Source: an uncultured Pseudomonadales bacterium (lineage in GTDB: Bacteria > Pseudomonadota > Gammaproteobacteria > Pseudomonadales > Porticoccaceae). From it: a DNA stretch of 64,000 nt. Position numbers and translations under genes: made by a program. Below are positions 1-64,000 of this stretch, one piece after another. The stretch covers positions 186,001-250,000 of the forward strand of contig CALSRZ010000005.1 in assembly GCA_943788895.1 (NCBI GenBank), given 5' to 3'. Numbering within the stretch: the first letter of the stretch is position 1; every line of letters starts with the position of its first letter. Below the pieces are notes generated by a model. It saw nothing but the letters and a program-made list of their open reading frames with translations, was not told the origin of the DNA and ran no database searches.

Positions 1-419
1 GACTTACCGGTGCCGGTGGCGCCAACAAAAATAACAATGCCGCGCTTGTTCATCACCAGCTCTTTAAGGATTGGCGGCAACAGTAGGGATTCCGGTGTTG
101 GAATTACCGTTTCAATGCGCCGCAGCACCATGCCAATTTCACCGCGCTGATAAAAAGCACTGGCGCGAAAACGTCCGCTGGTTTCACTGACAAGGGCATA
201 GTTAAGTTCTTTGTGCTGTTTAAAATCGCGCTGCTGATCTTCATCCATGGTACTCAGCACCAACGCTTCGCACTCAGACTGGGAGAGTTTGTTTTTGGTA
301 ATCGGCATCACTGCCCCATTAACCTTTAAACAGGGTGGCAGACCCACAGTGATAAAAAGGTCGGATGCCTTTTTCTCAGCCATATACCTGACCAGCTTTT
401 CGAGGGTCTGCTCCAACAT
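1..419 (-). CDS. pilU: PilT-family twitching motility ATPase, PilU-like (3' end truncated by window edge)
   Basis: Minus-strand translation from ATG at 419 reads MLEQTLEKLVRYMAEKKASDLFITVGLPPCLKVNG...IVIFVGATGTGKS (Walker A); adjacent to pilT. Not in the ORF track because it runs off the window. Confidence 0.88.
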   Translation of the reverse strand, partial: MLEQTLEKLVRYMAEKKASDLFITVGLPPCLKVNGAVMPITKNKLSQSECEALVLSTMDEDQQRDFKQHKELNYALVSETSGRFRASAFYQRGEIGMVLRRIETVIPTPESLLLPPILKELVMNKRGIVIFVGATGTGK

Positions 420-481
420 CGCTTTTCTCCTTAAAAACAATTATTGCTTTAAAATTTGCGCTTAAAGTTTGTCGATTAGTT

Positions 482-1519
482 TTATGAAAAACTCTCGGGC
501 ATTTTGGCCTTTTCGCGAGCTACATCTGGGCTGATTAAACGCTTATCCACCAGATTCAATAAACACTGATCCAGTGTCTGCATTCCCATCGCACCACCAG
601 TCTGAATCGCCGAGTACATCTGTGCGACTTTATCCTCGCGAATCAAATTTCGAATCGCCGGTGTACCAATCATAATTTCATGGGCAGCAACCCGCCCGCC
701 ACCAATTTTCTTAAGTAGGGTCTGGGAGATAACCGCCTGAAGTGACTCCGACAACATTGAGCGAATCATCGGCTTCTCGCCGCCGGGAAAAACATCCACG
801 ACCCGATCAATGGTCTTGGCCGCCGAGGTAGTGTGCAATGTGCCAAAAACCAGGTGGCCGGTTTCCGCGGCGGTCAGCGCCAGACGAATGGTTTCGAGAT
901 CACGCAATTCACCGACCAGAACGACATCCGGATCTTCACGCAGTGCCGAGCGCAACGCCTCACTAAAGCCATGGGTATCGCGATGCACTTCACGCTGGTT
1001 AATCAGGCACTTCTTACTCTGGTGAACAAATTCAATAGGATCTTCGATGGTCAGGATATGGTCGTAGCGATTCTCATTAACGTAGTCGACCATCGCCGCG
1101 AGGGTTGTCGATTTACCGGAACCGGTCGGCCCGGTTACCAGCACCAGACCACGGGGCATCAGCGAGAGCTTTTTGAAAATATCACCCATGCCCAACTGTT
1201 CAAGGGTTAGCACCTGAGAGGGAATGGTACGAAATACTGCCGCTGCGCCACGGTTTTGATTGAATACATTGACTCGAAAGCGCGCGATCCCCGGAACATC
1301 AAATGAAAAGTCGGTTTCCAGAAACTCCTCAAAGTCCCTTCTCTGCTTGTCATTCATTATTTCGTAGATCAAACTGTGAACCTGACGATGCTCCATGGGC
1401 GGCAGGTTTATTCGCCGCACATCACCATCAATTCTAATAATAGGGGGAAGACCCGCGGAAATGTGTAAATCTGAAGCGCCCTCTTTGGCACTGAAAGCCA
1501 ATAATTCCGTTATATCCAT
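482..1519 (-). CDS. pilT: Twitching motility ATPase PilT
   Basis: 345 aa, MDITELLAFSAKEGASDLHISAGLPP..., GPTGSGKSTT Walker A, AIRNLIREDKVAQMYSAIQTG C-terminal motif. Confidence 0.97.
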   Translation of the reverse strand: MDITELLAFSAKEGASDLHISAGLPPIIRIDGDVRRINLPPMEHRQVHSLIYEIMNDKQRRDFEEFLETDFSFDVPGIARFRVNVFNQNRGAAAVFRTIPSQVLTLEQLGMGDIFKKLSLMPRGLVLVTGPTGSGKSTTLAAMVDYVNENRYDHILTIEDPIEFVHQSKKCLINQREVHRDTHGFSEALRSALREDPDVVLVGELRDLETIRLALTAAETGHLVFGTLHTTSAAKTIDRVVDVFPGGEKPMIRSMLSESLQAVISQTLLKKIGGGRVAAHEIMIGTPAIRNLIREDKVAQMYSAIQTGGAMGMQTLDQCLLNLVDKRLISPDVAREKAKMPESFS

Positions 1520-1586
1520 GCTATATCTCGCTTATTCCTTTTCGGCGTGTGAAGCTGCGTAAAACTCCTAAAGACCTGATAAGTAT

Positions 1587-2339
1587 ATGCCAAAGATTGA
1601 AAATAACATCCGCCAGGTTACTCAGCGTGTAGAACAGTCGGCACGGGATGCCGGCCGCGACCCCGCCGATGTTCTTCTGCTGGCAGTCAGCAAGACTCGC
1701 AGTGCAGAGGATATCCGCTGTGCAGTTGATGCCGGGCTGACAAATTTTGGTGAAAACTATGTTCAGGAGGCGGTGGAAAAAATCGCCCTTTTGAATAAAA
1801 ATTTGGGTGAAGAGCTGAATAAAGAGCCATTGCAATGGCATTTTATTGGCCCTCTGCAATCGAATAAAACCCGCGTTGTCGCGGAAAGTTTTAACTGGGT
1901 GCACAGTGTCGATCGATTAAAGATCGCCCAACGTCTCAGCGAGCAGCGCCCCGCAGAACTGGGCCCACTGAATATCTGCCTACAGGTGAATATAGACAAT
2001 GAAGCCAGCAAGTCCGGCTTTAGCCCTAACGAAACACTGCCCGCCGCACTGGCGATTATCAAACTACCCAATCTTTGTCTGCGCGGCTTGATGGCAATTC
2101 CCCAGTCGCAGCAGACCCTGGAAAAACAGAAGATCGCCTTTTATGCCCTGCATAATTTACGCGATCAAATCAATCAGACTCTGGACAATTCAGAAAAACT
2201 GGATACCCTCTCCATGGGCATGTCCAACGATCTGGAAGCCGCAATTTCACAGGGCTCAACCATGGTTAGGGTTGGCACTGATATATTTGGCAAAAGAGAC
2301 CCGCAGAATTCTCTAAAGGAGAGCAACAGGAATGACTAA
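1587..2339 (+). CDS. yggS: YggS-family PLP homeostasis protein
   Basis: AVSKTRSAEDIR, NFGENYVQEA, WHFIGPLQSNKT, GLMAIP, LSMGMSNDLEAAI motifs; upstream of proC. Confidence 0.95.
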   Translation: MPKIENNIRQVTQRVEQSARDAGRDPADVLLLAVSKTRSAEDIRCAVDAGLTNFGENYVQEAVEKIALLNKNLGEELNKEPLQWHFIGPLQSNKTRVVAESFNWVHSVDRLKIAQRLSEQRPAELGPLNICLQVNIDNEASKSGFSPNETLPAALAIIKLPNLCLRGLMAIPQSQQTLEKQKIAFYALHNLRDQINQTLDNSEKLDTLSMGMSNDLEAAISQGSTMVRVGTDIFGKRDPQNSLKESNRND

Positions 2340-3147
2340 TATCGCATTTATCGGCGGCGGCAATATGGCCTCCTGCATTATCGGCGGCATGCTGGCCAAC
2401 GGATTTTCCGCGCAGCAGATTCGCGTTAGCGACCCCGGAGAGCAGGCACGCGCCAATATTCAAGAGACCTATGGCATTGCCGCCACCAGCGACAACCACG
2501 TCGCCGTGGCTGGTGCAGATATTGTTATCCTCGCGGTTAAGCCTCAAGTGATGGGCCCGGTGGTCTCAGATCTCGCGCCATCTTTGAGCGCAACCAGCGC
2601 AGTGGTCTCGATTGCCGCCGGCATTCAGATTGGCGATTTGCAGAGCTGGCTCGGCGACAGCCAGGCTATAGTTCGCGCCATGCCCAACACCCCTGCGATG
2701 GTTCGCACCGGGGCCACGGGTTTATTTGCCAACCCACAGATTAACAGCCAGCAGAAAGAATCTATTCAGGCCATCTTTAACGCTGTGGGTATTGCCTGCT
2801 GGGTCGATAGCGAAGCGCAGATAGATGCGGTAACCGCCGTTTCCGGCAGCGGCCCCGCCTATTACTTTTTGGTGATGGAAGTGATGCAGAAAGTCGGTGT
2901 AGAGCTCGGCCTCTCTGAACAGACCGCCAGAGAACTGACTATTCAAACCGCTCTGGGCGCGGCACAGATGGCTAGCACTGGCAGCCTCGATACCACGCAG
3001 TTGCGCCAGCAGGTAACATCACCAGGCGGTACAACCCACGCGGCGATTGAAACCTTTAAGGCCGGTGGCATCGAAGAGAGCTTTCGTCAGGCTATGCAGG
3101 CGGCGCTGAGCCGCGCTGAAGAAATGTCCAAAGAGTTTTCCAGCTAA
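2332..3147 (+). CDS. proC: Pyrroline-5-carboxylate reductase
   Basis: IAFIGGGNMA, RAMPNTPAMV, AVSGSGPAYYF, QVTSPGGTT motifs. Confidence 0.97.
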   Translation: MTNIAFIGGGNMASCIIGGMLANGFSAQQIRVSDPGEQARANIQETYGIAATSDNHVAVAGADIVILAVKPQVMGPVVSDLAPSLSATSAVVSIAAGIQIGDLQSWLGDSQAIVRAMPNTPAMVRTGATGLFANPQINSQQKESIQAIFNAVGIACWVDSEAQIDAVTAVSGSGPAYYFLVMEVMQKVGVELGLSEQTARELTIQTALGAAQMASTGSLDTTQLRQQVTSPGGTTHAAIETFKAGGIEESFRQAMQAALSRAEEMSKEFSS

Positions 3148-3204
3148 GCTGAAAAAAATAACCACAGAATTTGATTTATAAAATTAGCAATCCAAGGAAT
3201 TACC

Positions 3205-3765
3205 ATGAGCGCACTAGCCAACATCCTTAATCTGGCAGTACAGATTTTCAGCTTTTTATTGCTGATTCGCCTGCTGTTGCAACTGGTACAGGCTGATTTC
3301 TACAATCCGATTTCCCAGACGATCTTCAAGATTTGCGCACCGGTGGTTGAGCCCCTCGGCAAACTGTTTCCGACACTGGGCTCGCTTAATAGCGCCGCGC
3401 TGGTCGCGGCAATTATCGTCCAGTGGTCATTCTATTTAATCTTTGGGCTGATCAAGGGCGTGCCTCTGCTGGGCATACTCGCCTATCTTCCTCTGGCGGC
3501 CTACAACCTGCTATTTATCTTGATAGAAATCTATTTCTGGGGGATTTTTATTATTGCCATCTCCAGCTGGATTGGCACTACAGGCCACCCCTCTGTACGC
3601 CTGATTTCACAACTTGTCGAACCCTACCTGCGACCCTTCCGCAAGTTTATCCCGCCTATGGGCATGATGGATTTCTCACCCATGGTGGCAATTATCAGCC
3701 TGATCATCATTCGCAATTCGGTGTTGCCAGTGATCGGTGGGTTTATTAAATCCCTGCTCGGCTAA
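3205..3765 (+). CDS. YggT family membrane protein
   Basis: 186 aa, duplicated YGGT hydrophobic domain (LLIRLLLQ..., VEPYLRPFRKFIPPMGMMDFSPMV); downstream of proC. Confidence 0.9.
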   Translation: MSALANILNLAVQIFSFLLLIRLLLQLVQADFYNPISQTIFKICAPVVEPLGKLFPTLGSLNSAALVAAIIVQWSFYLIFGLIKGVPLLGILAYLPLAAYNLLFILIEIYFWGIFIIAISSWIGTTGHPSVRLISQLVEPYLRPFRKFIPPMGMMDFSPMVAIISLIIIRNSVLPVIGGFIKSLLG

Positions 3766-3856
3766 CGGTTGCTAGCGGGGTAAAAACTTTTTCATCCAAT
3801 TGCATTAAACCATCCAGCCTCTTAGACTCAACGACTGGATTCAGGATTGCATATAC

Positions 3857-5017
3857 ATGTCATTAGATAGCCAAGGAAATTCTGTCGGTACGATTTCGGC
3901 AGAAAAAATTCTTATTGATAAGCCGCTTACTCTGGCCTGCGGCGCAGTGCTGCCCAGCCATGAATTGATGGTTGAGGCCTATGGCACCCTGAATGCCGAC
4001 AAGAGCAATGCTATTTTGATCTGCCATGCCCTGAGCGGCAGTCATCACGCCGCGGGCTACCATAAAGATGACGACAAGCCCGGCTGGTGGGATAACTATA
4101 TTGGCCCCGGTAAACCCATGGATACCGAGCGTTTCTTTATTGTCTCGCTAAATAATATCGGCAGCTGTTTTGGCAGCACCGGGCCTACATCAATTAACCC
4201 CGAGACCGGTAAAGTCTGGGGTGCCGACTTTCCCGCCCTGCGCGCCAGAGACTGGGTTGAGTCCCAGAAACTGTTAATGGAACATCTGGACATAGACTGC
4301 TGGGCGGCGGTTATTGGCGGCAGCCTCGGTGGTATGCAGGCGATGCGCTGGGCGCTGGAATATCCAGACAAGCTGGCCAACAGTATTGTAATCGCCTCAT
4401 CAATGAAGCTCTCGGCGCAGAATATCGCCTTTAATGAGATAGCCCGACGGGCGATTAAATCCGATCCGGATTTTCATGAAGGCCACTATCTGCAGAACAA
4501 TACCCTGCCCAAACATGGTCTGGCACTGGCGCGGATGATCGGCCATGTCACCTATCTGTCTGATGAACTGATGGGCCAGAAATTTGGCCGCGAACTGCGC
4601 TCTGGGACTTTCTCTCAGGGTGAGGCCGCGCCTATTGAATTCCAGATTGAGAGCTACCTGAACTATCAGGGCGACAAGTTCTCCAGCGACTTTGATGCCA
4701 ACTCCTATATTTTGATTACCAAGATGCTCGACTACTTTGATCTCTCCCGGGAGTATCAAAACAATCCAGTTGATGCCTTTAAAAATGCAACATGTAATTT
4801 TCTGGTGGTTTCTTTTAGTAGCGACTGGCGCTTTTCACCCCAGCGCTCGCGTGAGATTACCGATGCCTTAATTGGTGCCGGCAAAAATGTCTCCTACGCT
4901 GAAATTGAATCCGATCTCGGCCACGATGCCTTTCTGCTGCCCAATGCGCGTTACGAAAAAGCGCTGGGCAACTATCTGAGCGGAATTGCCGACCAGTTGG
5001 AGGGCAACTGCCCATGA
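3857..5017 (+). CDS. metX: Homoserine O-acyltransferase MetX
   Basis: [28 protein letters not shown], alpha/beta hydrolase catalytic DLGHDAFLL; overlaps metW. Confidence 0.95.
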
Positions 5018-5604
5018 GCCAAAATATCAGTTTTATAAGTAGCTGGATAAAAACCAATTCGCGGGTTCTCGATCTTGGCTGCGGTGATGGCAGCCTGCTG
5101 GCCGATCTAACAAAACAGCGCAATATCAGTGGCTATGGTTTGGAGATAGACCCGGACTCAATCAACCAATGTATCGCCAAAGGAGTCAATGTTATTGAGC
5201 AGGATCTCAATAACAGTCTGGAGAATTTCCCCGACAACAGCTTTGATACAGTGATTATGACCCAGGCACTGCAAGCTATGCGCTACCCGCATCTGGTGCT
5301 TGACGAGATGCTGCGGATTGGCAGCCAGTGTGTAATTACATTCCCCAACTTTGGCCACTGGCGGGCCCGTGCCTACCTGACCCTACGCGGTCGTATGCCA
5401 GTGACCAAGCAGCTCGCCTACCAGTGGTATGACACCCCCAATATTCACTTCTTCACCTACAGTGATTTTGAAGCACTCTGTCGTGAGCGAAATATCAGTA
5501 TTTTGCGTAAAAAGTTTATCGGTGAACATTTCCCCGATCGACAGCTCAAAAACCTATGGCCCAACTTATTTGCTGAAACTGCGGTTTATCATCTCAGCAA
5601 ATAA
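5014..5604 (+). CDS. metW: Methionine biosynthesis protein MetW
   Basis: [54 protein letters not shown] overlap with metX. Confidence 0.95.
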
Positions 5605-5699
5605 ATGCCCGCGGCTGCCTGTGCAGCATATAGAGTAAAGTGCCGCTAAACTTAATAAGGCTCACCCAACTAAGAGCCTTACCATAGAGGAACAAACCA

Positions 5700-6125
5700 A
5701 TGAAATATTTAATTATTCTCTGCTCACTTGTTCTTAGCCTGAATGCTCAGGCTGACCAGCACAATTACAAAAACCATGGCGACCACAAGATTTTCTTCAG
5801 CGCCTTTAACAGCACATTTATCGATCCGGATATTGCTGTCGCCAACCAAATTATTCGCGGCAAAGACAAAGGGCTAGTCAATATCGCCGTGGTAAAAAAA
5901 GCTGGCAGCGGTCAGCCGGCGCTTATCACCGGAAATGTCTACAATATTTTTCAGATGAGCCAGAAGCTAGAGTTTTTTGAAGTTCGCGAACAGGATACCG
6001 TCTATTATCTGGCGCCCTTTGAATTTGAAAACGAAGACTTTTTAACCTTTAAAATTTCAGTGCAAAGCAATTCGGGCGAGCCCGCCTATCAACTGAAATT
6101 CCAGAAAAAAATGTATCACGACTAA
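5700..6125 (+). CDS. DUF4426-like periplasmic protein
   Basis: 141 aa, signal peptide (MKYLIILCSLVLSLNAQA), sits in metXW-rdgB context typical of this family. Confidence 0.7.
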   Translation: MKYLIILCSLVLSLNAQADQHNYKNHGDHKIFFSAFNSTFIDPDIAVANQIIRGKDKGLVNIAVVKKAGSGQPALITGNVYNIFQMSQKLEFFEVREQDTVYYLAPFEFENEDFLTFKISVQSNSGEPAYQLKFQKKMYHD

Positions 6126-6156
6126 CCGACTTTTATAAAAAGCTAAGGATTGTACT

Positions 6157-6750
6157 TTGGACGTTGTATTAGCCAGCAGCAATGCCGGAAAGATAAAAGA
6201 ACTTCAGGATATGCTGGCAGATCTGGGGGTGGTAATTGTCCCCCAGCAAACATTGTCGATTCCCGATATCGAAGAGACCGGCCTGTGCTTTGTGGAAAAC
6301 GCCATACTCAAAGCCAGAAACGCCGCACTGCTCTCCGGAAAACCGGCCATCGCCGATGATTCCGGTCTTGAAGTCGATCTGCTCGATGGCCGCCCAGGAA
6401 TTTACTCGGCGCGCTATGGCGGCGAAGACGCCACTGACAGCAGCAACAATCAAAAACTTCTCGACGAACTCGGCGACAGCCCGCTGGAAAAACGCAGCGC
6501 CCGCTACCAGTGCATTATTGTCTATATGCGCCATGCCAATGACCCAACCCCGATAATCTGTCAGGGCAGCTGGGAGGGACATATTGCCCTCGAGCCTCGC
6601 GGTGATGGCGGCTTCGGTTACGACCCACTGTTTTATCTGCAGGAGCTCGACTGCCACGCCGCCGAGATGGACAAGACCCACAAGAACCGCATCAGTCACC
6701 GCGGCAAAGCCACAGCGCAGTTGCTCGAACAGCTTCGCCAGCGTATCTAG
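6157..6750 (+). CDS. rdgB: XTP/dITP diphosphatase (RdgB/HAM1), TTG start
   Basis: VLASSNAGKIKEL, FVENAILKAR, IADDSGLEVDLL, GDGGFGYDPLF, ISHRGKA motifs. Confidence 0.96.
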   Translation: MDVVLASSNAGKIKELQDMLADLGVVIVPQQTLSIPDIEETGLCFVENAILKARNAALLSGKPAIADDSGLEVDLLDGRPGIYSARYGGEDATDSSNNQKLLDELGDSPLEKRSARYQCIIVYMRHANDPTPIICQGSWEGHIALEPRGDGGFGYDPLFYLQELDCHAAEMDKTHKNRISHRGKATAQLLEQLRQRI

Positions 6751-6757
6751 CCCGTCA

Positions 6758-7921
6758 ATGACCAACAGTCCTCTGCAACTGGATGCCTCGCTGCCACCCC
6801 TGTCACTCTATGTGCATATCCCCTGGTGCGTGCGCAAATGCCCCTACTGTGATTTTAACTCCCATGCCGCAGGGCCGGAGATTCCCGAACAGGCCTATAT
6901 TCAGCGACTGATTGCCGATTTACAGCAGGATCAACCCTGGGCTCAGGGTCGCAAATTGACTTCAATCTTTTTTGGTGGCGGCACGCCGAGTCTTTTTTCC
7001 GCCGCCGGTATAGGTCAGATTGTCTCCGCTGCGGAGAAAATTATCGGCTTTGAGGAGGATATTGAAATTACTCTTGAAGCCAACCCCGGCACCTTTGAGC
7101 AGGAAAAGTTTTCCGGCTTTCACAGCGCCGGAATCAATCGACTGTCTATCGGCATTCAGAGCTTTAACGATGCGCATCTGGCAAAACTTGGCCGCATTCA
7201 CAGCGGCAATCAGGCGCTGTCCGCTATAGACACCGCCCGAACAGCAGGCTTTGAAAACTTTAATCTCGACTTAATGCACGGCCTCTCCGGCCAGAGCCTC
7301 GCCGAGGCAAGCGCCGATATCCAGCAGGCTATAGATCTGGGTGCCAAGCATATCTCCTGGTACCAGCTAACCATCGAACCCAATACAGAATTTTATTCGC
7401 GCCCGCCGCAGCTTCCGGAAGATGACATCCTTGCCGATATCCAGCAGATGGGTATGACCCTGCTCGACGAGCATGGCTTTGGCCAATATGAAGTCTCAGC
7501 CTTTGCCCAGCCCGGTCAGCGCTCTCAGCACAATATTAATTACTGGCAGTTTGGTGACTACTTGGGCATTGGTGCTGGTGCTCATGGCAAGATCACCCTG
7601 CCCCATCAGCAGCAAATTATTCGCAGCAATAAAACCCGCCAGCCAGACAATTATTTATCGCGAGAGTTGGCAACTCTGGCCCAGATAAAACCGATTCCCA
7701 GCGAAGAGCTGGCAATGGAATTTATGATGAATGGTCTGCGTCTGCGCGAGGGTCTGCCAGCCAGCTATTTTTCAGAGAGAACCGGACTGTCAGTTTCAAC
7801 TATTGAACAGCAGGTGAAAAAACTCCAATCACAGGGACTGCTGGAAGTTGATAACCAACAATTCCGCGCCACGCCCCTCGGCTACCAATTTCTAAACAGC
7901 CTGTTACAGGGCTTTTCCTAA
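6758..7921 (+). CDS. hemW: Radical SAM heme chaperone HemW
   Basis: YVHIPWCVRKCPYCDFNSH, FFGGGTPSLF, INRLSIGIQSF; start set to ATG 6758 (MTNSPLQL) because the upstream ORF extension overlaps rdgB. Confidence 0.95.
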   Translation: MTNSPLQLDASLPPLSLYVHIPWCVRKCPYCDFNSHAAGPEIPEQAYIQRLIADLQQDQPWAQGRKLTSIFFGGGTPSLFSAAGIGQIVSAAEKIIGFEEDIEITLEANPGTFEQEKFSGFHSAGINRLSIGIQSFNDAHLAKLGRIHSGNQALSAIDTARTAGFENFNLDLMHGLSGQSLAEASADIQQAIDLGAKHISWYQLTIEPNTEFYSRPPQLPEDDILADIQQMGMTLLDEHGFGQYEVSAFAQPGQRSQHNINYWQFGDYLGIGAGAHGKITLPHQQQIIRSNKTRQPDNYLSRELATLAQIKPIPSEELAMEFMMNGLRLREGLPASYFSERTGLSVSTIEQQVKKLQSQGLLEVDNQQFRATPLGYQFLNSLLQGFS

Positions 7922-7982
7922 GCTGACTCTGCGGCGATTATTTTGTTAGAATTCCCGCACTCTAATCAACACGAACAAAACT

Positions 7983-8927
7983 ATGTCTGACGCAATTGAA
8001 AGCACCGGCCCTCTCAGCCAACAGGAGACCGCAAGACTATTGCGCCTGGCCACCTATGCGTCGACCTCCGTGGCGATTTTCTTAATTGGCGCCAAACTGA
8101 TTGCCTGGAACGCCTCTGACTCAGTCAGCCTGCTCGCCACCCTCATCGACTCCATGCTCGATGCACTGGCATCAATTATCAATCTGGTCGCCGTGCGCCA
8201 TGCTCTGACGCCTGCGGACAAAGAGCACCGTTTTGGTCACGGCAAGGCGGAAGCCCTGGCCGGACTTAGCCAGTCGCTGTTTATTGCCGGCTCGGCCGGA
8301 TTTTTATTAGTCGAAGCGGGCCGCCGAATTATTAACCCCGCCCAAGTCGAATCTATCGAACTGGGCATTGTTGTGATGGTGATTTCAATTGTCGCCACAT
8401 TGCTATTGCTGGGCTTTCAACAGCATGTGATTCGCAAGACCAACTCCACGGCTATTCGCGCCGATGCCCTGCACTACCGCACCGACCTAATGGTCAATAG
8501 CAGTGTGATTGTCGCACTGCTGCTGGCCGCTATTGGCTGGAATGGCTTTGATGGAATATTTGCGGCAGCTATTGGTCTTTATATTCTCTATAGCGCCCGC
8601 GAGATCATCGTCACCTCCTATGATCATCTGATGGATCGTGAGCTGCCCGATGAAGACCGCGAGAAAATCAAAGCCCTGGTACTAAAACATCCAAGTGCCA
8701 GAGGACTTCACGATCTGCGCTCACGCCACTCGGGAACCATGACCTTTATTCAGCTGCATCTAGAGCTGGATGATGATTTGAGCCTGCTGGAAGCCCATAA
8801 GATTTCTGATGAGGTGGAGGACAATATCCACAGCGCTTTCCCTGGATCGGAAGTTATTATCCATATAGACCCGCAGTCTGTGGTCGGCCATGAAGCAGTG
8901 GCCGAGTTTGAAAGCGGTGAAAAGTAA
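7983..8927 (+). CDS. Cation diffusion facilitator (FieF-like)
   Basis: SLLATLIDSMLDALAS, HRFGHGKAEALAGL, HDLRSRHSGTMTFIQLHLELD. Confidence 0.93.
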   Translation: MSDAIESTGPLSQQETARLLRLATYASTSVAIFLIGAKLIAWNASDSVSLLATLIDSMLDALASIINLVAVRHALTPADKEHRFGHGKAEALAGLSQSLFIAGSAGFLLVEAGRRIINPAQVESIELGIVVMVISIVATLLLLGFQQHVIRKTNSTAIRADALHYRTDLMVNSSVIVALLLAAIGWNGFDGIFAAAIGLYILYSAREIIVTSYDHLMDRELPDEDREKIKALVLKHPSARGLHDLRSRHSGTMTFIQLHLELDDDLSLLEAHKISDEVEDNIHSAFPGSEVIIHIDPQSVVGHEAVAEFESGEK

Positions 8928-8951
8928 GGCGCAAAAGGTAAGGCGCTGAAC

Positions 8952-11120
8952 CTAGCCTGTCTTGCGCAGGTTGCGGTGCAAATAGCGCTTTAAAATTCCC
9001 AGCAATTTTTCCGGTACATGCTTGCGCTTCCACTCACCAGCGACAAAGCGATTAGCCTCACTCAGGGTTGGGTAGCTGTAAATCGTGCTGAGCATCTTAT
9101 TTAGCCCCATGCCGTTTTTCATGGCGATCACAAACTCGCTAATCAGCTCTCCCGCCTGAGGTCCGACAATAGTCGCCCCAAGAATACGGTCACTGCCCGG
9201 GGCATTAAGCACTTTGACAAAACCCTTGGCATCATTATCAGCAATCGCACGATCCAGATCGGATAGATCGTACTGAGTGACTTCAACAGCAATACCCTGT
9301 GCCGCCGCCTCGCGCTCATTGAGACCCACTCGCGCAACCTGAGGATCAGTAAAGATCACCTGGGGAATCACCCGGTAATCGACGCGGAATTTTTTAAATC
9401 TGCCGAGCAGGCCATTAACCACCGCATACCAGGCCTGATGACTGGCCGCATGGGTCAACTGATAGGGGCCAACCAGATCACCACAGGCGAGAATATTCGG
9501 GTAACAGGTGCGCAGATATTCATCGGTGACAACTGTGCCATTGGCATGCAGGGGAATACCCAGCTCCTCGAGACCAAAGCCGCTGGTATTGGCTGCACGG
9601 CCAATAGCCACCAGCACGCGATCAAAGGCTATCTCAAGATCATCGGCGCCCTCAGACGATAGGGAAACCAAACCACCCTCTGAATCAGGGAAAAACTTTT
9701 CCGCCGCATAACCCGTCAGAACCCGCACGCCCTCGGCACTTAGGCTATCGGCCATAAACTCTGCAACATGCCGATCATCTCGGGGCAGCAGTTGCGACTG
9801 CATCTCCACCAGCGTTACCTGCGAGCCGAGACGCTGGAATGCCTGAGCCAGTTCGCAGCCAATGGCACCGCCGCCGACAATCAGCAGGCGTGGCGGCAAT
9901 ATATCCAACTGCCAGAGATTTTCCGAGGTCAGGGGGTCGACCTGATCCAGCCCGGGAATTGGCGGGACTATGGGTCGTGCGCCAGTCGCCAGAATAATTT
10001 TTTCAGCACTGATTTGGCGACCATCAACCTCAACTTCCCAGGGAGAAATCAACCGCGCATGACCAGAGACACAGTCGACGCCGAGCCCGCTATAACGCTC
10101 AACCGAATCATGGGGCTCAATAGTTTTGATCACTTCCTGAACACGACCCATCACCTTGGCAAAATCCACTTCGGGAGCCGCCACATTAATACCCAGCTGC
10201 GCTGCCTTTTTAATCTCCGCCATGGATTTCGCCGCACGGATTAATGCCTTGCTCGGCACACAGCCGGTATTTAGGCAGTCACCACCCATCTGCTCTTTTT
10301 CAATCAGCGTAACTTTGGCCTTAAGGGTTGCAGCAATATAGGCGCTGACCAGCCCACCACTGCCGGCACCTATAACAACCAGATTGGTATCGAATTTCTT
10401 TGGCTTTTTATAGCCGCGGTAGCGCTTACGCTGCTCCAGACTGCGCATAAGGCTGCGAGCAATAAACGGAAAGAGCGCCAGCAGTACAAAGGAAGATATT
10501 ACTCCGGGAGTGAGGATTCCGGCAGCGGAAAATTCTTCAATATTACTTAATGAGGCACCGGCATTTACATAGACCAATGTTCCGGCAAGCATACCCAGCT
10601 GACTGACCCAGTAAAAAGTCGCGGTTTTGATCGGGGTTATGCCCATCACCAGATTGATCATCCAAAATGGAAAGATAGGGATCAGCCGCAAGCCGAACAG
10701 ATAGAACCCACCCTGTTCAGTGACCCCCTTGTTGAGAGTACTGAGGTGGCTGGAAAATTTCCTCTGCACCCAGTCGCGCAATAAAAATCGTGAGACTAAA
10801 AATGCCAGCGTGGCGCCAATTGAGCTGGCAAATGACACCAGCACTGTGCCCGTCCACAGACCAAATACCATGCCACCAATAATCGTCAGCAGTGCCGCGC
10901 CAGGAATAGACAGTGCCGTGGCAACCACATAGACAGAAAAATAGATCGCCGCGGTCAGCAGTGGCTGCTGTTGGTAAAAATCACGGAAGAAGTCTACTGA
11001 CAGATAACGCTGACCATCCAGGGCAATATAGGCCCACAGCAAACAGCCGATTGCCAGTAGCAGTGCGATTTTTTTAATCAATTTAGTTGCCCCTTTTATT
11101 GGTCCCTGAGCAGATCTCAC
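8952..11120 (-). CDS. Fusion protein: N-terminal TVP38/TMEM64 (DedA-like) membrane domain plus C-terminal pyridine nucleotide-disulfide oxidoreductase
   Basis: 722 aa single ORF; N-term TM helices with GAALLTIIGGMVFGLWTG and RLIPIFPFWMINLVMGIT; C-term VVIGAGSGGLVSAYIAA, GGDCLNTGCVPSK redox motif, VGGGAIGCELAQAF, HAASHQAW. Confidence 0.92.
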   Translation of the reverse strand: MRSAQGPIKGATKLIKKIALLLAIGCLLWAYIALDGQRYLSVDFFRDFYQQQPLLTAAIYFSVYVVATALSIPGAALLTIIGGMVFGLWTGTVLVSFASSIGATLAFLVSRFLLRDWVQRKFSSHLSTLNKGVTEQGGFYLFGLRLIPIFPFWMINLVMGITPIKTATFYWVSQLGMLAGTLVYVNAGASLSNIEEFSAAGILTPGVISSFVLLALFPFIARSLMRSLEQRKRYRGYKKPKKFDTNLVVIGAGSGGLVSAYIAATLKAKVTLIEKEQMGGDCLNTGCVPSKALIRAAKSMAEIKKAAQLGINVAAPEVDFAKVMGRVQEVIKTIEPHDSVERYSGLGVDCVSGHARLISPWEVEVDGRQISAEKIILATGARPIVPPIPGLDQVDPLTSENLWQLDILPPRLLIVGGGAIGCELAQAFQRLGSQVTLVEMQSQLLPRDDRHVAEFMADSLSAEGVRVLTGYAAEKFFPDSEGGLVSLSSEGADDLEIAFDRVLVAIGRAANTSGFGLEELGIPLHANGTVVTDEYLRTCYPNILACGDLVGPYQLTHAASHQAWYAVVNGLLGRFKKFRVDYRVIPQVIFTDPQVARVGLNEREAAAQGIAVEVTQYDLSDLDRAIADNDAKGFVKVLNAPGSDRILGATIVGPQAGELISEFVIAMKNGMGLNKMLSTIYSYPTLSEANRFVAGEWKRKHVPEKLLGILKRYLHRNLRKTG

Positions 11121-11287
11121 TATTAGAGGGTTACCCGATCACCCCCATCCAACTGCGAGTCTATTTTGTCGTTAGTGTTAAGACAAAAAGATCATCTTTT
11201 TTGCATTGTGACTCTGGTGCAGTGAATGGTAACATGAGTCCAATAACGCACTTATAACAAAAAACTTATTAACACGGAGACCAACTT

Positions 11288-11614
11288 ATGAGCGACGCTA
11301 TCGTTCACACCACAGACACCAGCTTTGAAAGCGATGTACTCCAGTCAGATGTCCCTGCACTGGTAGATTTTTGGGCAGCTTGGTGCGGTCCCTGTAAAAT
11401 GATTGCTCCACTCCTCGACGAGTTGGCTGATGAATACGTCGGTCGTATCAAAATCTGCAAAGTCGATGTGGATAGCAATCCGGAAACAGCGGCAAAATTT
11501 AATGTTCGCGGTATCCCAACTCTGCTGGTATTTAAGAATGGCAGCGTTGAAGCGACTAAAGTTGGCGCCCTGTCTAAGGCCCAGCTAGTTGAATTTATCG
11601 ACAGCCTTTTATAA
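11288..11614 (+). CDS. trxA: Thioredoxin
   Basis: 108 aa, [37 protein letters not shown]. Confidence 0.97.
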
Positions 11615-11871
11615 AAAAGCGCCGATACAACTGTTGACTGCGGCCTTCGGGCCGCAAAAAATGTTCTTGCTCTTTGGTTAATGCACGCTATACTTCACCA
11701 AATCCCAACTGATTTATCCTGAGTAGCTCCCTCTTTTATTATCTCTTAATCTTTTAACGCAATACTTCTACTTAATATTCGAGATTGTAAGCAACAGTCG
11801 AGCCGCCCAAACCAAATTAATAATACCGGCATTGAGCCCAACCCCTTTCCAAACCTTAAAAAATCCCTCCT

Positions 11872-13131
11872 ATGAATCTATCAGAATTAAAACAAAAACC
11901 CATTGGCGAACTACTTGAAATGACTGAGTCTCTAGGACTCGACAATCTGGCTCGCTCTCGTAAACAAGACATTATCTTTGCACTGCTGAAAAAGCACGCG
12001 AAAAGCGGCGAAGATATTTATGGCGATGGGGTTTTAGAAATACTCCCTGATGGCTTTGGATTTCTGCGCTCGGCTGGCGCCTCATACTTGGCTGGCCCGG
12101 ACGATATCTATGTATCGCCCAGCCAAATCAGACGCTTTAACCTGCGCACCGGCGATGGTATCTCCGGCAAAATAAGACCTCCCAAAGATGGTGAGCGCTA
12201 TTTTGCCATGCTCAAAGTTGACAAGATTAACTTCGATGCCCCGGAAAATGCCCGCAATAAAATTCTCTTTGAAAACCTGACACCATTATTCCCAGACCAG
12301 CGCCTCGGCCTCGAAGCAGGCAATGGCTCTACCGAAGATCTGACTGGACGAATTATCGATTTGGTTTCGCCGATTGGTAAAGGCCAGCGCGGCTTGATTG
12401 TTGCGCCGCCAAAAGCCGGTAAAACCATAATGATGCAGAATATTGCTCAGTCGATTATTCGCAATAATCCCGAATGTCACATTATTGTTCTGCTGATTGA
12501 TGAGCGTCCGGAAGAAGTAACCGAAATGCAGCGCACAGTTCGCGGCGAAGTTATCGCCTCGACCTTTGATGAGCCGCCAACCCGCCATGTGCAGGTTGCT
12601 GAAATGGTTATCGAAAAAGCCAAGCGTCTGGTAGAACATAAAAAAGATGTGGTTATTCTGCTCGACTCGATCACCAGATTAGCCCGCGCCTACAACACGG
12701 TTATCCCATCGTCCGGTAAAGTACTTACCGGTGGTGTCGATGCTCACGCCCTCGAGAAGCCTAAGCGTTTCTTTGGTGCCGCGCGAAATATCGAACACGG
12801 TGGCAGCCTGAGTATTATCGCCACCGCGCTGGTTGATACCGGCTCGAAGATGGATGAAGTGATCTACGAAGAATTTAAAGGCACAGGTAATATGGAACTG
12901 CAGCTGGATCGCAAGATCGCAGAAAAGCGCATATACCCAGCTATCAATATCCGTCGTTCCGGCACGCGTCGCGAAGACCTGCTAATGGACGAAGCGGAAC
13001 TGCAACGCGTATGGATTCTGCGCAAGTTACTCCACGATATGGAAGATCTTGCCGCCATTGAATTTATGATCGAGAAGCTTAAAGGCTTTAAGAACAACGC
13101 CGAATTCTTTGGTGCGATGAAGCGCAAATAG
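11872..13131 (+). CDS. rho: Transcription termination factor Rho
   Basis: 419 aa, [66 protein letters not shown]. Confidence 0.98.
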
Positions 13132-13194
13132 TGCACCAAATGTCGTGGTTACTGCGTATCATAAGCAACAATGCAGTGACCATGGCCAACACTA

Positions 13195-14667
13195 ATGAAA
13201 TATTCTGACCTACGCGACTTTATAGCTTTCCTCGAACAACGAGGAGAGCTTGTGCGCATCTCTCAAGAAGTTGATCCCTATCTCGAAATGACCGAGATCA
13301 GCGACCGCACATTGCGCGGCAAAGGCCCCGCACTACTCTTTGAAAACCCCAAAGGTTTCGATACCCCAGTCCTCTGCAATCTCTTCGGCACCCCCGATCG
13401 AGTAGCTATGGGTATGGGTCAGGAGAGCGTCACCGCCCTGCGCGATGTCGGCACCTTACTCGCTTTCCTAAAAGAACCGGAACCGCCCAAAGGCCTTCGC
13501 GATCTCTGGGAAAAGCGCCACGACTTTAAACAGGTATTAAATATGCCTGTTAAGCAGATCAAAAACGCCCCCTGCCAGGAAATTGTTGTCGAAGGCGAGG
13601 CTGTTGATCTGGATAAACTGCCTATCCAAACCTGCTGGCCCGGCGATGCCGCACCACTGGTTACCTGGGCACTGGCGATTACCCGCGGACCGGAAAAAGA
13701 ACGCCAGAATCTTGGTATCTACCGTATGCAAAAGATCGCCAAAAATAAATTAATTATGCGCTGGCTCGCCCATCGCGGCGGCGCACTGGACTATCGCGAC
13801 TGGCAGAAAAAGTACCCCGGCAAACCCTACCCGGTGGCTATTGCCCTGGGTGCCGATCCGGCAACAACTCTGGGAGCAGTAACGCCGGTTCCGGATACCC
13901 TATCTGAATATGCCTTTGCCGGACTTTTACGCGGCGAGAAAACTCAGGTCGCCAAATGTCTTGGCAGTGATCTGCAGGTTCCCGCCACCGCAGAATTTAT
14001 TCTTGAAGGTCATCTGCACCCCGGCGAAGAAGCCGATGAAGGGCCATTTGGCGATCACACCGGTTACTACAATGAAGTTGAAAGCTTCCCGGTAATGACC
14101 ATCGACCGAATTACCCATCGTAAAGACCCGATATATCACAGCACCTATACCGGACGACCACCGGATGAACCCGCGGTTCTCGGTGTCGCGCTCAATGAAG
14201 TCTTTGTGCCTATTCTGCAAAAACAGTTTCCAGAAATTGTCGATTTCTATCTGCCACCGGAAGGTTGTTCCTACCGTATGGCAGTGGTCAGCATGAAGAA
14301 ACAGTATCCCGGCCATGCCAAGCGCGTGATGATGGGTGTCTGGTCATTTCTGCGCCAGTTTATGTATACCAAGTTTGTAATTGTTACCGATGACGATGTG
14401 GATGTACGCAACTGGGACGATGTAATCTGGGCAATTACCACTCGTATGGATCCAACTCGGGATACGGTGTTGATTGATAATACGCCTATCGACTATCTTG
14501 ATTTTGCCTCGCCGGTTTCCGGGTTAGGTTCTAAAATGGGGCTGGATGCGACCAATAAAATGCCTGGCGAAACCGATCGTGAATGGGGTGAGCCTATTGT
14601 GATGGATGATGGGATTAAGCAGCGAGTTGATCAGCTTTGGGGTGAGTTGGGTATTGACCTGAAGTAA
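13195..14667 (+). CDS. ubiD: 4-hydroxy-3-polyprenylbenzoate decarboxylase UbiD
   Basis: 490 aa, [45 protein letters not shown]. Confidence 0.96.
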
Positions 14668-14788
14668 GGCTTATCCAATTATTCGCTCCTCTCTATAATA
14701 TCTATCACCGCAAGCTTGATAGCCCGCCAGACCAAATCTATAGTTTAAACATGTTTCAGAAACCACTTCATCTCAAGAGGAAGGATTC

Positions 14789-15037
14789 ATGATTACTATT
14801 TCACAACTAACTGAACTATTGGGTTGGGCATCAGCAATAAATATTGCCTATCTTTTTTTAGCGACCCTAATGCTTATGTTTATGAAAGACAAAATATCTG
14901 CAATTCATAGCAAGATATTTACTATAGATAAGCAGGAATTGAATTCTAAATATTTTGATTTTTTGGGTTCGTACAAAATAGCGACATTGGTTTTTATTGT
15001 TGCGCCGTATCTTGCTTTAAAAATTATTGATTATTAA
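14789..15037 (+). CDS. Small hypothetical membrane protein
   Basis: 82 aa, RBS-like aagaggaagg upstream, two predicted hydrophobic segments. Confidence 0.6.
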   Translation: MITISQLTELLGWASAINIAYLFLATLMLMFMKDKISAIHSKIFTIDKQELNSKYFDFLGSYKIATLVFIVAPYLALKIIDY

Positions 15038-15105
15038 ATCTTTGAGCCTGATTATTTCCATTTTACTTAACTGAGACAACTGCAAAAATCACACAGGGAA
15101 TAGTG

Positions 15106-15501
15106 ATGAAACCAATCATTTTAATTTCACCGCGCAAGTGGCATAACGCGCCAAAAATACTTTTTTTAAGCGCACTTTTTGTACTTATATCTGCATGCGT
15201 CTCGCAATCTTCAAATGTTGAAAATAGACCCTTTGATGCAGACTCGGCCTACTGTGTTCAGTTACGTCAAAAAAGCACAAATCCGTTTCACGATATGGAT
15301 AACTACGACCATGATACGGATACACAAAAGGTGATTGTTGAGGATATGGATTCACCTATCAGTAAAATGGATAAAGCCACCATGCAGTACAATAAGGATT
15401 GTGAATCCCTTTCTGCATATAATGCTAGAAAAAAGGCCGATGAATTTACCTTCGGGAAATCTAAAAATAATAATAATGAAATAGAATTATCCAATGACTG
15501 A
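15106..15501 (+). CDS. Hypothetical lipoprotein
   Basis: Lipobox-like LFVLISAC after a hydrophobic N-terminus; polar Asn-rich C-terminus; no family recognised. Confidence 0.55.
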   Translation: MKPIILISPRKWHNAPKILFLSALFVLISACVSQSSNVENRPFDADSAYCVQLRQKSTNPFHDMDNYDHDTDTQKVIVEDMDSPISKMDKATMQYNKDCESLSAYNARKKADEFTFGKSKNNNNEIELSND

Positions 15502-16001
15502 AGTACGACAGGCACATTCTGATGAATTGGGTTATCTCAAAAATTTCCTTTTTGAGCATGGCACCAATCCATGGAACTATCTTCCCAAAGACGGCATCAA
15601 TAAAACCTTTTCTCTAATCGCCAATAATCGTGGTGAAGCTCTAGTCGCCTATGATGGCGAAACCATTATCGGCCTGGCCATTTTCTTTTACCCCTCTGCC
15701 CTGCCGAGAAAACTTTCAGCAATACGCTCATTCACAACCCGCCATTTATATAGCAGAAGTCGTTGTTCACAACGACTATTCCGGCCGCGGTATCGGCAGT
15801 CAGTTACTCAATGAAATTATTACCAAAGCGCCCAGCTTTAATGCCACCAAAATCCTCCTAGATCGCCATGAAGAAAATGCGGCATCGGCGGGCATGATGC
15901 GCAAGGCGGGCTTTGTGGAAATCTGTACCTTTAGCGATTTGGATCGCCGACATTCTGGCAGCCGAAAAACCACCGTTCTCGGTTTTGATATTGGTCGCTA
16001 G
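15494..16001 (+). pseudogene. GNAT family N-acetyltransferase, apparently split by a +1 frameshift near 15700-15720
   Basis: N-part MTEVRQAHSDELGYLKNFLFEHG...GETIIGLAIFFYPSAL in one frame; C-part FQQYAHSQPAIYIAEVVVHNDYSGRGIGSQLLNEI...ILLDRHEENAASAGMMRKAGF (acetyl-CoA binding motif) in the +1 frame. Confidence 0.85.
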
Positions 16002-16101
16002 CCTTACCCCCTGCCCAAAACAAAACCCCCACTTTTGCAAAACAATACTTATAATCAGCCAAAGACGAATAAAGAGCAGAATAAATAGCGGGGTATAAAA
16101 C

Positions 16102-16500
16102 ATGTCCGAACTCAAAACCCATAAAGGCGCCTGTCACTGCGGTGCGATTCAGTTTGAAGTGGATGCACCCAGCCATCTGCATGCCCATGCCTGCAACTGT
16201 TCGATCTGCTACAAAAGCGGTGGCGACCAGATAATTGTTCCAGCTTCGCGATTTCGATTACTCTGCGGCAGCGAATCAATCACCACTTACACATTTAATA
16301 CTGGCGGCGCGAAGCATACTTTCTGCAAGGTCTGCGGCATTAAACCTTTTTATACGCCGCGCTCTAATCAGGATGGCTTCAGCGTTAACTTGCGCTGTGT
16401 TGAGCGCACCTATATTGAATCCCTGGAGGTCGATATCTTCGATGGCCAAAACTGGGAGAAAAATGCCGCCTCGCTGGCACATCTTTCTCGCGATGAGTAA
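16102..16500 (+). CDS. GFA (glutathione-dependent formaldehyde-activating)/CENP-V domain protein
   Basis: GACHCGAIQFEV, CNCSICYKSG, FCKVCGIKPFY zinc-binding cysteines. Confidence 0.9.
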   Translation: MSELKTHKGACHCGAIQFEVDAPSHLHAHACNCSICYKSGGDQIIVPASRFRLLCGSESITTYTFNTGGAKHTFCKVCGIKPFYTPRSNQDGFSVNLRCVERTYIESLEVDIFDGQNWEKNAASLAHLSRDE

Positions 16501-16555
16501 GGTAAGATGATCTGCATAACAGTGGCCAACAATAGATAACAATAACCTGGGGGGC

Positions 16556-17903
16556 GTGGCTGTGGATAAACAGCAAGGGCAGTTTCATCTCTTTACCCAG
16601 CGGCGTTTTTTGCCGTTTTTTATTACTCAGTTTTTAGGCGCATTTAACGATAATCTATTTAAAAATGCCCTGCTGGTGATTATTGTTAGCCTGGGGGTTT
16701 CCGAGGCGGCAAGTAGCACCAACTTCCTGACCAATTTGGCTGCCGGTCTGTTTATTCTTCCCTATTTTCTGTTTTCCACTACCGCTGGCCAGTTGGCGGA
16801 TAAGTACGATAAGGCTTGGTTGATTCGGCGGATTAAGTTTGCGGAAATTATTATTATGCTGATCGGCTGCTTTGCCCTGTACAGCGGCAATATTGCGCTG
16901 ATGATGTTTATTCTGTTTTTGCTCGGCGTGCAGTCCTCCTTTTTTGGTCCAATTAAATACTCGATTATTCCCCAGCACCTCTCTTCAGAAGAACTGATGG
17001 CGGGCAATGCTCAGGTGGGCATGGGAACCTTTGTGTCGATTTTGCTCGGTACGCTGCTCGGTGGCTGGCTGGTTACTTTTCCTCTGGGCACTCTCTGGGT
17101 GGGCGCTCTGGCGATTGTGATGGCGGTTATCGGCTGGTACGGCAGCTGCCAAATTCCCGATGCGCCGGCGGATAAGGGCGAGATTAAAATCAGTCTTAAC
17201 CCGGTTCGTGAGGCCTGGCGCAATCTCGGTTTTGCCCGGGAAAATATGACGGTGTTCTACTGCATTATGGGAATTTCCTGGTTCTGGTTATTTGGCAGCA
17301 GCTTTTTAACCCAGGTGCCCAATTTTGCGATGACTGTACTGCAGGGGCATCCAACGCTGATTTCTATTCTGCTGGCGGCGTTTATTATCGGTGTGGCGAT
17401 TGGTTCGATTCTCTGTGCAAAGGTTTCTGGTAAGCAGGTGGAGCCGGGACTTATTCCTCTCGGTGCCGTTGGCCTGACGATTTTTAGCTGCGATATCTTT
17501 TTCTCATCGAATAGCTTTCAGCTGGCCGCTGAAGGGATGACAAATATATTGCCTTTAACATTCTTAACCATGGGCGGCGGTATTCATGTGCTGATCGATC
17601 TGCTCGCTATCGGGCTATTTGGGGGTATTTTTATTGTGCCTCTGTATGCCATGGTGCAGTCGCGGACAGTCGAGCAATAAGCGCGCTCGGGTAATTGCCG
17701 CCAACAATGTTTTTAATGCGCTATTTATGGTTTCTGGCGCTGTTATTGGTATTGTCTGTCTGAGTGTTGTGCAGATGAGTATTCCGCAGTTCTTTTTGAC
17801 TATTTCTGTGGCCAATCTATTATTCCTGCTATTACTGATTTGGCGGGTTCCGGAATTTAAACTGCGCTTTTTGGCTTGGGTTACTAATCGTCGCGATCAG
17901 TAA
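16556..17903 (+). pseudogene. MFS transporter, LplT/Aas-type, split by a +1 frameshift near 17655-17680
   Basis: RRFLPFFITQFLGAFNDNLFKNALLV...GIFIVPLYAMVQSR in frame of 16556; continues as SSNKRARVIAANNVFNALFMVSGAVIG in +1 frame (ORF 17619..17903). Confidence 0.85.
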
Positions 17904-17933
17904 CCGCTCAATTATAAAAATAAGGACTTCATT

Positions 17934-19229
17934 ATGACGCTGTCATCAAAAATTATTCTCGGCATGGTGCTCGGGGTTGTGGTCGGCCTGATTCTCAATG
18001 CTATTAATGCGGGCAGCGATTCTGGGCCTCTGACGGCTTGGGTGGTGGAATATATCTTTGATGTGGTTGGGCGTATCTTTATTGCCTCGCTAAAGCTGTT
18101 GGTGGTGCCTCTGGTCTTTGTCTCTCTAGTCTGCGGTTCGTCGGCGATGGGTGAAAATATCAAGATGGGACGTATCGCTTTTAAAACTCTGTCGCTGTAT
18201 CTGCTGACCACGGCGATCGCGATTACTCTGGCGCTGTCTTTTGCCAATATTATCAATCCGGGTGTCGGTATCGATACTGCGGCGGTGGCTTCGTTTAGCG
18301 CGCCTATTCCGCCATCTTTTAAGGATGTATTCATTGGTATTTTCCCGACCAACCCAATCAAGGCGATGTCGGATGGCAATATGTTGCAGATTATTGTCTT
18401 TTCAATTTTGGTGGGTGTTGCGATTACTCAGGCGGGCAAGGCGGGTCAGGGAATTCTTGCGGTATTCCAGGATTTTAACGATGTGATTATGCGCATGGTG
18501 ACGATTCTTATGCACCTCGCACCCTTTGGGGTTTTCTGCCTGCTGGCCAAGCTGTTTACCGAGGAGGGCTTTGCGGCGATCTACAATCTGGCACTCTACT
18601 TTATGACTGTTACCCTGGTGCTGCTGATTCATGCGAGCGTGGTTTATACCAGTATTTTCAGCATCTTTACCCGTCTTAATCCGCTGACGCTGATAAAGAA
18701 TATACGCCCGGCGATGTTATTTGCCTTTAGTACCTCGTCGAGCAATGCAACCATGCCGGTAACCTTGAATGTGATGGAAAAGCGCGTTGGCGTGGATAAC
18801 TCTGTGGCGTCGTTTACTGTGCCTCTGGGGGCCACGATTAATATGGATGGCACGGCGATTATGCAGGGCGTGGCGACGGTATTTATTGCTCAGGCCTATG
18901 GTCTGGATCTGGGATTAACCGAGTATCTGGCGGTGATTGCCACTGCAACCTTGGCTTCGATTGGCACTGCGGGCGTGCCCGGTGTTGGCCTGATTATGCT
19001 GTCGATGGTGTTGCAGCAGGTGGGTCTGCCAGTTGAGGGTATTGGGCTGATTATTGGTGTTGATCGCCTGCTGGATATGATGCGCACGGTGGTCAATATC
19101 ACTGGTGATAGCACGGTGACTTCGGTGGTAGCTAAAAGCGAGGGGATGCTGGATGAGGCGGTGTTTTATGAGGTCTCTGATCGCGATGAGTATGGTAGCG
19201 AAGAGTACAGTAGCAACAAACCCGTCTAG
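17934..19229 (+). CDS. Dicarboxylate/amino acid:cation symporter (DAACS family)
   Basis: 431 aa, FAFSTSSSNATMPVTL, PLGATINMDGTAIMQG, GVPGVGLIML motifs. Confidence 0.95.
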   Translation: MTLSSKIILGMVLGVVVGLILNAINAGSDSGPLTAWVVEYIFDVVGRIFIASLKLLVVPLVFVSLVCGSSAMGENIKMGRIAFKTLSLYLLTTAIAITLALSFANIINPGVGIDTAAVASFSAPIPPSFKDVFIGIFPTNPIKAMSDGNMLQIIVFSILVGVAITQAGKAGQGILAVFQDFNDVIMRMVTILMHLAPFGVFCLLAKLFTEEGFAAIYNLALYFMTVTLVLLIHASVVYTSIFSIFTRLNPLTLIKNIRPAMLFAFSTSSSNATMPVTLNVMEKRVGVDNSVASFTVPLGATINMDGTAIMQGVATVFIAQAYGLDLGLTEYLAVIATATLASIGTAGVPGVGLIMLSMVLQQVGLPVEGIGLIIGVDRLLDMMRTVVNITGDSTVTSVVAKSEGMLDEAVFYEVSDRDEYGSEEYSSNKPV

Positions 19230-19323
19230 CCCGAAATCTAATGCCTTGGCATTTGTTCGATGCCAGGGCAATTATCCTTCTAACCTATCTTTCTAACCTA
19301 CGCTCTAGTCTATTTATAAGACT

Positions 19324-19908
19324 CTAGTAGTAAGCGGTTGCGGTGGTGGTCAGCACCATAGATGCGCCGACCTCTTCACTCTTAACCACTCCACAGAGCT
19401 GCTCGACCAACTGCAGGGCAAAATCCAACGCCGTTCCCGGGCCCTGGCTGGTGATAAAGTTGCCGTCGACAACCACTCTCGCCTCGCTATCGACTTCCTT
19501 TGCCTCAAGACTTTGCTGGAAGCTCGGATAGCAGGTCGCGGCTTTATCGCGCAGCAGACCTTTGCTGGCCAGAACCAGTGCCGGAGCGGCACAGATTGCA
19601 CCAATAAGCTTGCTCTGTTCGGCCTGTTTGCGCAGCAGGCTGTCCAGTACCGGATGATCGGCAAGATGTTCTGAGCCCGGTATTCCTCCGGGCACAGCGA
19701 TCAGGTCATAGGCGTTTTCAGCACAGCTATCTAACATTTTATCAGCGACAATAAAGGTGCCATTGGAACCGCTAATTTGCAGATTTTTGCCCTTATTGGC
19801 GCTGGCCACAGTCACCTCTACACCAGCTCTGCGCAGTACATCAATAATTGTCACCGCTTCAAGTTCTTCGCTACCCTCAGCTATGGGTACAAGTGCAGTT
19901 TTAATCAT
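19324..19908 (-). CDS. DJ-1/PfpI (YajL-like) family protein
   Basis: ALVPIAEGSEELEAVTIIDVLRRAGVEVTVAS, GAICAAPALVLA nucleophile elbow. Confidence 0.92.
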   Translation of the reverse strand: MIKTALVPIAEGSEELEAVTIIDVLRRAGVEVTVASANKGKNLQISGSNGTFIVADKMLDSCAENAYDLIAVPGGIPGSEHLADHPVLDSLLRKQAEQSKLIGAICAAPALVLASKGLLRDKAATCYPSFQQSLEAKEVDSEARVVVDGNFITSQGPGTALDFALQLVEQLCGVVKSEEVGASMVLTTTATAYY

Positions 19909-19982
19909 GTTTTTCCCTTTTGATCAGTTACTGATATAAGTTACACTGTGCCGCAAATATCGCTAACTGTCACGGAATTGGC

Positions 19983-20255
19983 ATGAAAATCTACATTATA
20001 AAAAATCACGATGAAAGCATTTTGGGCAGAGATCTTGAGTGGTTGGATGGCCGGGATGCGAGCCAGATTTTCAATACAGAACACCGTGATATTGCCCTTA
20101 ATCAACTGATAGAAGTCAACGCAAAAGATATCAATTTGCGCGCGCAAATTGTCGAGTGCGAAGCTGATAAAAAAGGACGTCCGATTATGCTTTTAGAGTC
20201 TGCCTCAGCTTCTAATTCTGCCTCTGCCAATACTGTTCAATCTGACGCAGCCTGA
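19983..20255 (+). CDS. Conserved-looking small hypothetical protein
   Basis: 90 aa ORF immediately upstream of gshA; no family recognised. Confidence 0.6.
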   Translation: MKIYIIKNHDESILGRDLEWLDGRDASQIFNTEHRDIALNQLIEVNAKDINLRAQIVECEADKKGRPIMLLESASASNSASANTVQSDAA

Positions 20256-20269
20256 TTTGGAGCGTTCGA

Positions 20270-21850
20270 TTGTCTCTTAAATCTCGCCTCGCATTACTCT
20301 CTGATTCAGACAGCTCTCTGCTGAGTAATATTGTCCGCGGTATTGAAAAAGAGAGCCTGCGTGTTGAGCCCAACGGCCAGTTAGCAAAGACCGCCCACCC
20401 CAAAGAGCTGGGTTCGGCGCTAACCCATCCATCGATTACCACTGACTACTCTGAAGCACTGCTGGAATTTATCACTGCGCCCTCAGCTTCTATCGATCAG
20501 GTAATCAATGAGTTGGAAGAAATTCATCGCTATACCTACGAAAATATCGACGATGAGTTGCTGTGGGTGAATAGCATGCCCTGCCAACTTGGCGAGGACA
20601 GCAGTATTCCTGTTGGTGAGTACGGCACGTCCAATATTGGCCGTATGAAAACTGTCTACCGGCTAGGTCTGGGGCAGCGCTATGGCCGCCTGATGCAGAC
20701 CATTGCCGGTATTCACTACAATTTTTCTATTCCGGATGAGCTCTGGCAAGAGCTGCAGGCCAATGAAGGCAATCAGCAGTCTCTGCAAGATTATAAAACC
20801 GATGGCTATTTCGCCTTAATCCGCAATTTCCGCCGCTATTTCTGGCTGCTGCTGTATCTGTTTGGCGCTGCTCCGGCTGTGTGCAAAAGTTTTGTTCGCA
20901 ACCGCGAGCACGATCTGGTGCCAGTCGGCAACGACAGTCACAGCCTGCACAAACCCTTTGCCACCTCACTGCGAATGGGTAATCTGGGCTACCAGAGCGA
21001 TGCTCAGGGCTCGCTGGTTGTCTGCTATAACGATATTGCCCAGTACACCAGAACCCTTAAAGGGGCCCTTGAGACGCCTTATAAGCCCTATGAACACCTG
21101 GGGTTAAAGGATAGCCAGGGCAATTATCAGCAGTTGACGACTAATTTGCTGCAGATTGAGAATGAGTTTTACAGCCCGATTCGACCCAAGCGAACCGCGG
21201 CTTCCGGCGAAACACCCCTGGAAGCACTGCAGAGCAGTGGCGTTGAGTATATCGAGGTGCGCTGTGTGGATTTAAACCCCCTGGCAGCCTGCGGTATCGA
21301 CAGAGAGACGATTCGCTTTTTGGATACCTTTTTGCTGTTCTGCCTACTTAAAGAGAGCCCGAAAACCAATAATAAGGAATATCAGCAGATCACCGAAAAT
21401 CAGCGCCGCACGGTGGCTGATGGGAGAAATCCCGACCTTGAGCTTGTCGATGGCGACGAGCAGCGCAAACTGGTCGATTGGGGGCTGGATCTGGTTGCGG
21501 AAATGCAGCCGGTGGCTGCGCTGCTCGATAAGGCTCACCGTGGCGACGACTATCAGGCGACCCTGGCCAGAATGGGCGAGCGCTTGCAGAATAACAGCCT
21601 GACGCCAGCCGCTATGCTGCTCGACGAGATGCAGGAAAACAACGAGACCTATTACCGTATGGCGATGCGCAAGGCTGTTGAACACCGCGAGTATTTCCGC
21701 AGTCAAAAATTGGCGCCCGAGGTGATTGAAAAATACCAGCAGTTAGCAGCACAATCACAATTAGAACAACAACAAATTGAGGCGTCGGAAACTCTCTCGT
21801 TTGATGACTTTCTCGCCGCCTATTACCATTGCGACAACTTGGTAACCTAG
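20270..21850 (+). CDS. gshA: Glutamate-cysteine ligase
   Basis: 526 aa, IVRGIEKESLRV, TTDYSEALLEFITAP, YIEVRCVDLNP; TTG start. Confidence 0.96.
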   Translation: MSLKSRLALLSDSDSSLLSNIVRGIEKESLRVEPNGQLAKTAHPKELGSALTHPSITTDYSEALLEFITAPSASIDQVINELEEIHRYTYENIDDELLWVNSMPCQLGEDSSIPVGEYGTSNIGRMKTVYRLGLGQRYGRLMQTIAGIHYNFSIPDELWQELQANEGNQQSLQDYKTDGYFALIRNFRRYFWLLLYLFGAAPAVCKSFVRNREHDLVPVGNDSHSLHKPFATSLRMGNLGYQSDAQGSLVVCYNDIAQYTRTLKGALETPYKPYEHLGLKDSQGNYQQLTTNLLQIENEFYSPIRPKRTAASGETPLEALQSSGVEYIEVRCVDLNPLAACGIDRETIRFLDTFLLFCLLKESPKTNNKEYQQITENQRRTVADGRNPDLELVDGDEQRKLVDWGLDLVAEMQPVAALLDKAHRGDDYQATLARMGERLQNNSLTPAAMLLDEMQENNETYYRMAMRKAVEHREYFRSQKLAPEVIEKYQQLAAQSQLEQQQIEASETLSFDDFLAAYYHCDNLVT

Positions 21851-21872
21851 ACTAAACATTGGGAGCAAAATT

Positions 21873-22364
21873 TTGAATCTGCCTGCTAACCGAACAATAA
21901 ATCTATTGATGGCCGCCGTCTGTGCCGCCCTTATCGCTATAGCCGTTCTCTACTTCCAGGATCATCTGGGCCTTGAACCCTGCTATCTGTGTATCACCCA
22001 GCGGGTATTTGTTATCGCTGTCGGGGTGATTTTCCTTGCTTCAGCGCTGCATAACCCTCTCGTTAAGGGGCAAAAAATCTATGCTTCCCTGGTTGCAGCA
22101 ATGGCCGCTATTGGCGGTTATTTCTCGATTAAACAGCTATGGCTGCAAAATCTGCCGGAAGATAAGGTTCCCGCCTGTGGGCCACCGGTCGATTACCTAT
22201 TCGATGCCTTCTCTGCATCTGACGCTATTTCCATGCTGTTGCGCGGCGATGGCAACTGCGCCGAAGTTCAGTGGCAACTGCTCGGTCTGAGCATGCCTGG
22301 ATGGGTTCTCCTGAGCTTTATTGGCTTTGCTGGCGTGGCTATTTTTCAACTTTTGCGCAAGTAA
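21873..22364 (+). CDS. dsbB: Disulfide bond formation protein DsbB
   Basis: LEPCYLCITQRV, Cys pair in loop (PACGPP...NCAEVQW), four TM helices. Confidence 0.93.
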   Translation: MNLPANRTINLLMAAVCAALIAIAVLYFQDHLGLEPCYLCITQRVFVIAVGVIFLASALHNPLVKGQKIYASLVAAMAAIGGYFSIKQLWLQNLPEDKVPACGPPVDYLFDAFSASDAISMLLRGDGNCAEVQWQLLGLSMPGWVLLSFIGFAGVAIFQLLRK

Positions 22365-22509
22365 TTTACCCAGAGTTTTCAACCTATAGCGCCACAATCC
22401 GTGTCTTTTTAGCCTGATCGGTCAGCTTTTTCTTTGCCGGAGTATTTATTCTTATGGCAAAAACAAAGTACACTGCTTATCCAATAGGGAGTGATGAGGC
22501 TAGGAGCAC

Positions 22510-22995
22510 ATGTTACAAGATCTACAAAAATTGAAGTTACATTGGGGCGGTGTAAGCGATATCGTCGACCGCTGGTTAGACGAACGCCGCGAATTACTGG
22601 TTAAGTACTGTGATCTAATTGAAGTCCACGACTTCGACGGTGCTAATAAAAACCACGGAGAAAAACTAAAAGACTTTTGCGAGGTGATGGTAGATTACGT
22701 GTCCGTAGGACATTTTGAGGTCTATCAGGAGCTGGTTAAAGAAGCTCAGGCTTTTAGCGACAAAGACGGCCTGAGAATTGGCGCCGATCTGATGGATAAA
22801 ATTCAGCCATCAACCGAAGCGGTTCTCGATTTCAACGACAAATATCTCGAAACTGATGATCTCGACAGTCTGTCTGTCGATCTTTCAACGGTGGGTGAAG
22901 CGCTGGAACTGCGCTTTGAATGTGAGGATAAGATGATTGAGGTTCTGCACAATGCACACCTCTATCAGCTTGAGCAGTCTGCGGAATCAGCCTGA
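22510..22995 (+). CDS. rsd: Rsd/AlgQ family anti-sigma70 factor
   Basis: LKLHWGGVSDIVDRWLDERRELLVKYCDL, CEVMVDYVSVGHFEVYQEL. Confidence 0.9.
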   Translation: MLQDLQKLKLHWGGVSDIVDRWLDERRELLVKYCDLIEVHDFDGANKNHGEKLKDFCEVMVDYVSVGHFEVYQELVKEAQAFSDKDGLRIGADLMDKIQPSTEAVLDFNDKYLETDDLDSLSVDLSTVGEALELRFECEDKMIEVLHNAHLYQLEQSAESA

Positions 22996-23020
22996 CGTCA
23001 GCGAAAAGTAAGCAGCTACA

Positions 23021-23048
23021 AAAAAGCCCCGACTTGTCGGGGCTTTTT
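23021..23048. terminator. Bidirectional intrinsic terminator between rsd and the convergent FKBP gene
   Basis: AAAAAGCCCCGAC-TT-GTCGGGGCTTTTT: perfect 8-bp GC-rich stem flanked by A and T tracts. Confidence 0.92.
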
Positions 23049-23077
23049 AATATCAGGCTGATTAACTTATCGCTTTT

Positions 23078-23818
23078 CTAGCCTTCGGTGCTGATATTAG
23101 CCTTGAGTAGTTCCACTTCAAAAATCAGCGTCTGGTTAGGTCCAATTGGGCCTGTTCCGCCGGGGCCATAAGCCAGTTCAGCAGGAATATACAGCTCCCA
23201 TTTGGAGCCCTCTGACATTAGCTGCAATGCTTCAGTCCAACCGGCGATCACCTGGGTGACACCAAACTGCGCTGGTACGCCGCGCTTGATTGAGCTGTCG
23301 AACTCTGTGCCGTCGAGCAGACGACCGGCATAATGAACCTCAACAACGCTCTCAGTGGTTGGCACCGCGCCCTCGCCCGCAGTGATAACTTTGTACTGCA
23401 GTCCGCTCTCAGTAGTGACTACACCCTCTTTTACGCCATTGGCGGCAAGAAATTCTGTACCCTCTTTAAGGTTGCCTTCCGCAGCCACTGCCATTGATTC
23501 AGAGGCCTGCTTCTGCTGTTCTTCCTGCTTGGCGGCCATTTTCGCTTGGAATTCGCTAACTGTTTCGGCGATAACTTCTTCGCTAAGCGCAGGCTCTTTG
23601 TCGGCCAGACCATCGGCGAAGCCATAGTCATAGGCGGCTTTGTCGAGTTCGATAGCCGCTGTGCTCGCGGCACTCTGCATGCCCATCAGGTAACTGACTC
23701 TCTGCTCAAGGGTACTCAATTCAGGCGCTGCTGCAGCTTCTGTCGCTGTATCTGCTGATTGCTCACAAGCAGCCAGTGTAAAAAGCAGTGCCATGGGTAA
23801 TATTTTTACGATCTTCAT
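23078..23818 (-). CDS. FKBP-type peptidyl-prolyl cis-trans isomerase, lipoprotein-like
   Basis: Start set to MKIVKILPMALLFTLAAC (lipobox); VEVHYAGRLLDGTEFDSS, WELYIPAELAYG FKBP motifs. Confidence 0.93.
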   Translation of the reverse strand: MKIVKILPMALLFTLAACEQSADTATEAAAAPELSTLEQRVSYLMGMQSAASTAAIELDKAAYDYGFADGLADKEPALSEEVIAETVSEFQAKMAAKQEEQQKQASESMAVAAEGNLKEGTEFLAANGVKEGVVTTESGLQYKVITAGEGAVPTTESVVEVHYAGRLLDGTEFDSSIKRGVPAQFGVTQVIAGWTEALQLMSEGSKWELYIPAELAYGPGGTGPIGPNQTLIFEVELLKANISTEG

Positions 23819-23929
23819 ACTATTTTCCTTAACAATGAATGCGGCAGCTGTGCCGCGGCTTTTATGAAACTTAAACAAATTGATATAAATGGATGGCCGA
23901 AGTTTAAGCTATTTTTAGGCGCGTATCGA

Positions 23930-24625
23930 CTAGTCAATTTTGCTGTAGAGCAAATCCCAAACACCGTGCCCCAAACGCTCGCCACGCTTTTCAAATTTGG
24001 TTAATGGTCTATATTCCGGACGCTCTGAATACTGTTGTTCACCGATACAATTTTTAAAGCCTGGAGCCTCTTCCAGCACTTCGAGCATCTGCTCTGCATA
24101 GTGCTCCCAGTCTGTGGCCATATGAAGAACGCCCTCTGGCATCAGCTTCTCTCGAATCAGCTGGATAAATTCCGGCTGCACTATACGGCGCTTGTTGTGC
24201 TTCTTTTTATGCCAGGGATCGGGGAAATAGAGCTGCAGCCGATGGACACTATTCGCCGGGATACATTCATTGAGCACATCATTGGCATCGGCGAGATAGA
24301 CGCGCAGGTTTGGCAATTCCTCGAGCCTGGCGCTGTTGATTAGCCTGCCAACGCCTGGGGTGTGAACTTCTATACCAATAAAATCCTTATCCGGCTCGTT
24401 GCTGACCATTTCCAGCAACGAGTCACCCATGCCAAAACCAATCTCGACCACCAGCGGCGCTACGCGGCCAAATATTTTCTCGGCGTCGATGGCACCATCA
24501 TCCAGCTTCAAACCATAAAACGGCCAGCTGGTTTCAAAAGCATTGCGCTGACCTTCGGTCATTCGTCCAGCGCGAACGACAAAGCTGCGGATCGATTTCT
24601 TGCGATATTCGGGTTTAATTTCCAT
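23930..24625 (-). CDS. trmB: tRNA (guanine-N7-)-methyltransferase TrmB
   Basis: [33 protein letters not shown]; start set to [10 protein letters not shown]. Confidence 0.96.
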
Positions 24626-24993
24626 TATTTTTCTAGGCTTTTTGCAGTGATCAATAGTAACCAGCCGGCAATAAATGCGCCGCCGCCAACTGGGGTTATT
24701 ATTCCAATTGCGCCAATGCCGGTTAGAGCAAGGGTGTAAAGGGAACCGGAAAAGAGGATTATACCGAGCAGAAAGCACCGCGCGACCCACTGCAAAAGGC
24801 GTTCATTGAGGGGCAGGTTGATAATCGCCAGCAGTGCCAGGCTGTGAATAAAGTGGTACTGGGCAGCAGTCTGGTAAGTCTGCATCAGCGCTGGGGACAG
24901 ATGGGATTTTAATCCATGGGCGGCAAAAGCACCCAGCGCCACAGCCAGTGCGCCGCAGACGGCGGTTATCTTAATCCAGAGCAGTTTATTCAT
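24625..24993 (-). CDS. DUF423 membrane protein (YgdD-like)
   Basis: [37 protein letters not shown]. Confidence 0.9.
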
Positions 24994-25000
24994 AGCAATA

Positions 25001-25024
25001 AAAAAGCCGCATTGAGCGGCTTTT
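25001..25024 (-). terminator. Intrinsic terminator downstream of rpoH
   Basis: GCCGC-attga-GCGGC stem with A-run on the plus strand (U-tract on the minus-strand transcript). Confidence 0.8.
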
Positions 25025-25043
25025 GATCTCTTTCAATTTTGGC

Positions 25044-25898
25044 CTAGGCTTCCATTAATCCGCGCACTTTCTTCATCGCATTCTTTTCCAGCTGGCGGAT
25101 ACGCTCTGCGGAAACGCCGTATTCAGCAGCCAGTTCGTGCAGTGTTGCCTTTTGGTCATTCAACCAGCGACGGTAGAGAATGTCCCGGCTGCGATCATCG
25201 AGGTTTTTCACCGCATCGGCCAGACGTGCATTGCTGTCGCCTTGCCAGTCGTCATTTTCAGCGAGCTCTGCCGGATCGGCGCTCTTGTCTTCAAGGAAGT
25301 AGACCGGCGCATAGGAATTGTTGTCGTCGTCATCGTCGGCTGGTGCGTCAAAGGCTGAATCGCGCGCGGTAAGGCGCATTTCCATCTCCATCACATCTTT
25401 GACCTGAACCCCGAGATCTTCCGCCACGGACTCCGCTTCATCGGCGGTCAGCCACTGCAGCTGTTTTTTGGCGCTGCGCAAATTAAAGAACAGCTTGCGC
25501 TGTGCTTTGGTGGTGGCAATTTTAACAATTCGCCAGTTGCGCAGAATAAATTCATGGATTTCAGCTTTGATCCAGTGCACCGCGAAGGAGACCAGACGTA
25601 CGCCTTTTTCAGGATTATAGCGTCGAACCGCTTTCATCAGACCGACATTACCCTCTTGGATAAGATCAGCTAAGGGCAGGCCATAACCATTGTATGAACG
25701 GGCAATATGCACGACAAAGCGCAGATGAGCCATAACCATGCGACGGGCTGCGTCGAGGTCTTCATCATAGTAGAGAGATTCACCGAGGGCGCGCTCTTCA
25801 TCAATGGTTAGCATAGGCACGGTCGCAGTACCCTGAATGTACGCATTCAGGTTGCCGCCGGGTGCCATCCACTCCATAGTTTGAAGGGCTTTGCTCAT
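25044..25898 (-). CDS. rpoH: RNA polymerase sigma-32 factor RpoH
   Basis: 284 aa, [59 protein letters not shown]. Confidence 0.97.
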
Positions 25899-26103
25899 AA
25901 AACGCTCTTTTAGTAGTCGGTCGGCAATTCTATCTTAATTGCCCGCTTGTTCCTAGCCCTTAAAAATACGCCTAAAATACCTCTTAAGGGCCTAGCTTAG
26001 TGCTCTGCAGCTAGATGCACGTATGAATATACGCCGCGCTGCTGGCTATGTATCACTTGCTGTTAATTGTGTATTGGCTTTGCATTAGAGAGTATAGATC
26101 AAT

Positions 26104-27096
26104 CTAACGCGGCTTGATGTCGCGCATATGCTGAGCGACAGAGATCCAAGCACCGGCCAGACCCACAGTTCCACCAATTCCCAACAGCGTGATAAATCCA
26201 GATACGCCAAGACCGGTCAACCGAAACTGACTCTGGTAGAGACTTGCCAATGTATTCACCGATGGCTCCAACCAAAGACCCAGGCCAATCAGCAGTAATG
26301 CAGCAATAAAGGCACCGAAAAAGCCAAACAGTAATCCGGTATACAAAAATGGCCTGCGCACATAGGCATCTGTGCCGCCGACTAGCTTAACAATAACAAT
26401 TTCATCCCGACGGCTTTGAATCGCCAGCCGGATGGTATTTCCAACCACAAGAATCACACCAATACCAAGGGCCGCACCAAGTGCGAGTACTAACTTTCTT
26501 CCCATATCTAACAGCGCATCGAGCCTGCGCAGCCACTCCATATCCAGCTGCACATCTTCAACCAGAGCTATCTGGCGAATCTCGGCGACCAGTTTGGCGG
26601 AATCATTTAACAGTAACGGCTGAACCAGAAATGCCTCTGGCAGCGGGTTTTCATCCAGATACTGCAGCGCCGAACCAAAGCCGGACAGGGCATTAAATTC
26701 TTCCAGTGCGGTTTCTGCGGAAATATAGCTGACCGAGGCGACACCGGGCAGCTTGCCCAATTGCTCGCCGAGCTTTTCAATCGCGCCAGATCGCGCGCCT
26801 TTTTTAACAAACACGGTCATCTGCGCCGAAGATTCAACGCCGCCACTTAATTGGCGAATATTCTCAACACTGATATACAGCGCTGTAGGCAGGGTTAATG
26901 CGATAGCGATAACCACAACGGTCAACAATGTCTGCAATGGCTCGCGCAACATCTTGGCAAAGCTGCTCTGGAATGTTGTGCGATGGTGGTGTTTGTAGCC
27001 GCGCCACTTATCCATCAGGCTGATCGAACTGCCTCGGGCGCCTCTTTGAGAGTGCTGAGACTTTTGAGAGTCGCGAAATTTATTAGCTGATGTCAT
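26104..27096 (-). CDS. ftsX: Cell division protein FtsX
   Basis: 330 aa, ABC permease fold, adjacent to ftsE. Confidence 0.95.
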   Translation of the reverse strand: MTSANKFRDSQKSQHSQRGARGSSISLMDKWRGYKHHHRTTFQSSFAKMLREPLQTLLTVVVIAIALTLPTALYISVENIRQLSGGVESSAQMTVFVKKGARSGAIEKLGEQLGKLPGVASVSYISAETALEEFNALSGFGSALQYLDENPLPEAFLVQPLLLNDSAKLVAEIRQIALVEDVQLDMEWLRRLDALLDMGRKLVLALGAALGIGVILVVGNTIRLAIQSRRDEIVIVKLVGGTDAYVRRPFLYTGLLFGFFGAFIAALLLIGLGLWLEPSVNTLASLYQSQFRLTGLGVSGFITLLGIGGTVGLAGAWISVAQHMRDIKPR

Positions 27097-27760
27097 GTGC
27101 TAACCCATCAAGCTCTAACTCGCCCTGATTGAGACGCATAATGCGCAGATTCATTTTATTAATCAGATCTATATCGTGAGTGGCGATAAGGACCGTGACA
27201 CCGACATCTTGAAAACGCTTAAACAGCGCCATAATTTCGGCGGACAGCTGGGGATCCAAGTTACCTGTCGGCTCATCGGCCAGAAGTATTTTTGGTTTAT
27301 GCACCACTGCCCGGGCTATACCGACGCGCTGCTGCTCACCACCGGAAAGCTCGATAGGATTATTCTTCTCCCTGTCGAGTAGACCGACACCATCCAGTGC
27401 CGCGCGAACCCTGCGGCCGATCTCGCCGGGCGTATAACCAGAAACCTGCAATGGCAGGGCGACATTTTCAAATACCGAGCGATCAAACAGCAACTGGTGA
27501 TTCTGGAAGACTACGCCGAGCTGACGTCGATAAAAAGGGATTCGGGATTTTGATAAGCGGCTGAGGTTTTTGCCATTGATTAGCAGGTTGCCTGCGGTTG
27601 GGCGCTCGATAAGCATTAACAGTTTCAGTAATGTGCTCTTACCCGCACCAGAGTGTCCGGTAAGAAAGGCCATTTCACCGCTGTCCATCTCGAAGCTGAC
27701 ATTGCGCAGCGCTTCGAGGCCACCGGTGTAACGTTTGCTGAGATTATCGAAACGTATCAT
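27083..27760 (-). CDS. ftsE: Cell division ATP-binding protein FtsE
   Basis: [48 protein letters not shown]. Confidence 0.97.
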
Positions 27761-27775
27761 AAATCGTTAATTGCC

Positions 27776-28870
27776 CTAATTGGCTTCTGTGTTTGTCGTC
27801 AGCAGTGCTGAAACAAAATCCTCTGCAATAAATGGCTGCAGATCATCCTGCCCCTCACCCACACCAATATAGCGGATGGGTACAGAGAACTTTTCAGCCA
27901 GTGCAAAGATAACCCCGCCCTTTGCGGTGCCATCTAATTTGGTCAGTGCTATGCCTGTTACACCGGCAGTTGCATGGAATTCGGTCATCTGGGCCACGGC
28001 ATTCTGTCCGGTGCCGGCATCGAGTACCAGAAGCACTTCATGGGGCGCGTTCTCATCGAGCTTGCTGGCAACTCTGCGGACCTTTTTAAGCTCTTCCATC
28101 AGGTTGCTTTTATTGTGCAGGCGACCTGCGGTGTCGGCAAGAATCACATCTATATCTTTGGCCCGCGCCGACTCAATTGCATCGAAGATAACCGAGGCAC
28201 TATCGGCACCGGTATGCTGGGCGACCACGGCTACCTGGTTGCGCTCTCCCCAGACCTGCAGCTGTTCAACAGCGGCGGCTCTAAAGGTATCACCGGCGGC
28301 CAGCATGACGGATTTTCCCTGTTGCTGAAAGCGTCGCGCCAGCTTGCCAATGGTGGTGGTCTTGCCGACACCATTGACGCCTACTACTAAAATAACAAAT
28401 GGCCCGCCACTGGCGGTTGGTTCTATCTGCTGCTCGCAGCAGGTGAGCTTTTCGAGAAGTATTTCCTGTAGTGCCGCTTGCAGAGCAGCGCCATCTTTAA
28501 GCGCTGCTCGGCTTGAACGCTCGGTGAGCTCGGCAATAATTTGCGTGGTCGCTTCGATACCGACATCGGCCATCAACAATAATGTCTCAAGCTCTTCGAA
28601 GATATCTTCATCAATGGTTTTCGCGCCGAGAAACAAATCACCCAGGCCGCGACTGGTGCGCGACAGTGCGCGCTGCATTTTGGCGCGCAGACCACTGGCC
28701 TCAGCGGGCTTGCTTTCTAATTGAGTCTCTAGCTGAGATTCCGGCTCAAGTTCTTGCTTAATATCTTGGCCTAGCTCCTGATTTAGTTCTGGCTGAACAG
28801 GCTTATCGCGCTTAAAGCGATCCAGAAAGCTACGTTTTTTCGGCTGATTGTCGATTGAATTTGCGTCCAT
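27776..28870 (-). CDS. ftsY: Signal recognition particle receptor FtsY
   Basis: GVNGVGKTTTIGKLA, AADTFRAAAVEQL-type motif, DTAGRLHNKSNLMEEL, LTKLDGTAKGG. Confidence 0.97.
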   Translation of the reverse strand: MDANSIDNQPKKRSFLDRFKRDKPVQPELNQELGQDIKQELEPESQLETQLESKPAEASGLRAKMQRALSRTSRGLGDLFLGAKTIDEDIFEELETLLLMADVGIEATTQIIAELTERSSRAALKDGAALQAALQEILLEKLTCCEQQIEPTASGGPFVILVVGVNGVGKTTTIGKLARRFQQQGKSVMLAAGDTFRAAAVEQLQVWGERNQVAVVAQHTGADSASVIFDAIESARAKDIDVILADTAGRLHNKSNLMEELKKVRRVASKLDENAPHEVLLVLDAGTGQNAVAQMTEFHATAGVTGIALTKLDGTAKGGVIFALAEKFSVPIRYIGVGEGQDDLQPFIAEDFVSALLTTNTEAN

Positions 28871-28964
28871 TAATGTTCATTTTTAAATGTGATTATATTC
28901 TGGTGTATCCTACCATCCCAGGCTTTCAAAAAGGGCTTAAAAATCACTAAAAAGGAGTCCCCAT

Positions 28965-29537
28965 TTGGCGGGCAAACAGCAAATTCGAATTATTGCCGGC
29001 AAATGGCGTAGCCGTAAGATTGGTTTTCCCAATATTGATGGCTTGCGGCCGACCGGCGACCGGATTCGCGAGACGCTGTTTAATTGGCTGGCGGCGGATA
29101 TTCCCGGTTCGCGCTGCCTGGATCTATTTAGCGGCTCTGGGGCTTTCTGTTTTGAGGCTCTCTCTCGAGGCGCAACCCATTGCCTGGCGCTGGAAAAACA
29201 CCCCCAGGCGATTAACTGCCTTACTGAAAACAAGTCGCTTCTCGATGCCGCCGGGCTGACTATTGCTCATAAAGATACCCTCGCATATCTTCAGAAAAGC
29301 CCGGATAAACCTTTTGATATAGTCTTTATTGATCCACCCTTTGATCTGAATTTGGTCACTGAAGTCTGTACTCTTGTTGAACAGAACGGCTGGATTGCCA
29401 GCGACGGGGCTATCTACTGCGAACTTCCCGCGCAGCAAAATAATTTTGCACCACCGGCCAACTGGCAGGTGGTGCGCAATAAACGCGCCAGTGGCGTAAA
29501 CTACATACTATTCTCGCGCATTGAGCCAACGGCTTAA
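28965..29537 (+). CDS. rsmD: 16S rRNA (guanine966-N2)-methyltransferase RsmD, TTG start
   Basis: RIIAGKWRSRKIGFP, RPTGDRIRETLFNWL, DLFSGSGAFCFEALSRGA, FIDPPF. Confidence 0.95.
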   Translation: MAGKQQIRIIAGKWRSRKIGFPNIDGLRPTGDRIRETLFNWLAADIPGSRCLDLFSGSGAFCFEALSRGATHCLALEKHPQAINCLTENKSLLDAAGLTIAHKDTLAYLQKSPDKPFDIVFIDPPFDLNLVTEVCTLVEQNGWIASDGAIYCELPAQQNNFAPPANWQVVRNKRASGVNYILFSRIEPTA

Positions 29538-30056
<519 letters not shown>

Positions 30057-30095
30057 CCTGCGGACTATTTGGTCTTTATTTGCAGTTTATTTTGT

Positions 30096-30902
30096 CTAGC
30101 GCTGGCAGTGCCCACAAAACACTGAACTGCGCTGGCCCAGCTTGATTTCACTGAGTGGTTTTTCACAGCTAAAACAGGGCTCACCGCCACGCCCGTACAC
30201 CGCCAGCGTCTGCTGGAAATAGCCCGGCTCACCATTGCCATTAACAAAATCACGCAGCGTTGTGCCGCCCTGCTCAATCGCCGCCTGCAAAACATCTTTT
30301 ATATGACCAGCCAGTAGATCATAGCGCTGCCGAGAGACCCTGCCCGCCTCACGATCCGGTCTTATACCGCTGCGATACAGCGCTTCGGAAGCATAAATAT
30401 TGCCGGCGCCAACCACGATTTTGTTGTCCATAATAAACGGCTTTACCGCTATTTTACGCTTGCGCGACAGATCATAGAGTCGCTTGCCATTAAACGCCTC
30501 AGTCAGCGGCTCAGGCCCGAGATGATCGAGCTGATGGTGTTCGCTGTCGGACCAGAGCCAGGCACCAAAACGCCGCGGATCATGGTAGCGAAGACATTTT
30601 CCATTGCTCATATGCATTTCAATATGGTCGTGCTTGCGACGCGCGGTGTTTTTATCCACTAGGCGCAGACTGCCGCTCATGCCGAGATGAATCATCATTG
30701 AGCCATGTTCAAGCTGCAGCAGCAGGTACTTGGCACGCCGAGTTAAAGACAGCAGCCGCTGGCCTTTAACGATCTCCGATATGCCCTGGGTAACCGGCCA
30801 TCGCAGGGAACCGTTATAAACACTGAGTCGCTCTATTAATGCTCCGACTATATGGGGCTCGATCCCTCTTAATGTTGTCTCTACTTCAGGTAATTCAGGC
30901 AT
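30096..30902 (-). CDS. mutM: Formamidopyrimidine-DNA glycosylase MutM
   Basis: MPELPEVETTLRGI, GAGNIYASEALYRSGI, C-terminal zinc finger CFSCEKPL...SSVFCGHCQ. Confidence 0.97.
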   Translation of the reverse strand: MPELPEVETTLRGIEPHIVGALIERLSVYNGSLRWPVTQGISEIVKGQRLLSLTRRAKYLLLQLEHGSMMIHLGMSGSLRLVDKNTARRKHDHIEMHMSNGKCLRYHDPRRFGAWLWSDSEHHQLDHLGPEPLTEAFNGKRLYDLSRKRKIAVKPFIMDNKIVVGAGNIYASEALYRSGIRPDREAGRVSRQRYDLLAGHIKDVLQAAIEQGGTTLRDFVNGNGEPGYFQQTLAVYGRGGEPCFSCEKPLSEIKLGQRSSVFCGHCQR

Positions 30903-31075
30903 AATTTCTCAACGATTTTTCCCCAACTGGGTCGTTTTCTGGCACACTGGACCTCTAAGTATACATGCAGAATTTTGAGCGTCCCTGCATGCAACTAGAC
31001 GCGCTGGTAATTCCAAGAAAAACCAGTAAAATGCGCGTCTCAATGTACGTCAGCTAGATTTAAGGTGCACCATCG

Positions 31076-31483
31076 ATGGCGCTAGGTAAAAGACGAAAGG
31101 AAGAGGAAGAATCAAATATTGATATGACACCCATGCTGGATGTCGTATTTATTATGCTGATTTTTTTCATTGTTACAGCTTCATTTGTAAACGAATCAGG
31201 GCTTGATGTTAATCGCCCACCAACCTCAGACGAACCGCCACCAGATTCCGAAAACACCAATATTGTTTTCCGTGTTTCTGAGAGCAATGAGCTGACGCTT
31301 GAAGGCCGACGTATTGATGTTCGCGCAGTTCGTGCAAATGTTGAACGTATGCACGCCGAGAAGCCCGAAGCCAAAGTTATTGTCAGCGCTCACCCGAAAT
31401 CGAAGACAGAGTTATTTGTGCTGATTTCAGACCAGGCTCGAGAAGCCGGCGTCTACGATGTCTCTTTATCGACTGACGAATAA
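31076..31483 (+). CDS. exbD: ExbD/TolR family biopolymer transport protein
   Basis: NIDMTPMLDVVFIMLIFFIVTASFVNESGLDV. Confidence 0.92.
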   Translation: MALGKRRKEEEESNIDMTPMLDVVFIMLIFFIVTASFVNESGLDVNRPPTSDEPPPDSENTNIVFRVSESNELTLEGRRIDVRAVRANVERMHAEKPEAKVIVSAHPKSKTELFVLISDQAREAGVYDVSLSTDE

Positions 31484-31507
31484 ATAACGTAGAGTAACAA
31501 TCGAATT

Positions 31508-31538
31508 AGCCTTGCAGTGAAAATTGCAGGGCTTTTTT
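31508..31538 (+). terminator. Intrinsic terminator downstream of exbD
   Basis: AGCCTTGCA-gtgaaaat... TGCAGGGCT TTTTT stem (one G-U) followed by T-tract. Confidence 0.75.
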
Positions 31539-31549
31539 GCGCTCTGTGG

Positions 31550-34500
31550 TTATAGGTGATGGCTGAACCTGGCATAAAAGAATCTGCCGGTGGACTCATA
31601 GGTTCTTGAATCAAAGTTATCGTTGAATGCAGAGGCCAGGAAGGGTGGAGCTTCGTTGAGTATATTGTCGACCCCAACGGTTATCAGTGATTCACCGGAG
31701 TTAAAGTGATAGCTCATCTGCGCATCTTCGCGGGACCAGGCACCAGACTCGCGACGATTATCTGAATTGTTGACCGTCTCGGTTAAGCTGCTGACTCTAA
31801 ATGATGAGAGTGCAACTTCCCAGCGCCCAAACTGCCAGAACAGGTTAAGCCTGGTCTTCCATTTCGGCAGGCCTCCAGAACCCTCTGCCGCCTCATCTGC
31901 AAAGGTTCCCGACAATTCCTGAGTCTCTGCAGTCAAGGCCCTTTGAAGCTGGTATGAGTGGATATGCGAACCGCTCAGGTCAATCCCTAAACTACCCCAC
32001 TTGGCGATAAACACTCGCCAGGAAAGATCCGCATCAAAGCCGGAAATTTTTCGCATACCGAGATTTTCATTATTTGCCAGAACTCTCACCACTTCGCCAT
32101 TTTCATCGCGAATAATTCGATCGCTGAAACTCAGATCGGCTGCATTCTGGTCGAGAAAAAACTGGCCGCTGGCACCAATAATATTATCAACCTCGATGCG
32201 ATAGGCATCCACGCCAAAAGTGAAGTTGCGCAATCCGGGTGGCGTATAGATAAAGCCCAGGGAAAGGTTTTTCGAGATTTCAGGTCGCAGCGAGGTATTG
32301 CCGCCGGTGACGGTTAAATACTGAACGCGCAGCGGATCTGTCTGCACATCGCAGCCCGGCAGCAAACCAACATTTTCAGGGTTCGAACAGGGATCGACCA
32401 AAAACGCCTGGCTGATACTGTCACTCTGGTTTAGCTCAAACAGTGACGGCGCACGAAACCCCTGGGAAACACTACCGCGCAACATCAGGTCACTATTGGG
32501 CCGATAGCGCATCGCAAGCTTGGGATTGGCCTCTGAACCAAAGTCACTGTACTGAGTTGCCCTGAGGGAAATATTCGCCTCTAAAACAGGTTCCGCAACC
32601 ATACTCTCACTGGAAATAATCGGCACCAGTGATTCTATATAGAGCTCCGAACTGCTTCGCTCTCCCCGGCTACTACCAAACTCGCCCCCGATTAACTGGT
32701 TATTCTCGACGCGCGGATCGGCCTCGGTGAAAAAGGTTTCCCGGCGCATTTCCAATCCCGCCGCAAATTCAATATTTTCCACCGATGAAATTCTGGCAAT
32801 CTGAGAGATATCTATATTAATCGAGGCCAGTGTTGAGTGGCCGCGGTTAACCGCAGCGGCGCGAATATAGTCAAGCTGCCCATCAGTAATTGCTTCAGGC
32901 GCTCCAAAAAAATTAATTGGCACACAGCCATCTGTGCTGGCACAGATTGAACTGCTGCCAAGTCCCAGAGCAAGCTTTTCCGCGTCGACAAGATTGCTCC
33001 ATCGCTCATTGGCTTTATTTTCACTCCAGTTAAGGCTCACCTGCCACTCACCATCGAGCAGGGTTCCCATCAGCTTACTGTTGACGCGAAAAGTCTCAGA
33101 CTCATTAGCCTGCACACGGGGACCCAGACCTGTGAGCCTGATACGTGCATCGACAATATCCTCGGCAAATGGATTAAATTGGTTTGCAGCCGATATGCTG
33201 ATTGGTATCTCTTCAAAGGCGGTAAATATCGGCGCCGGGGCAAAGGTTATATAGGTGGTATTTTTCACGTAGCCGAGCTCAAAAGTACTCTCTACTGAAT
33301 TGAGCTGTGTCAGGCTGCCAGAGAGAAAAAATGAATCTCGCTCTGCCGGCACTAGCGAAGAGGTATGGGCCAGATAGTCAAAAAGATCTTCATCTGTCAC
33401 GCTGCGAAAATCTTCGGGGGAACTTCCATTCACCAGCCCCTCAGTAAGGGTGACCGTATTATCGTCGGTAACAATCCGTGCATTTGGTGTGGCGCTTGAG
33501 CGCTGGTCGACGCCGCCGCGCAAACGGCCGTCGGCGGAATTGGAAATTGCTCTATCGCGGCTAAAGAAGCCCGCCTGATCATAGTGGGAGGCCATCGCTA
33601 ACAGCTCTATCCCGGCAACTTTACCGCTAAGCAAAAGGTCGAAGCGGCTGGTCTGGTTGTCCCCTGCATCGGATATCCCGGAATAGGTATTCAATAGAAT
33701 TCCGTCAAAGCTTTTGCGCAAAATAACATTCACAACCCCGGCAATCGCATCCGACCCATAGATAGATGAACCACTGTCCTTAAGAATCTCGATTCGATCC
33801 ACGGCTGCCAGAGGAATACTGTTGAGATCAACTGAGCCACCATCAATGGCATTGACCGCGCTGCGCAACCCATTGATAAGGACCAGCGTATTGGTGGCGG
33901 GCAATCCCCGCAGGGTTACGCTGGCGGTTCCATTGCCACCATTGCTAACCGCCGTGCTTGCAGAATTTCCTGCCACTTCCGGGGTAAACCTCATTAGCTG
34001 TGACAATGTTTGCGCACCGGAAAGACGAATTTCAGTGGCGGTAATAATTTCTGTCGGGGTAAATGAGTTGCCGTTAATCTGCTTGAACCTGGATCCGGTC
34101 AGCGGCTTGCCGCGGACAATTAGCTCTTCGATCATCGGATACTGGTTTTTGCTGCGCTGCAGATCCTTATGCATCGCGGCACAGTCCCAACCGGCTCTAC
34201 AGCGCGGCAGCACTACCACGGTCTGGGGCCCTACAATGCGGTATTCGATATCACGATTTTCAATTAATAAATCCAGTATCTGCAGAATACTAAAGCTGCC
34301 AAGGACCTCTGGAGCATCCTGGTCATCTCTTATAGAAGAGGGAAAAATAATTGAAGACTGGGTCTGCTGGCCAAGTGCTATCAGCGAACCGTGAAGGCTC
34401 CCCGGGGACAGTTCAACCGGATAAATATCTGTGACAATCGCCTGAGCAGATGAACTTGGTAATAGCGTGCTCAGAAATAGGGGAAATAGACAGGCAATAG

Positions 34501-34570
34501 AAAGTAGAGATGTTCGGCTGATAGCCAACAGACGGCGGTAACCATTATTTAAAATACCCAAACATGCCAT
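31550..34570 (-). CDS. TonB-dependent receptor with N-terminal secretin/TonB (STN) domain
   Basis: 1006 aa; N-term SLHGSLIALGQQTQSSIIFPSSI...GSFSILQILDLLIENRDIEYRIVGPQTVVV STN domain; plug LRGLPATNTLVLINGLR...DRIEILKDSGSSIYGSDAIAGVVNVIL; C-terminal barrel ending in aromatic/H-H-L. Confidence 0.93.
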   Translation of the reverse strand: MACLGILNNGYRRLLAISRTSLLSIACLFPLFLSTLLPSSSAQAIVTDIYPVELSPGSLHGSLIALGQQTQSSIIFPSSIRDDQDAPEVLGSFSILQILDLLIENRDIEYRIVGPQTVVVLPRCRAGWDCAAMHKDLQRSKNQYPMIEELIVRGKPLTGSRFKQINGNSFTPTEIITATEIRLSGAQTLSQLMRFTPEVAGNSASTAVSNGGNGTASVTLRGLPATNTLVLINGLRSAVNAIDGGSVDLNSIPLAAVDRIEILKDSGSSIYGSDAIAGVVNVILRKSFDGILLNTYSGISDAGDNQTSRFDLLLSGKVAGIELLAMASHYDQAGFFSRDRAISNSADGRLRGGVDQRSSATPNARIVTDDNTVTLTEGLVNGSSPEDFRSVTDEDLFDYLAHTSSLVPAERDSFFLSGSLTQLNSVESTFELGYVKNTTYITFAPAPIFTAFEEIPISISAANQFNPFAEDIVDARIRLTGLGPRVQANESETFRVNSKLMGTLLDGEWQVSLNWSENKANERWSNLVDAEKLALGLGSSSICASTDGCVPINFFGAPEAITDGQLDYIRAAAVNRGHSTLASINIDISQIARISSVENIEFAAGLEMRRETFFTEADPRVENNQLIGGEFGSSRGERSSSELYIESLVPIISSESMVAEPVLEANISLRATQYSDFGSEANPKLAMRYRPNSDLMLRGSVSQGFRAPSLFELNQSDSISQAFLVDPCSNPENVGLLPGCDVQTDPLRVQYLTVTGGNTSLRPEISKNLSLGFIYTPPGLRNFTFGVDAYRIEVDNIIGASGQFFLDQNAADLSFSDRIIRDENGEVVRVLANNENLGMRKISGFDADLSWRVFIAKWGSLGIDLSGSHIHSYQLQRALTAETQELSGTFADEAAEGSGGLPKWKTRLNLFWQFGRWEVALSSFRVSSLTETVNNSDNRRESGAWSREDAQMSYHFNSGESLITVGVDNILNEAPPFLASAFNDNFDSRTYESTGRFFYARFSHHL

Positions 34571-34610
34571 GCGGCACAGACCCAGGCTAAAGACAGGGGA
34601 TCATTAAACC

Positions 34611-35624
34611 TTAAGGATTGGGCTGAGACAACAACCATTTATTGTCGCGGAGAGTCAGCTCCAGACCCAGAGCCTGAGCTACCGCAGCGAGAGTTTCTTT
34701 CTTTTGACGGGACGAGAATGTGCCGGATATTTTGATGCTTTGAGACACATCATCGGCGACGATAACTTTTTTGTGCAGATAGCGATTGAGCATCTCAACG
34801 GCATCCCCAATCGAGGTGTTTTCAAATAACAGCTGTCCCTGTCGCCATGCCGTGGCCTGAACATTCTGTATATTGGCCTCAGACAGGCCGCGAACCGAAT
34901 CAATTTCCAGTGCTTCGTCAGCCGTCAACAACCTTGATTGAGCCGAGGCAACAGAGGATCCGCCCGCCTCTTCCACTCGCACAATGCCCTCGCTAACGGA
35001 GACTATGGCACTCTGGTCAGTGGCCCGATAAATATTAAATGCTGTGCCCACTGCACGGACAGTTGCACCAGCCACATCGACAATAAAGGGTCTGTCCAAA
35101 TCACTGGCAACCGTGAAGAAAACCTCGCCCTTGAGCAACTCAATCTCACGGGAACTATCCGTTAGGGATACGGAGATTTCGCTATTGGTATTGAGCTCAA
35201 CAACGCTGCCATCGCCAAGGGTAACCGCTAGATACTGGCCTGTACCTGCAGCGTAAATTTCACCCTGGGGCTGAAAATTAAATACCGCAATAAAACCAAC
35301 CGCAGCCAGAGAAAAAGCCAGGGCCATCGGCTTCCACAGATTTTGTAATTTCTCCAACAGGCCAAAACCTGCTGCTGGCTTGCTATCAGCGGCTCTTTCA
35401 GGGGGCTTTTCTGCTAACAGCTCGTCTACCGGAAGATAAGAGACGGCGCCCATTGTCTGCCAAAGTTCCAGCGCCTGATCCCAGGCCGACTGATGAGACT
35501 CTTCGTCCGTAAGCCAAACTGAAAAATCCTCAAGATCTTTCTCGCTAACGTTTTCGCCACGCAACGCAACAACCCAGGCAAAGGCCTGGTCGAGGATGTT
35601 TTGATCAATTTGCGTTGCGGTCAA
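34611..35624 (-). CDS. FecR-like anti-sigma factor/transmembrane regulator
   Basis: 337 aa, single TM, FecR domain (EIELLKGEVFFTVASDLDRPFIVDVAGATVRAVGTAFNIY), C-term secretin-like RYLHKKVIVADDVSQSIKISGTFS. Confidence 0.92.
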   Translation of the reverse strand: MTATQIDQNILDQAFAWVVALRGENVSEKDLEDFSVWLTDEESHQSAWDQALELWQTMGAVSYLPVDELLAEKPPERAADSKPAAGFGLLEKLQNLWKPMALAFSLAAVGFIAVFNFQPQGEIYAAGTGQYLAVTLGDGSVVELNTNSEISVSLTDSSREIELLKGEVFFTVASDLDRPFIVDVAGATVRAVGTAFNIYRATDQSAIVSVSEGIVRVEEAGGSSVASAQSRLLTADEALEIDSVRGLSEANIQNVQATAWRQGQLLFENTSIGDAVEMLNRYLHKKVIVADDVSQSIKISGTFSSRQKKETLAAVAQALGLELTLRDNKWLLSQPNP

Positions 35625-35990
35625 TGGCTTGTACCTATTATTAGCCTGTGTTCTTTTTAGTCGCTAGTATTCTTCTGGTTTGCTCGTATCGAGCGTATTT
35701 CTCTATTTAATAAGATTAATCACAGCTTAGACGAGCAAAAGAGCAAATACCCCAGACCATCTTGCCAATAAAAAAATTAGCCGCGCATTATCTACTACTG
35801 CATACAATATTTATACCAACGGCTCGCTGATAGATGAAGTTTTGCCCCAAAGCCAGCCAGATCGAGCATTTCAGCGGCTTACAGGAAAAGGATAGTATAG
35901 GAATCGTCTTTTATCGCGCCCTGATATAAGGCAGAAAGGCGGCAATCGCACCACAATGGGGCGATTTAACTAGCGGTTAATGCTATGCAG

Positions 35991-36536
35991 CTATTGATCT
36001 GCCTTGGCGAGCGCGCTGCGCAAATGTTTGAGCGCCTCAAGAATATATTTCTCAACAGAGCTGACCGAAACGCCCATCTGCGTGGCAATCTCTCCGTAGG
36101 TAAGACCTTTTGCACGATTGAGAATAAATGCCTGCCTTGGATTTTGCGGCAGCCCTTCGAGAGCTTGGTAAATAAACGTCAATGTCTGTCTGGCTTCCAT
36201 CTCGCGTTCAAGGGGAATATTTTCAACCAGTGCACTGACTTGGGTAACACCATCATTAGGGGCTTTAGCACCCTCACGCTCTAAATAGTTTTGATGTAAA
36301 ACTTTTCTGCGTAACTGGTCGATCGACATATTGGCAGCGACTTGAAAGAGGAAGGCCTTGGCATTGGATAACTTGCTGGGATCGTCGAGGGTATAGAGAC
36401 GTATAAATGCCGCCTGCGCGATATCTTCGGCATCTTCACGGCTGCTCATACGACGTGCCAAAAAACGAACAAGCGTCGTGCTGTGCTGGTTAATTAAATT
36501 TTCAACGAAATCTTTATTATTGTAATTCATACTCAT
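35991..36536 (-). CDS. ECF sigma-70 factor, FecI-like
   Basis: RFLARRMSSREDAEDIAQAAFIRLY, GLPQNPRQAFILNRAKGLTYGEIATQMGVSVSSVEKYILEAL. Confidence 0.93.
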   Translation of the reverse strand: MSMNYNNKDFVENLINQHSTTLVRFLARRMSSREDAEDIAQAAFIRLYTLDDPSKLSNAKAFLFQVAANMSIDQLRRKVLHQNYLEREGAKAPNDGVTQVSALVENIPLEREMEARQTLTFIYQALEGLPQNPRQAFILNRAKGLTYGEIATQMGVSVSSVEKYILEALKHLRSALAKADQ

Positions 36537-36615
36537 TCTGACAAGATGGGAGTTGTTCAGTTACAAATTAAACAAGTATTTTCAGGGAACTCTAACACAA
36601 ATTTCGGATAAATCT

Positions 36616-37575
36616 ATGGGTTATGCACAGTCAGATTTTGTACCGCAAAACATAGAGAACCTGCGGCAGAACCTCCCGCCGTTCAATGCTGCGGCGGCAG
36701 CTAATCCAGCCGCTAACAGCGCACTGAAAAACTACCTTGATTTTTATCGCCTGCCGCGCCCAGACGACAACATACAGCTATATGCCGGGCATCTATGCGA
36801 CGCTGACCAACAGACCCATATTATGGCTTGGCACCCTGTCGGCGCTAGGGGAACTGTCGTTATAGTCCATGGCTATCTCGATCACACCGGCCTCTATAGA
36901 AACCTGATTAATGAGCTTCTTGACCGCCAGTTCGCCGTGGTCTGCTTTGATCTTGTTGGCCACGGCCTGTCGAGTGGCGAGCCGGGCTATATTAAAACTT
37001 ACAGCACATATGTCCGTCAGCTAAATCAGGTGATCAGTGCCGCCACCGAATTTCTCCCGGGCCCGCTGCATGGCATCGGGCAGAGTACTGGTGGGGCCGT
37101 CTTGCTAAAACAGCTACTCGAACAGATCAATACCAGCAACTATCCCTTTGCCAGTCTCAATCTTTTGGCTCCGCTTGTGCATCCGCGTTTATGGAAATTT
37201 AATCGCTGGGCTTTCAGGCTCACCGGCCGCTTTCGCAAGACCGTTAAAAGAGTTTTTCGAAAAAACTCTCATGATGGGGAGTTTTTACATTTCCTGCAGC
37301 ATCAAGACCCCTTTCAACCACGCAGATTGCCAAAAGCCTGGATCGGCGCTATGGCGAATTGGGTCGAGGAAATAGAAAATCACCCGGGCAGCAACTTTCC
37401 AATCAATGTGATTCAGGGCGATGGGGATGGAACTCTGGATTGGCGCTATAACATCAGGCTACTCGAGGAAAAATTTCCTCAGATGAGCCTTAACCTGATC
37501 GATGATGCCGGTCACCATATGGCGAATGAGCGCGAGGACTTACGGAAAAAAATCTTTGCCGCTATTAAGCTTTAG
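36616..37575 (+). CDS. Alpha/beta hydrolase (serine aminopeptidase S33/lysophospholipase-like)
   Basis: VIVHGYLDHTGLYRNLI, CFDLVGHGLSSGEPGYI, GIGQSTGGAVLLKQL; C-term DDAGHHMANE. Confidence 0.88.
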   Translation: MGYAQSDFVPQNIENLRQNLPPFNAAAAANPAANSALKNYLDFYRLPRPDDNIQLYAGHLCDADQQTHIMAWHPVGARGTVVIVHGYLDHTGLYRNLINELLDRQFAVVCFDLVGHGLSSGEPGYIKTYSTYVRQLNQVISAATEFLPGPLHGIGQSTGGAVLLKQLLEQINTSNYPFASLNLLAPLVHPRLWKFNRWAFRLTGRFRKTVKRVFRKNSHDGEFLHFLQHQDPFQPRRLPKAWIGAMANWVEEIENHPGSNFPINVIQGDGDGTLDWRYNIRLLEEKFPQMSLNLIDDAGHHMANEREDLRKKIFAAIKL

Positions 37576-37588
37576 ATTTACAGAAATA

Positions 37589-38983
37589 TCAGTTGTAAAT
37601 AGCGCCGGGTAACCAGGTTGCCAGCGCCGGCCATACTGATAGCATCAGCATCAACAGCAGCTGAATCATAATAAATGGCGCGACACCGCGATACATATCC
37701 GAGGTTTCAACCGAGGCTGGCGCAACACCGCGCAGATAGAACAGAGCAAACCCGAATGGCGGCGTTAAAAAGGAAGTCTGCAGATTTATCGCAATCATAA
37801 TGCCCAGCCATACCGGATCCAAGCCCATGGCGAGCAGTACCGGACCAACAATCGGCACCACAACAAAAGTAATCTCAATAAAGTCGAGTACAAAGCCGAG
37901 TAAAAAGATAACCACCATAACCAGAATAGTTGCACTGACCACACCGCCCGGCAGTTGCGAGAAGAATTGCTCAACCAGCTCCTCACCACCAAAACCGCGA
38001 AATACCAGCGAGAATATCGCCGCGCCAATCAGAATCAAAAACACCATTGAGGTCACTTCGGTGGTGTTCTGTCCAACTTCACGCAGGCGAGCTACTGACA
38101 GCTGCCCCTTAAACATCGCCAACAGAGTCGCGCCAAAGGCACCCACCGCTGCAGCTTCGGTCGGGGTTGCTGCACCAGTCAAAATTGAACCCAGTACGGC
38201 GGCAATCAAAAATATCGGCGGCAGTAAATTGCGCATCGCCCGGGACAATTTATGGGTCGCCGGAGAGTGCTCAGCTTCTGGCTGAAGTGGGGACTGTTGT
38301 AGCTCAGGTTGTAGCTGGGGCTTGGCAAACACAATGACATAAAGGCTGTAGAGCACCACCAGAATCAGCCCGGGAATAATGGCTCCGACAAACAGGTCGC
38401 CAATAGAGACCACCTTGGGTGTAAATATACCCATATTTAACTGCGCCTGCTGATAGGCACTGGAGAGAATATCGCCGAGTAAAACCAGCGCAATTGAGGG
38501 CGGAATAATCTGCCCAAGGGTACCAGTGGCGCAAATAATTCCGGTGGCTTGAGATGAGGAATAGCCGCGCTTCAACATGGTCGGCAGCGACATCAAGCCC
38601 ATGGTCACCACTGTGGCGCCAACAATGCCTGTGCTCGCCGCCAGCAACGCACCGACCAATACCACGGAGATACCCAGACCGCTGCGAAAACCACTAAAAA
38701 GATCGGCCATACTTTCGAGTAGGTCTTCCGAGAGCCGCGACTTTTCCAGCATCACCCCCATCAATACAAATAGAGGCACCGCAATAAGCGTGGTATTTTT
38801 AACGGTACCAAACAGGCGGTTGGGCAGCGCCTGTAAAAAAGCCATATCAAAATGGCCGGTGGCATAGCCAACCAGGGCAAATATAAGCGCAGTGCCTGAC
38901 AGGGATAGCGCCACGGGATAACCTGCCATCAACACCAGGCAGACCACCAAAAACATAAATAGCGGGATAAATTCAGCCATCAC
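37589..38983 (-). CDS. dctM: TRAP transporter large permease (DctM)
   Basis: 464 aa, multi-TM; IGLAVAA-type GIVGATVVTMGLMSLPTMLKRGYSSSQATGIICATGTLGQIIPPSI. Confidence 0.95.
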   Translation of the reverse strand: MMAEFIPLFMFLVVCLVLMAGYPVALSLSGTALIFALVGYATGHFDMAFLQALPNRLFGTVKNTTLIAVPLFVLMGVMLEKSRLSEDLLESMADLFSGFRSGLGISVVLVGALLAASTGIVGATVVTMGLMSLPTMLKRGYSSSQATGIICATGTLGQIIPPSIALVLLGDILSSAYQQAQLNMGIFTPKVVSIGDLFVGAIIPGLILVVLYSLYVIVFAKPQLQPELQQSPLQPEAEHSPATHKLSRAMRNLLPPIFLIAAVLGSILTGAATPTEAAAVGAFGATLLAMFKGQLSVARLREVGQNTTEVTSMVFLILIGAAIFSLVFRGFGGEELVEQFFSQLPGGVVSATILVMVVIFLLGFVLDFIEITFVVVPIVGPVLLAMGLDPVWLGIMIAINLQTSFLTPPFGFALFYLRGVAPASVETSDMYRGVAPFIMIQLLLMLMLSVWPALATWLPGAIYN

Positions 38984-39537
38984 AGCATCGGCTCAAGATG
39001 ATCCGGCGCTGTTCCATCAGGTCTGTTCAGCAGCACCAGTAAATTTCTCAGAGTCTCGGCAATGCCTTGCAGAATTAGCGTCGCCGGCATTAATAAAAGC
39101 AGGGTCTTTAATAGGTAGATGCCAGCAATACCGCTGCGCTCTTCCGAGGTCTCGCCAATGGCCCAGCTGGCCAGCACATAGTCCCAGGAGAAAATGAAGA
39201 TCAGCAGGCAGACCGGCAACAAAAACAGCAGGCCGCCAATAAAATCGACCAGCGCTTTTTTGCGCGGCGAAAATCCGCGGTAAAAAATATCCACGCGCAC
39301 ATGACCGCCGCGCTGCAAGGTAAAGGCAATACCGAGCATAAATACCACGCCGTGCAGATAGGTAATCGATTCCTGCAAGGCTATGGAGCCGCTTTCAAAG
39401 TAGTAGCGCAACACCACAATAATCACCGTGAGGACAACCATCAATAATGTTAACCAAGAGATCGTCCTACCGGTAATATCGGTAAAGCGGTCGATGCTCT
39501 TAATTAAGTGCCGAATTAAATACTGAGAGGCTTTCAC
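38980..39537 (-). CDS. dctQ: TRAP transporter small permease (DctQ)
   Basis: 185 aa, four TM, GGHVRVDIFYRGFSPRKKALVD; overlaps dctM. Confidence 0.92.
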   Translation of the reverse strand: MKASQYLIRHLIKSIDRFTDITGRTISWLTLLMVVLTVIIVVLRYYFESGSIALQESITYLHGVVFMLGIAFTLQRGGHVRVDIFYRGFSPRKKALVDFIGGLLFLLPVCLLIFIFSWDYVLASWAIGETSEERSGIAGIYLLKTLLLLMPATLILQGIAETLRNLLVLLNRPDGTAPDHLEPML

Positions 39538-39650
39538 CGGATTATCTAAAACCTTGTAATGCTAATGGAATTGAGTAGCGTGGGTAAATTTGGCGCTTAG
39601 TATAACTGGCTAATTCACAGGCCGATAGAGACCCTCCACGGCAACAACCT

Positions 39651-41435
39651 TTGACGATATTCGCCGCACTGGCTAAGCTGTTAGTTCCTGACCGGCTTAT
39701 ACTCTTTTATCCAGGCTATTATTTAATGCATAAATTACGCGATGCTTCCCTAGAGATCATCCTGATAATTCTGATCGGCACGCTAATTGGTGCAACTCTC
39801 GCCATCGTCTGTAATCTTTTTGTTATCGGTGTACATTGGTTTGAACTGCAGCGCGAAGCCAGCACGCTTTTCTCACTTAATATTGGCGATCAGCTACTGT
39901 CATTTTCCAGCGTGATTTTTCTGTGGATAGCCGCGGCTATTGTTGTCGCCCTTAAAGTCGGATTTGGCATTACCCGCTGGACTGGTCCCGCAGACTCTAT
40001 CTATGCCGCCCATCAGATCAATGAGCCACTGAATATTAAAACCGGTCTGGCCTCAACTCTGGCGGCGTTTGCCGCTGCCAGTGGTGGCGCTTCGGTCGGA
40101 CAGTACGGGCCGCTGGTTCACTTCGGCGCGACCATGGGAGTCTGGGTTAAGCGTTTTGTCTCCAGCCGCCTTACCCACGAGGTCTATCTTGGCTGTGGTG
40201 TTGCCGCAGCCATTTCCGCAGGATTTAATGCGCCGATTGCCGGGGTGATTTTTGCCCATGAGGCCATTCTGCGACACTTTTCTGTGCGTACCATTGCGCC
40301 GATCACTGTGGCGTCGATTTCTGCCAGCGCGCTCAGCCACCTGTGGTTCCCCCACTCAATAACCTTTGAAATCAACTCTCTGGTGCCACCGCTTGCTGAA
40401 ATTGTTCCCGTACTGGCTGTACTGGCGCCACTGTTTTCACTAATCGCTGTCTGCTTTATGTGGGCTCTGCGCTACTCTGCCAGAAGCGCGGTTAAATTAA
40501 CCCTAAAGAGAAAAGTCTCACCCCTGCTACTACCGTTTATTGCTGCGACCATTTGCGGGCTGGTCGGGGTTTGGATTCCACAGATTCTGGGGCTGGGATT
40601 CTCCAGCATCAATAATATGATCGCCGGTGAATTTGCTCTCTCCCTGCTCTTTGCGGTGTTGATTGCCAAGCTGTTGATGACTGCTCTCTGTATAGGCTTT
40701 GGGCTGTTTGGCGGGGTTTTTTCACCTTCATTATTTATCGGTGTTGCCGCTGGCGCGCTGGCCGGGCAGTTAATCACTCTGTTTGGCTTTGCCGATATCG
40801 CCAGCATTATCAGTGTTGCCGGGATGGCGGCGGTTAGCTCGGCAGTGATTGGCGCCCCGATCACCGCAGTGATTATTGTTCTCGAGCTTACTCAGTCCTA
40901 CACCTATGCCGTCGCGGTGATGGTCTCAGTGATGCTCTGCAGCCTGATTACCAACCGGTTATTTGGTCAGTCATTTTTTGATCGCCAGCTGCTCGATCGC
41001 GGTATTGATCTATTTAAAGGCCGTGAGGCCATTGCACTGCGACAGAAGAATATCGGTGATTTTGTCAGCCAGAATTATCTTCGCGTAACCACACAGACTT
41101 CAGGTCAAGATCTCTGCAAGCAGATGAAAAGTCGCGGCCAGACTGAAGCCTATATAGTCGACGACAGTGGCGTGCTATTGGGTAAAATTTCGCTTTACGC
41201 GGCAATCGACGCTGCCGACAGCAGTATTGAACGTTTTATGGATAGTCGCCCGACTATCCTATACAGCCACAACAGCCTCGACGAATCGATGCTCAAAGTC
41301 CGTCAATTTGTTGGCGAAAGTCTGCCTGTGGTCGATGCCGAAACCGGCAAGCTGGAGGGCTCCATCACTGAGGGTGCGCTTTTTCAGGCGGTTACCGATG
41401 TACAAAAACAGGCGCGAACTCTGGAGCGCGCCTGA
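39651..41435 (+). CDS. ClC-family chloride channel/antiporter with CBS domains
   Basis: GGASVGQYGPLVHFGATMG, GFNAPIAGVIFAHEAIL, GLFGGVFSPSLFIG. Confidence 0.93.
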   Translation: MTIFAALAKLLVPDRLILFYPGYYLMHKLRDASLEIILIILIGTLIGATLAIVCNLFVIGVHWFELQREASTLFSLNIGDQLLSFSSVIFLWIAAAIVVALKVGFGITRWTGPADSIYAAHQINEPLNIKTGLASTLAAFAAASGGASVGQYGPLVHFGATMGVWVKRFVSSRLTHEVYLGCGVAAAISAGFNAPIAGVIFAHEAILRHFSVRTIAPITVASISASALSHLWFPHSITFEINSLVPPLAEIVPVLAVLAPLFSLIAVCFMWALRYSARSAVKLTLKRKVSPLLLPFIAATICGLVGVWIPQILGLGFSSINNMIAGEFALSLLFAVLIAKLLMTALCIGFGLFGGVFSPSLFIGVAAGALAGQLITLFGFADIASIISVAGMAAVSSAVIGAPITAVIIVLELTQSYTYAVAVMVSVMLCSLITNRLFGQSFFDRQLLDRGIDLFKGREAIALRQKNIGDFVSQNYLRVTTQTSGQDLCKQMKSRGQTEAYIVDDSGVLLGKISLYAAIDAADSSIERFMDSRPTILYSHNSLDESMLKVRQFVGESLPVVDAETGKLEGSITEGALFQAVTDVQKQARTLERA

Positions 41436-41452
41436 TCCTTTTTAATTAAGCG

Positions 41453-43078
41453 TTAATCTACAAGCGTGGCCTTAAGGGCTGCAAGCCGATAGTTAACCTG
41501 AGCATCGGCGTTATAGGCTATGCCGGTATTGATGGTGACCGCAGAATTCGCCTTGAGGATCGCTGGCAGACGAATGCTCTTTCTGGTGCTGCCACCGGAT
41601 ACTTCAACAATAATTCGATCCATTGCCCTCGGGCTTGTATTGGCAACCCTGACCAAGAGATATCCGCTTCTGCTAACTGCCGGACTGAGGGTCAAAAATG
41701 TCTGCGGCTGCATCTGTAGTTGCAGTTCCTGCAGTCTCTGTTGCGACTGATTGCCCAGCGCACCACCCGCATTAGCGGCGAGCTTAAAATAACTATTGGC
41801 CTGATCGTACTGCTTGCCCTGCAGGGATAATTCACCGAGATAATAACTGGCTGTCGGTGTCGGCAGTAATTCGTAGCTGCGCTGCAGATCGCTCTTTGCC
41901 TTAGCTGCGCTCACCGCGTTCATAGAGCATCACTCCGCGCGCCAGGTAGGGGCTGAAAAATTTATCGTTTTTCTTGATGGCGGTGGTGTAGGCTTTTTCT
42001 GCAGTTGTTATATTCTTCAAGCATCTTCCATGCATGGCCGCGCAGCTCCCAAAAATGCCCTTCATTGGGCTGCTGTGCTACGGCTTTATCCAGATATTGA
42101 ATAGCCAGACGCCCATCCTTTTCAGCCAGTGCTTTTTTCGCCGCTGCCTCGGCTTGATAGGCGGGCGCATCTTTTTTCAGCTGCGCAATGGCCGCCTGAT
42201 AGCGCGCGCGGTAACGCTTGCCAGAAGCAGCGTTTGCCGCCCGGGCCTGATTCTTCTCAACCCTCTGAGTTGATGGCGGATGGCTGGCAAATAGATTATC
42301 CAGAAACCCCGCCTGCCGGGACTTACTCAACTCGACAAATTTTTCCTGTAGCTCCACCGCTCCCTGTAAGTCGTAACCAGCACTGGCCATATAGTTCATG
42401 CCGTAATGATCGGACTCCAATTCATCATCGCGGCCATATTTTGCCATCCAGGCAGCGGCACCGAGCTGCGATGCCATACCGTATAGCTGTGCGCCCTCTT
42501 TGACCCTGAGTTGCCACCCCAAGAGTGACCAGACCAATATTGGCCAAGGTACCGCGGGTCATCTGCGAGGCGCCATGACGAGCTGCCGCGTGGACAATCT
42601 CATGGCCGAGCACCGCCGCCAACTGCGACTCATCTTCGAGTAATACAAGCAGACCGCGATTGATGGCAATTTTTCCACCGGGCAGTGCCCACGCATTGGG
42701 CACATCATTATTGAGCACGACAAATTCATAGGGCAGATCCGGACGATCGCTGACGACGGCCAGTCGTTGACCAACACCGGCTACATAGGTTTGCAGGGAC
42801 TCATCCAGATAGTAATCACCGCCCTGGGATTGACGTGAGGGCCGATAGTTTTTTTCGCCGATGGCAATTTCCTGTTGCGGCGAGACGATTGATAATTCGT
42901 TTTTGCCGGTTACCGGGTTGACCGAACAACCGCTGATAATCGCGGGTAACAAAAGTGCTAGTAACCATTTTTTCATTCCATGTCTCCATTTTTCCTTCAG
43001 TCTACTCGGCCTTTTTACACGATGATCTGCTTCTCGCGCAGACTGCGTAAGTTGATATAATAACAGCACTAAATTCAT
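41453..43078 (-). pseudogene. M48 metalloprotease with TPR repeats (BepA/YfgC-like lipoprotein), interrupted by three apparent +1 frameshifts
   Basis: N-part MKKWLLALLLPAIISGCSVNPVTGKNELSIVSPQQEIAIGEKNY...LGHEIVHAAARHGASQM (HExxH-type); middle EGAQLYGMASQ...DDELESDHYGMNYM; then AEKAYTTAIKKNDKFFSPYLARGVMLYERGE in a third frame; then AAKAKSDLQRSYELLPTPTASYYLGELSLQGKQYDQANSYF. Confidence 0.85.
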
Positions 43079-43108
43079 ACTATTTCCACTAAATGAAGCA
43101 ATATAACT

Positions 43109-43876
43109 ATGCTTATTGTTATCTCACCCGCCAAAAAACTCGACTATACAGGCTCGGTTAATGCACCTTTAACCACTCAGCCAGAACTGCTGGATCACTC
43201 CCAGGAGCTCTTGCAAGGGTTGAAAGCCTTGGCCCCTCAGGATGTCTCTTCGCTGATGAGTCTTAGCGATAAGCTCGGGGCGTTAAATTACGAACGCTTT
43301 CAAGAGTGGCAGACACCCTTCACCGAGGACAATGCACGACCCGCGGTCTTGGCCTTTAAGGGTGATGTCTATCAGGGTCTGGATGCCGATAGTATGAGTG
43401 ATGAGGATCTGCGCTGGGCTCAGGATCACCTGCGTATTCTCTCCGGCTTATATGGCCTGTTGCGTCCTCTGGATTTAATGCAGGCCTACCGTCTGGAAAT
43501 GGGCACCAAGTTCGCCAACCCGCGCGGTGCCGATCTGTATAAGTTTTGGGGCGATACTATTACCAATGAATTAAACAAGGCGGAGTCAAAAGCAGAGCCA
43601 TCTGTATTGGTAAACCTGGCCTCCAATGAGTACTTTAAATCAGTACACAAAAAAGACCTCAGCGCGCGAATTATCACGCCGGTCTTTATGGATAAGAAGA
43701 ACGACAAATATAAAATTATCAGCTTCTATGCCAAGAAAGCTCGCGGCCTAATGAGTCGCTATATTATTAGAAACCGCATTACTGAAGTTGAACAGATTAA
43801 GAGTTTTGATCGCGACGGCTACAGTTACAATGCCGCTCTCAGTGAAGCTGATCAGTGGGTTTTTGTTCGCGATTAG
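43109..43876 (+). CDS. yaaA: Peroxide stress protein YaaA
   Basis: MLIVISPAKKLDY, SGLYGLLRPLDLMQAYRLEMGTK, SFYAKKARGLMSRYI. Confidence 0.96.
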   Translation: MLIVISPAKKLDYTGSVNAPLTTQPELLDHSQELLQGLKALAPQDVSSLMSLSDKLGALNYERFQEWQTPFTEDNARPAVLAFKGDVYQGLDADSMSDEDLRWAQDHLRILSGLYGLLRPLDLMQAYRLEMGTKFANPRGADLYKFWGDTITNELNKAESKAEPSVLVNLASNEYFKSVHKKDLSARIITPVFMDKKNDKYKIISFYAKKARGLMSRYIIRNRITEVEQIKSFDRDGYSYNAALSEADQWVFVRD

Positions 43877-43883
43877 CTGTCGA

Positions 43884-44747
43884 TCAATCGATTAAATAAT
43901 CTGCCGACAAGCCGATAAAGATAATCATACCCACGCGATGGTTGCTGAGAAATGCTGCAAAGCAGGCTTCGCGGTCGCGCCCGCGGCTGATTATATATTG
44001 GTTGATAAAGTAGGCTGCCGCCACTGCCAAGCTAATAAAATAGACCGCACCGCGACCAAATAGCAATCCAGCCCAAACTAACAGGGCCAACACTGCAACC
44101 TGCAATAAGCCAATAATCAATAGATCGAATTTGCCAAACAGTATTGCCGTGGACTTGATGCCTATCTGCAAATCATCATCGCGATCAACCATGGCGTAAT
44201 AGGTATCAAAGGCAATCGTCCACAACACCACTGCAGCAAACACCACCCACAGCTCAATCGGTAATTCATTGTTCTCAGCGGCAAATGCCATTGGGGTCGA
44301 CCAGGCCCAGGCAATACCCAAACCCAATTGGGGAAGCTGGGTAAAGCGCTTTAAAAATGGATAGAGTGCAGCCACTGCCGCTCCGCCAAAGGCCAGCATA
44401 ATCGTCAGCTGATTAGTTAACAGCACCAGTATCAGCGCCGCCAGCATCAGGCCGAAAAATAGTCTCAGGGCCGCTTTTGCATTGATCTCTCCAGCCGGAA
44501 TCGGCCGGCTTTTAGTTCTTTCAACATCGCCATCCACATGACGATCGGCATAATCATTAATCACACAGCCGGCGGCGCGCATCACCACAACACCAAAAGT
44601 AAAGATCAACAGGTTACCCAACTGTGGATGGCCTTCGCTGGCAAACCACAGCGCCCAGAGAGTTGGCCACAACAGCAGATAAGTCCCTATAGGTCGGTCG
44701 AGACGCATTAGACGCATCCAGGGATTAGCGGTGAACAAATTGCTCAT
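43884..44747 (-). CDS. ubiA: 4-hydroxybenzoate octaprenyltransferase UbiA
   Basis: RPIGTYLLLWPTLWALW, CVINDYADRHVDGDVERTKSRPI, AFDTYYAMVDRDDDLQIGIKSTA. Confidence 0.96.
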   Translation of the reverse strand: MSNLFTANPWMRLMRLDRPIGTYLLLWPTLWALWFASEGHPQLGNLLIFTFGVVVMRAAGCVINDYADRHVDGDVERTKSRPIPAGEINAKAALRLFFGLMLAALILVLLTNQLTIMLAFGGAAVAALYPFLKRFTQLPQLGLGIAWAWSTPMAFAAENNELPIELWVVFAAVVLWTIAFDTYYAMVDRDDDLQIGIKSTAILFGKFDLLIIGLLQVAVLALLVWAGLLFGRGAVYFISLAVAAAYFINQYIISRGRDREACFAAFLSNHRVGMIIFIGLSADYLID

Positions 44748-45313
44748 TTTATTGCCTGCTCATCAGGCTTAAAACCTGGCAAGAACATTTCACAGACCAA
44801 CAGCGGCTTGTCTGATAACTTAAACACTGAACGGCGGCCCCAGATTGGCTGATTGTAAGGCGGAAGATTTGAGTTCAGGCTTGAACTTTTATCTGCGGGT
44901 ATACAGGCCCATTCCAGCGCTTCACGACTCATGGTTGGGTCGCTAAATAGCAAAGCACCGAGCGGTCTGTTGTCGAGATGGCGCAACTTGCGCAGGCGAC
45001 CGGTCAAGGTTTGCATGGGTATAACACTGCGGGCATAGACCCAGGGCACACCGCGGCCAAACAGTAATACTTCGCGAATCAGTGCCACCCGCCGAGGTGC
45101 CAGACCCAGCGCACGGCGCTCTGAAAATCTCGGCAATTGCACGGACTGACTGAGCACTTCAACACTGAGCTGCCCATCACTGGCCTGTTGTAGACGTTGC
45201 GTTAATGAACCGCTATCCAGCAACCAGTCACGCAGCTCTGCCGGCACTCTACTCACTTCACCCAACAAGGGTTGCCGCCAGATAAGTTGATCTGAAAAAT
45301 GCCCTTTAACCAT
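44744..45313 (-). CDS. ubiC: Chorismate lyase UbiC
   Basis: REVLLFGRGVPWVYARSVIP, SDKPLLVCEMFLPGF; overlaps ubiA. Confidence 0.93.
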   Translation of the reverse strand: MVKGHFSDQLIWRQPLLGEVSRVPAELRDWLLDSGSLTQRLQQASDGQLSVEVLSQSVQLPRFSERRALGLAPRRVALIREVLLFGRGVPWVYARSVIPMQTLTGRLRKLRHLDNRPLGALLFSDPTMSREALEWACIPADKSSSLNSNLPPYNQPIWGRRSVFKLSDKPLLVCEMFLPGFKPDEQAIK

Positions 45314-45325
45314 CAGTTAATATTC

Positions 45326-46207
45326 CTATAACCCTTTGGCGTAAAAGTCGCTGCCATCCGGCTGGGCGCGAAAGCGTTTGTACTCCCACTGATACTGTTC
45401 CGGTGCCAGCGCAACAACGTTCTCAACACCTTTATTGAGTGCATTCACGGCAACGGTTTTATCTTCGCTGTACAGCCCTTCCGCGGCAGGCAAAAAGTGT
45501 AGACGCCAACCTCCAGGTTCGCGAATAGCAGAACAAAACAGTGCCTGACAATCAGAGCGGCCAATTAAGTTGGTCAGCAGAGTCATGGTGCGTGCCTGCA
45601 CACCCATAAAGGGGGAAAAGATTCCGCCGCTCTCATCGGGCTGCTGATCGGGAAGAATCGCCGTGGTCTCGCCTCTTTTTAAGGCTTTAATTAAAGCGGC
45701 AACACCGCGCCCGTCGGTGGGCACCAGTGTTGCGCCAGACTGCTCACGAGAGGATTTTATCCAGTTCCCCACTTCAGGGATTTTTGGCGGCTCATAGAGG
45801 GATGTCATCTTGCTTCGCGGAGAGACCCACAGCCCGACGACTTCCCAGTTACCCTGATGAGGAACAATAAGAATGGTGCCACGCTTATCGTCCATAGCTG
45901 CTTGGAAAAACTCAAGTCCCTCCACAGCAACGATTTTACTCTCAAGCCATGTGCTGGGCTTACTCCAGACTCTGGGTGTTTCAACAAATGCCTGACCCAG
46001 TTGCAGCATACGTTTTTTGCACAGACATTCTATTTCCTGTGCCGACAGCTGCGGATAACAGAGGCGTAAATTAATGCGCGAGACCAACACCGGGCCCAGC
46101 TCGAGAAGATAGATCAGACGACCGATAGCGCGCCCAAGCAGGCGCCCCACACAAAGAGGAAACCAGCCAAACAACTGCAACACAAACAGGAGAGCTTTAT
46201 TTTTCAA
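45326..46207 (-). CDS. Lysophospholipid/lipid A acyltransferase (LpxL/HtrB family)
   Basis: VPHQGNWEVVGLWVS, ILPDQQPDESGGIFSPFMG, PEQYQWEYKRFR. Confidence 0.92.
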   Translation of the reverse strand: MKNKALLFVLQLFGWFPLCVGRLLGRAIGRLIYLLELGPVLVSRINLRLCYPQLSAQEIECLCKKRMLQLGQAFVETPRVWSKPSTWLESKIVAVEGLEFFQAAMDDKRGTILIVPHQGNWEVVGLWVSPRSKMTSLYEPPKIPEVGNWIKSSREQSGATLVPTDGRGVAALIKALKRGETTAILPDQQPDESGGIFSPFMGVQARTMTLLTNLIGRSDCQALFCSAIREPGGWRLHFLPAAEGLYSEDKTVAVNALNKGVENVVALAPEQYQWEYKRFRAQPDGSDFYAKGL

Positions 46208-46255
46208 CGTCGTCGGTTACCTTCTTTGCAAGGCTGGATAATCAAGTTTCACTGA

Positions 46256-47155
46256 CTATTTGAGCTTTTCTGGCAACTCATTGTTTAAATAATCGCGCAG
46301 GTCATCACCTATTTGATGATGTAACAGGCCCAGCTCAATATTTGCCTTAAGCAGTCCCATCTTGCTGCCACAGTCATAACGTGTGCCCTCGTACTCGTAG
46401 GCTAGCACCTGCTCTTCGGTCAGCAATGTCTGAATCGCATCGGTGAGCTGGTACTCTCCACCGGCACCTGGCTTTAATTGATCGAGATGCTGGAAAATCT
46501 GTGGCGTGAAAATATAACGGCCAGTAACGCCCATATCGGATGGCGCATCTTCAAAAGCTGGCTTCTCAACAATCTCGTCCAATAAATAAACACGCTCGGA
46601 CTGTGGCTTGCCGCTGATAACGCCGTAGGCTGAAATCTCTGGGCCCGACACTTTCTGGATGGCAATGACCGAACTCTTATAATATTCATAGAGCTCGACC
46701 ATCTGGCGCACCGCGCCTTTTGCCCCGTGAATCAAATCATCTGCAAGAATCACAGCAAAGGGCTCATCGCCAATCAGGTGTGCCGCAGTCAATACCGCGT
46801 GACCCAGACCCAGCGCTTCGTTCTGTCTGATGTAAGTACAGCTAACACCTTTGGGGACAATATTTTGCGCTATATCCAGCAGCGCTTTTTTATTGTTCAT
46901 CTCCAGCTGATGCTCAAGCTCATAGGCTTTATCAAAATGATCGGCAATACTGCGCTTGTTGCGGCCGGTGATAAAAATCATTTCGGTAATGCCCGCTTCA
47001 ACCGCTTCTTCAACTGCGTACTGAATTAATGGTTTATCGACGACTGGCAGCATCTCTTTTGGATTGGCTTTAGTTGCAGGCAGAAATCTTGTGCCCATAC
47101 CCGCCACTGGAAATACCGCTTTGCGAACCTTTTCTCCATGTCTTACATGAACCAT
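46256..47155 (-). CDS. galU: UTP-glucose-1-phosphate uridylyltransferase GalU
   Basis: KAVFPVAGMGTRFLPATKANPKEMLPVVDKPLIQYAVEEA, VILADDLI. Confidence 0.97.
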   Translation of the reverse strand: MVHVRHGEKVRKAVFPVAGMGTRFLPATKANPKEMLPVVDKPLIQYAVEEAVEAGITEMIFITGRNKRSIADHFDKAYELEHQLEMNNKKALLDIAQNIVPKGVSCTYIRQNEALGLGHAVLTAAHLIGDEPFAVILADDLIHGAKGAVRQMVELYEYYKSSVIAIQKVSGPEISAYGVISGKPQSERVYLLDEIVEKPAFEDAPSDMGVTGRYIFTPQIFQHLDQLKPGAGGEYQLTDAIQTLLTEEQVLAYEYEGTRYDCGSKMGLLKANIELGLLHHQIGDDLRDYLNNELPEKLK

Positions 47156-47386
47156 CTAGCACTATCCTCTGTTGATTAAAGGGGCGTTATCCTGCTGTTT
47201 AATTTGGTAGATTAATCGCTAGTTAGCATTATATCCAGATTTGATTATAAGAAGATGATTTTAATTAGCGGTTTAGCCCAGTTATTCAGCCTCTTTTTTC
47301 CCTTTCTTTATTAAGCTGCCGCCTTATAATTGCGCATTCTCAACGTAAACATACTTTTAATAATTAAATACTCGTAGGAATCCACT

Positions 47387-48403
47387 GTGAGCAATGTCGG
47401 CACGCCCCCTGATACATTTCAGGACCTAATAATAAGACTACAACAATACTGGGCTTCTCAGGGTTGCGTGGTGTTACAGCCACTGGATATGGAAGTCGGC
47501 GCCGCCACTTTCCATCCCTCTACCTTCCTGCGCGCAATTGGTCCGGAAAACTGGAACAGTGCCTATGTGCAGGGCTGCCGCCGTCCGACCGATGGACGCT
47601 ACGGCGAAAACCCCAACCGACTGCAGCACTACTACCAGTTTCAGGTAGTGATGAAACCCTCCCCGAGTGATTTCCAGGAACTCTATCTCGGCTCACTGCG
47701 TTCGCTGGGTATAGATACCGCTGTTCACGATGTTCGCTTTGTCGAAGATAACTGGGAATCCCCTACCCTGGGTGCCTGGGGTATTGGCTGGGAAGTCTGG
47801 CTCAACGGTATGGAAATTACCCAGTTCACCTATTTCCAGCAGGCTGGTGGACTCGAATGTTATCCAGTAACTGGCGAAATCGCCTACGGTCTTGAGCGCA
47901 TCGCCATGTACCTGCAGGGTGTCGACAGCATCTACGATCTCGTCTGGGCCCACGGCCCTCAGGGCGATGTTACCTACGGTGATGTCTTCCATCAAAATGA
48001 AGTCGAGATGTCGACGTTCAATTTTGAGCATGCCGATGTAGACTCACTGTTTGCCACGTTTGATCAGTGCGAAAAAGATTGCCTGAAATTAACCGAGAGC
48101 GGCTTGCCACTGCCGGCCTATGAAATGGTGATGAAAGCCTCTCATGCGTTTAATTTGCTCGATGCCCGCCACGCTATTTCAGTGACTGAACGTCAACGTT
48201 ATATCCTGCGGGTGCGCACTATCGCTCGCGCTGTTGCTCAGGGTTATTTTGACTCCCGATTAGAGCTCGGCTTTCCGATGGCAGACAAAGCGCTTGCTGA
48301 AGAAGTTACCCAGCGTGTCGAAAAAGAAAAGCTTGCGGCCGCGGCCAAGCAAGAGAAGGCCGCAAAAAAACAGTCGACTAAAACATCTGGAGAATCAAAA
48401 TGA
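47387..48403 (+). CDS. glyQ: Glycyl-tRNA synthetase alpha subunit
   Basis: [45 protein letters not shown]. Confidence 0.98.
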
Positions 48404-50481
48404 GTGCAGATTTTCTAGTTGAGATTGGCACCGAAGAACTGCCACCGAAAGTATTGCGTCAGCTATGCGATAGCTTCTCTGAAGGTATCACCAGCCGCCT
48501 GAGCGCAGAACAACTTCAGTTCGGCGAAGTGACTATCTATGGTGCCCCGCGCCGTTTGGCCGTGCTGCTCAAAGATCTTGAGACCCAGACGCCAGATCAG
48601 GATGTGGTTAACTGGGGGCCACCAGCCAAGGTTGCCTTTGATAGCGACGGCAATCCGACCAGGGCCGCAGAAGCCTTTGCGAAAAAGAATTCCGTAGAAC
48701 TCGGTGCATTGTCAGGCTTGGTCGAAAATGACGGCCAGCAGGATAAACTCTGCGTGCGTAAAACCGCTGTCGGCAGTCCCACAGAAACACTGCTCGGCGA
48801 TATTATTAATCAGTCCCTCGCTGCCCTGCCGATTCCCAAGCCAATGCGCTGGGGTAAGAGCCGCCAAGAATTTGTGCGCCCTGTGCAGTGGGCGGTTGTC
48901 TTATTTGATAACAAGACTATCAGCACCAATATACTGGGTATTGAAAGTAGCAACATCAGTCGCGGCCATCGCTTCCACAGTCAGGGCGACATCCTGATTG
49001 AATCCCCTGCCAGCTATAAAGAGACTCTGCATAAAGCCTTTGTTATTGTCGATTTTGAAGAGCGTCGCGAACTGATTCGCAAGGGTGTTATTGCCGCCGC
49101 TAAAAGTGCTGATGGCACCGCAGTTATCGATGAAGATCTGCTCGATGAAGTGTCGGCTCTAAACGAGTGGCCCGTGCCGCTGATGGGTCGTTTCGAGGAA
49201 CATTTCCTTGAAGTACCCGCCGAAGCGCTGGTTTCTTCTATGGCACAGCATCAAAAATACTTTCATGTTGTCGATAGCAACAATCAGCTAAAGCCTCTGT
49301 TTATCACCGTGGCGAATATTGCCAGCCTTGATCCGCAACAGGTTGTCAGTGGCAACGAACGTGTTATTCGCCCGCGTCTGGCAGATGCCGCGTTCTTCTA
49401 TAAAACCGATCTAAAATCGACGCTGCAGACGCGTCGCGAAACACTTAAGTCGGTTATCTTCCAGACCAAGCTTGGCAGCATCTACGATAAAACCGAGCGC
49501 GTTAGCGGGCTGGCAAAAATACTCGCCGACTACACTGGCGCCAATGCAGATCAAGCAGGCCGCGCCGGTGAACTCTGCAAATCAGATTTAGTCAGTGAGA
49601 TGGTCGGTGAATTCGATGATCTCCAAGGTGTGATGGGGCGCTACTACGCTCTCAACGACGGTGAAGACCCGGCTGTTGCAGATGCGCTGATGGAACAGTA
49701 TCTGCCGCGCTTTGCCGGCGATGCAATTCCCGCCACTGATACCGGTGCCACACTGGCACTGGCAGATCGCCTCGACACATTGGTCGGTATCTTTAGTATT
49801 GGTCAGCAGCCCTCAGGATCACGAGATCCTTTTGCATTGCGTCGCGCCAGCCTCGGCATTCTGCGCATTATCATTGAGCGCAATATCGACCTGGATCTTA
49901 AACTGGCTATCACGGCAGCAGCCGAGCAATTAAATATCAGTGAAGATGTTGATACGTTATGTTTGCAAGTCCTTACTTACATTCTTGAGCGCTTTAAAGC
50001 TTGGTATAGGGATGAGGGTATAGATGCAGAAGTGTTTGCCTCTGTCGCCGCTCTGGCGCTTAGCAATCCGCTGGATATTGATGTCAGAGTCAAGGCCGTT
50101 GACCAGTTCACGCGCCTGCCAGAAGCTGTTGCACTGGCTGCAGCCAATAAGCGTGTATTTAATATTCTCGCTAAGCAGGCGGCAGATACTGTTCCAGCAG
50201 CCATTGATAGCAGCCTGTTAGTCGATGCCGCTGAACAACAGTTAGCAGAGAGCATCTCTGCACTGAGTAGCACCATTGCACCTCTATTGGAGCAGCGCGA
50301 CTATGCAGGTGTTCTAAAAGAGCTGGCTTCACTGCGAGGCCCAGTCGATCAGTTCTTTGACGATGTTATGGTAATGGTCGATGATCCCGCTATTCGCGAC
50401 AATCGACTGGCACTGCTGAACAGCTTGCGCAGCCTGTTTTTAAATGTTGCCGATATCTCGCAGCTTGTAGTCAGCAAATGA
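48400..50481 (+). CDS. glyS: Glycyl-tRNA synthetase beta subunit
   Basis: [47 protein letters not shown]; overlaps glyQ. Confidence 0.98.
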
Positions 50482-51182
50482 GAAAACTCTGGCAGGCCAT
50501 AAGAGCAGTCTTCTTTTACACTGGTTTAGTTGTGCTAGTGCTGCTGATGAGCCTGTCTGTGTGTCTGGTTGGTTTTTTCCCGTTCCGCTATCGCCAGCTG
50601 TGCCTGACCTTTGGCAACAAATTGATCATGGCCTGGCTGCGCATCACCTGTGGCGTCAGGGTTAAGGTTATGGGGCTGGAGAATATCCCGGATAAAGCCT
50701 GCGTTGTACTCAGCAATCACCAGAGCACCTGGGAAACCTTCTTTCTGCAACATCTGTTTGTTCCGGCCAGTGTTATTCTCAAGCGCGAGCTGCTGTGGAT
50801 TCCATTTTTCGGCTGGGGACTCTACGCTATGCGCGCTATCGCGATTAAGCGCTCGAAGCCTGCAGGCGCTATTCGCCAAGTACTCAAGCAGGGCAAGCAG
50901 CGCCTTTCCAAAGGCATAAAGGTGATTATCTTTCCCGAGGGGACGCGAGTGCGCGGTTCAGAGGTTGGCACCTTTATGACCAGCGGCGCTGCCCTGGCTA
51001 AAGCCGCTGAAGTGCCTATTCTTCCAGTTCGTCACAATGCCGGCCAGTGCTGGCCTGCGGGAAGCTGGTTAAAAACCCCTGGGACTATCAGCATTGTTAT
51101 TGGCCCAACTATAGCAATTGACAACCACAATCCTCGCGAACTGACTGAACTTGCCAAACAGTGGATTGCCAGCGCGCTCTAA
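50478..51182 (+). CDS. plsC: 1-acyl-sn-glycerol-3-phosphate acyltransferase
   Basis: VLSNHQSTWETFFLQ (NHxxxxE/D-type), FPEGTRVRGSEVGTF. Confidence 0.92.
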   Translation: MRKLWQAIRAVFFYTGLVVLVLLMSLSVCLVGFFPFRYRQLCLTFGNKLIMAWLRITCGVRVKVMGLENIPDKACVVLSNHQSTWETFFLQHLFVPASVILKRELLWIPFFGWGLYAMRAIAIKRSKPAGAIRQVLKQGKQRLSKGIKVIIFPEGTRVRGSEVGTFMTSGAALAKAAEVPILPVRHNAGQCWPAGSWLKTPGTISIVIGPTIAIDNHNPRELTELAKQWIASAL

Positions 51183-51281
51183 TCCGCTCTTTTTTACTGC
51201 TGTTGCAGGGTTTCTGTTAAAAACATTTCCCCAAGTCTATCTAAACTATACTCAGAGAATAAAAAGGAGTGTCGATTAGCT

Positions 51282-51467
51282 ATGGATGCAAAGAAAAAAA
51301 CCGCAGAGAAAACACCCAAGGAAACAAGAGTCACAATGGATACACGCAAGACTGTGCGCAGAAAGAATACTGATCGTCGCACCGAGGTTCGGTTTGAGCC
51401 AGATAAAGAAAACCGCCGGCAGAATAAGGGCCGGCGGTCTTCGGATAAGGATATCTGGGGATCCTGA
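51282..51467 (+). CDS. Small, highly charged basic protein
   Basis: 61 aa, RKTVRRKNTDRRTEVRFEPDKENRRQNKGRRSSDKD; RBS-like aaaaaggag upstream; non-overlapping intergenic position. Confidence 0.6.
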   Translation: MDAKKKTAEKTPKETRVTMDTRKTVRRKNTDRRTEVRFEPDKENRRQNKGRRSSDKDIWGS

Positions 51468-51488
51468 CAGGGTTAGATTAAGCCCCTA

Positions 51489-53924
<2,436 letters not shown>

Positions 53925-55013
53925 CTAATCAACTAAAGCAACGCCATGTTCCATGTGGAACATCTGGTGCGGGACTGTCTGCACCAAATCCTCAAAATCT
54001 TTTTTATCGACCCCGGTTATAAAGTACTGACAACCAAGATCATTTAAATACGAAACCACCTGTCCGCGATGCTGGTAATCCAGTTCAGCGGGCAGATCAT
54101 CCAAAAGGAAAAGACAAGATTCCCCTGCATGCTCTCGATAATGGGCGGCTTGCGCTAACTTAAGCGCGTAAACCAAAAGTTTTATCTGCCCTCTCGAGAG
54201 ATGGTCAGCAGCAGTCTGACCATCAACTTTAATTCTTATATCTGCTCGGTGCGCACCGTGACTCGTGGTCTTTGTGCCTATATCACGGCCATGATCTGCG
54301 GCGTAAACATCGGCCAGAGAGCGCTCCTCATCCCAGCCGCAGTAGTATTCAAGGGAAACCTGCCCCAACCCCTCAAATGCACTTACCGCTTGATTTAACT
54401 GCCCGGAAAGCGCTGACAGGTACTCTCGCCTAAACCGGGTTATTTGCTCACAGAGGGGAATTAACTCCGCCGTCCAGGTGCGCAATAAATCTTCGTCTAT
54501 TCTACCATGGCGAAGGAGTTGATTGCGCTGTTTTAGCGTTTTTTGAAAGCGTCGCCAGAGATTAGTGTAATCATGTTCCACGTGGAACACACCCCAATCT
54601 AAAAACTGCCTGCGCTGAAGAGGCCCACCCTCTAAAAGCATAAAACTATGGGCATCGATCAGCTGCAAGGGAAGCTCGGAAACCAGCTGTGCTGCGGTCT
54701 GCAGAGGCTTGCCATCGAGGCGCGCCTCAAACAGGCCCTTGGGTGTGCGCTTGATGCCAAGCTGATGGGCAGTGGAGGTCTGGTCGCGCAAAAGACGCCC
54801 AGAGACAACCAGCTCATCCGCATCATTATTAACCACCACGCGCAGATCGCGATGACGAAAGGAACGGCCGCGGCCAAGAAGATAGATAGACTCTAGAAAG
54901 CTGGTTTTTCCGCTACCGTTGGCACCGTAAATAATATTCGCCTGGGGATGGCAACTGGTGCGGATACTTTTCAGGTTTCGAACCTGAAAAATATCCAATT
55001 GAGATAAATGCAT
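53925..55013 (-). CDS. recF: DNA replication and repair protein RecF
   Basis: IIYGANGSGKTSFLESIYLLGRGRSFR, FLLDDLPAELD. Confidence 0.97.
   Translation of the reverse strand: MHLSQLDIFQVRNLKSIRTSCHPQANIIYGANGSGKTSFLESIYLLGRGRSFRHRDLRVVVNNDADELVVSGRLLRDQTSTAHQLGIKRTPKGLFEARLDGKPLQTAAQLVSELPLQLIDAHSFMLLEGGPLQRRQFLDWGVFHVEHDYTNLWRRFQKTLKQRNQLLRHGRIDEDLLRTWTAELIPLCEQITRFRREYLSALSGQLNQAVSAFEGLGQVSLEYYCGWDEERSLADVYAADHGRDIGTKTTSHGAHRADIRIKVDGQTAADHLSRGQIKLLVYALKLAQAAHYREHAGESCLFLLDDLPAELDYQHRGQVVSYLNDLGCQYFITGVDKKDFEDLVQTVPHQMFHMEHGVALVD
53947..53962. promoter_or_regulatory. parS-like partition site (variant)
   Basis: TGTTCCATGTGGAACA, one change from palindromic TGTTCCACGTGGAACA, inside recF 3' end. 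Confidence 0.65.
54574..54589. promoter_or_regulatory. parS partition site
   Basis: TGTTCCACGTGGAACA, perfect 16-bp palindrome matching the Pseudomonas-type parS sequence, inside recF. Confidence 0.88.
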
Positions 55014-55061
55014 ATAGTTGGCGTTAGCGGCAGAAGCAGCTAGTTAACGGCAGAGATGCCG

Positions 55062-56162
55062 TTACAGCCGCATCGGCATAACAACATAGACCGCTGAGCC
55101 ATCAGCTGCATCTTCTACCAGCGCACTGCTGCTGGAGTCGGAAAGCGTCAAGCGAACAGCCTCGCCTTTAAGAACATTGAGAACATCGAGCAGATAGCTG
55201 ACATTGAAGCCAATTTCCAACTCATCGCCAGCGTAGTCAACACCTACAACCTCTTCAGCCTCTTCTTGCTCAGGGTTGTTGGCGACCATTTTAATCGCGC
55301 CATTGGACAGCATAATGCGTACACCGCGATACTTTTCATTGGAGAGAATCGCTGTTCGCCCAAACGCCTGCTTGAGCTCGGCACGATCGCCGATAACCTG
55401 CTTGTCACCACCTTTCGGCAGAACACGGTCGTAGTCAGGGTAAGCGCCATCAACCAGCTTGGAAGTGAAACAGTAATCCCCACCATTGACGCGAATATGG
55501 TTAGACCCCATAGCTACGCGCACTGCGCCCACATCGCTAACCAGGCGCGCCAGCTCCATAACACCTTTGCGCGGCAAGATAGCCTTGGTAAGCTCGGCCA
55601 CTTCGATCTCACAAGCCGCATCGCAGAGCGCCATTCTATGGCCGTCTGTAGCAACAGCGCGAAGCTTGTTGGCACTGACTTCCCACAGCATACCGTTAAG
55701 ATAGTAGCGAACATCCTGCTGCGCCATGGCAAAGGAGGTCGATTCAATCAGGTGCTTCAATGTCTCATTTTCAACATCAAATTCAATATTGTTCTCGCCA
55801 TTATCAACCGAGGGGAATTCATTGGCCGGAAGGGTTGCCAGAGTAAAACGACTGCGGCCGCTCTTGACATGGGCCTTGCCATCACTGCTGGAAAAATCAA
55901 CCTTAGCGCCATCAGGCAGAGAGCGGCAAATATCTAGCAGCTTGCGCGCTGAAACAGTAACCTCACCAGCCTCTTCTGCAGCTGACACATCGGTATAGCC
56001 AATAATCTCAACCTCAAGATCGGTACCGGTTACCGAAAGGCGCGAACCCTCCAGGCTGAGCAATACATTGGAAAGAATCGGCAATGTCTGGCGTCTTTCA
56101 ACAACACCGACAACCAACTGTAAGGGCTTGAGTAATACTTCACGGGAAAGGCTAAATTTCAT
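55062..56162 (-). CDS. dnaN: DNA polymerase III subunit beta (sliding clamp)
   Basis: MKFSLSREVLLKPLQLVVGVVERRQTLPILSNVLL, C-terminal VYVVMPMRL. Confidence 0.98.
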   Translation of the reverse strand: MKFSLSREVLLKPLQLVVGVVERRQTLPILSNVLLSLEGSRLSVTGTDLEVEIIGYTDVSAAEEAGEVTVSARKLLDICRSLPDGAKVDFSSSDGKAHVKSGRSRFTLATLPANEFPSVDNGENNIEFDVENETLKHLIESTSFAMAQQDVRYYLNGMLWEVSANKLRAVATDGHRMALCDAACEIEVAELTKAILPRKGVMELARLVSDVGAVRVAMGSNHIRVNGGDYCFTSKLVDGAYPDYDRVLPKGGDKQVIGDRAELKQAFGRTAILSNEKYRGVRIMLSNGAIKMVANNPEQEEAEEVVGVDYAGDELEIGFNVSYLLDVLNVLKGEAVRLTLSDSSSSALVEDAADGSAVYVVMPMRL

Positions 56163-56246
56163 GATAAATTCGTATCTCCGACAGGGTTAATTACATCTTG
56201 TAAAAATACTGTTTTTTTATTATTTTTCTTCCAGACAGTAAGCATC

Positions 56247-56318
56247 TCAACTGGAAAGCGTCCTATTAGCTAGAATGCGTCCTTTAGCTAGAAAGCGTCC
56301 TAGCTAGAAAGCGTCCTA
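56247..56318. repeat. Four tandem ~18-bp degenerate repeats across the dnaA stop codon/dnaN-dnaA intergenic region
   Basis: Plus-strand units ctggaaagcgtcctat / tagctagaatgcgtccttt / agctagaaagcgtcct / agctagaaagcgtcctat. Confidence 0.85.
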
Positions 56319-57925
56319 TAGAGGTGCTTTAAGTCACGCTCCACCTCGCGATCACTGCCCTCAAGCTCTTTAACCTTGCGACAGGCATGCAGAACGGTGG
56401 TGTGATCCCGGCCACCGAAAGATTCACCGATCTCCGGAAGGCTGTAGTTGGTCAGCTCTTTAGCCAGAGACATAGCAATCTGCCTGGGTCTGGCAACAGA
56501 TCGACTGCGACGCTTGGAAAGCAGATCTGACATCTTTAACTTATAGTAGTCAGCTACCACTCTCTGAATATTGTCTATGGTAACCAGCTTGTCCTGCAGC
56601 GCCAACAAATCTTTCAATGATTCACGAATTAAATCGATATCGATCACCCGGCCACTAAATTGCGCATGTGCCATAACCCTTTTCAGCGCCCCTTCAAGCT
56701 CGCGAACATTCGAGCGTATGCGCTGAGCAATAAAGAATGCCGCATCTCTGGACAGCTCCATACCCACCTGCTCGGCCTTGTTGATCAGGATGGCGACACG
56801 GGTTTCCAGCTCGGGCGGCTCAACCGCTACAGTTAAACCCCAACCAAAGCGGGACTTTAAGCGCTCTTCAACGCCATCAATCTCCTTGGGGTAGCGATCA
56901 GAGGTCAAAATCATCTGCTGACCGCGCTCCAACAGCGCGTTGTAGGTGTGGAAAAACTCTTCCTGACTGCGATCCTTGCCAGAAAAGAACTGAATATCAT
57001 CAATTAACAAAGCATCTACCGAGCGGTAGAACTGCTTAAACTCGTCGATCGCCTTAAGCTGCAGCGCCTTGACCATATCTGCAACAAACCGCTCAGAGTG
57101 CAGATAGACAATTTTCGCATCGGGCTTGCGCTGGCGAAGGGCGTTGCCAACAGCATGCATTAAGTGGGTTTTACCCAGACCAACGCCACCGTATATAAAT
57201 AGTGGGTTATAAGAGCCGCCGGGATTTTCCGCAACTTGCTGCGCTGCAGCCAGAGCGAGCTGATTGGACTTGCCTTCAACAAAGCTATCAAAGGTAAATG
57301 CACTATTGAGATTACTTTTTAAGCTGTGCTCTGCAGCCGAGGTAATAATTTGCGGAGCGGAAATACGTGAAACCGGCTGTACCTGCGGGCTTGGCACAAT
57401 TAACGCGGGCGCTTCAACCGATTCCAGTATCTTTTGTCCGGACGTAGATAAGGGTGTAGATATAGACTCAGTTAAGGGCGCAGGCTGAGTTTGGCTATTT
57501 GCCACAGCATCTAACCGATCGTCGACAATTACGGGGCTGGGCTGGGTTTTAAATGCTGGCGCCCTCTCAGATTCAGAGACAACCGCAACGCTGCAGCGAT
57601 CCGCACCAAACTGTGAAAACAGCGCTTCGATACGCAGTAAAAATTTATTCTGTACCCAATCCTCAATAAAACGGTTGGGCGCAACCAGCTGGATGCGCTG
57701 GCCTATTGAAGAACCAGAATTAGAGCCGTCACCGAGAATCGAATCGCCAGCAAAAAACTGGGCTTTTAGAGGCCTAATCCAGGTATTGAACTGCTGAGGG
57801 GGCAGCTCGTCGGAGAGCTGCTTTGTGCAATCTGACCAGATTGCCTGGAGAGCATTAAAATCCATAGAACCGCTGACACCAACATCACCCACAGAACCAT
57901 GCTCAAAAGAGTTACTTAATTCCAC
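56300..57925 (-). CDS. dnaA: Chromosomal replication initiator protein DnaA
   Basis: 541 aa, [67 protein letters not shown]. Confidence 0.99.
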
Positions 57926-58158
57926 CTATTTTTCTTCCCAACGCAAGATAACCCCAAAGGCAACTTTCACCGAACGGTTGCTTAATCAGCGCTTTATAAA
58001 AGCGTCCAACCAAACAACATGCAAAAGTACAAAACCGCCAACCAAGCTATACAATTTCTTTTTAATTTTTATTCGTTTTATTTTTTCTAAAAGCCAATTA
58101 TTTATATAAAGCACATCAACTTTTTTCGCTGGAATGATTCTATCCGCTTGAAATCCTT

Positions 58159-58167
58159 TTATCCACA
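58159..58167 (+). promoter_or_regulatory. DnaA box (consensus) in the dnaA upstream region
   Basis: TTATCCACA exact match. Confidence 0.8.
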
Positions 58168-58293
58168 CCATGAAAAAAGCACTATTAACACCCCACTTTA
58201 TTTTATTGTTTAATATCAACAAGTTAATGAATATCAATATTTTTTTTATTAACAGGGAGAGAATAAATTATTGGTTAATATTTAACCAACATC

Positions 58294-58302
58294 TGTGCAT
58301 AA
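58294..58302 (-). promoter_or_regulatory. DnaA box in the dnaA upstream region
   Basis: TGTGCATAA = reverse complement of TTATGCACA (TTATNCACA). Confidence 0.75.
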
Positions 58303-58409
58303 CCTGTGTATATCCAGTTAAAAACCAGTGTTTAGAGGGCTCAAACCAAGGATTATGCGGCGCTGACAAAGATGCCGTTAGTGGTTCGTGACTTATTAAA
58401 TAAAATGGG

Positions 58410-59774
58410 TCACTTTCCAATACAGAACGACGAAAAGATATGCCCCAAAAGATCGTCAGAGGTGAACTGTCCGGTAATTTCAGAGAGGTGATTTTGCGCC
58501 TGCCTAAGGTCTTCAGCCAAGAGTTCTCCGGCACCACTGGCACTGAGCTGTCGGCGCCCAGTGTCGACCAACTGCAGAGCTTTTTCTAGGGCATCCAGAT
58601 GTCGTCGACGGGCCGAGAACAAACCCTCCTCCTGACCCTGAAAGCCCATACTGGCCTGCAAAAATGCCACCAGATCATCGAGGCCAGTTCTGTGTTTGGC
58701 GGATATGGCAAAGGTATCTGGCTGCCCCTCGACAGGACCTGAACTATGGCCAGTCTGATCAATCTTATTTAAAACAACACTGATCGGCTGTCGAGCATCG
58801 GTATAGCGAGAAAAATACTCCGGCCAGATAGTCTGCAGATCTGGATGATCGCTGTCACAGGCATCGACCAAAAACAGCACCTGGTCGGCGCGCTCAATCT
58901 CTTGCCAGGCGCGGCGAATACCTTCCAGCTCAACCTCATCATCACTGTCGCGCAAACCTGCAGTATCGACAATATGCAGAGGCATGCCGTCGAGACTAAT
59001 TTTTTCTCGCAGCACATCTCGGGTTGTCCCGGCTACAGAGGTGACAATAGCCGCATCACGACCCGCCAGTGCGTTTAACAGGCTGGATTTACCGGCATTC
59101 GGCTTACCCGCCAAGACCACGGTCATACCGTCTCGCAGTAGTGATCCCTGCTGCGCCTTGCCGAGGGTATCGGTCAGCTCAAAAGAGAGTTGCTGAAGAT
59201 TGGCTGAAAGACGCTCATCGGCGAGAAAATCAATCTCCTCTTCGGGAAAATCAATTGCCGCTTCAACATAAATGCGTATCTGTATTATCTGCTCGACCAG
59301 CTTATTAACCAGCTGAGAAAAATCACCCTGCAGTGATCGCACTGCACAGCGCGCAGCCTGAACTGATGAGGCGTCAATTAGATCGGCAATCGCCTCAGCC
59401 TGGGTAAGATCGAGCTTATCATTAAGAAAGGCGCGCTCACTAAACTCGCCCGGTCGGGCCATTCGCGCACCGAGCTGCAGGCAGCGCTGCAGCAAACCAT
59501 CAAGGATTACCGGGCCGCCATGGCCCTGCAACTCGAGCACATGCTCACCGGTAAAAGAAGCTGGCGCAGGGAAATAAATAGCCACACCCTCATCGAGAAC
59601 ATCATTATCCGCGCCTTTAAATTGACTGAAAACCGCTTCGCGCGGTGGTAGAGGCTTACCGATAATGTCGCTAATTATCTGTTCAATATTGCTGCCGGAA
59701 ACACGCACAATACCAACCCCGCCGCGACCCGGCGGGGTAGCAATAGCAACAATGGTATCCAAATCGTTTTGCAC
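58410..59774 (-). CDS. mnmE: tRNA modification GTPase MnmE (TrmE)
   Basis: [56 protein letters not shown]-terminal FCIGK. Confidence 0.98.
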
Positions 59775-59790
59775 TCTACACCCCTAAACA

Positions 59791-59816
59791 AAAAAGGCCC
59801 TTGGAAGGGCCTTTTT
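59791..59816. terminator. Intrinsic terminator between yidC and mnmE
   Basis: AAAAAGGCCCTT-GG-AAGGGCCTTTTT perfect inverted repeat with A/T tracts. Confidence 0.88.
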
Positions 59817-59818
59817 AA

Positions 59819-61520
59819 TTACTTTTTACTTATCCCAGAGGACTTTCCTGAAGACTTTTGAGACGCCGCTAACTGCCGGTTAACATACCACTGCTGAAGC
59901 ATCGACAGCAGGTTGTTGACCGTCCAGTAGAGAACCAGACCGGAGGGGAAAATCATAAAGAAGAAGGTAAACGCAATAGGCATAACCTTCATAACCATTG
60001 CCTGAGTAGGATCCGTGGGCATCGGCTGCATTTTTTGCATCAACAGCATGCTCGCGCCCATCACTATCGGCAAAATAAAGTAGGGATCTTTAGCCGACAG
60101 ATCGGCAATCCAGAAAATCCACGGCGAATGCCTGATCTCAACACTTTCCAACAGCACCCAGTAGAGCGAGAGGAATACCGGCATCTGCAACAGCATTGGG
60201 AAACAACCACCAGCAGGGTTAACCTTTTCCTTTTTGTAGAGTCCCATCAACTCCTGAGACATTTTCTGGCGATCGTCACCATAGGCCTCTTTTAAACGCT
60301 CCATCTTTGGCTGCAAGCTGCGCATTTTCGCCATAGAGCGAAGACTCGCCGCAGACAGCGGGTAAAGCAGAATTTTAATACCGATGGTCAGCAGGATAAT
60401 CGCCCAACCCCAGTTGCCAACCAGCTCATAAATAAACTTCATGGCAGCAAAAATTGGCTTGGCCAGCATCCACAAAAAACCGTAATCAACGGTTAGGTCG
60501 AGATATTCAGCCAGTGATTCAAGTTTTTCCTGATCCTTGGGGCCCACATAAAACTGCGCACTGTACTCTCCAGTGCTGCCCGCAGGGACAATAAGCTTTT
60601 CACCGGTAAAGCCAAACAGATAGATATCCTGGCCAGATAACTTGCGCAGGCTAAAGCTATTGCTGTCGTTTGTCGGTGGAATCCAGGCACTGATAAAGTA
60701 GTGCTGAACCATAGATACCCAACCACCTTTAATCTCTGCTTTAACTGACTCTTCGCTGACATCGCTAAAATCGTACTTGGAGAAGTTCTTTTCCGGCTCT
60801 CTTAAAGCTGCACCCAGATAAGGACTAACACCACCGCTCGATTCAATAAGAGGCTCATGGGAGTCGCGTTTAATTTGACCATAGAAGGTCGCTTCCCAAG
60901 AGTCATAGCCAGTGTTTTCAATCAGGTAATTAACACCGATCACATATTCGCTTGCAGTGAAGCTAAAGCGCTTAACAATGGTTACACCGTTTTGATTAAG
61001 CTTTAAATCTACATCCAGACTTTGCTGACCAGGCATCAGCGAAAAGTTTGACTGAGTGACGCCGTAAACAGGGCGGCCCTCTCTGGTATCTGTACCGTTT
61101 TTACCAATTAAACCACTCTGGGCAATATATTCATTGTCCTTTGAGCGAGTTAACAGAGTAAAGGGTTTGCCACCATCATCTGCCATGCGGGTTAAATGCT
61201 TAAGCAATTTAACCTGAACAATATCGCCACCAAGGGTATCGATAGTGACTTCAAAGGTATCGGTGGTAACAGTGACCAAGCGGGTATTAACCGGCTTTTC
61301 GATAATGGCAACTGGTGTTTCTGCGAGTGAAGGTAGTTCTTCACTATAAGTGACTCTGCTGTTGAGCCGGCAGAGCTGTCTCTGGAATAAGAAGCTCAGG
61401 AGCAACTGTAGCGGTTCTTTGTTCAGCGGCGCGAAGGTCGCTAAAGTTATTCCACTCGACGACCAGTAACCAAGCAACCAAAGCGATGGCGCTAATATTT
61501 AATGTTTTCTTCCAATCCAT
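59819..61520 (-). CDS. yidC: Membrane protein insertase YidC, reading frame interrupted by an apparent +1 frameshift near 61346-61360
   Basis: Correct N-terminus MDWKKTLNISAIALVAWLLVVEWNNFSD...ETALPAQQQSH starts at 61520 in a different frame and hits TAG at 61344-61346; main body YSEELPSLAETPVAII...WYVNRQL is in ORF 59819..61477 (whose listed N-terminus is out-of-frame read-through). Confidence 0.93.
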
Positions 61521-61537
61521 TCTATTTATAACTCTAT

Positions 61538-61798
61538 TTAATGTTTGTTAGAGGTATCAGCCTCATCCGATTTACCAGAATGCTCTACCGGTAACACCGG
61601 ATCGTAACCCCCTGAATGGAAAGGTTGGCATTTTACAACCCTACGCAGCGTAAGATAACCCCCTTTGAAAATTCCGTAGCGCCTAAAAGCCTCTTCAGCA
61701 TAGCTTGAACAGCTGGGATGAAACCTGCAGTTGCTACCCAGCAGAGGGCTGATTGCATATTGGTAGCCGCGAATAACCGCTATCACTAGCTTACGCAT
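61538..61798 (-). CDS. yidD: Membrane protein insertion efficiency factor YidD
   Basis: [42 protein letters not shown]. Confidence 0.96.
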
Positions 61799-62192
61799 TA
61801 TCTTTACCAGCCTGCTTTTTAGGGTCTTTTTTAGTCTCTTTTTCAAGACGAGCAGATAGTCTAGCCCATGATTGTTGCAACAGGGCTGTCATTTCAGCGG
61901 GAGAGAGTTTATCGGCATCTTTCCGCGCTAAAAAGATAATATCCAGCGAAAGAGGTAGCGGCGTTGTGCGGAATATTTCCCGAACGGCTCGTTTAACGCG
62001 ATTGCGACCGACAGCAGTGGGAACATTTTTCTTACCCACAACTAAACCCAATCGAGACACCTCAGTGTCATTAGGTTTAACCAGGAGTAGATGTTTGGGA
62101 TGAGCAACCCGAAACGCATTATTATCAAAAACCTCTTTAAATTCAGAGGCTTTGAGTAAGCGTCGATCTTTACCGAAGGTTGCTCTGGGCAT
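61791..62192 (-). CDS. rnpA: Ribonuclease P protein component
   Basis: [28 protein letters not shown]. Confidence 0.96.
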
Positions 62193-62209
62193 TAGTAGCC
62201 CCTAATGTT

Positions 62210-62344
62210 TTAGGCGGCTAAACGCTTACGGCCTTTGGCTCGACGACGGTTTATAACAGCACGGCCATTTTTAGTTGCCATACGAGATCTAAAACCATGA
62301 GTGCGCTTACGCTTTAATACGCTTGGTTGAAATGTTCTTTTCAT
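62210..62344 (-). CDS. rpmH: 50S ribosomal protein L34
   Basis: 44 aa [44 protein letters not shown] by direct minus-strand translation; below the ORF track length cutoff. Confidence 0.98.
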
Positions 62345-62999
62345 AACGTCAATTCCGAATAATGTCTACTGTACTCAGTCTGCTGTGCCACATTAAGGCA
62401 GCTACAGATAACGAGTACCGTTCTAGGGCGCGGGAGTTTAATGAAAATCCCCTCCCAATTCAACGCTTTATTATAAATCTTTCACTTACTTTTAATTATT
62501 AGCGGCGTTAATTTAAAGATATTTTTTAAATACAGCTTTATAACAATCAATTAACAGCTTATCCCCATAACTAATCACTTAAATAAGCCTAGACAGCTGA
62601 TTCTGTGGGAAACCTCTGTATAAGCTGAATAATTATCCCCAGAAAAAACCGAGAAATCGCAATACGTTCAAAACGGCAAAATTCTGTACAATTTCAAACA
62701 GAGTTGATACCAGCTTCCAGGATTTTTAACCACTGTTTTATACAGTCAAAAAAACCATCTAACCAATTGATTATTATACAAATTAATCTCTTATCCCCAT
62801 TAGAGGGTCGCCCTAATAACAATAACAATAATCTCTATATACTATATATAAGTATATTTAGTTAATAAGTTAACTGTATATAAAGAGCCTCTAAAAAAAC
62901 TGTCTCCAAACTAATTTCTAAAATAAGGTGGTTAAACTTTAATCAACCGCACGTATAATGGCGACCCTTAAATTTTAACGCTGTAGTAGCTGAAACCCT
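62345..62999. other. Candidate chromosomal replication origin (oriC) region
   Basis: AT-rich ~650 bp noncoding gap between divergent rpmH and mnmG; three copies of TTATCCCCA (62559, 62633, 62791), one mismatch from TTATCCACA; TTATACAAA and TCTGTATAA near-boxes; very AT-rich stretch at ~62820-62900. Confidence 0.65.
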
Positions 63000-64000
63000 A
63001 TGCTCTATTCAGAATCCTTTGATGTCATTGTTGTTGGCGGTGGCCATGCCGGTACAGAAGCCTGTTTGGCAGCTGCACGCATGGGCAGCCGAACCTTACT
63101 TTTGACCCACAATATTGAGACCCTGGGGCAAATGTCCTGCAACCCAGCAATTGGCGGTATCGGCAAAAGCCATCTGGTCAAAGAGATTGATGCGCTGGGT
63201 GGTGCTATGGCGCAGGCGACTGATCTCGGTGGTATCCAGTTTAGAGTTCTCAACTCGCGCAAAGGCCCAGCGGTTAGAGCAACTCGCGCCCAAGCAGACC
63301 GCGTTCGCTACAAAGCGGCGATTCTGTCTATGTTGCAAAATCAGAAAAATTTAACCATTTTCCAACAGTCCGTCGATGACCTAGTGATTGAAGGCGATCG
63401 TGTGACTGGTGTAGTTACCCAGATGGGACTTATTTTTTCAGCCAAGACTGTTGTGGTCACCGCTGGAACCTTTCTCGCCGGCAAGATCCATATCGGCATG
63501 CAGAATTACTCCGCAGGTCGCGCGGGAGATCCACCCTCGATCAATCTCTCCGAGCGCCTGAGATCATTACCGTTTAGAGTTGAGCGCTTAAAAACCGGAA
63601 CACCACCACGTATTGATGCCCGTTCAGTGGATTTCACTCACCTGCAAGAACAGTGGGGTGATAAGCCTGAGCCGGTAATGTCTTATTTGGGGTCTGTCGG
63701 ACAACATCCTAAGCAAACCTGTTGCTGGATTACCTATACCAATAAAACCACCCATGAGATTATCCATAAGGGGCTCGATCGATCGCCGCTCTACACTGGT
63801 GTAATCGACGGTGTTGGCCCCAGGTACTGCCCATCTATTGAAGATAAGATTGTGCGCTTTGCCGATAAGGATCAGCACCAGGTATTTATTGAACCTGAGG
63901 GCCTGGATACTTACGAGCTCTATCCAAATGGAATCTCCACCAGCCTGCCCTTTGATGTGCAGCTTGAACTGGTGCGCTCAATTCAGGGTTTTGAAAATGC
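63000..64000 (+). CDS. mnmG: tRNA uridine-5-carboxymethylaminomethyl(34) synthesis enzyme MnmG (GidA), truncated by window edge
   Basis: [68 protein letters not shown]; not in ORF track because it runs off the window. Confidence 0.98.

Follow-up and report, generated by a model that had tools for sequence, protein, structure and literature searches.

Two probable parS sites embedded in recF and the silent codons they occupy across Gammaproteobacteria

We hold with high confidence that two sites within the recF gene of an uncultured marine Pseudomonadales bacterium (Porticoccaceae) are parS centromere sites, which lie inside the coding sequence and belong to an ordinary chromosomal ParABS system. 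This reading is based on the sequence match, the position of the sites, the presence of parAB genes and the constraint seen at the codon level. For a single genome the arrangement is an ordinary one of the Pseudomonas type, and the pattern across the class is more useful. Coordinates refer to the window, which is the whole 64-kb stretch of DNA that was analysed.

Site A (54574..54589, no strand assigned) is a perfect palindrome, TGTTCCACGTGGAACA, with 0 mismatches to the consensus TGTTNCACGTGNAACA. It occupies recF codons 142-147 (V-FHVE-H), where the protein reads VFHVEHD. Site B (53947..53962, likewise without a strand) is TGTTCCATGTGGAACA on the plus strand and TGTTCCACATGGAACA on the recF strand, and occupies codons 351-356 (M-FHME-H), where the protein reads MFHMEHG. 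It has 1 mismatch to the consensus, located in the core, and keeps one perfect half-site, GTTCCAC. The two sites are spaced by 627 bp, that is 209 codons. A sequence-only reading of this DNA had described the first site as a perfect parS palindrome and the second as one central base off, both inside recF codons. These claims are borne out with exact coordinates, and the identity of the host open reading frame (recF, 53925..55013, minus strand) is supported by its match to TIGR00611 (344 bits against a cut-off of 172).

Within the window, sites A and B are the sole matches with up to two mismatches (expected number 0.09; two matches were reached in 1 of 100 shuffles). A genome-wide search for random occurrences of the motif, a check proposed with those claims, returned, at up to one mismatch, the recF pair alone from all 1.95 Mb of the genome. 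By a simple estimate, 0.007 exact sites and 0.31 sites with up to one mismatch are expected by chance per genome, and 0.0002 of the latter within recF. At up to two mismatches there are six matches, namely the recF pair and four with two mismatches. Since a reversed control pattern matches equally often (6 vs 6), these four are background. Short motifs do arise by chance, as these background matches illustrate, and the palindrome could in principle be an accident of the codons. However, so few exact sites are expected per genome, the motif recurs at the same two codon positions across the class, and hardly any match to the reversed control pattern turns up in the order survey described below. 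We regard a chance origin as vanishingly improbable and, judged by sequence conservation, as already refuted.

The surroundings of recF are those of a chromosomal origin region. Directly downstream, after a gap of 21 nt, lies gyrB (51489..53903, minus strand; TIGR01059 over cut-off), and on the other side are dnaN (55062..56162, minus strand; named from its open reading frame and place in the operon) and dnaA (56300..57925, minus strand; TIGR00362 over cut-off). The full order on the minus strand is rpmH-rnpA-yidD-yidC-mnmE-dnaA-dnaN-recF-gyrB. A candidate oriC (62350..62999, no strand assigned) is AT-rich (33% G+C), holds three TTATCCCCA boxes and has a sign change of the GC skew nearby. Sites A and B lie about 8.0-8.8 kb from this inferred position, consistent with the 8-9 kb from a putative origin that had been proposed earlier. 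To the right of the candidate oriC, the plus strand carries mnmG-rsmG-parA-parB, so that parAB genes, which were to be looked for near mnmG, are indeed present. The window ends inside mnmG, whose 5' part it contains (63000..64000, plus strand); parA (65530-66333 in the frame of the window, L007:3530-4333) and parB (66337-67221, L007:4337-5221) follow beyond it, both on the plus strand.

There is one ParB-like gene in the genome. Aligned to Caulobacter ParB, its product shows the motif VGKSRSAVTN...GHAK and keeps the parS-contacting residues G170, K171, S172, R173, N178 and G201, and R204 has become K (all in Caulobacter numbering). Contact residues of the parS type have been described (PMC7383237), and by this alignment the protein is of the parS-reading type (R173 and G201) and not of the Noc type. 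R204K is found in many members of the ParB family. A link between this replacement and the core change of site B was considered and rejected, because R204K occurs family-wide, also alongside normal sites.

By analogy with P. aeruginosa and other ParB proteins, we suggest that the ParB encoded in the parAB operon, which follows mnmG-rsmG, would load at the perfect site A and, probably more weakly, at site B. From there it would spread by sliding over the DNA near the origin, and the resulting complex would be pulled by ParA so that new origins are segregated. Site B is probably the weaker ParB site, a prediction that follows from its core mismatch (a CATG core): in P. aeruginosa the intact CACGTG core matters for ParB affinity, and an altered core lowers it (PMC4368675); sites with two mismatches are reported to be unbound in vivo (PMC5098823). 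Since P. aeruginosa needs only one of its four origin-proximal parS sites (PMC4368675, PMC5098823), one good site would suffice here.

A recF-embedded parS pair is already known from Pseudomonas and is not new here. Published work locates the closest parS sites of P. aeruginosa PAO1 within recF (PMC3909081), where parS1 and parS2 have been placed (PMC5521831). The gene, the two codon positions and the motif are the same in both organisms (PMC3909081, PMC4368675, PMC5521831, PMC5098823), and in both parAB lies near mnmG-rsmG on the opposite side of the origin. There are also differences. PAO1 has parS3, parS4 and six weaker sites in addition, whereas the recF pair is the whole complement at up to one mismatch here. 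Site A is perfect here and parS1 of PAO1 ends in C; conversely, site B has the core mismatch here and parS2 of PAO1 is perfect. The parS-ParB systems of B. subtilis and Caulobacter share a 16-bp origin-proximal palindrome, a protein of the ParB/Spo0J family and contacts of the R173 and G201 type, but their parS is not located in recF.

Matches were found in 18 of the 21 genomes of the genus, and the other three are 71-82% complete. All 18 carry the recF pair, at a spacing of 624-627 bp, with site A exact in every one. Site B is perfect in 4 and has the CATG core in 14, a change that occurs on either strand, and it is otherwise unchanged in all 18. In 16 of the 18 no further site with up to one mismatch is present. 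The recF pair seems to be the only parS supply in the genus, and a relative with a genetic system could show how few parS sites suffice. Alternatively, site A alone may be a working parS, with site B in the genus a decaying relic or a half-parS and not a loading site. The prevalence of the CATG core, its origin on either strand and the loss of site B from the related lineages L025-L028 agree with this, as does the behavior of P. aeruginosa ParB, which requires the core for high affinity yet binds single GTTCCAC half-sites in vivo (PMC4368675, PMC10419367). However, free decay would hit other positions too, and site B is intact outside its core in every genome and perfect in some. We consider the relic or half-site reading quite possible, though we hold it tentatively; it would leave site A as parS.

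In the order, exact sites were found in 171 of 195 genomes, typically two per genome, about 610-675 bp apart and with a spacing that is a multiple of three. We then turn to 208 gammaproteobacterial recF genes from different species, for which the genomes were picked by protein and not by motif. With up to one mismatch, site A is present in 183 of them, site B in 183 and both in 169, always at the same two codon positions. Both sites are mostly present in the named loci of Porticoccaceae, Halopseudomonas, Stutzerimonas, Azotobacter, Haliea and Halomonadaceae. Most Pseudomonas loci have TGTTCCACGTGGAACC at A and TGTTCCACGTGGAACA at B, in the same alignment columns as here, and these are identical to parS1 and parS2 of PAO1 as listed in PMC4368675. 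Both sites are lost in Marinomonas, and site A is lost in Shewanella and most Vibrio. Neither site is found in E. coli, Klebsiella, Citrobacter or Kluyvera; at the corresponding positions enterobacterial RecF reads FHN-E (A) and MF[TNSA]V (B), the FHVEH motif being lost. Enterobacteria, E. coli among them, lack chromosomal par genes (PMC4368675, PMC3909081). Among 16 recF genes sampled from other classes of the phylum, none has a site. The distribution of these predicted sites shows an arrangement that is ancient across Gammaproteobacteria. As a separate observation, Vibrionales (L302, L307, L315, L324, L325) and Shewanella (L300) that have lost site A carry site B as TGTTTCATGTGGAACA or TGTTCCATGTGGAACA, that is with the CATG core, and these may be either weak ParB sites or relics.

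Since each site is read both as codons and, on our reading, as a binding site, the silent recF positions that parS needs cannot change. When 352 recF columns were ranked by silent codon conservation, every gene being judged against the codon use it shows itself, nearly all top places went to parS codons. Changes were also counted by parsimony on a tree of recF from which the site columns had been left out. At the two sites the wobble of E/K changed in 2/188 and 2/191, that of V in 3/183 and 3/183, and that of H in 11/200 and 12/192. These are the lowest values among two-fold and four-fold columns, for which the medians are 0.24 and 0.48 changes per sequence, respectively. The wobble of F, in contrast, coincides with the degenerate N5 of parS, is free, and changes at an ordinary rate (46/208 and 43/201). 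Frozen and free wobbles are compared inside one set of four codons and on a single tree; an internal control is built in, as the N position of parS stays free. Because the silent positions needed by parS are frozen and the F wobble is not, the sequences argue strongly for selection on the DNA motif and not on the protein. The proposal of a recF coding sequence constrained by the ParB sites it carries is therefore strongly supported by codon-level conservation in the 208 genes and on their tree.

The opposite explanation is that FHVEH and FHMEH are kept for the sake of RecF residues, with the DNA motif a by-product of codon bias. The motif does appear to have a protein role in part, since F143 and H144 are invariant even in the RecF of E. 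coli, which lacks ParABS, and the C-terminal F-x-V-E is partly retained in enterobacteria. However, a protein constraint would not explain why the frozen silent positions are exactly those required by parS, while those it does not need vary freely. Nor does it fit the amino acid changes: the alternative at parS position 12, GAA/AAA, is read as E or K, with 14 changes at A and 31 at B, and E is replaced by K where the parS variant TTTCACGTGAAA occurs. The motif is also missing from the lineages without sites and from all of the out-of-class recF genes. We therefore judge the protein explanation very unlikely and favor parS, whose function has probably fixed RecF amino acids too. A palindromic coupling between N5 and N12 was considered as proof of parS selection and set aside: it is strong in raw counts (Fisher p ~1e-7 to 1e-10) but loses significance on the tree, where few independent pairs are available.

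The recF sites would represent a clean case in which the centromere function of DNA fixes silent codons, throughout a bacterial class, in the gene of a DNA-repair protein with which it has no connection. They also caution against taking FHVEH for a functional RecF motif. Our literature search, made without the Livny 2007 survey, the likeliest place for an earlier description, found no paper on class-wide conservation of recF parS sites or on a codon test of this kind, and we claim no priority.

Only one other cluster of recF codons, 169-172, has comparable silent conservation. It contains an extended -10-like motif, TGGTAGAAT (54499..54507, minus strand; promoter function inferred), 80 nt downstream of the F codon of site A. 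Conservation is seen here in the DNA, as TGNTANA[AC]T, and not in the encoded amino acids, which vary, and relatives have the form TG[GA]TA[GA]AAT at the same place (L011-L039, L070-L098 and others). It is present in 10/10 genomes of the genus, 35/42 of the family, 50/97 elsewhere in the order and 0/59 elsewhere in the class, that is, only within the order; synonymous shuffles give 0.2, 3.5, 4.1 and 0.2, respectively. The 80-nt spacing to that F codon holds in 90 of 95 cases. Its sequence resembles an extended -10 promoter embedded in the gene, and the gene it serves may be gyrB, whose start is 21 nt past the end of recF. Our literature search turned up no description of a promoter within recF of Pseudomonas. 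It has been proposed that excess ParB bound at the recF sites represses the dnaA-gyrB operon (PMC5521831). A broader idea is that recF carries a composite, class-old DNA programme, in which two parS sites dictate FHVE/FHVK in Gammaproteobacteria with ParABS and an extended -10 promoter is placed 80 nt from site A in Pseudomonadales. If this putative promoter drives gyrB, ParB at the centromere could form a direct link between segregation of the origins and the supply of gyrase. We consider this composite reading speculative and rather unlikely.

The recF sites lie farther from the origin here (about 8 kb, measured to the candidate oriC) than in PAO1 (about 4 kb), because the rpmH-mnmE block sits between oriC and dnaA. 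This block (rpmH-rnpA-yidD-yidC-mnmE, 57926-63000 in the window) is collinear with dnaA and placed between it and the candidate oriC (62.35-63.0 kb), whereas in E. coli rpmH-rnpA-yidD-yidC is divergent from dnaA. It looks like the oriC-proximal block has been inverted, which puts a greater distance between the origin and recF with its parS sites. The gap between mnmE and dnaA (57926-58409) is likewise AT-rich, with 33% G+C, and has a perfect DnaA box, TTATCCACA, at 58159; it is possibly a remnant of an origin or a region for dnaA autoregulation.
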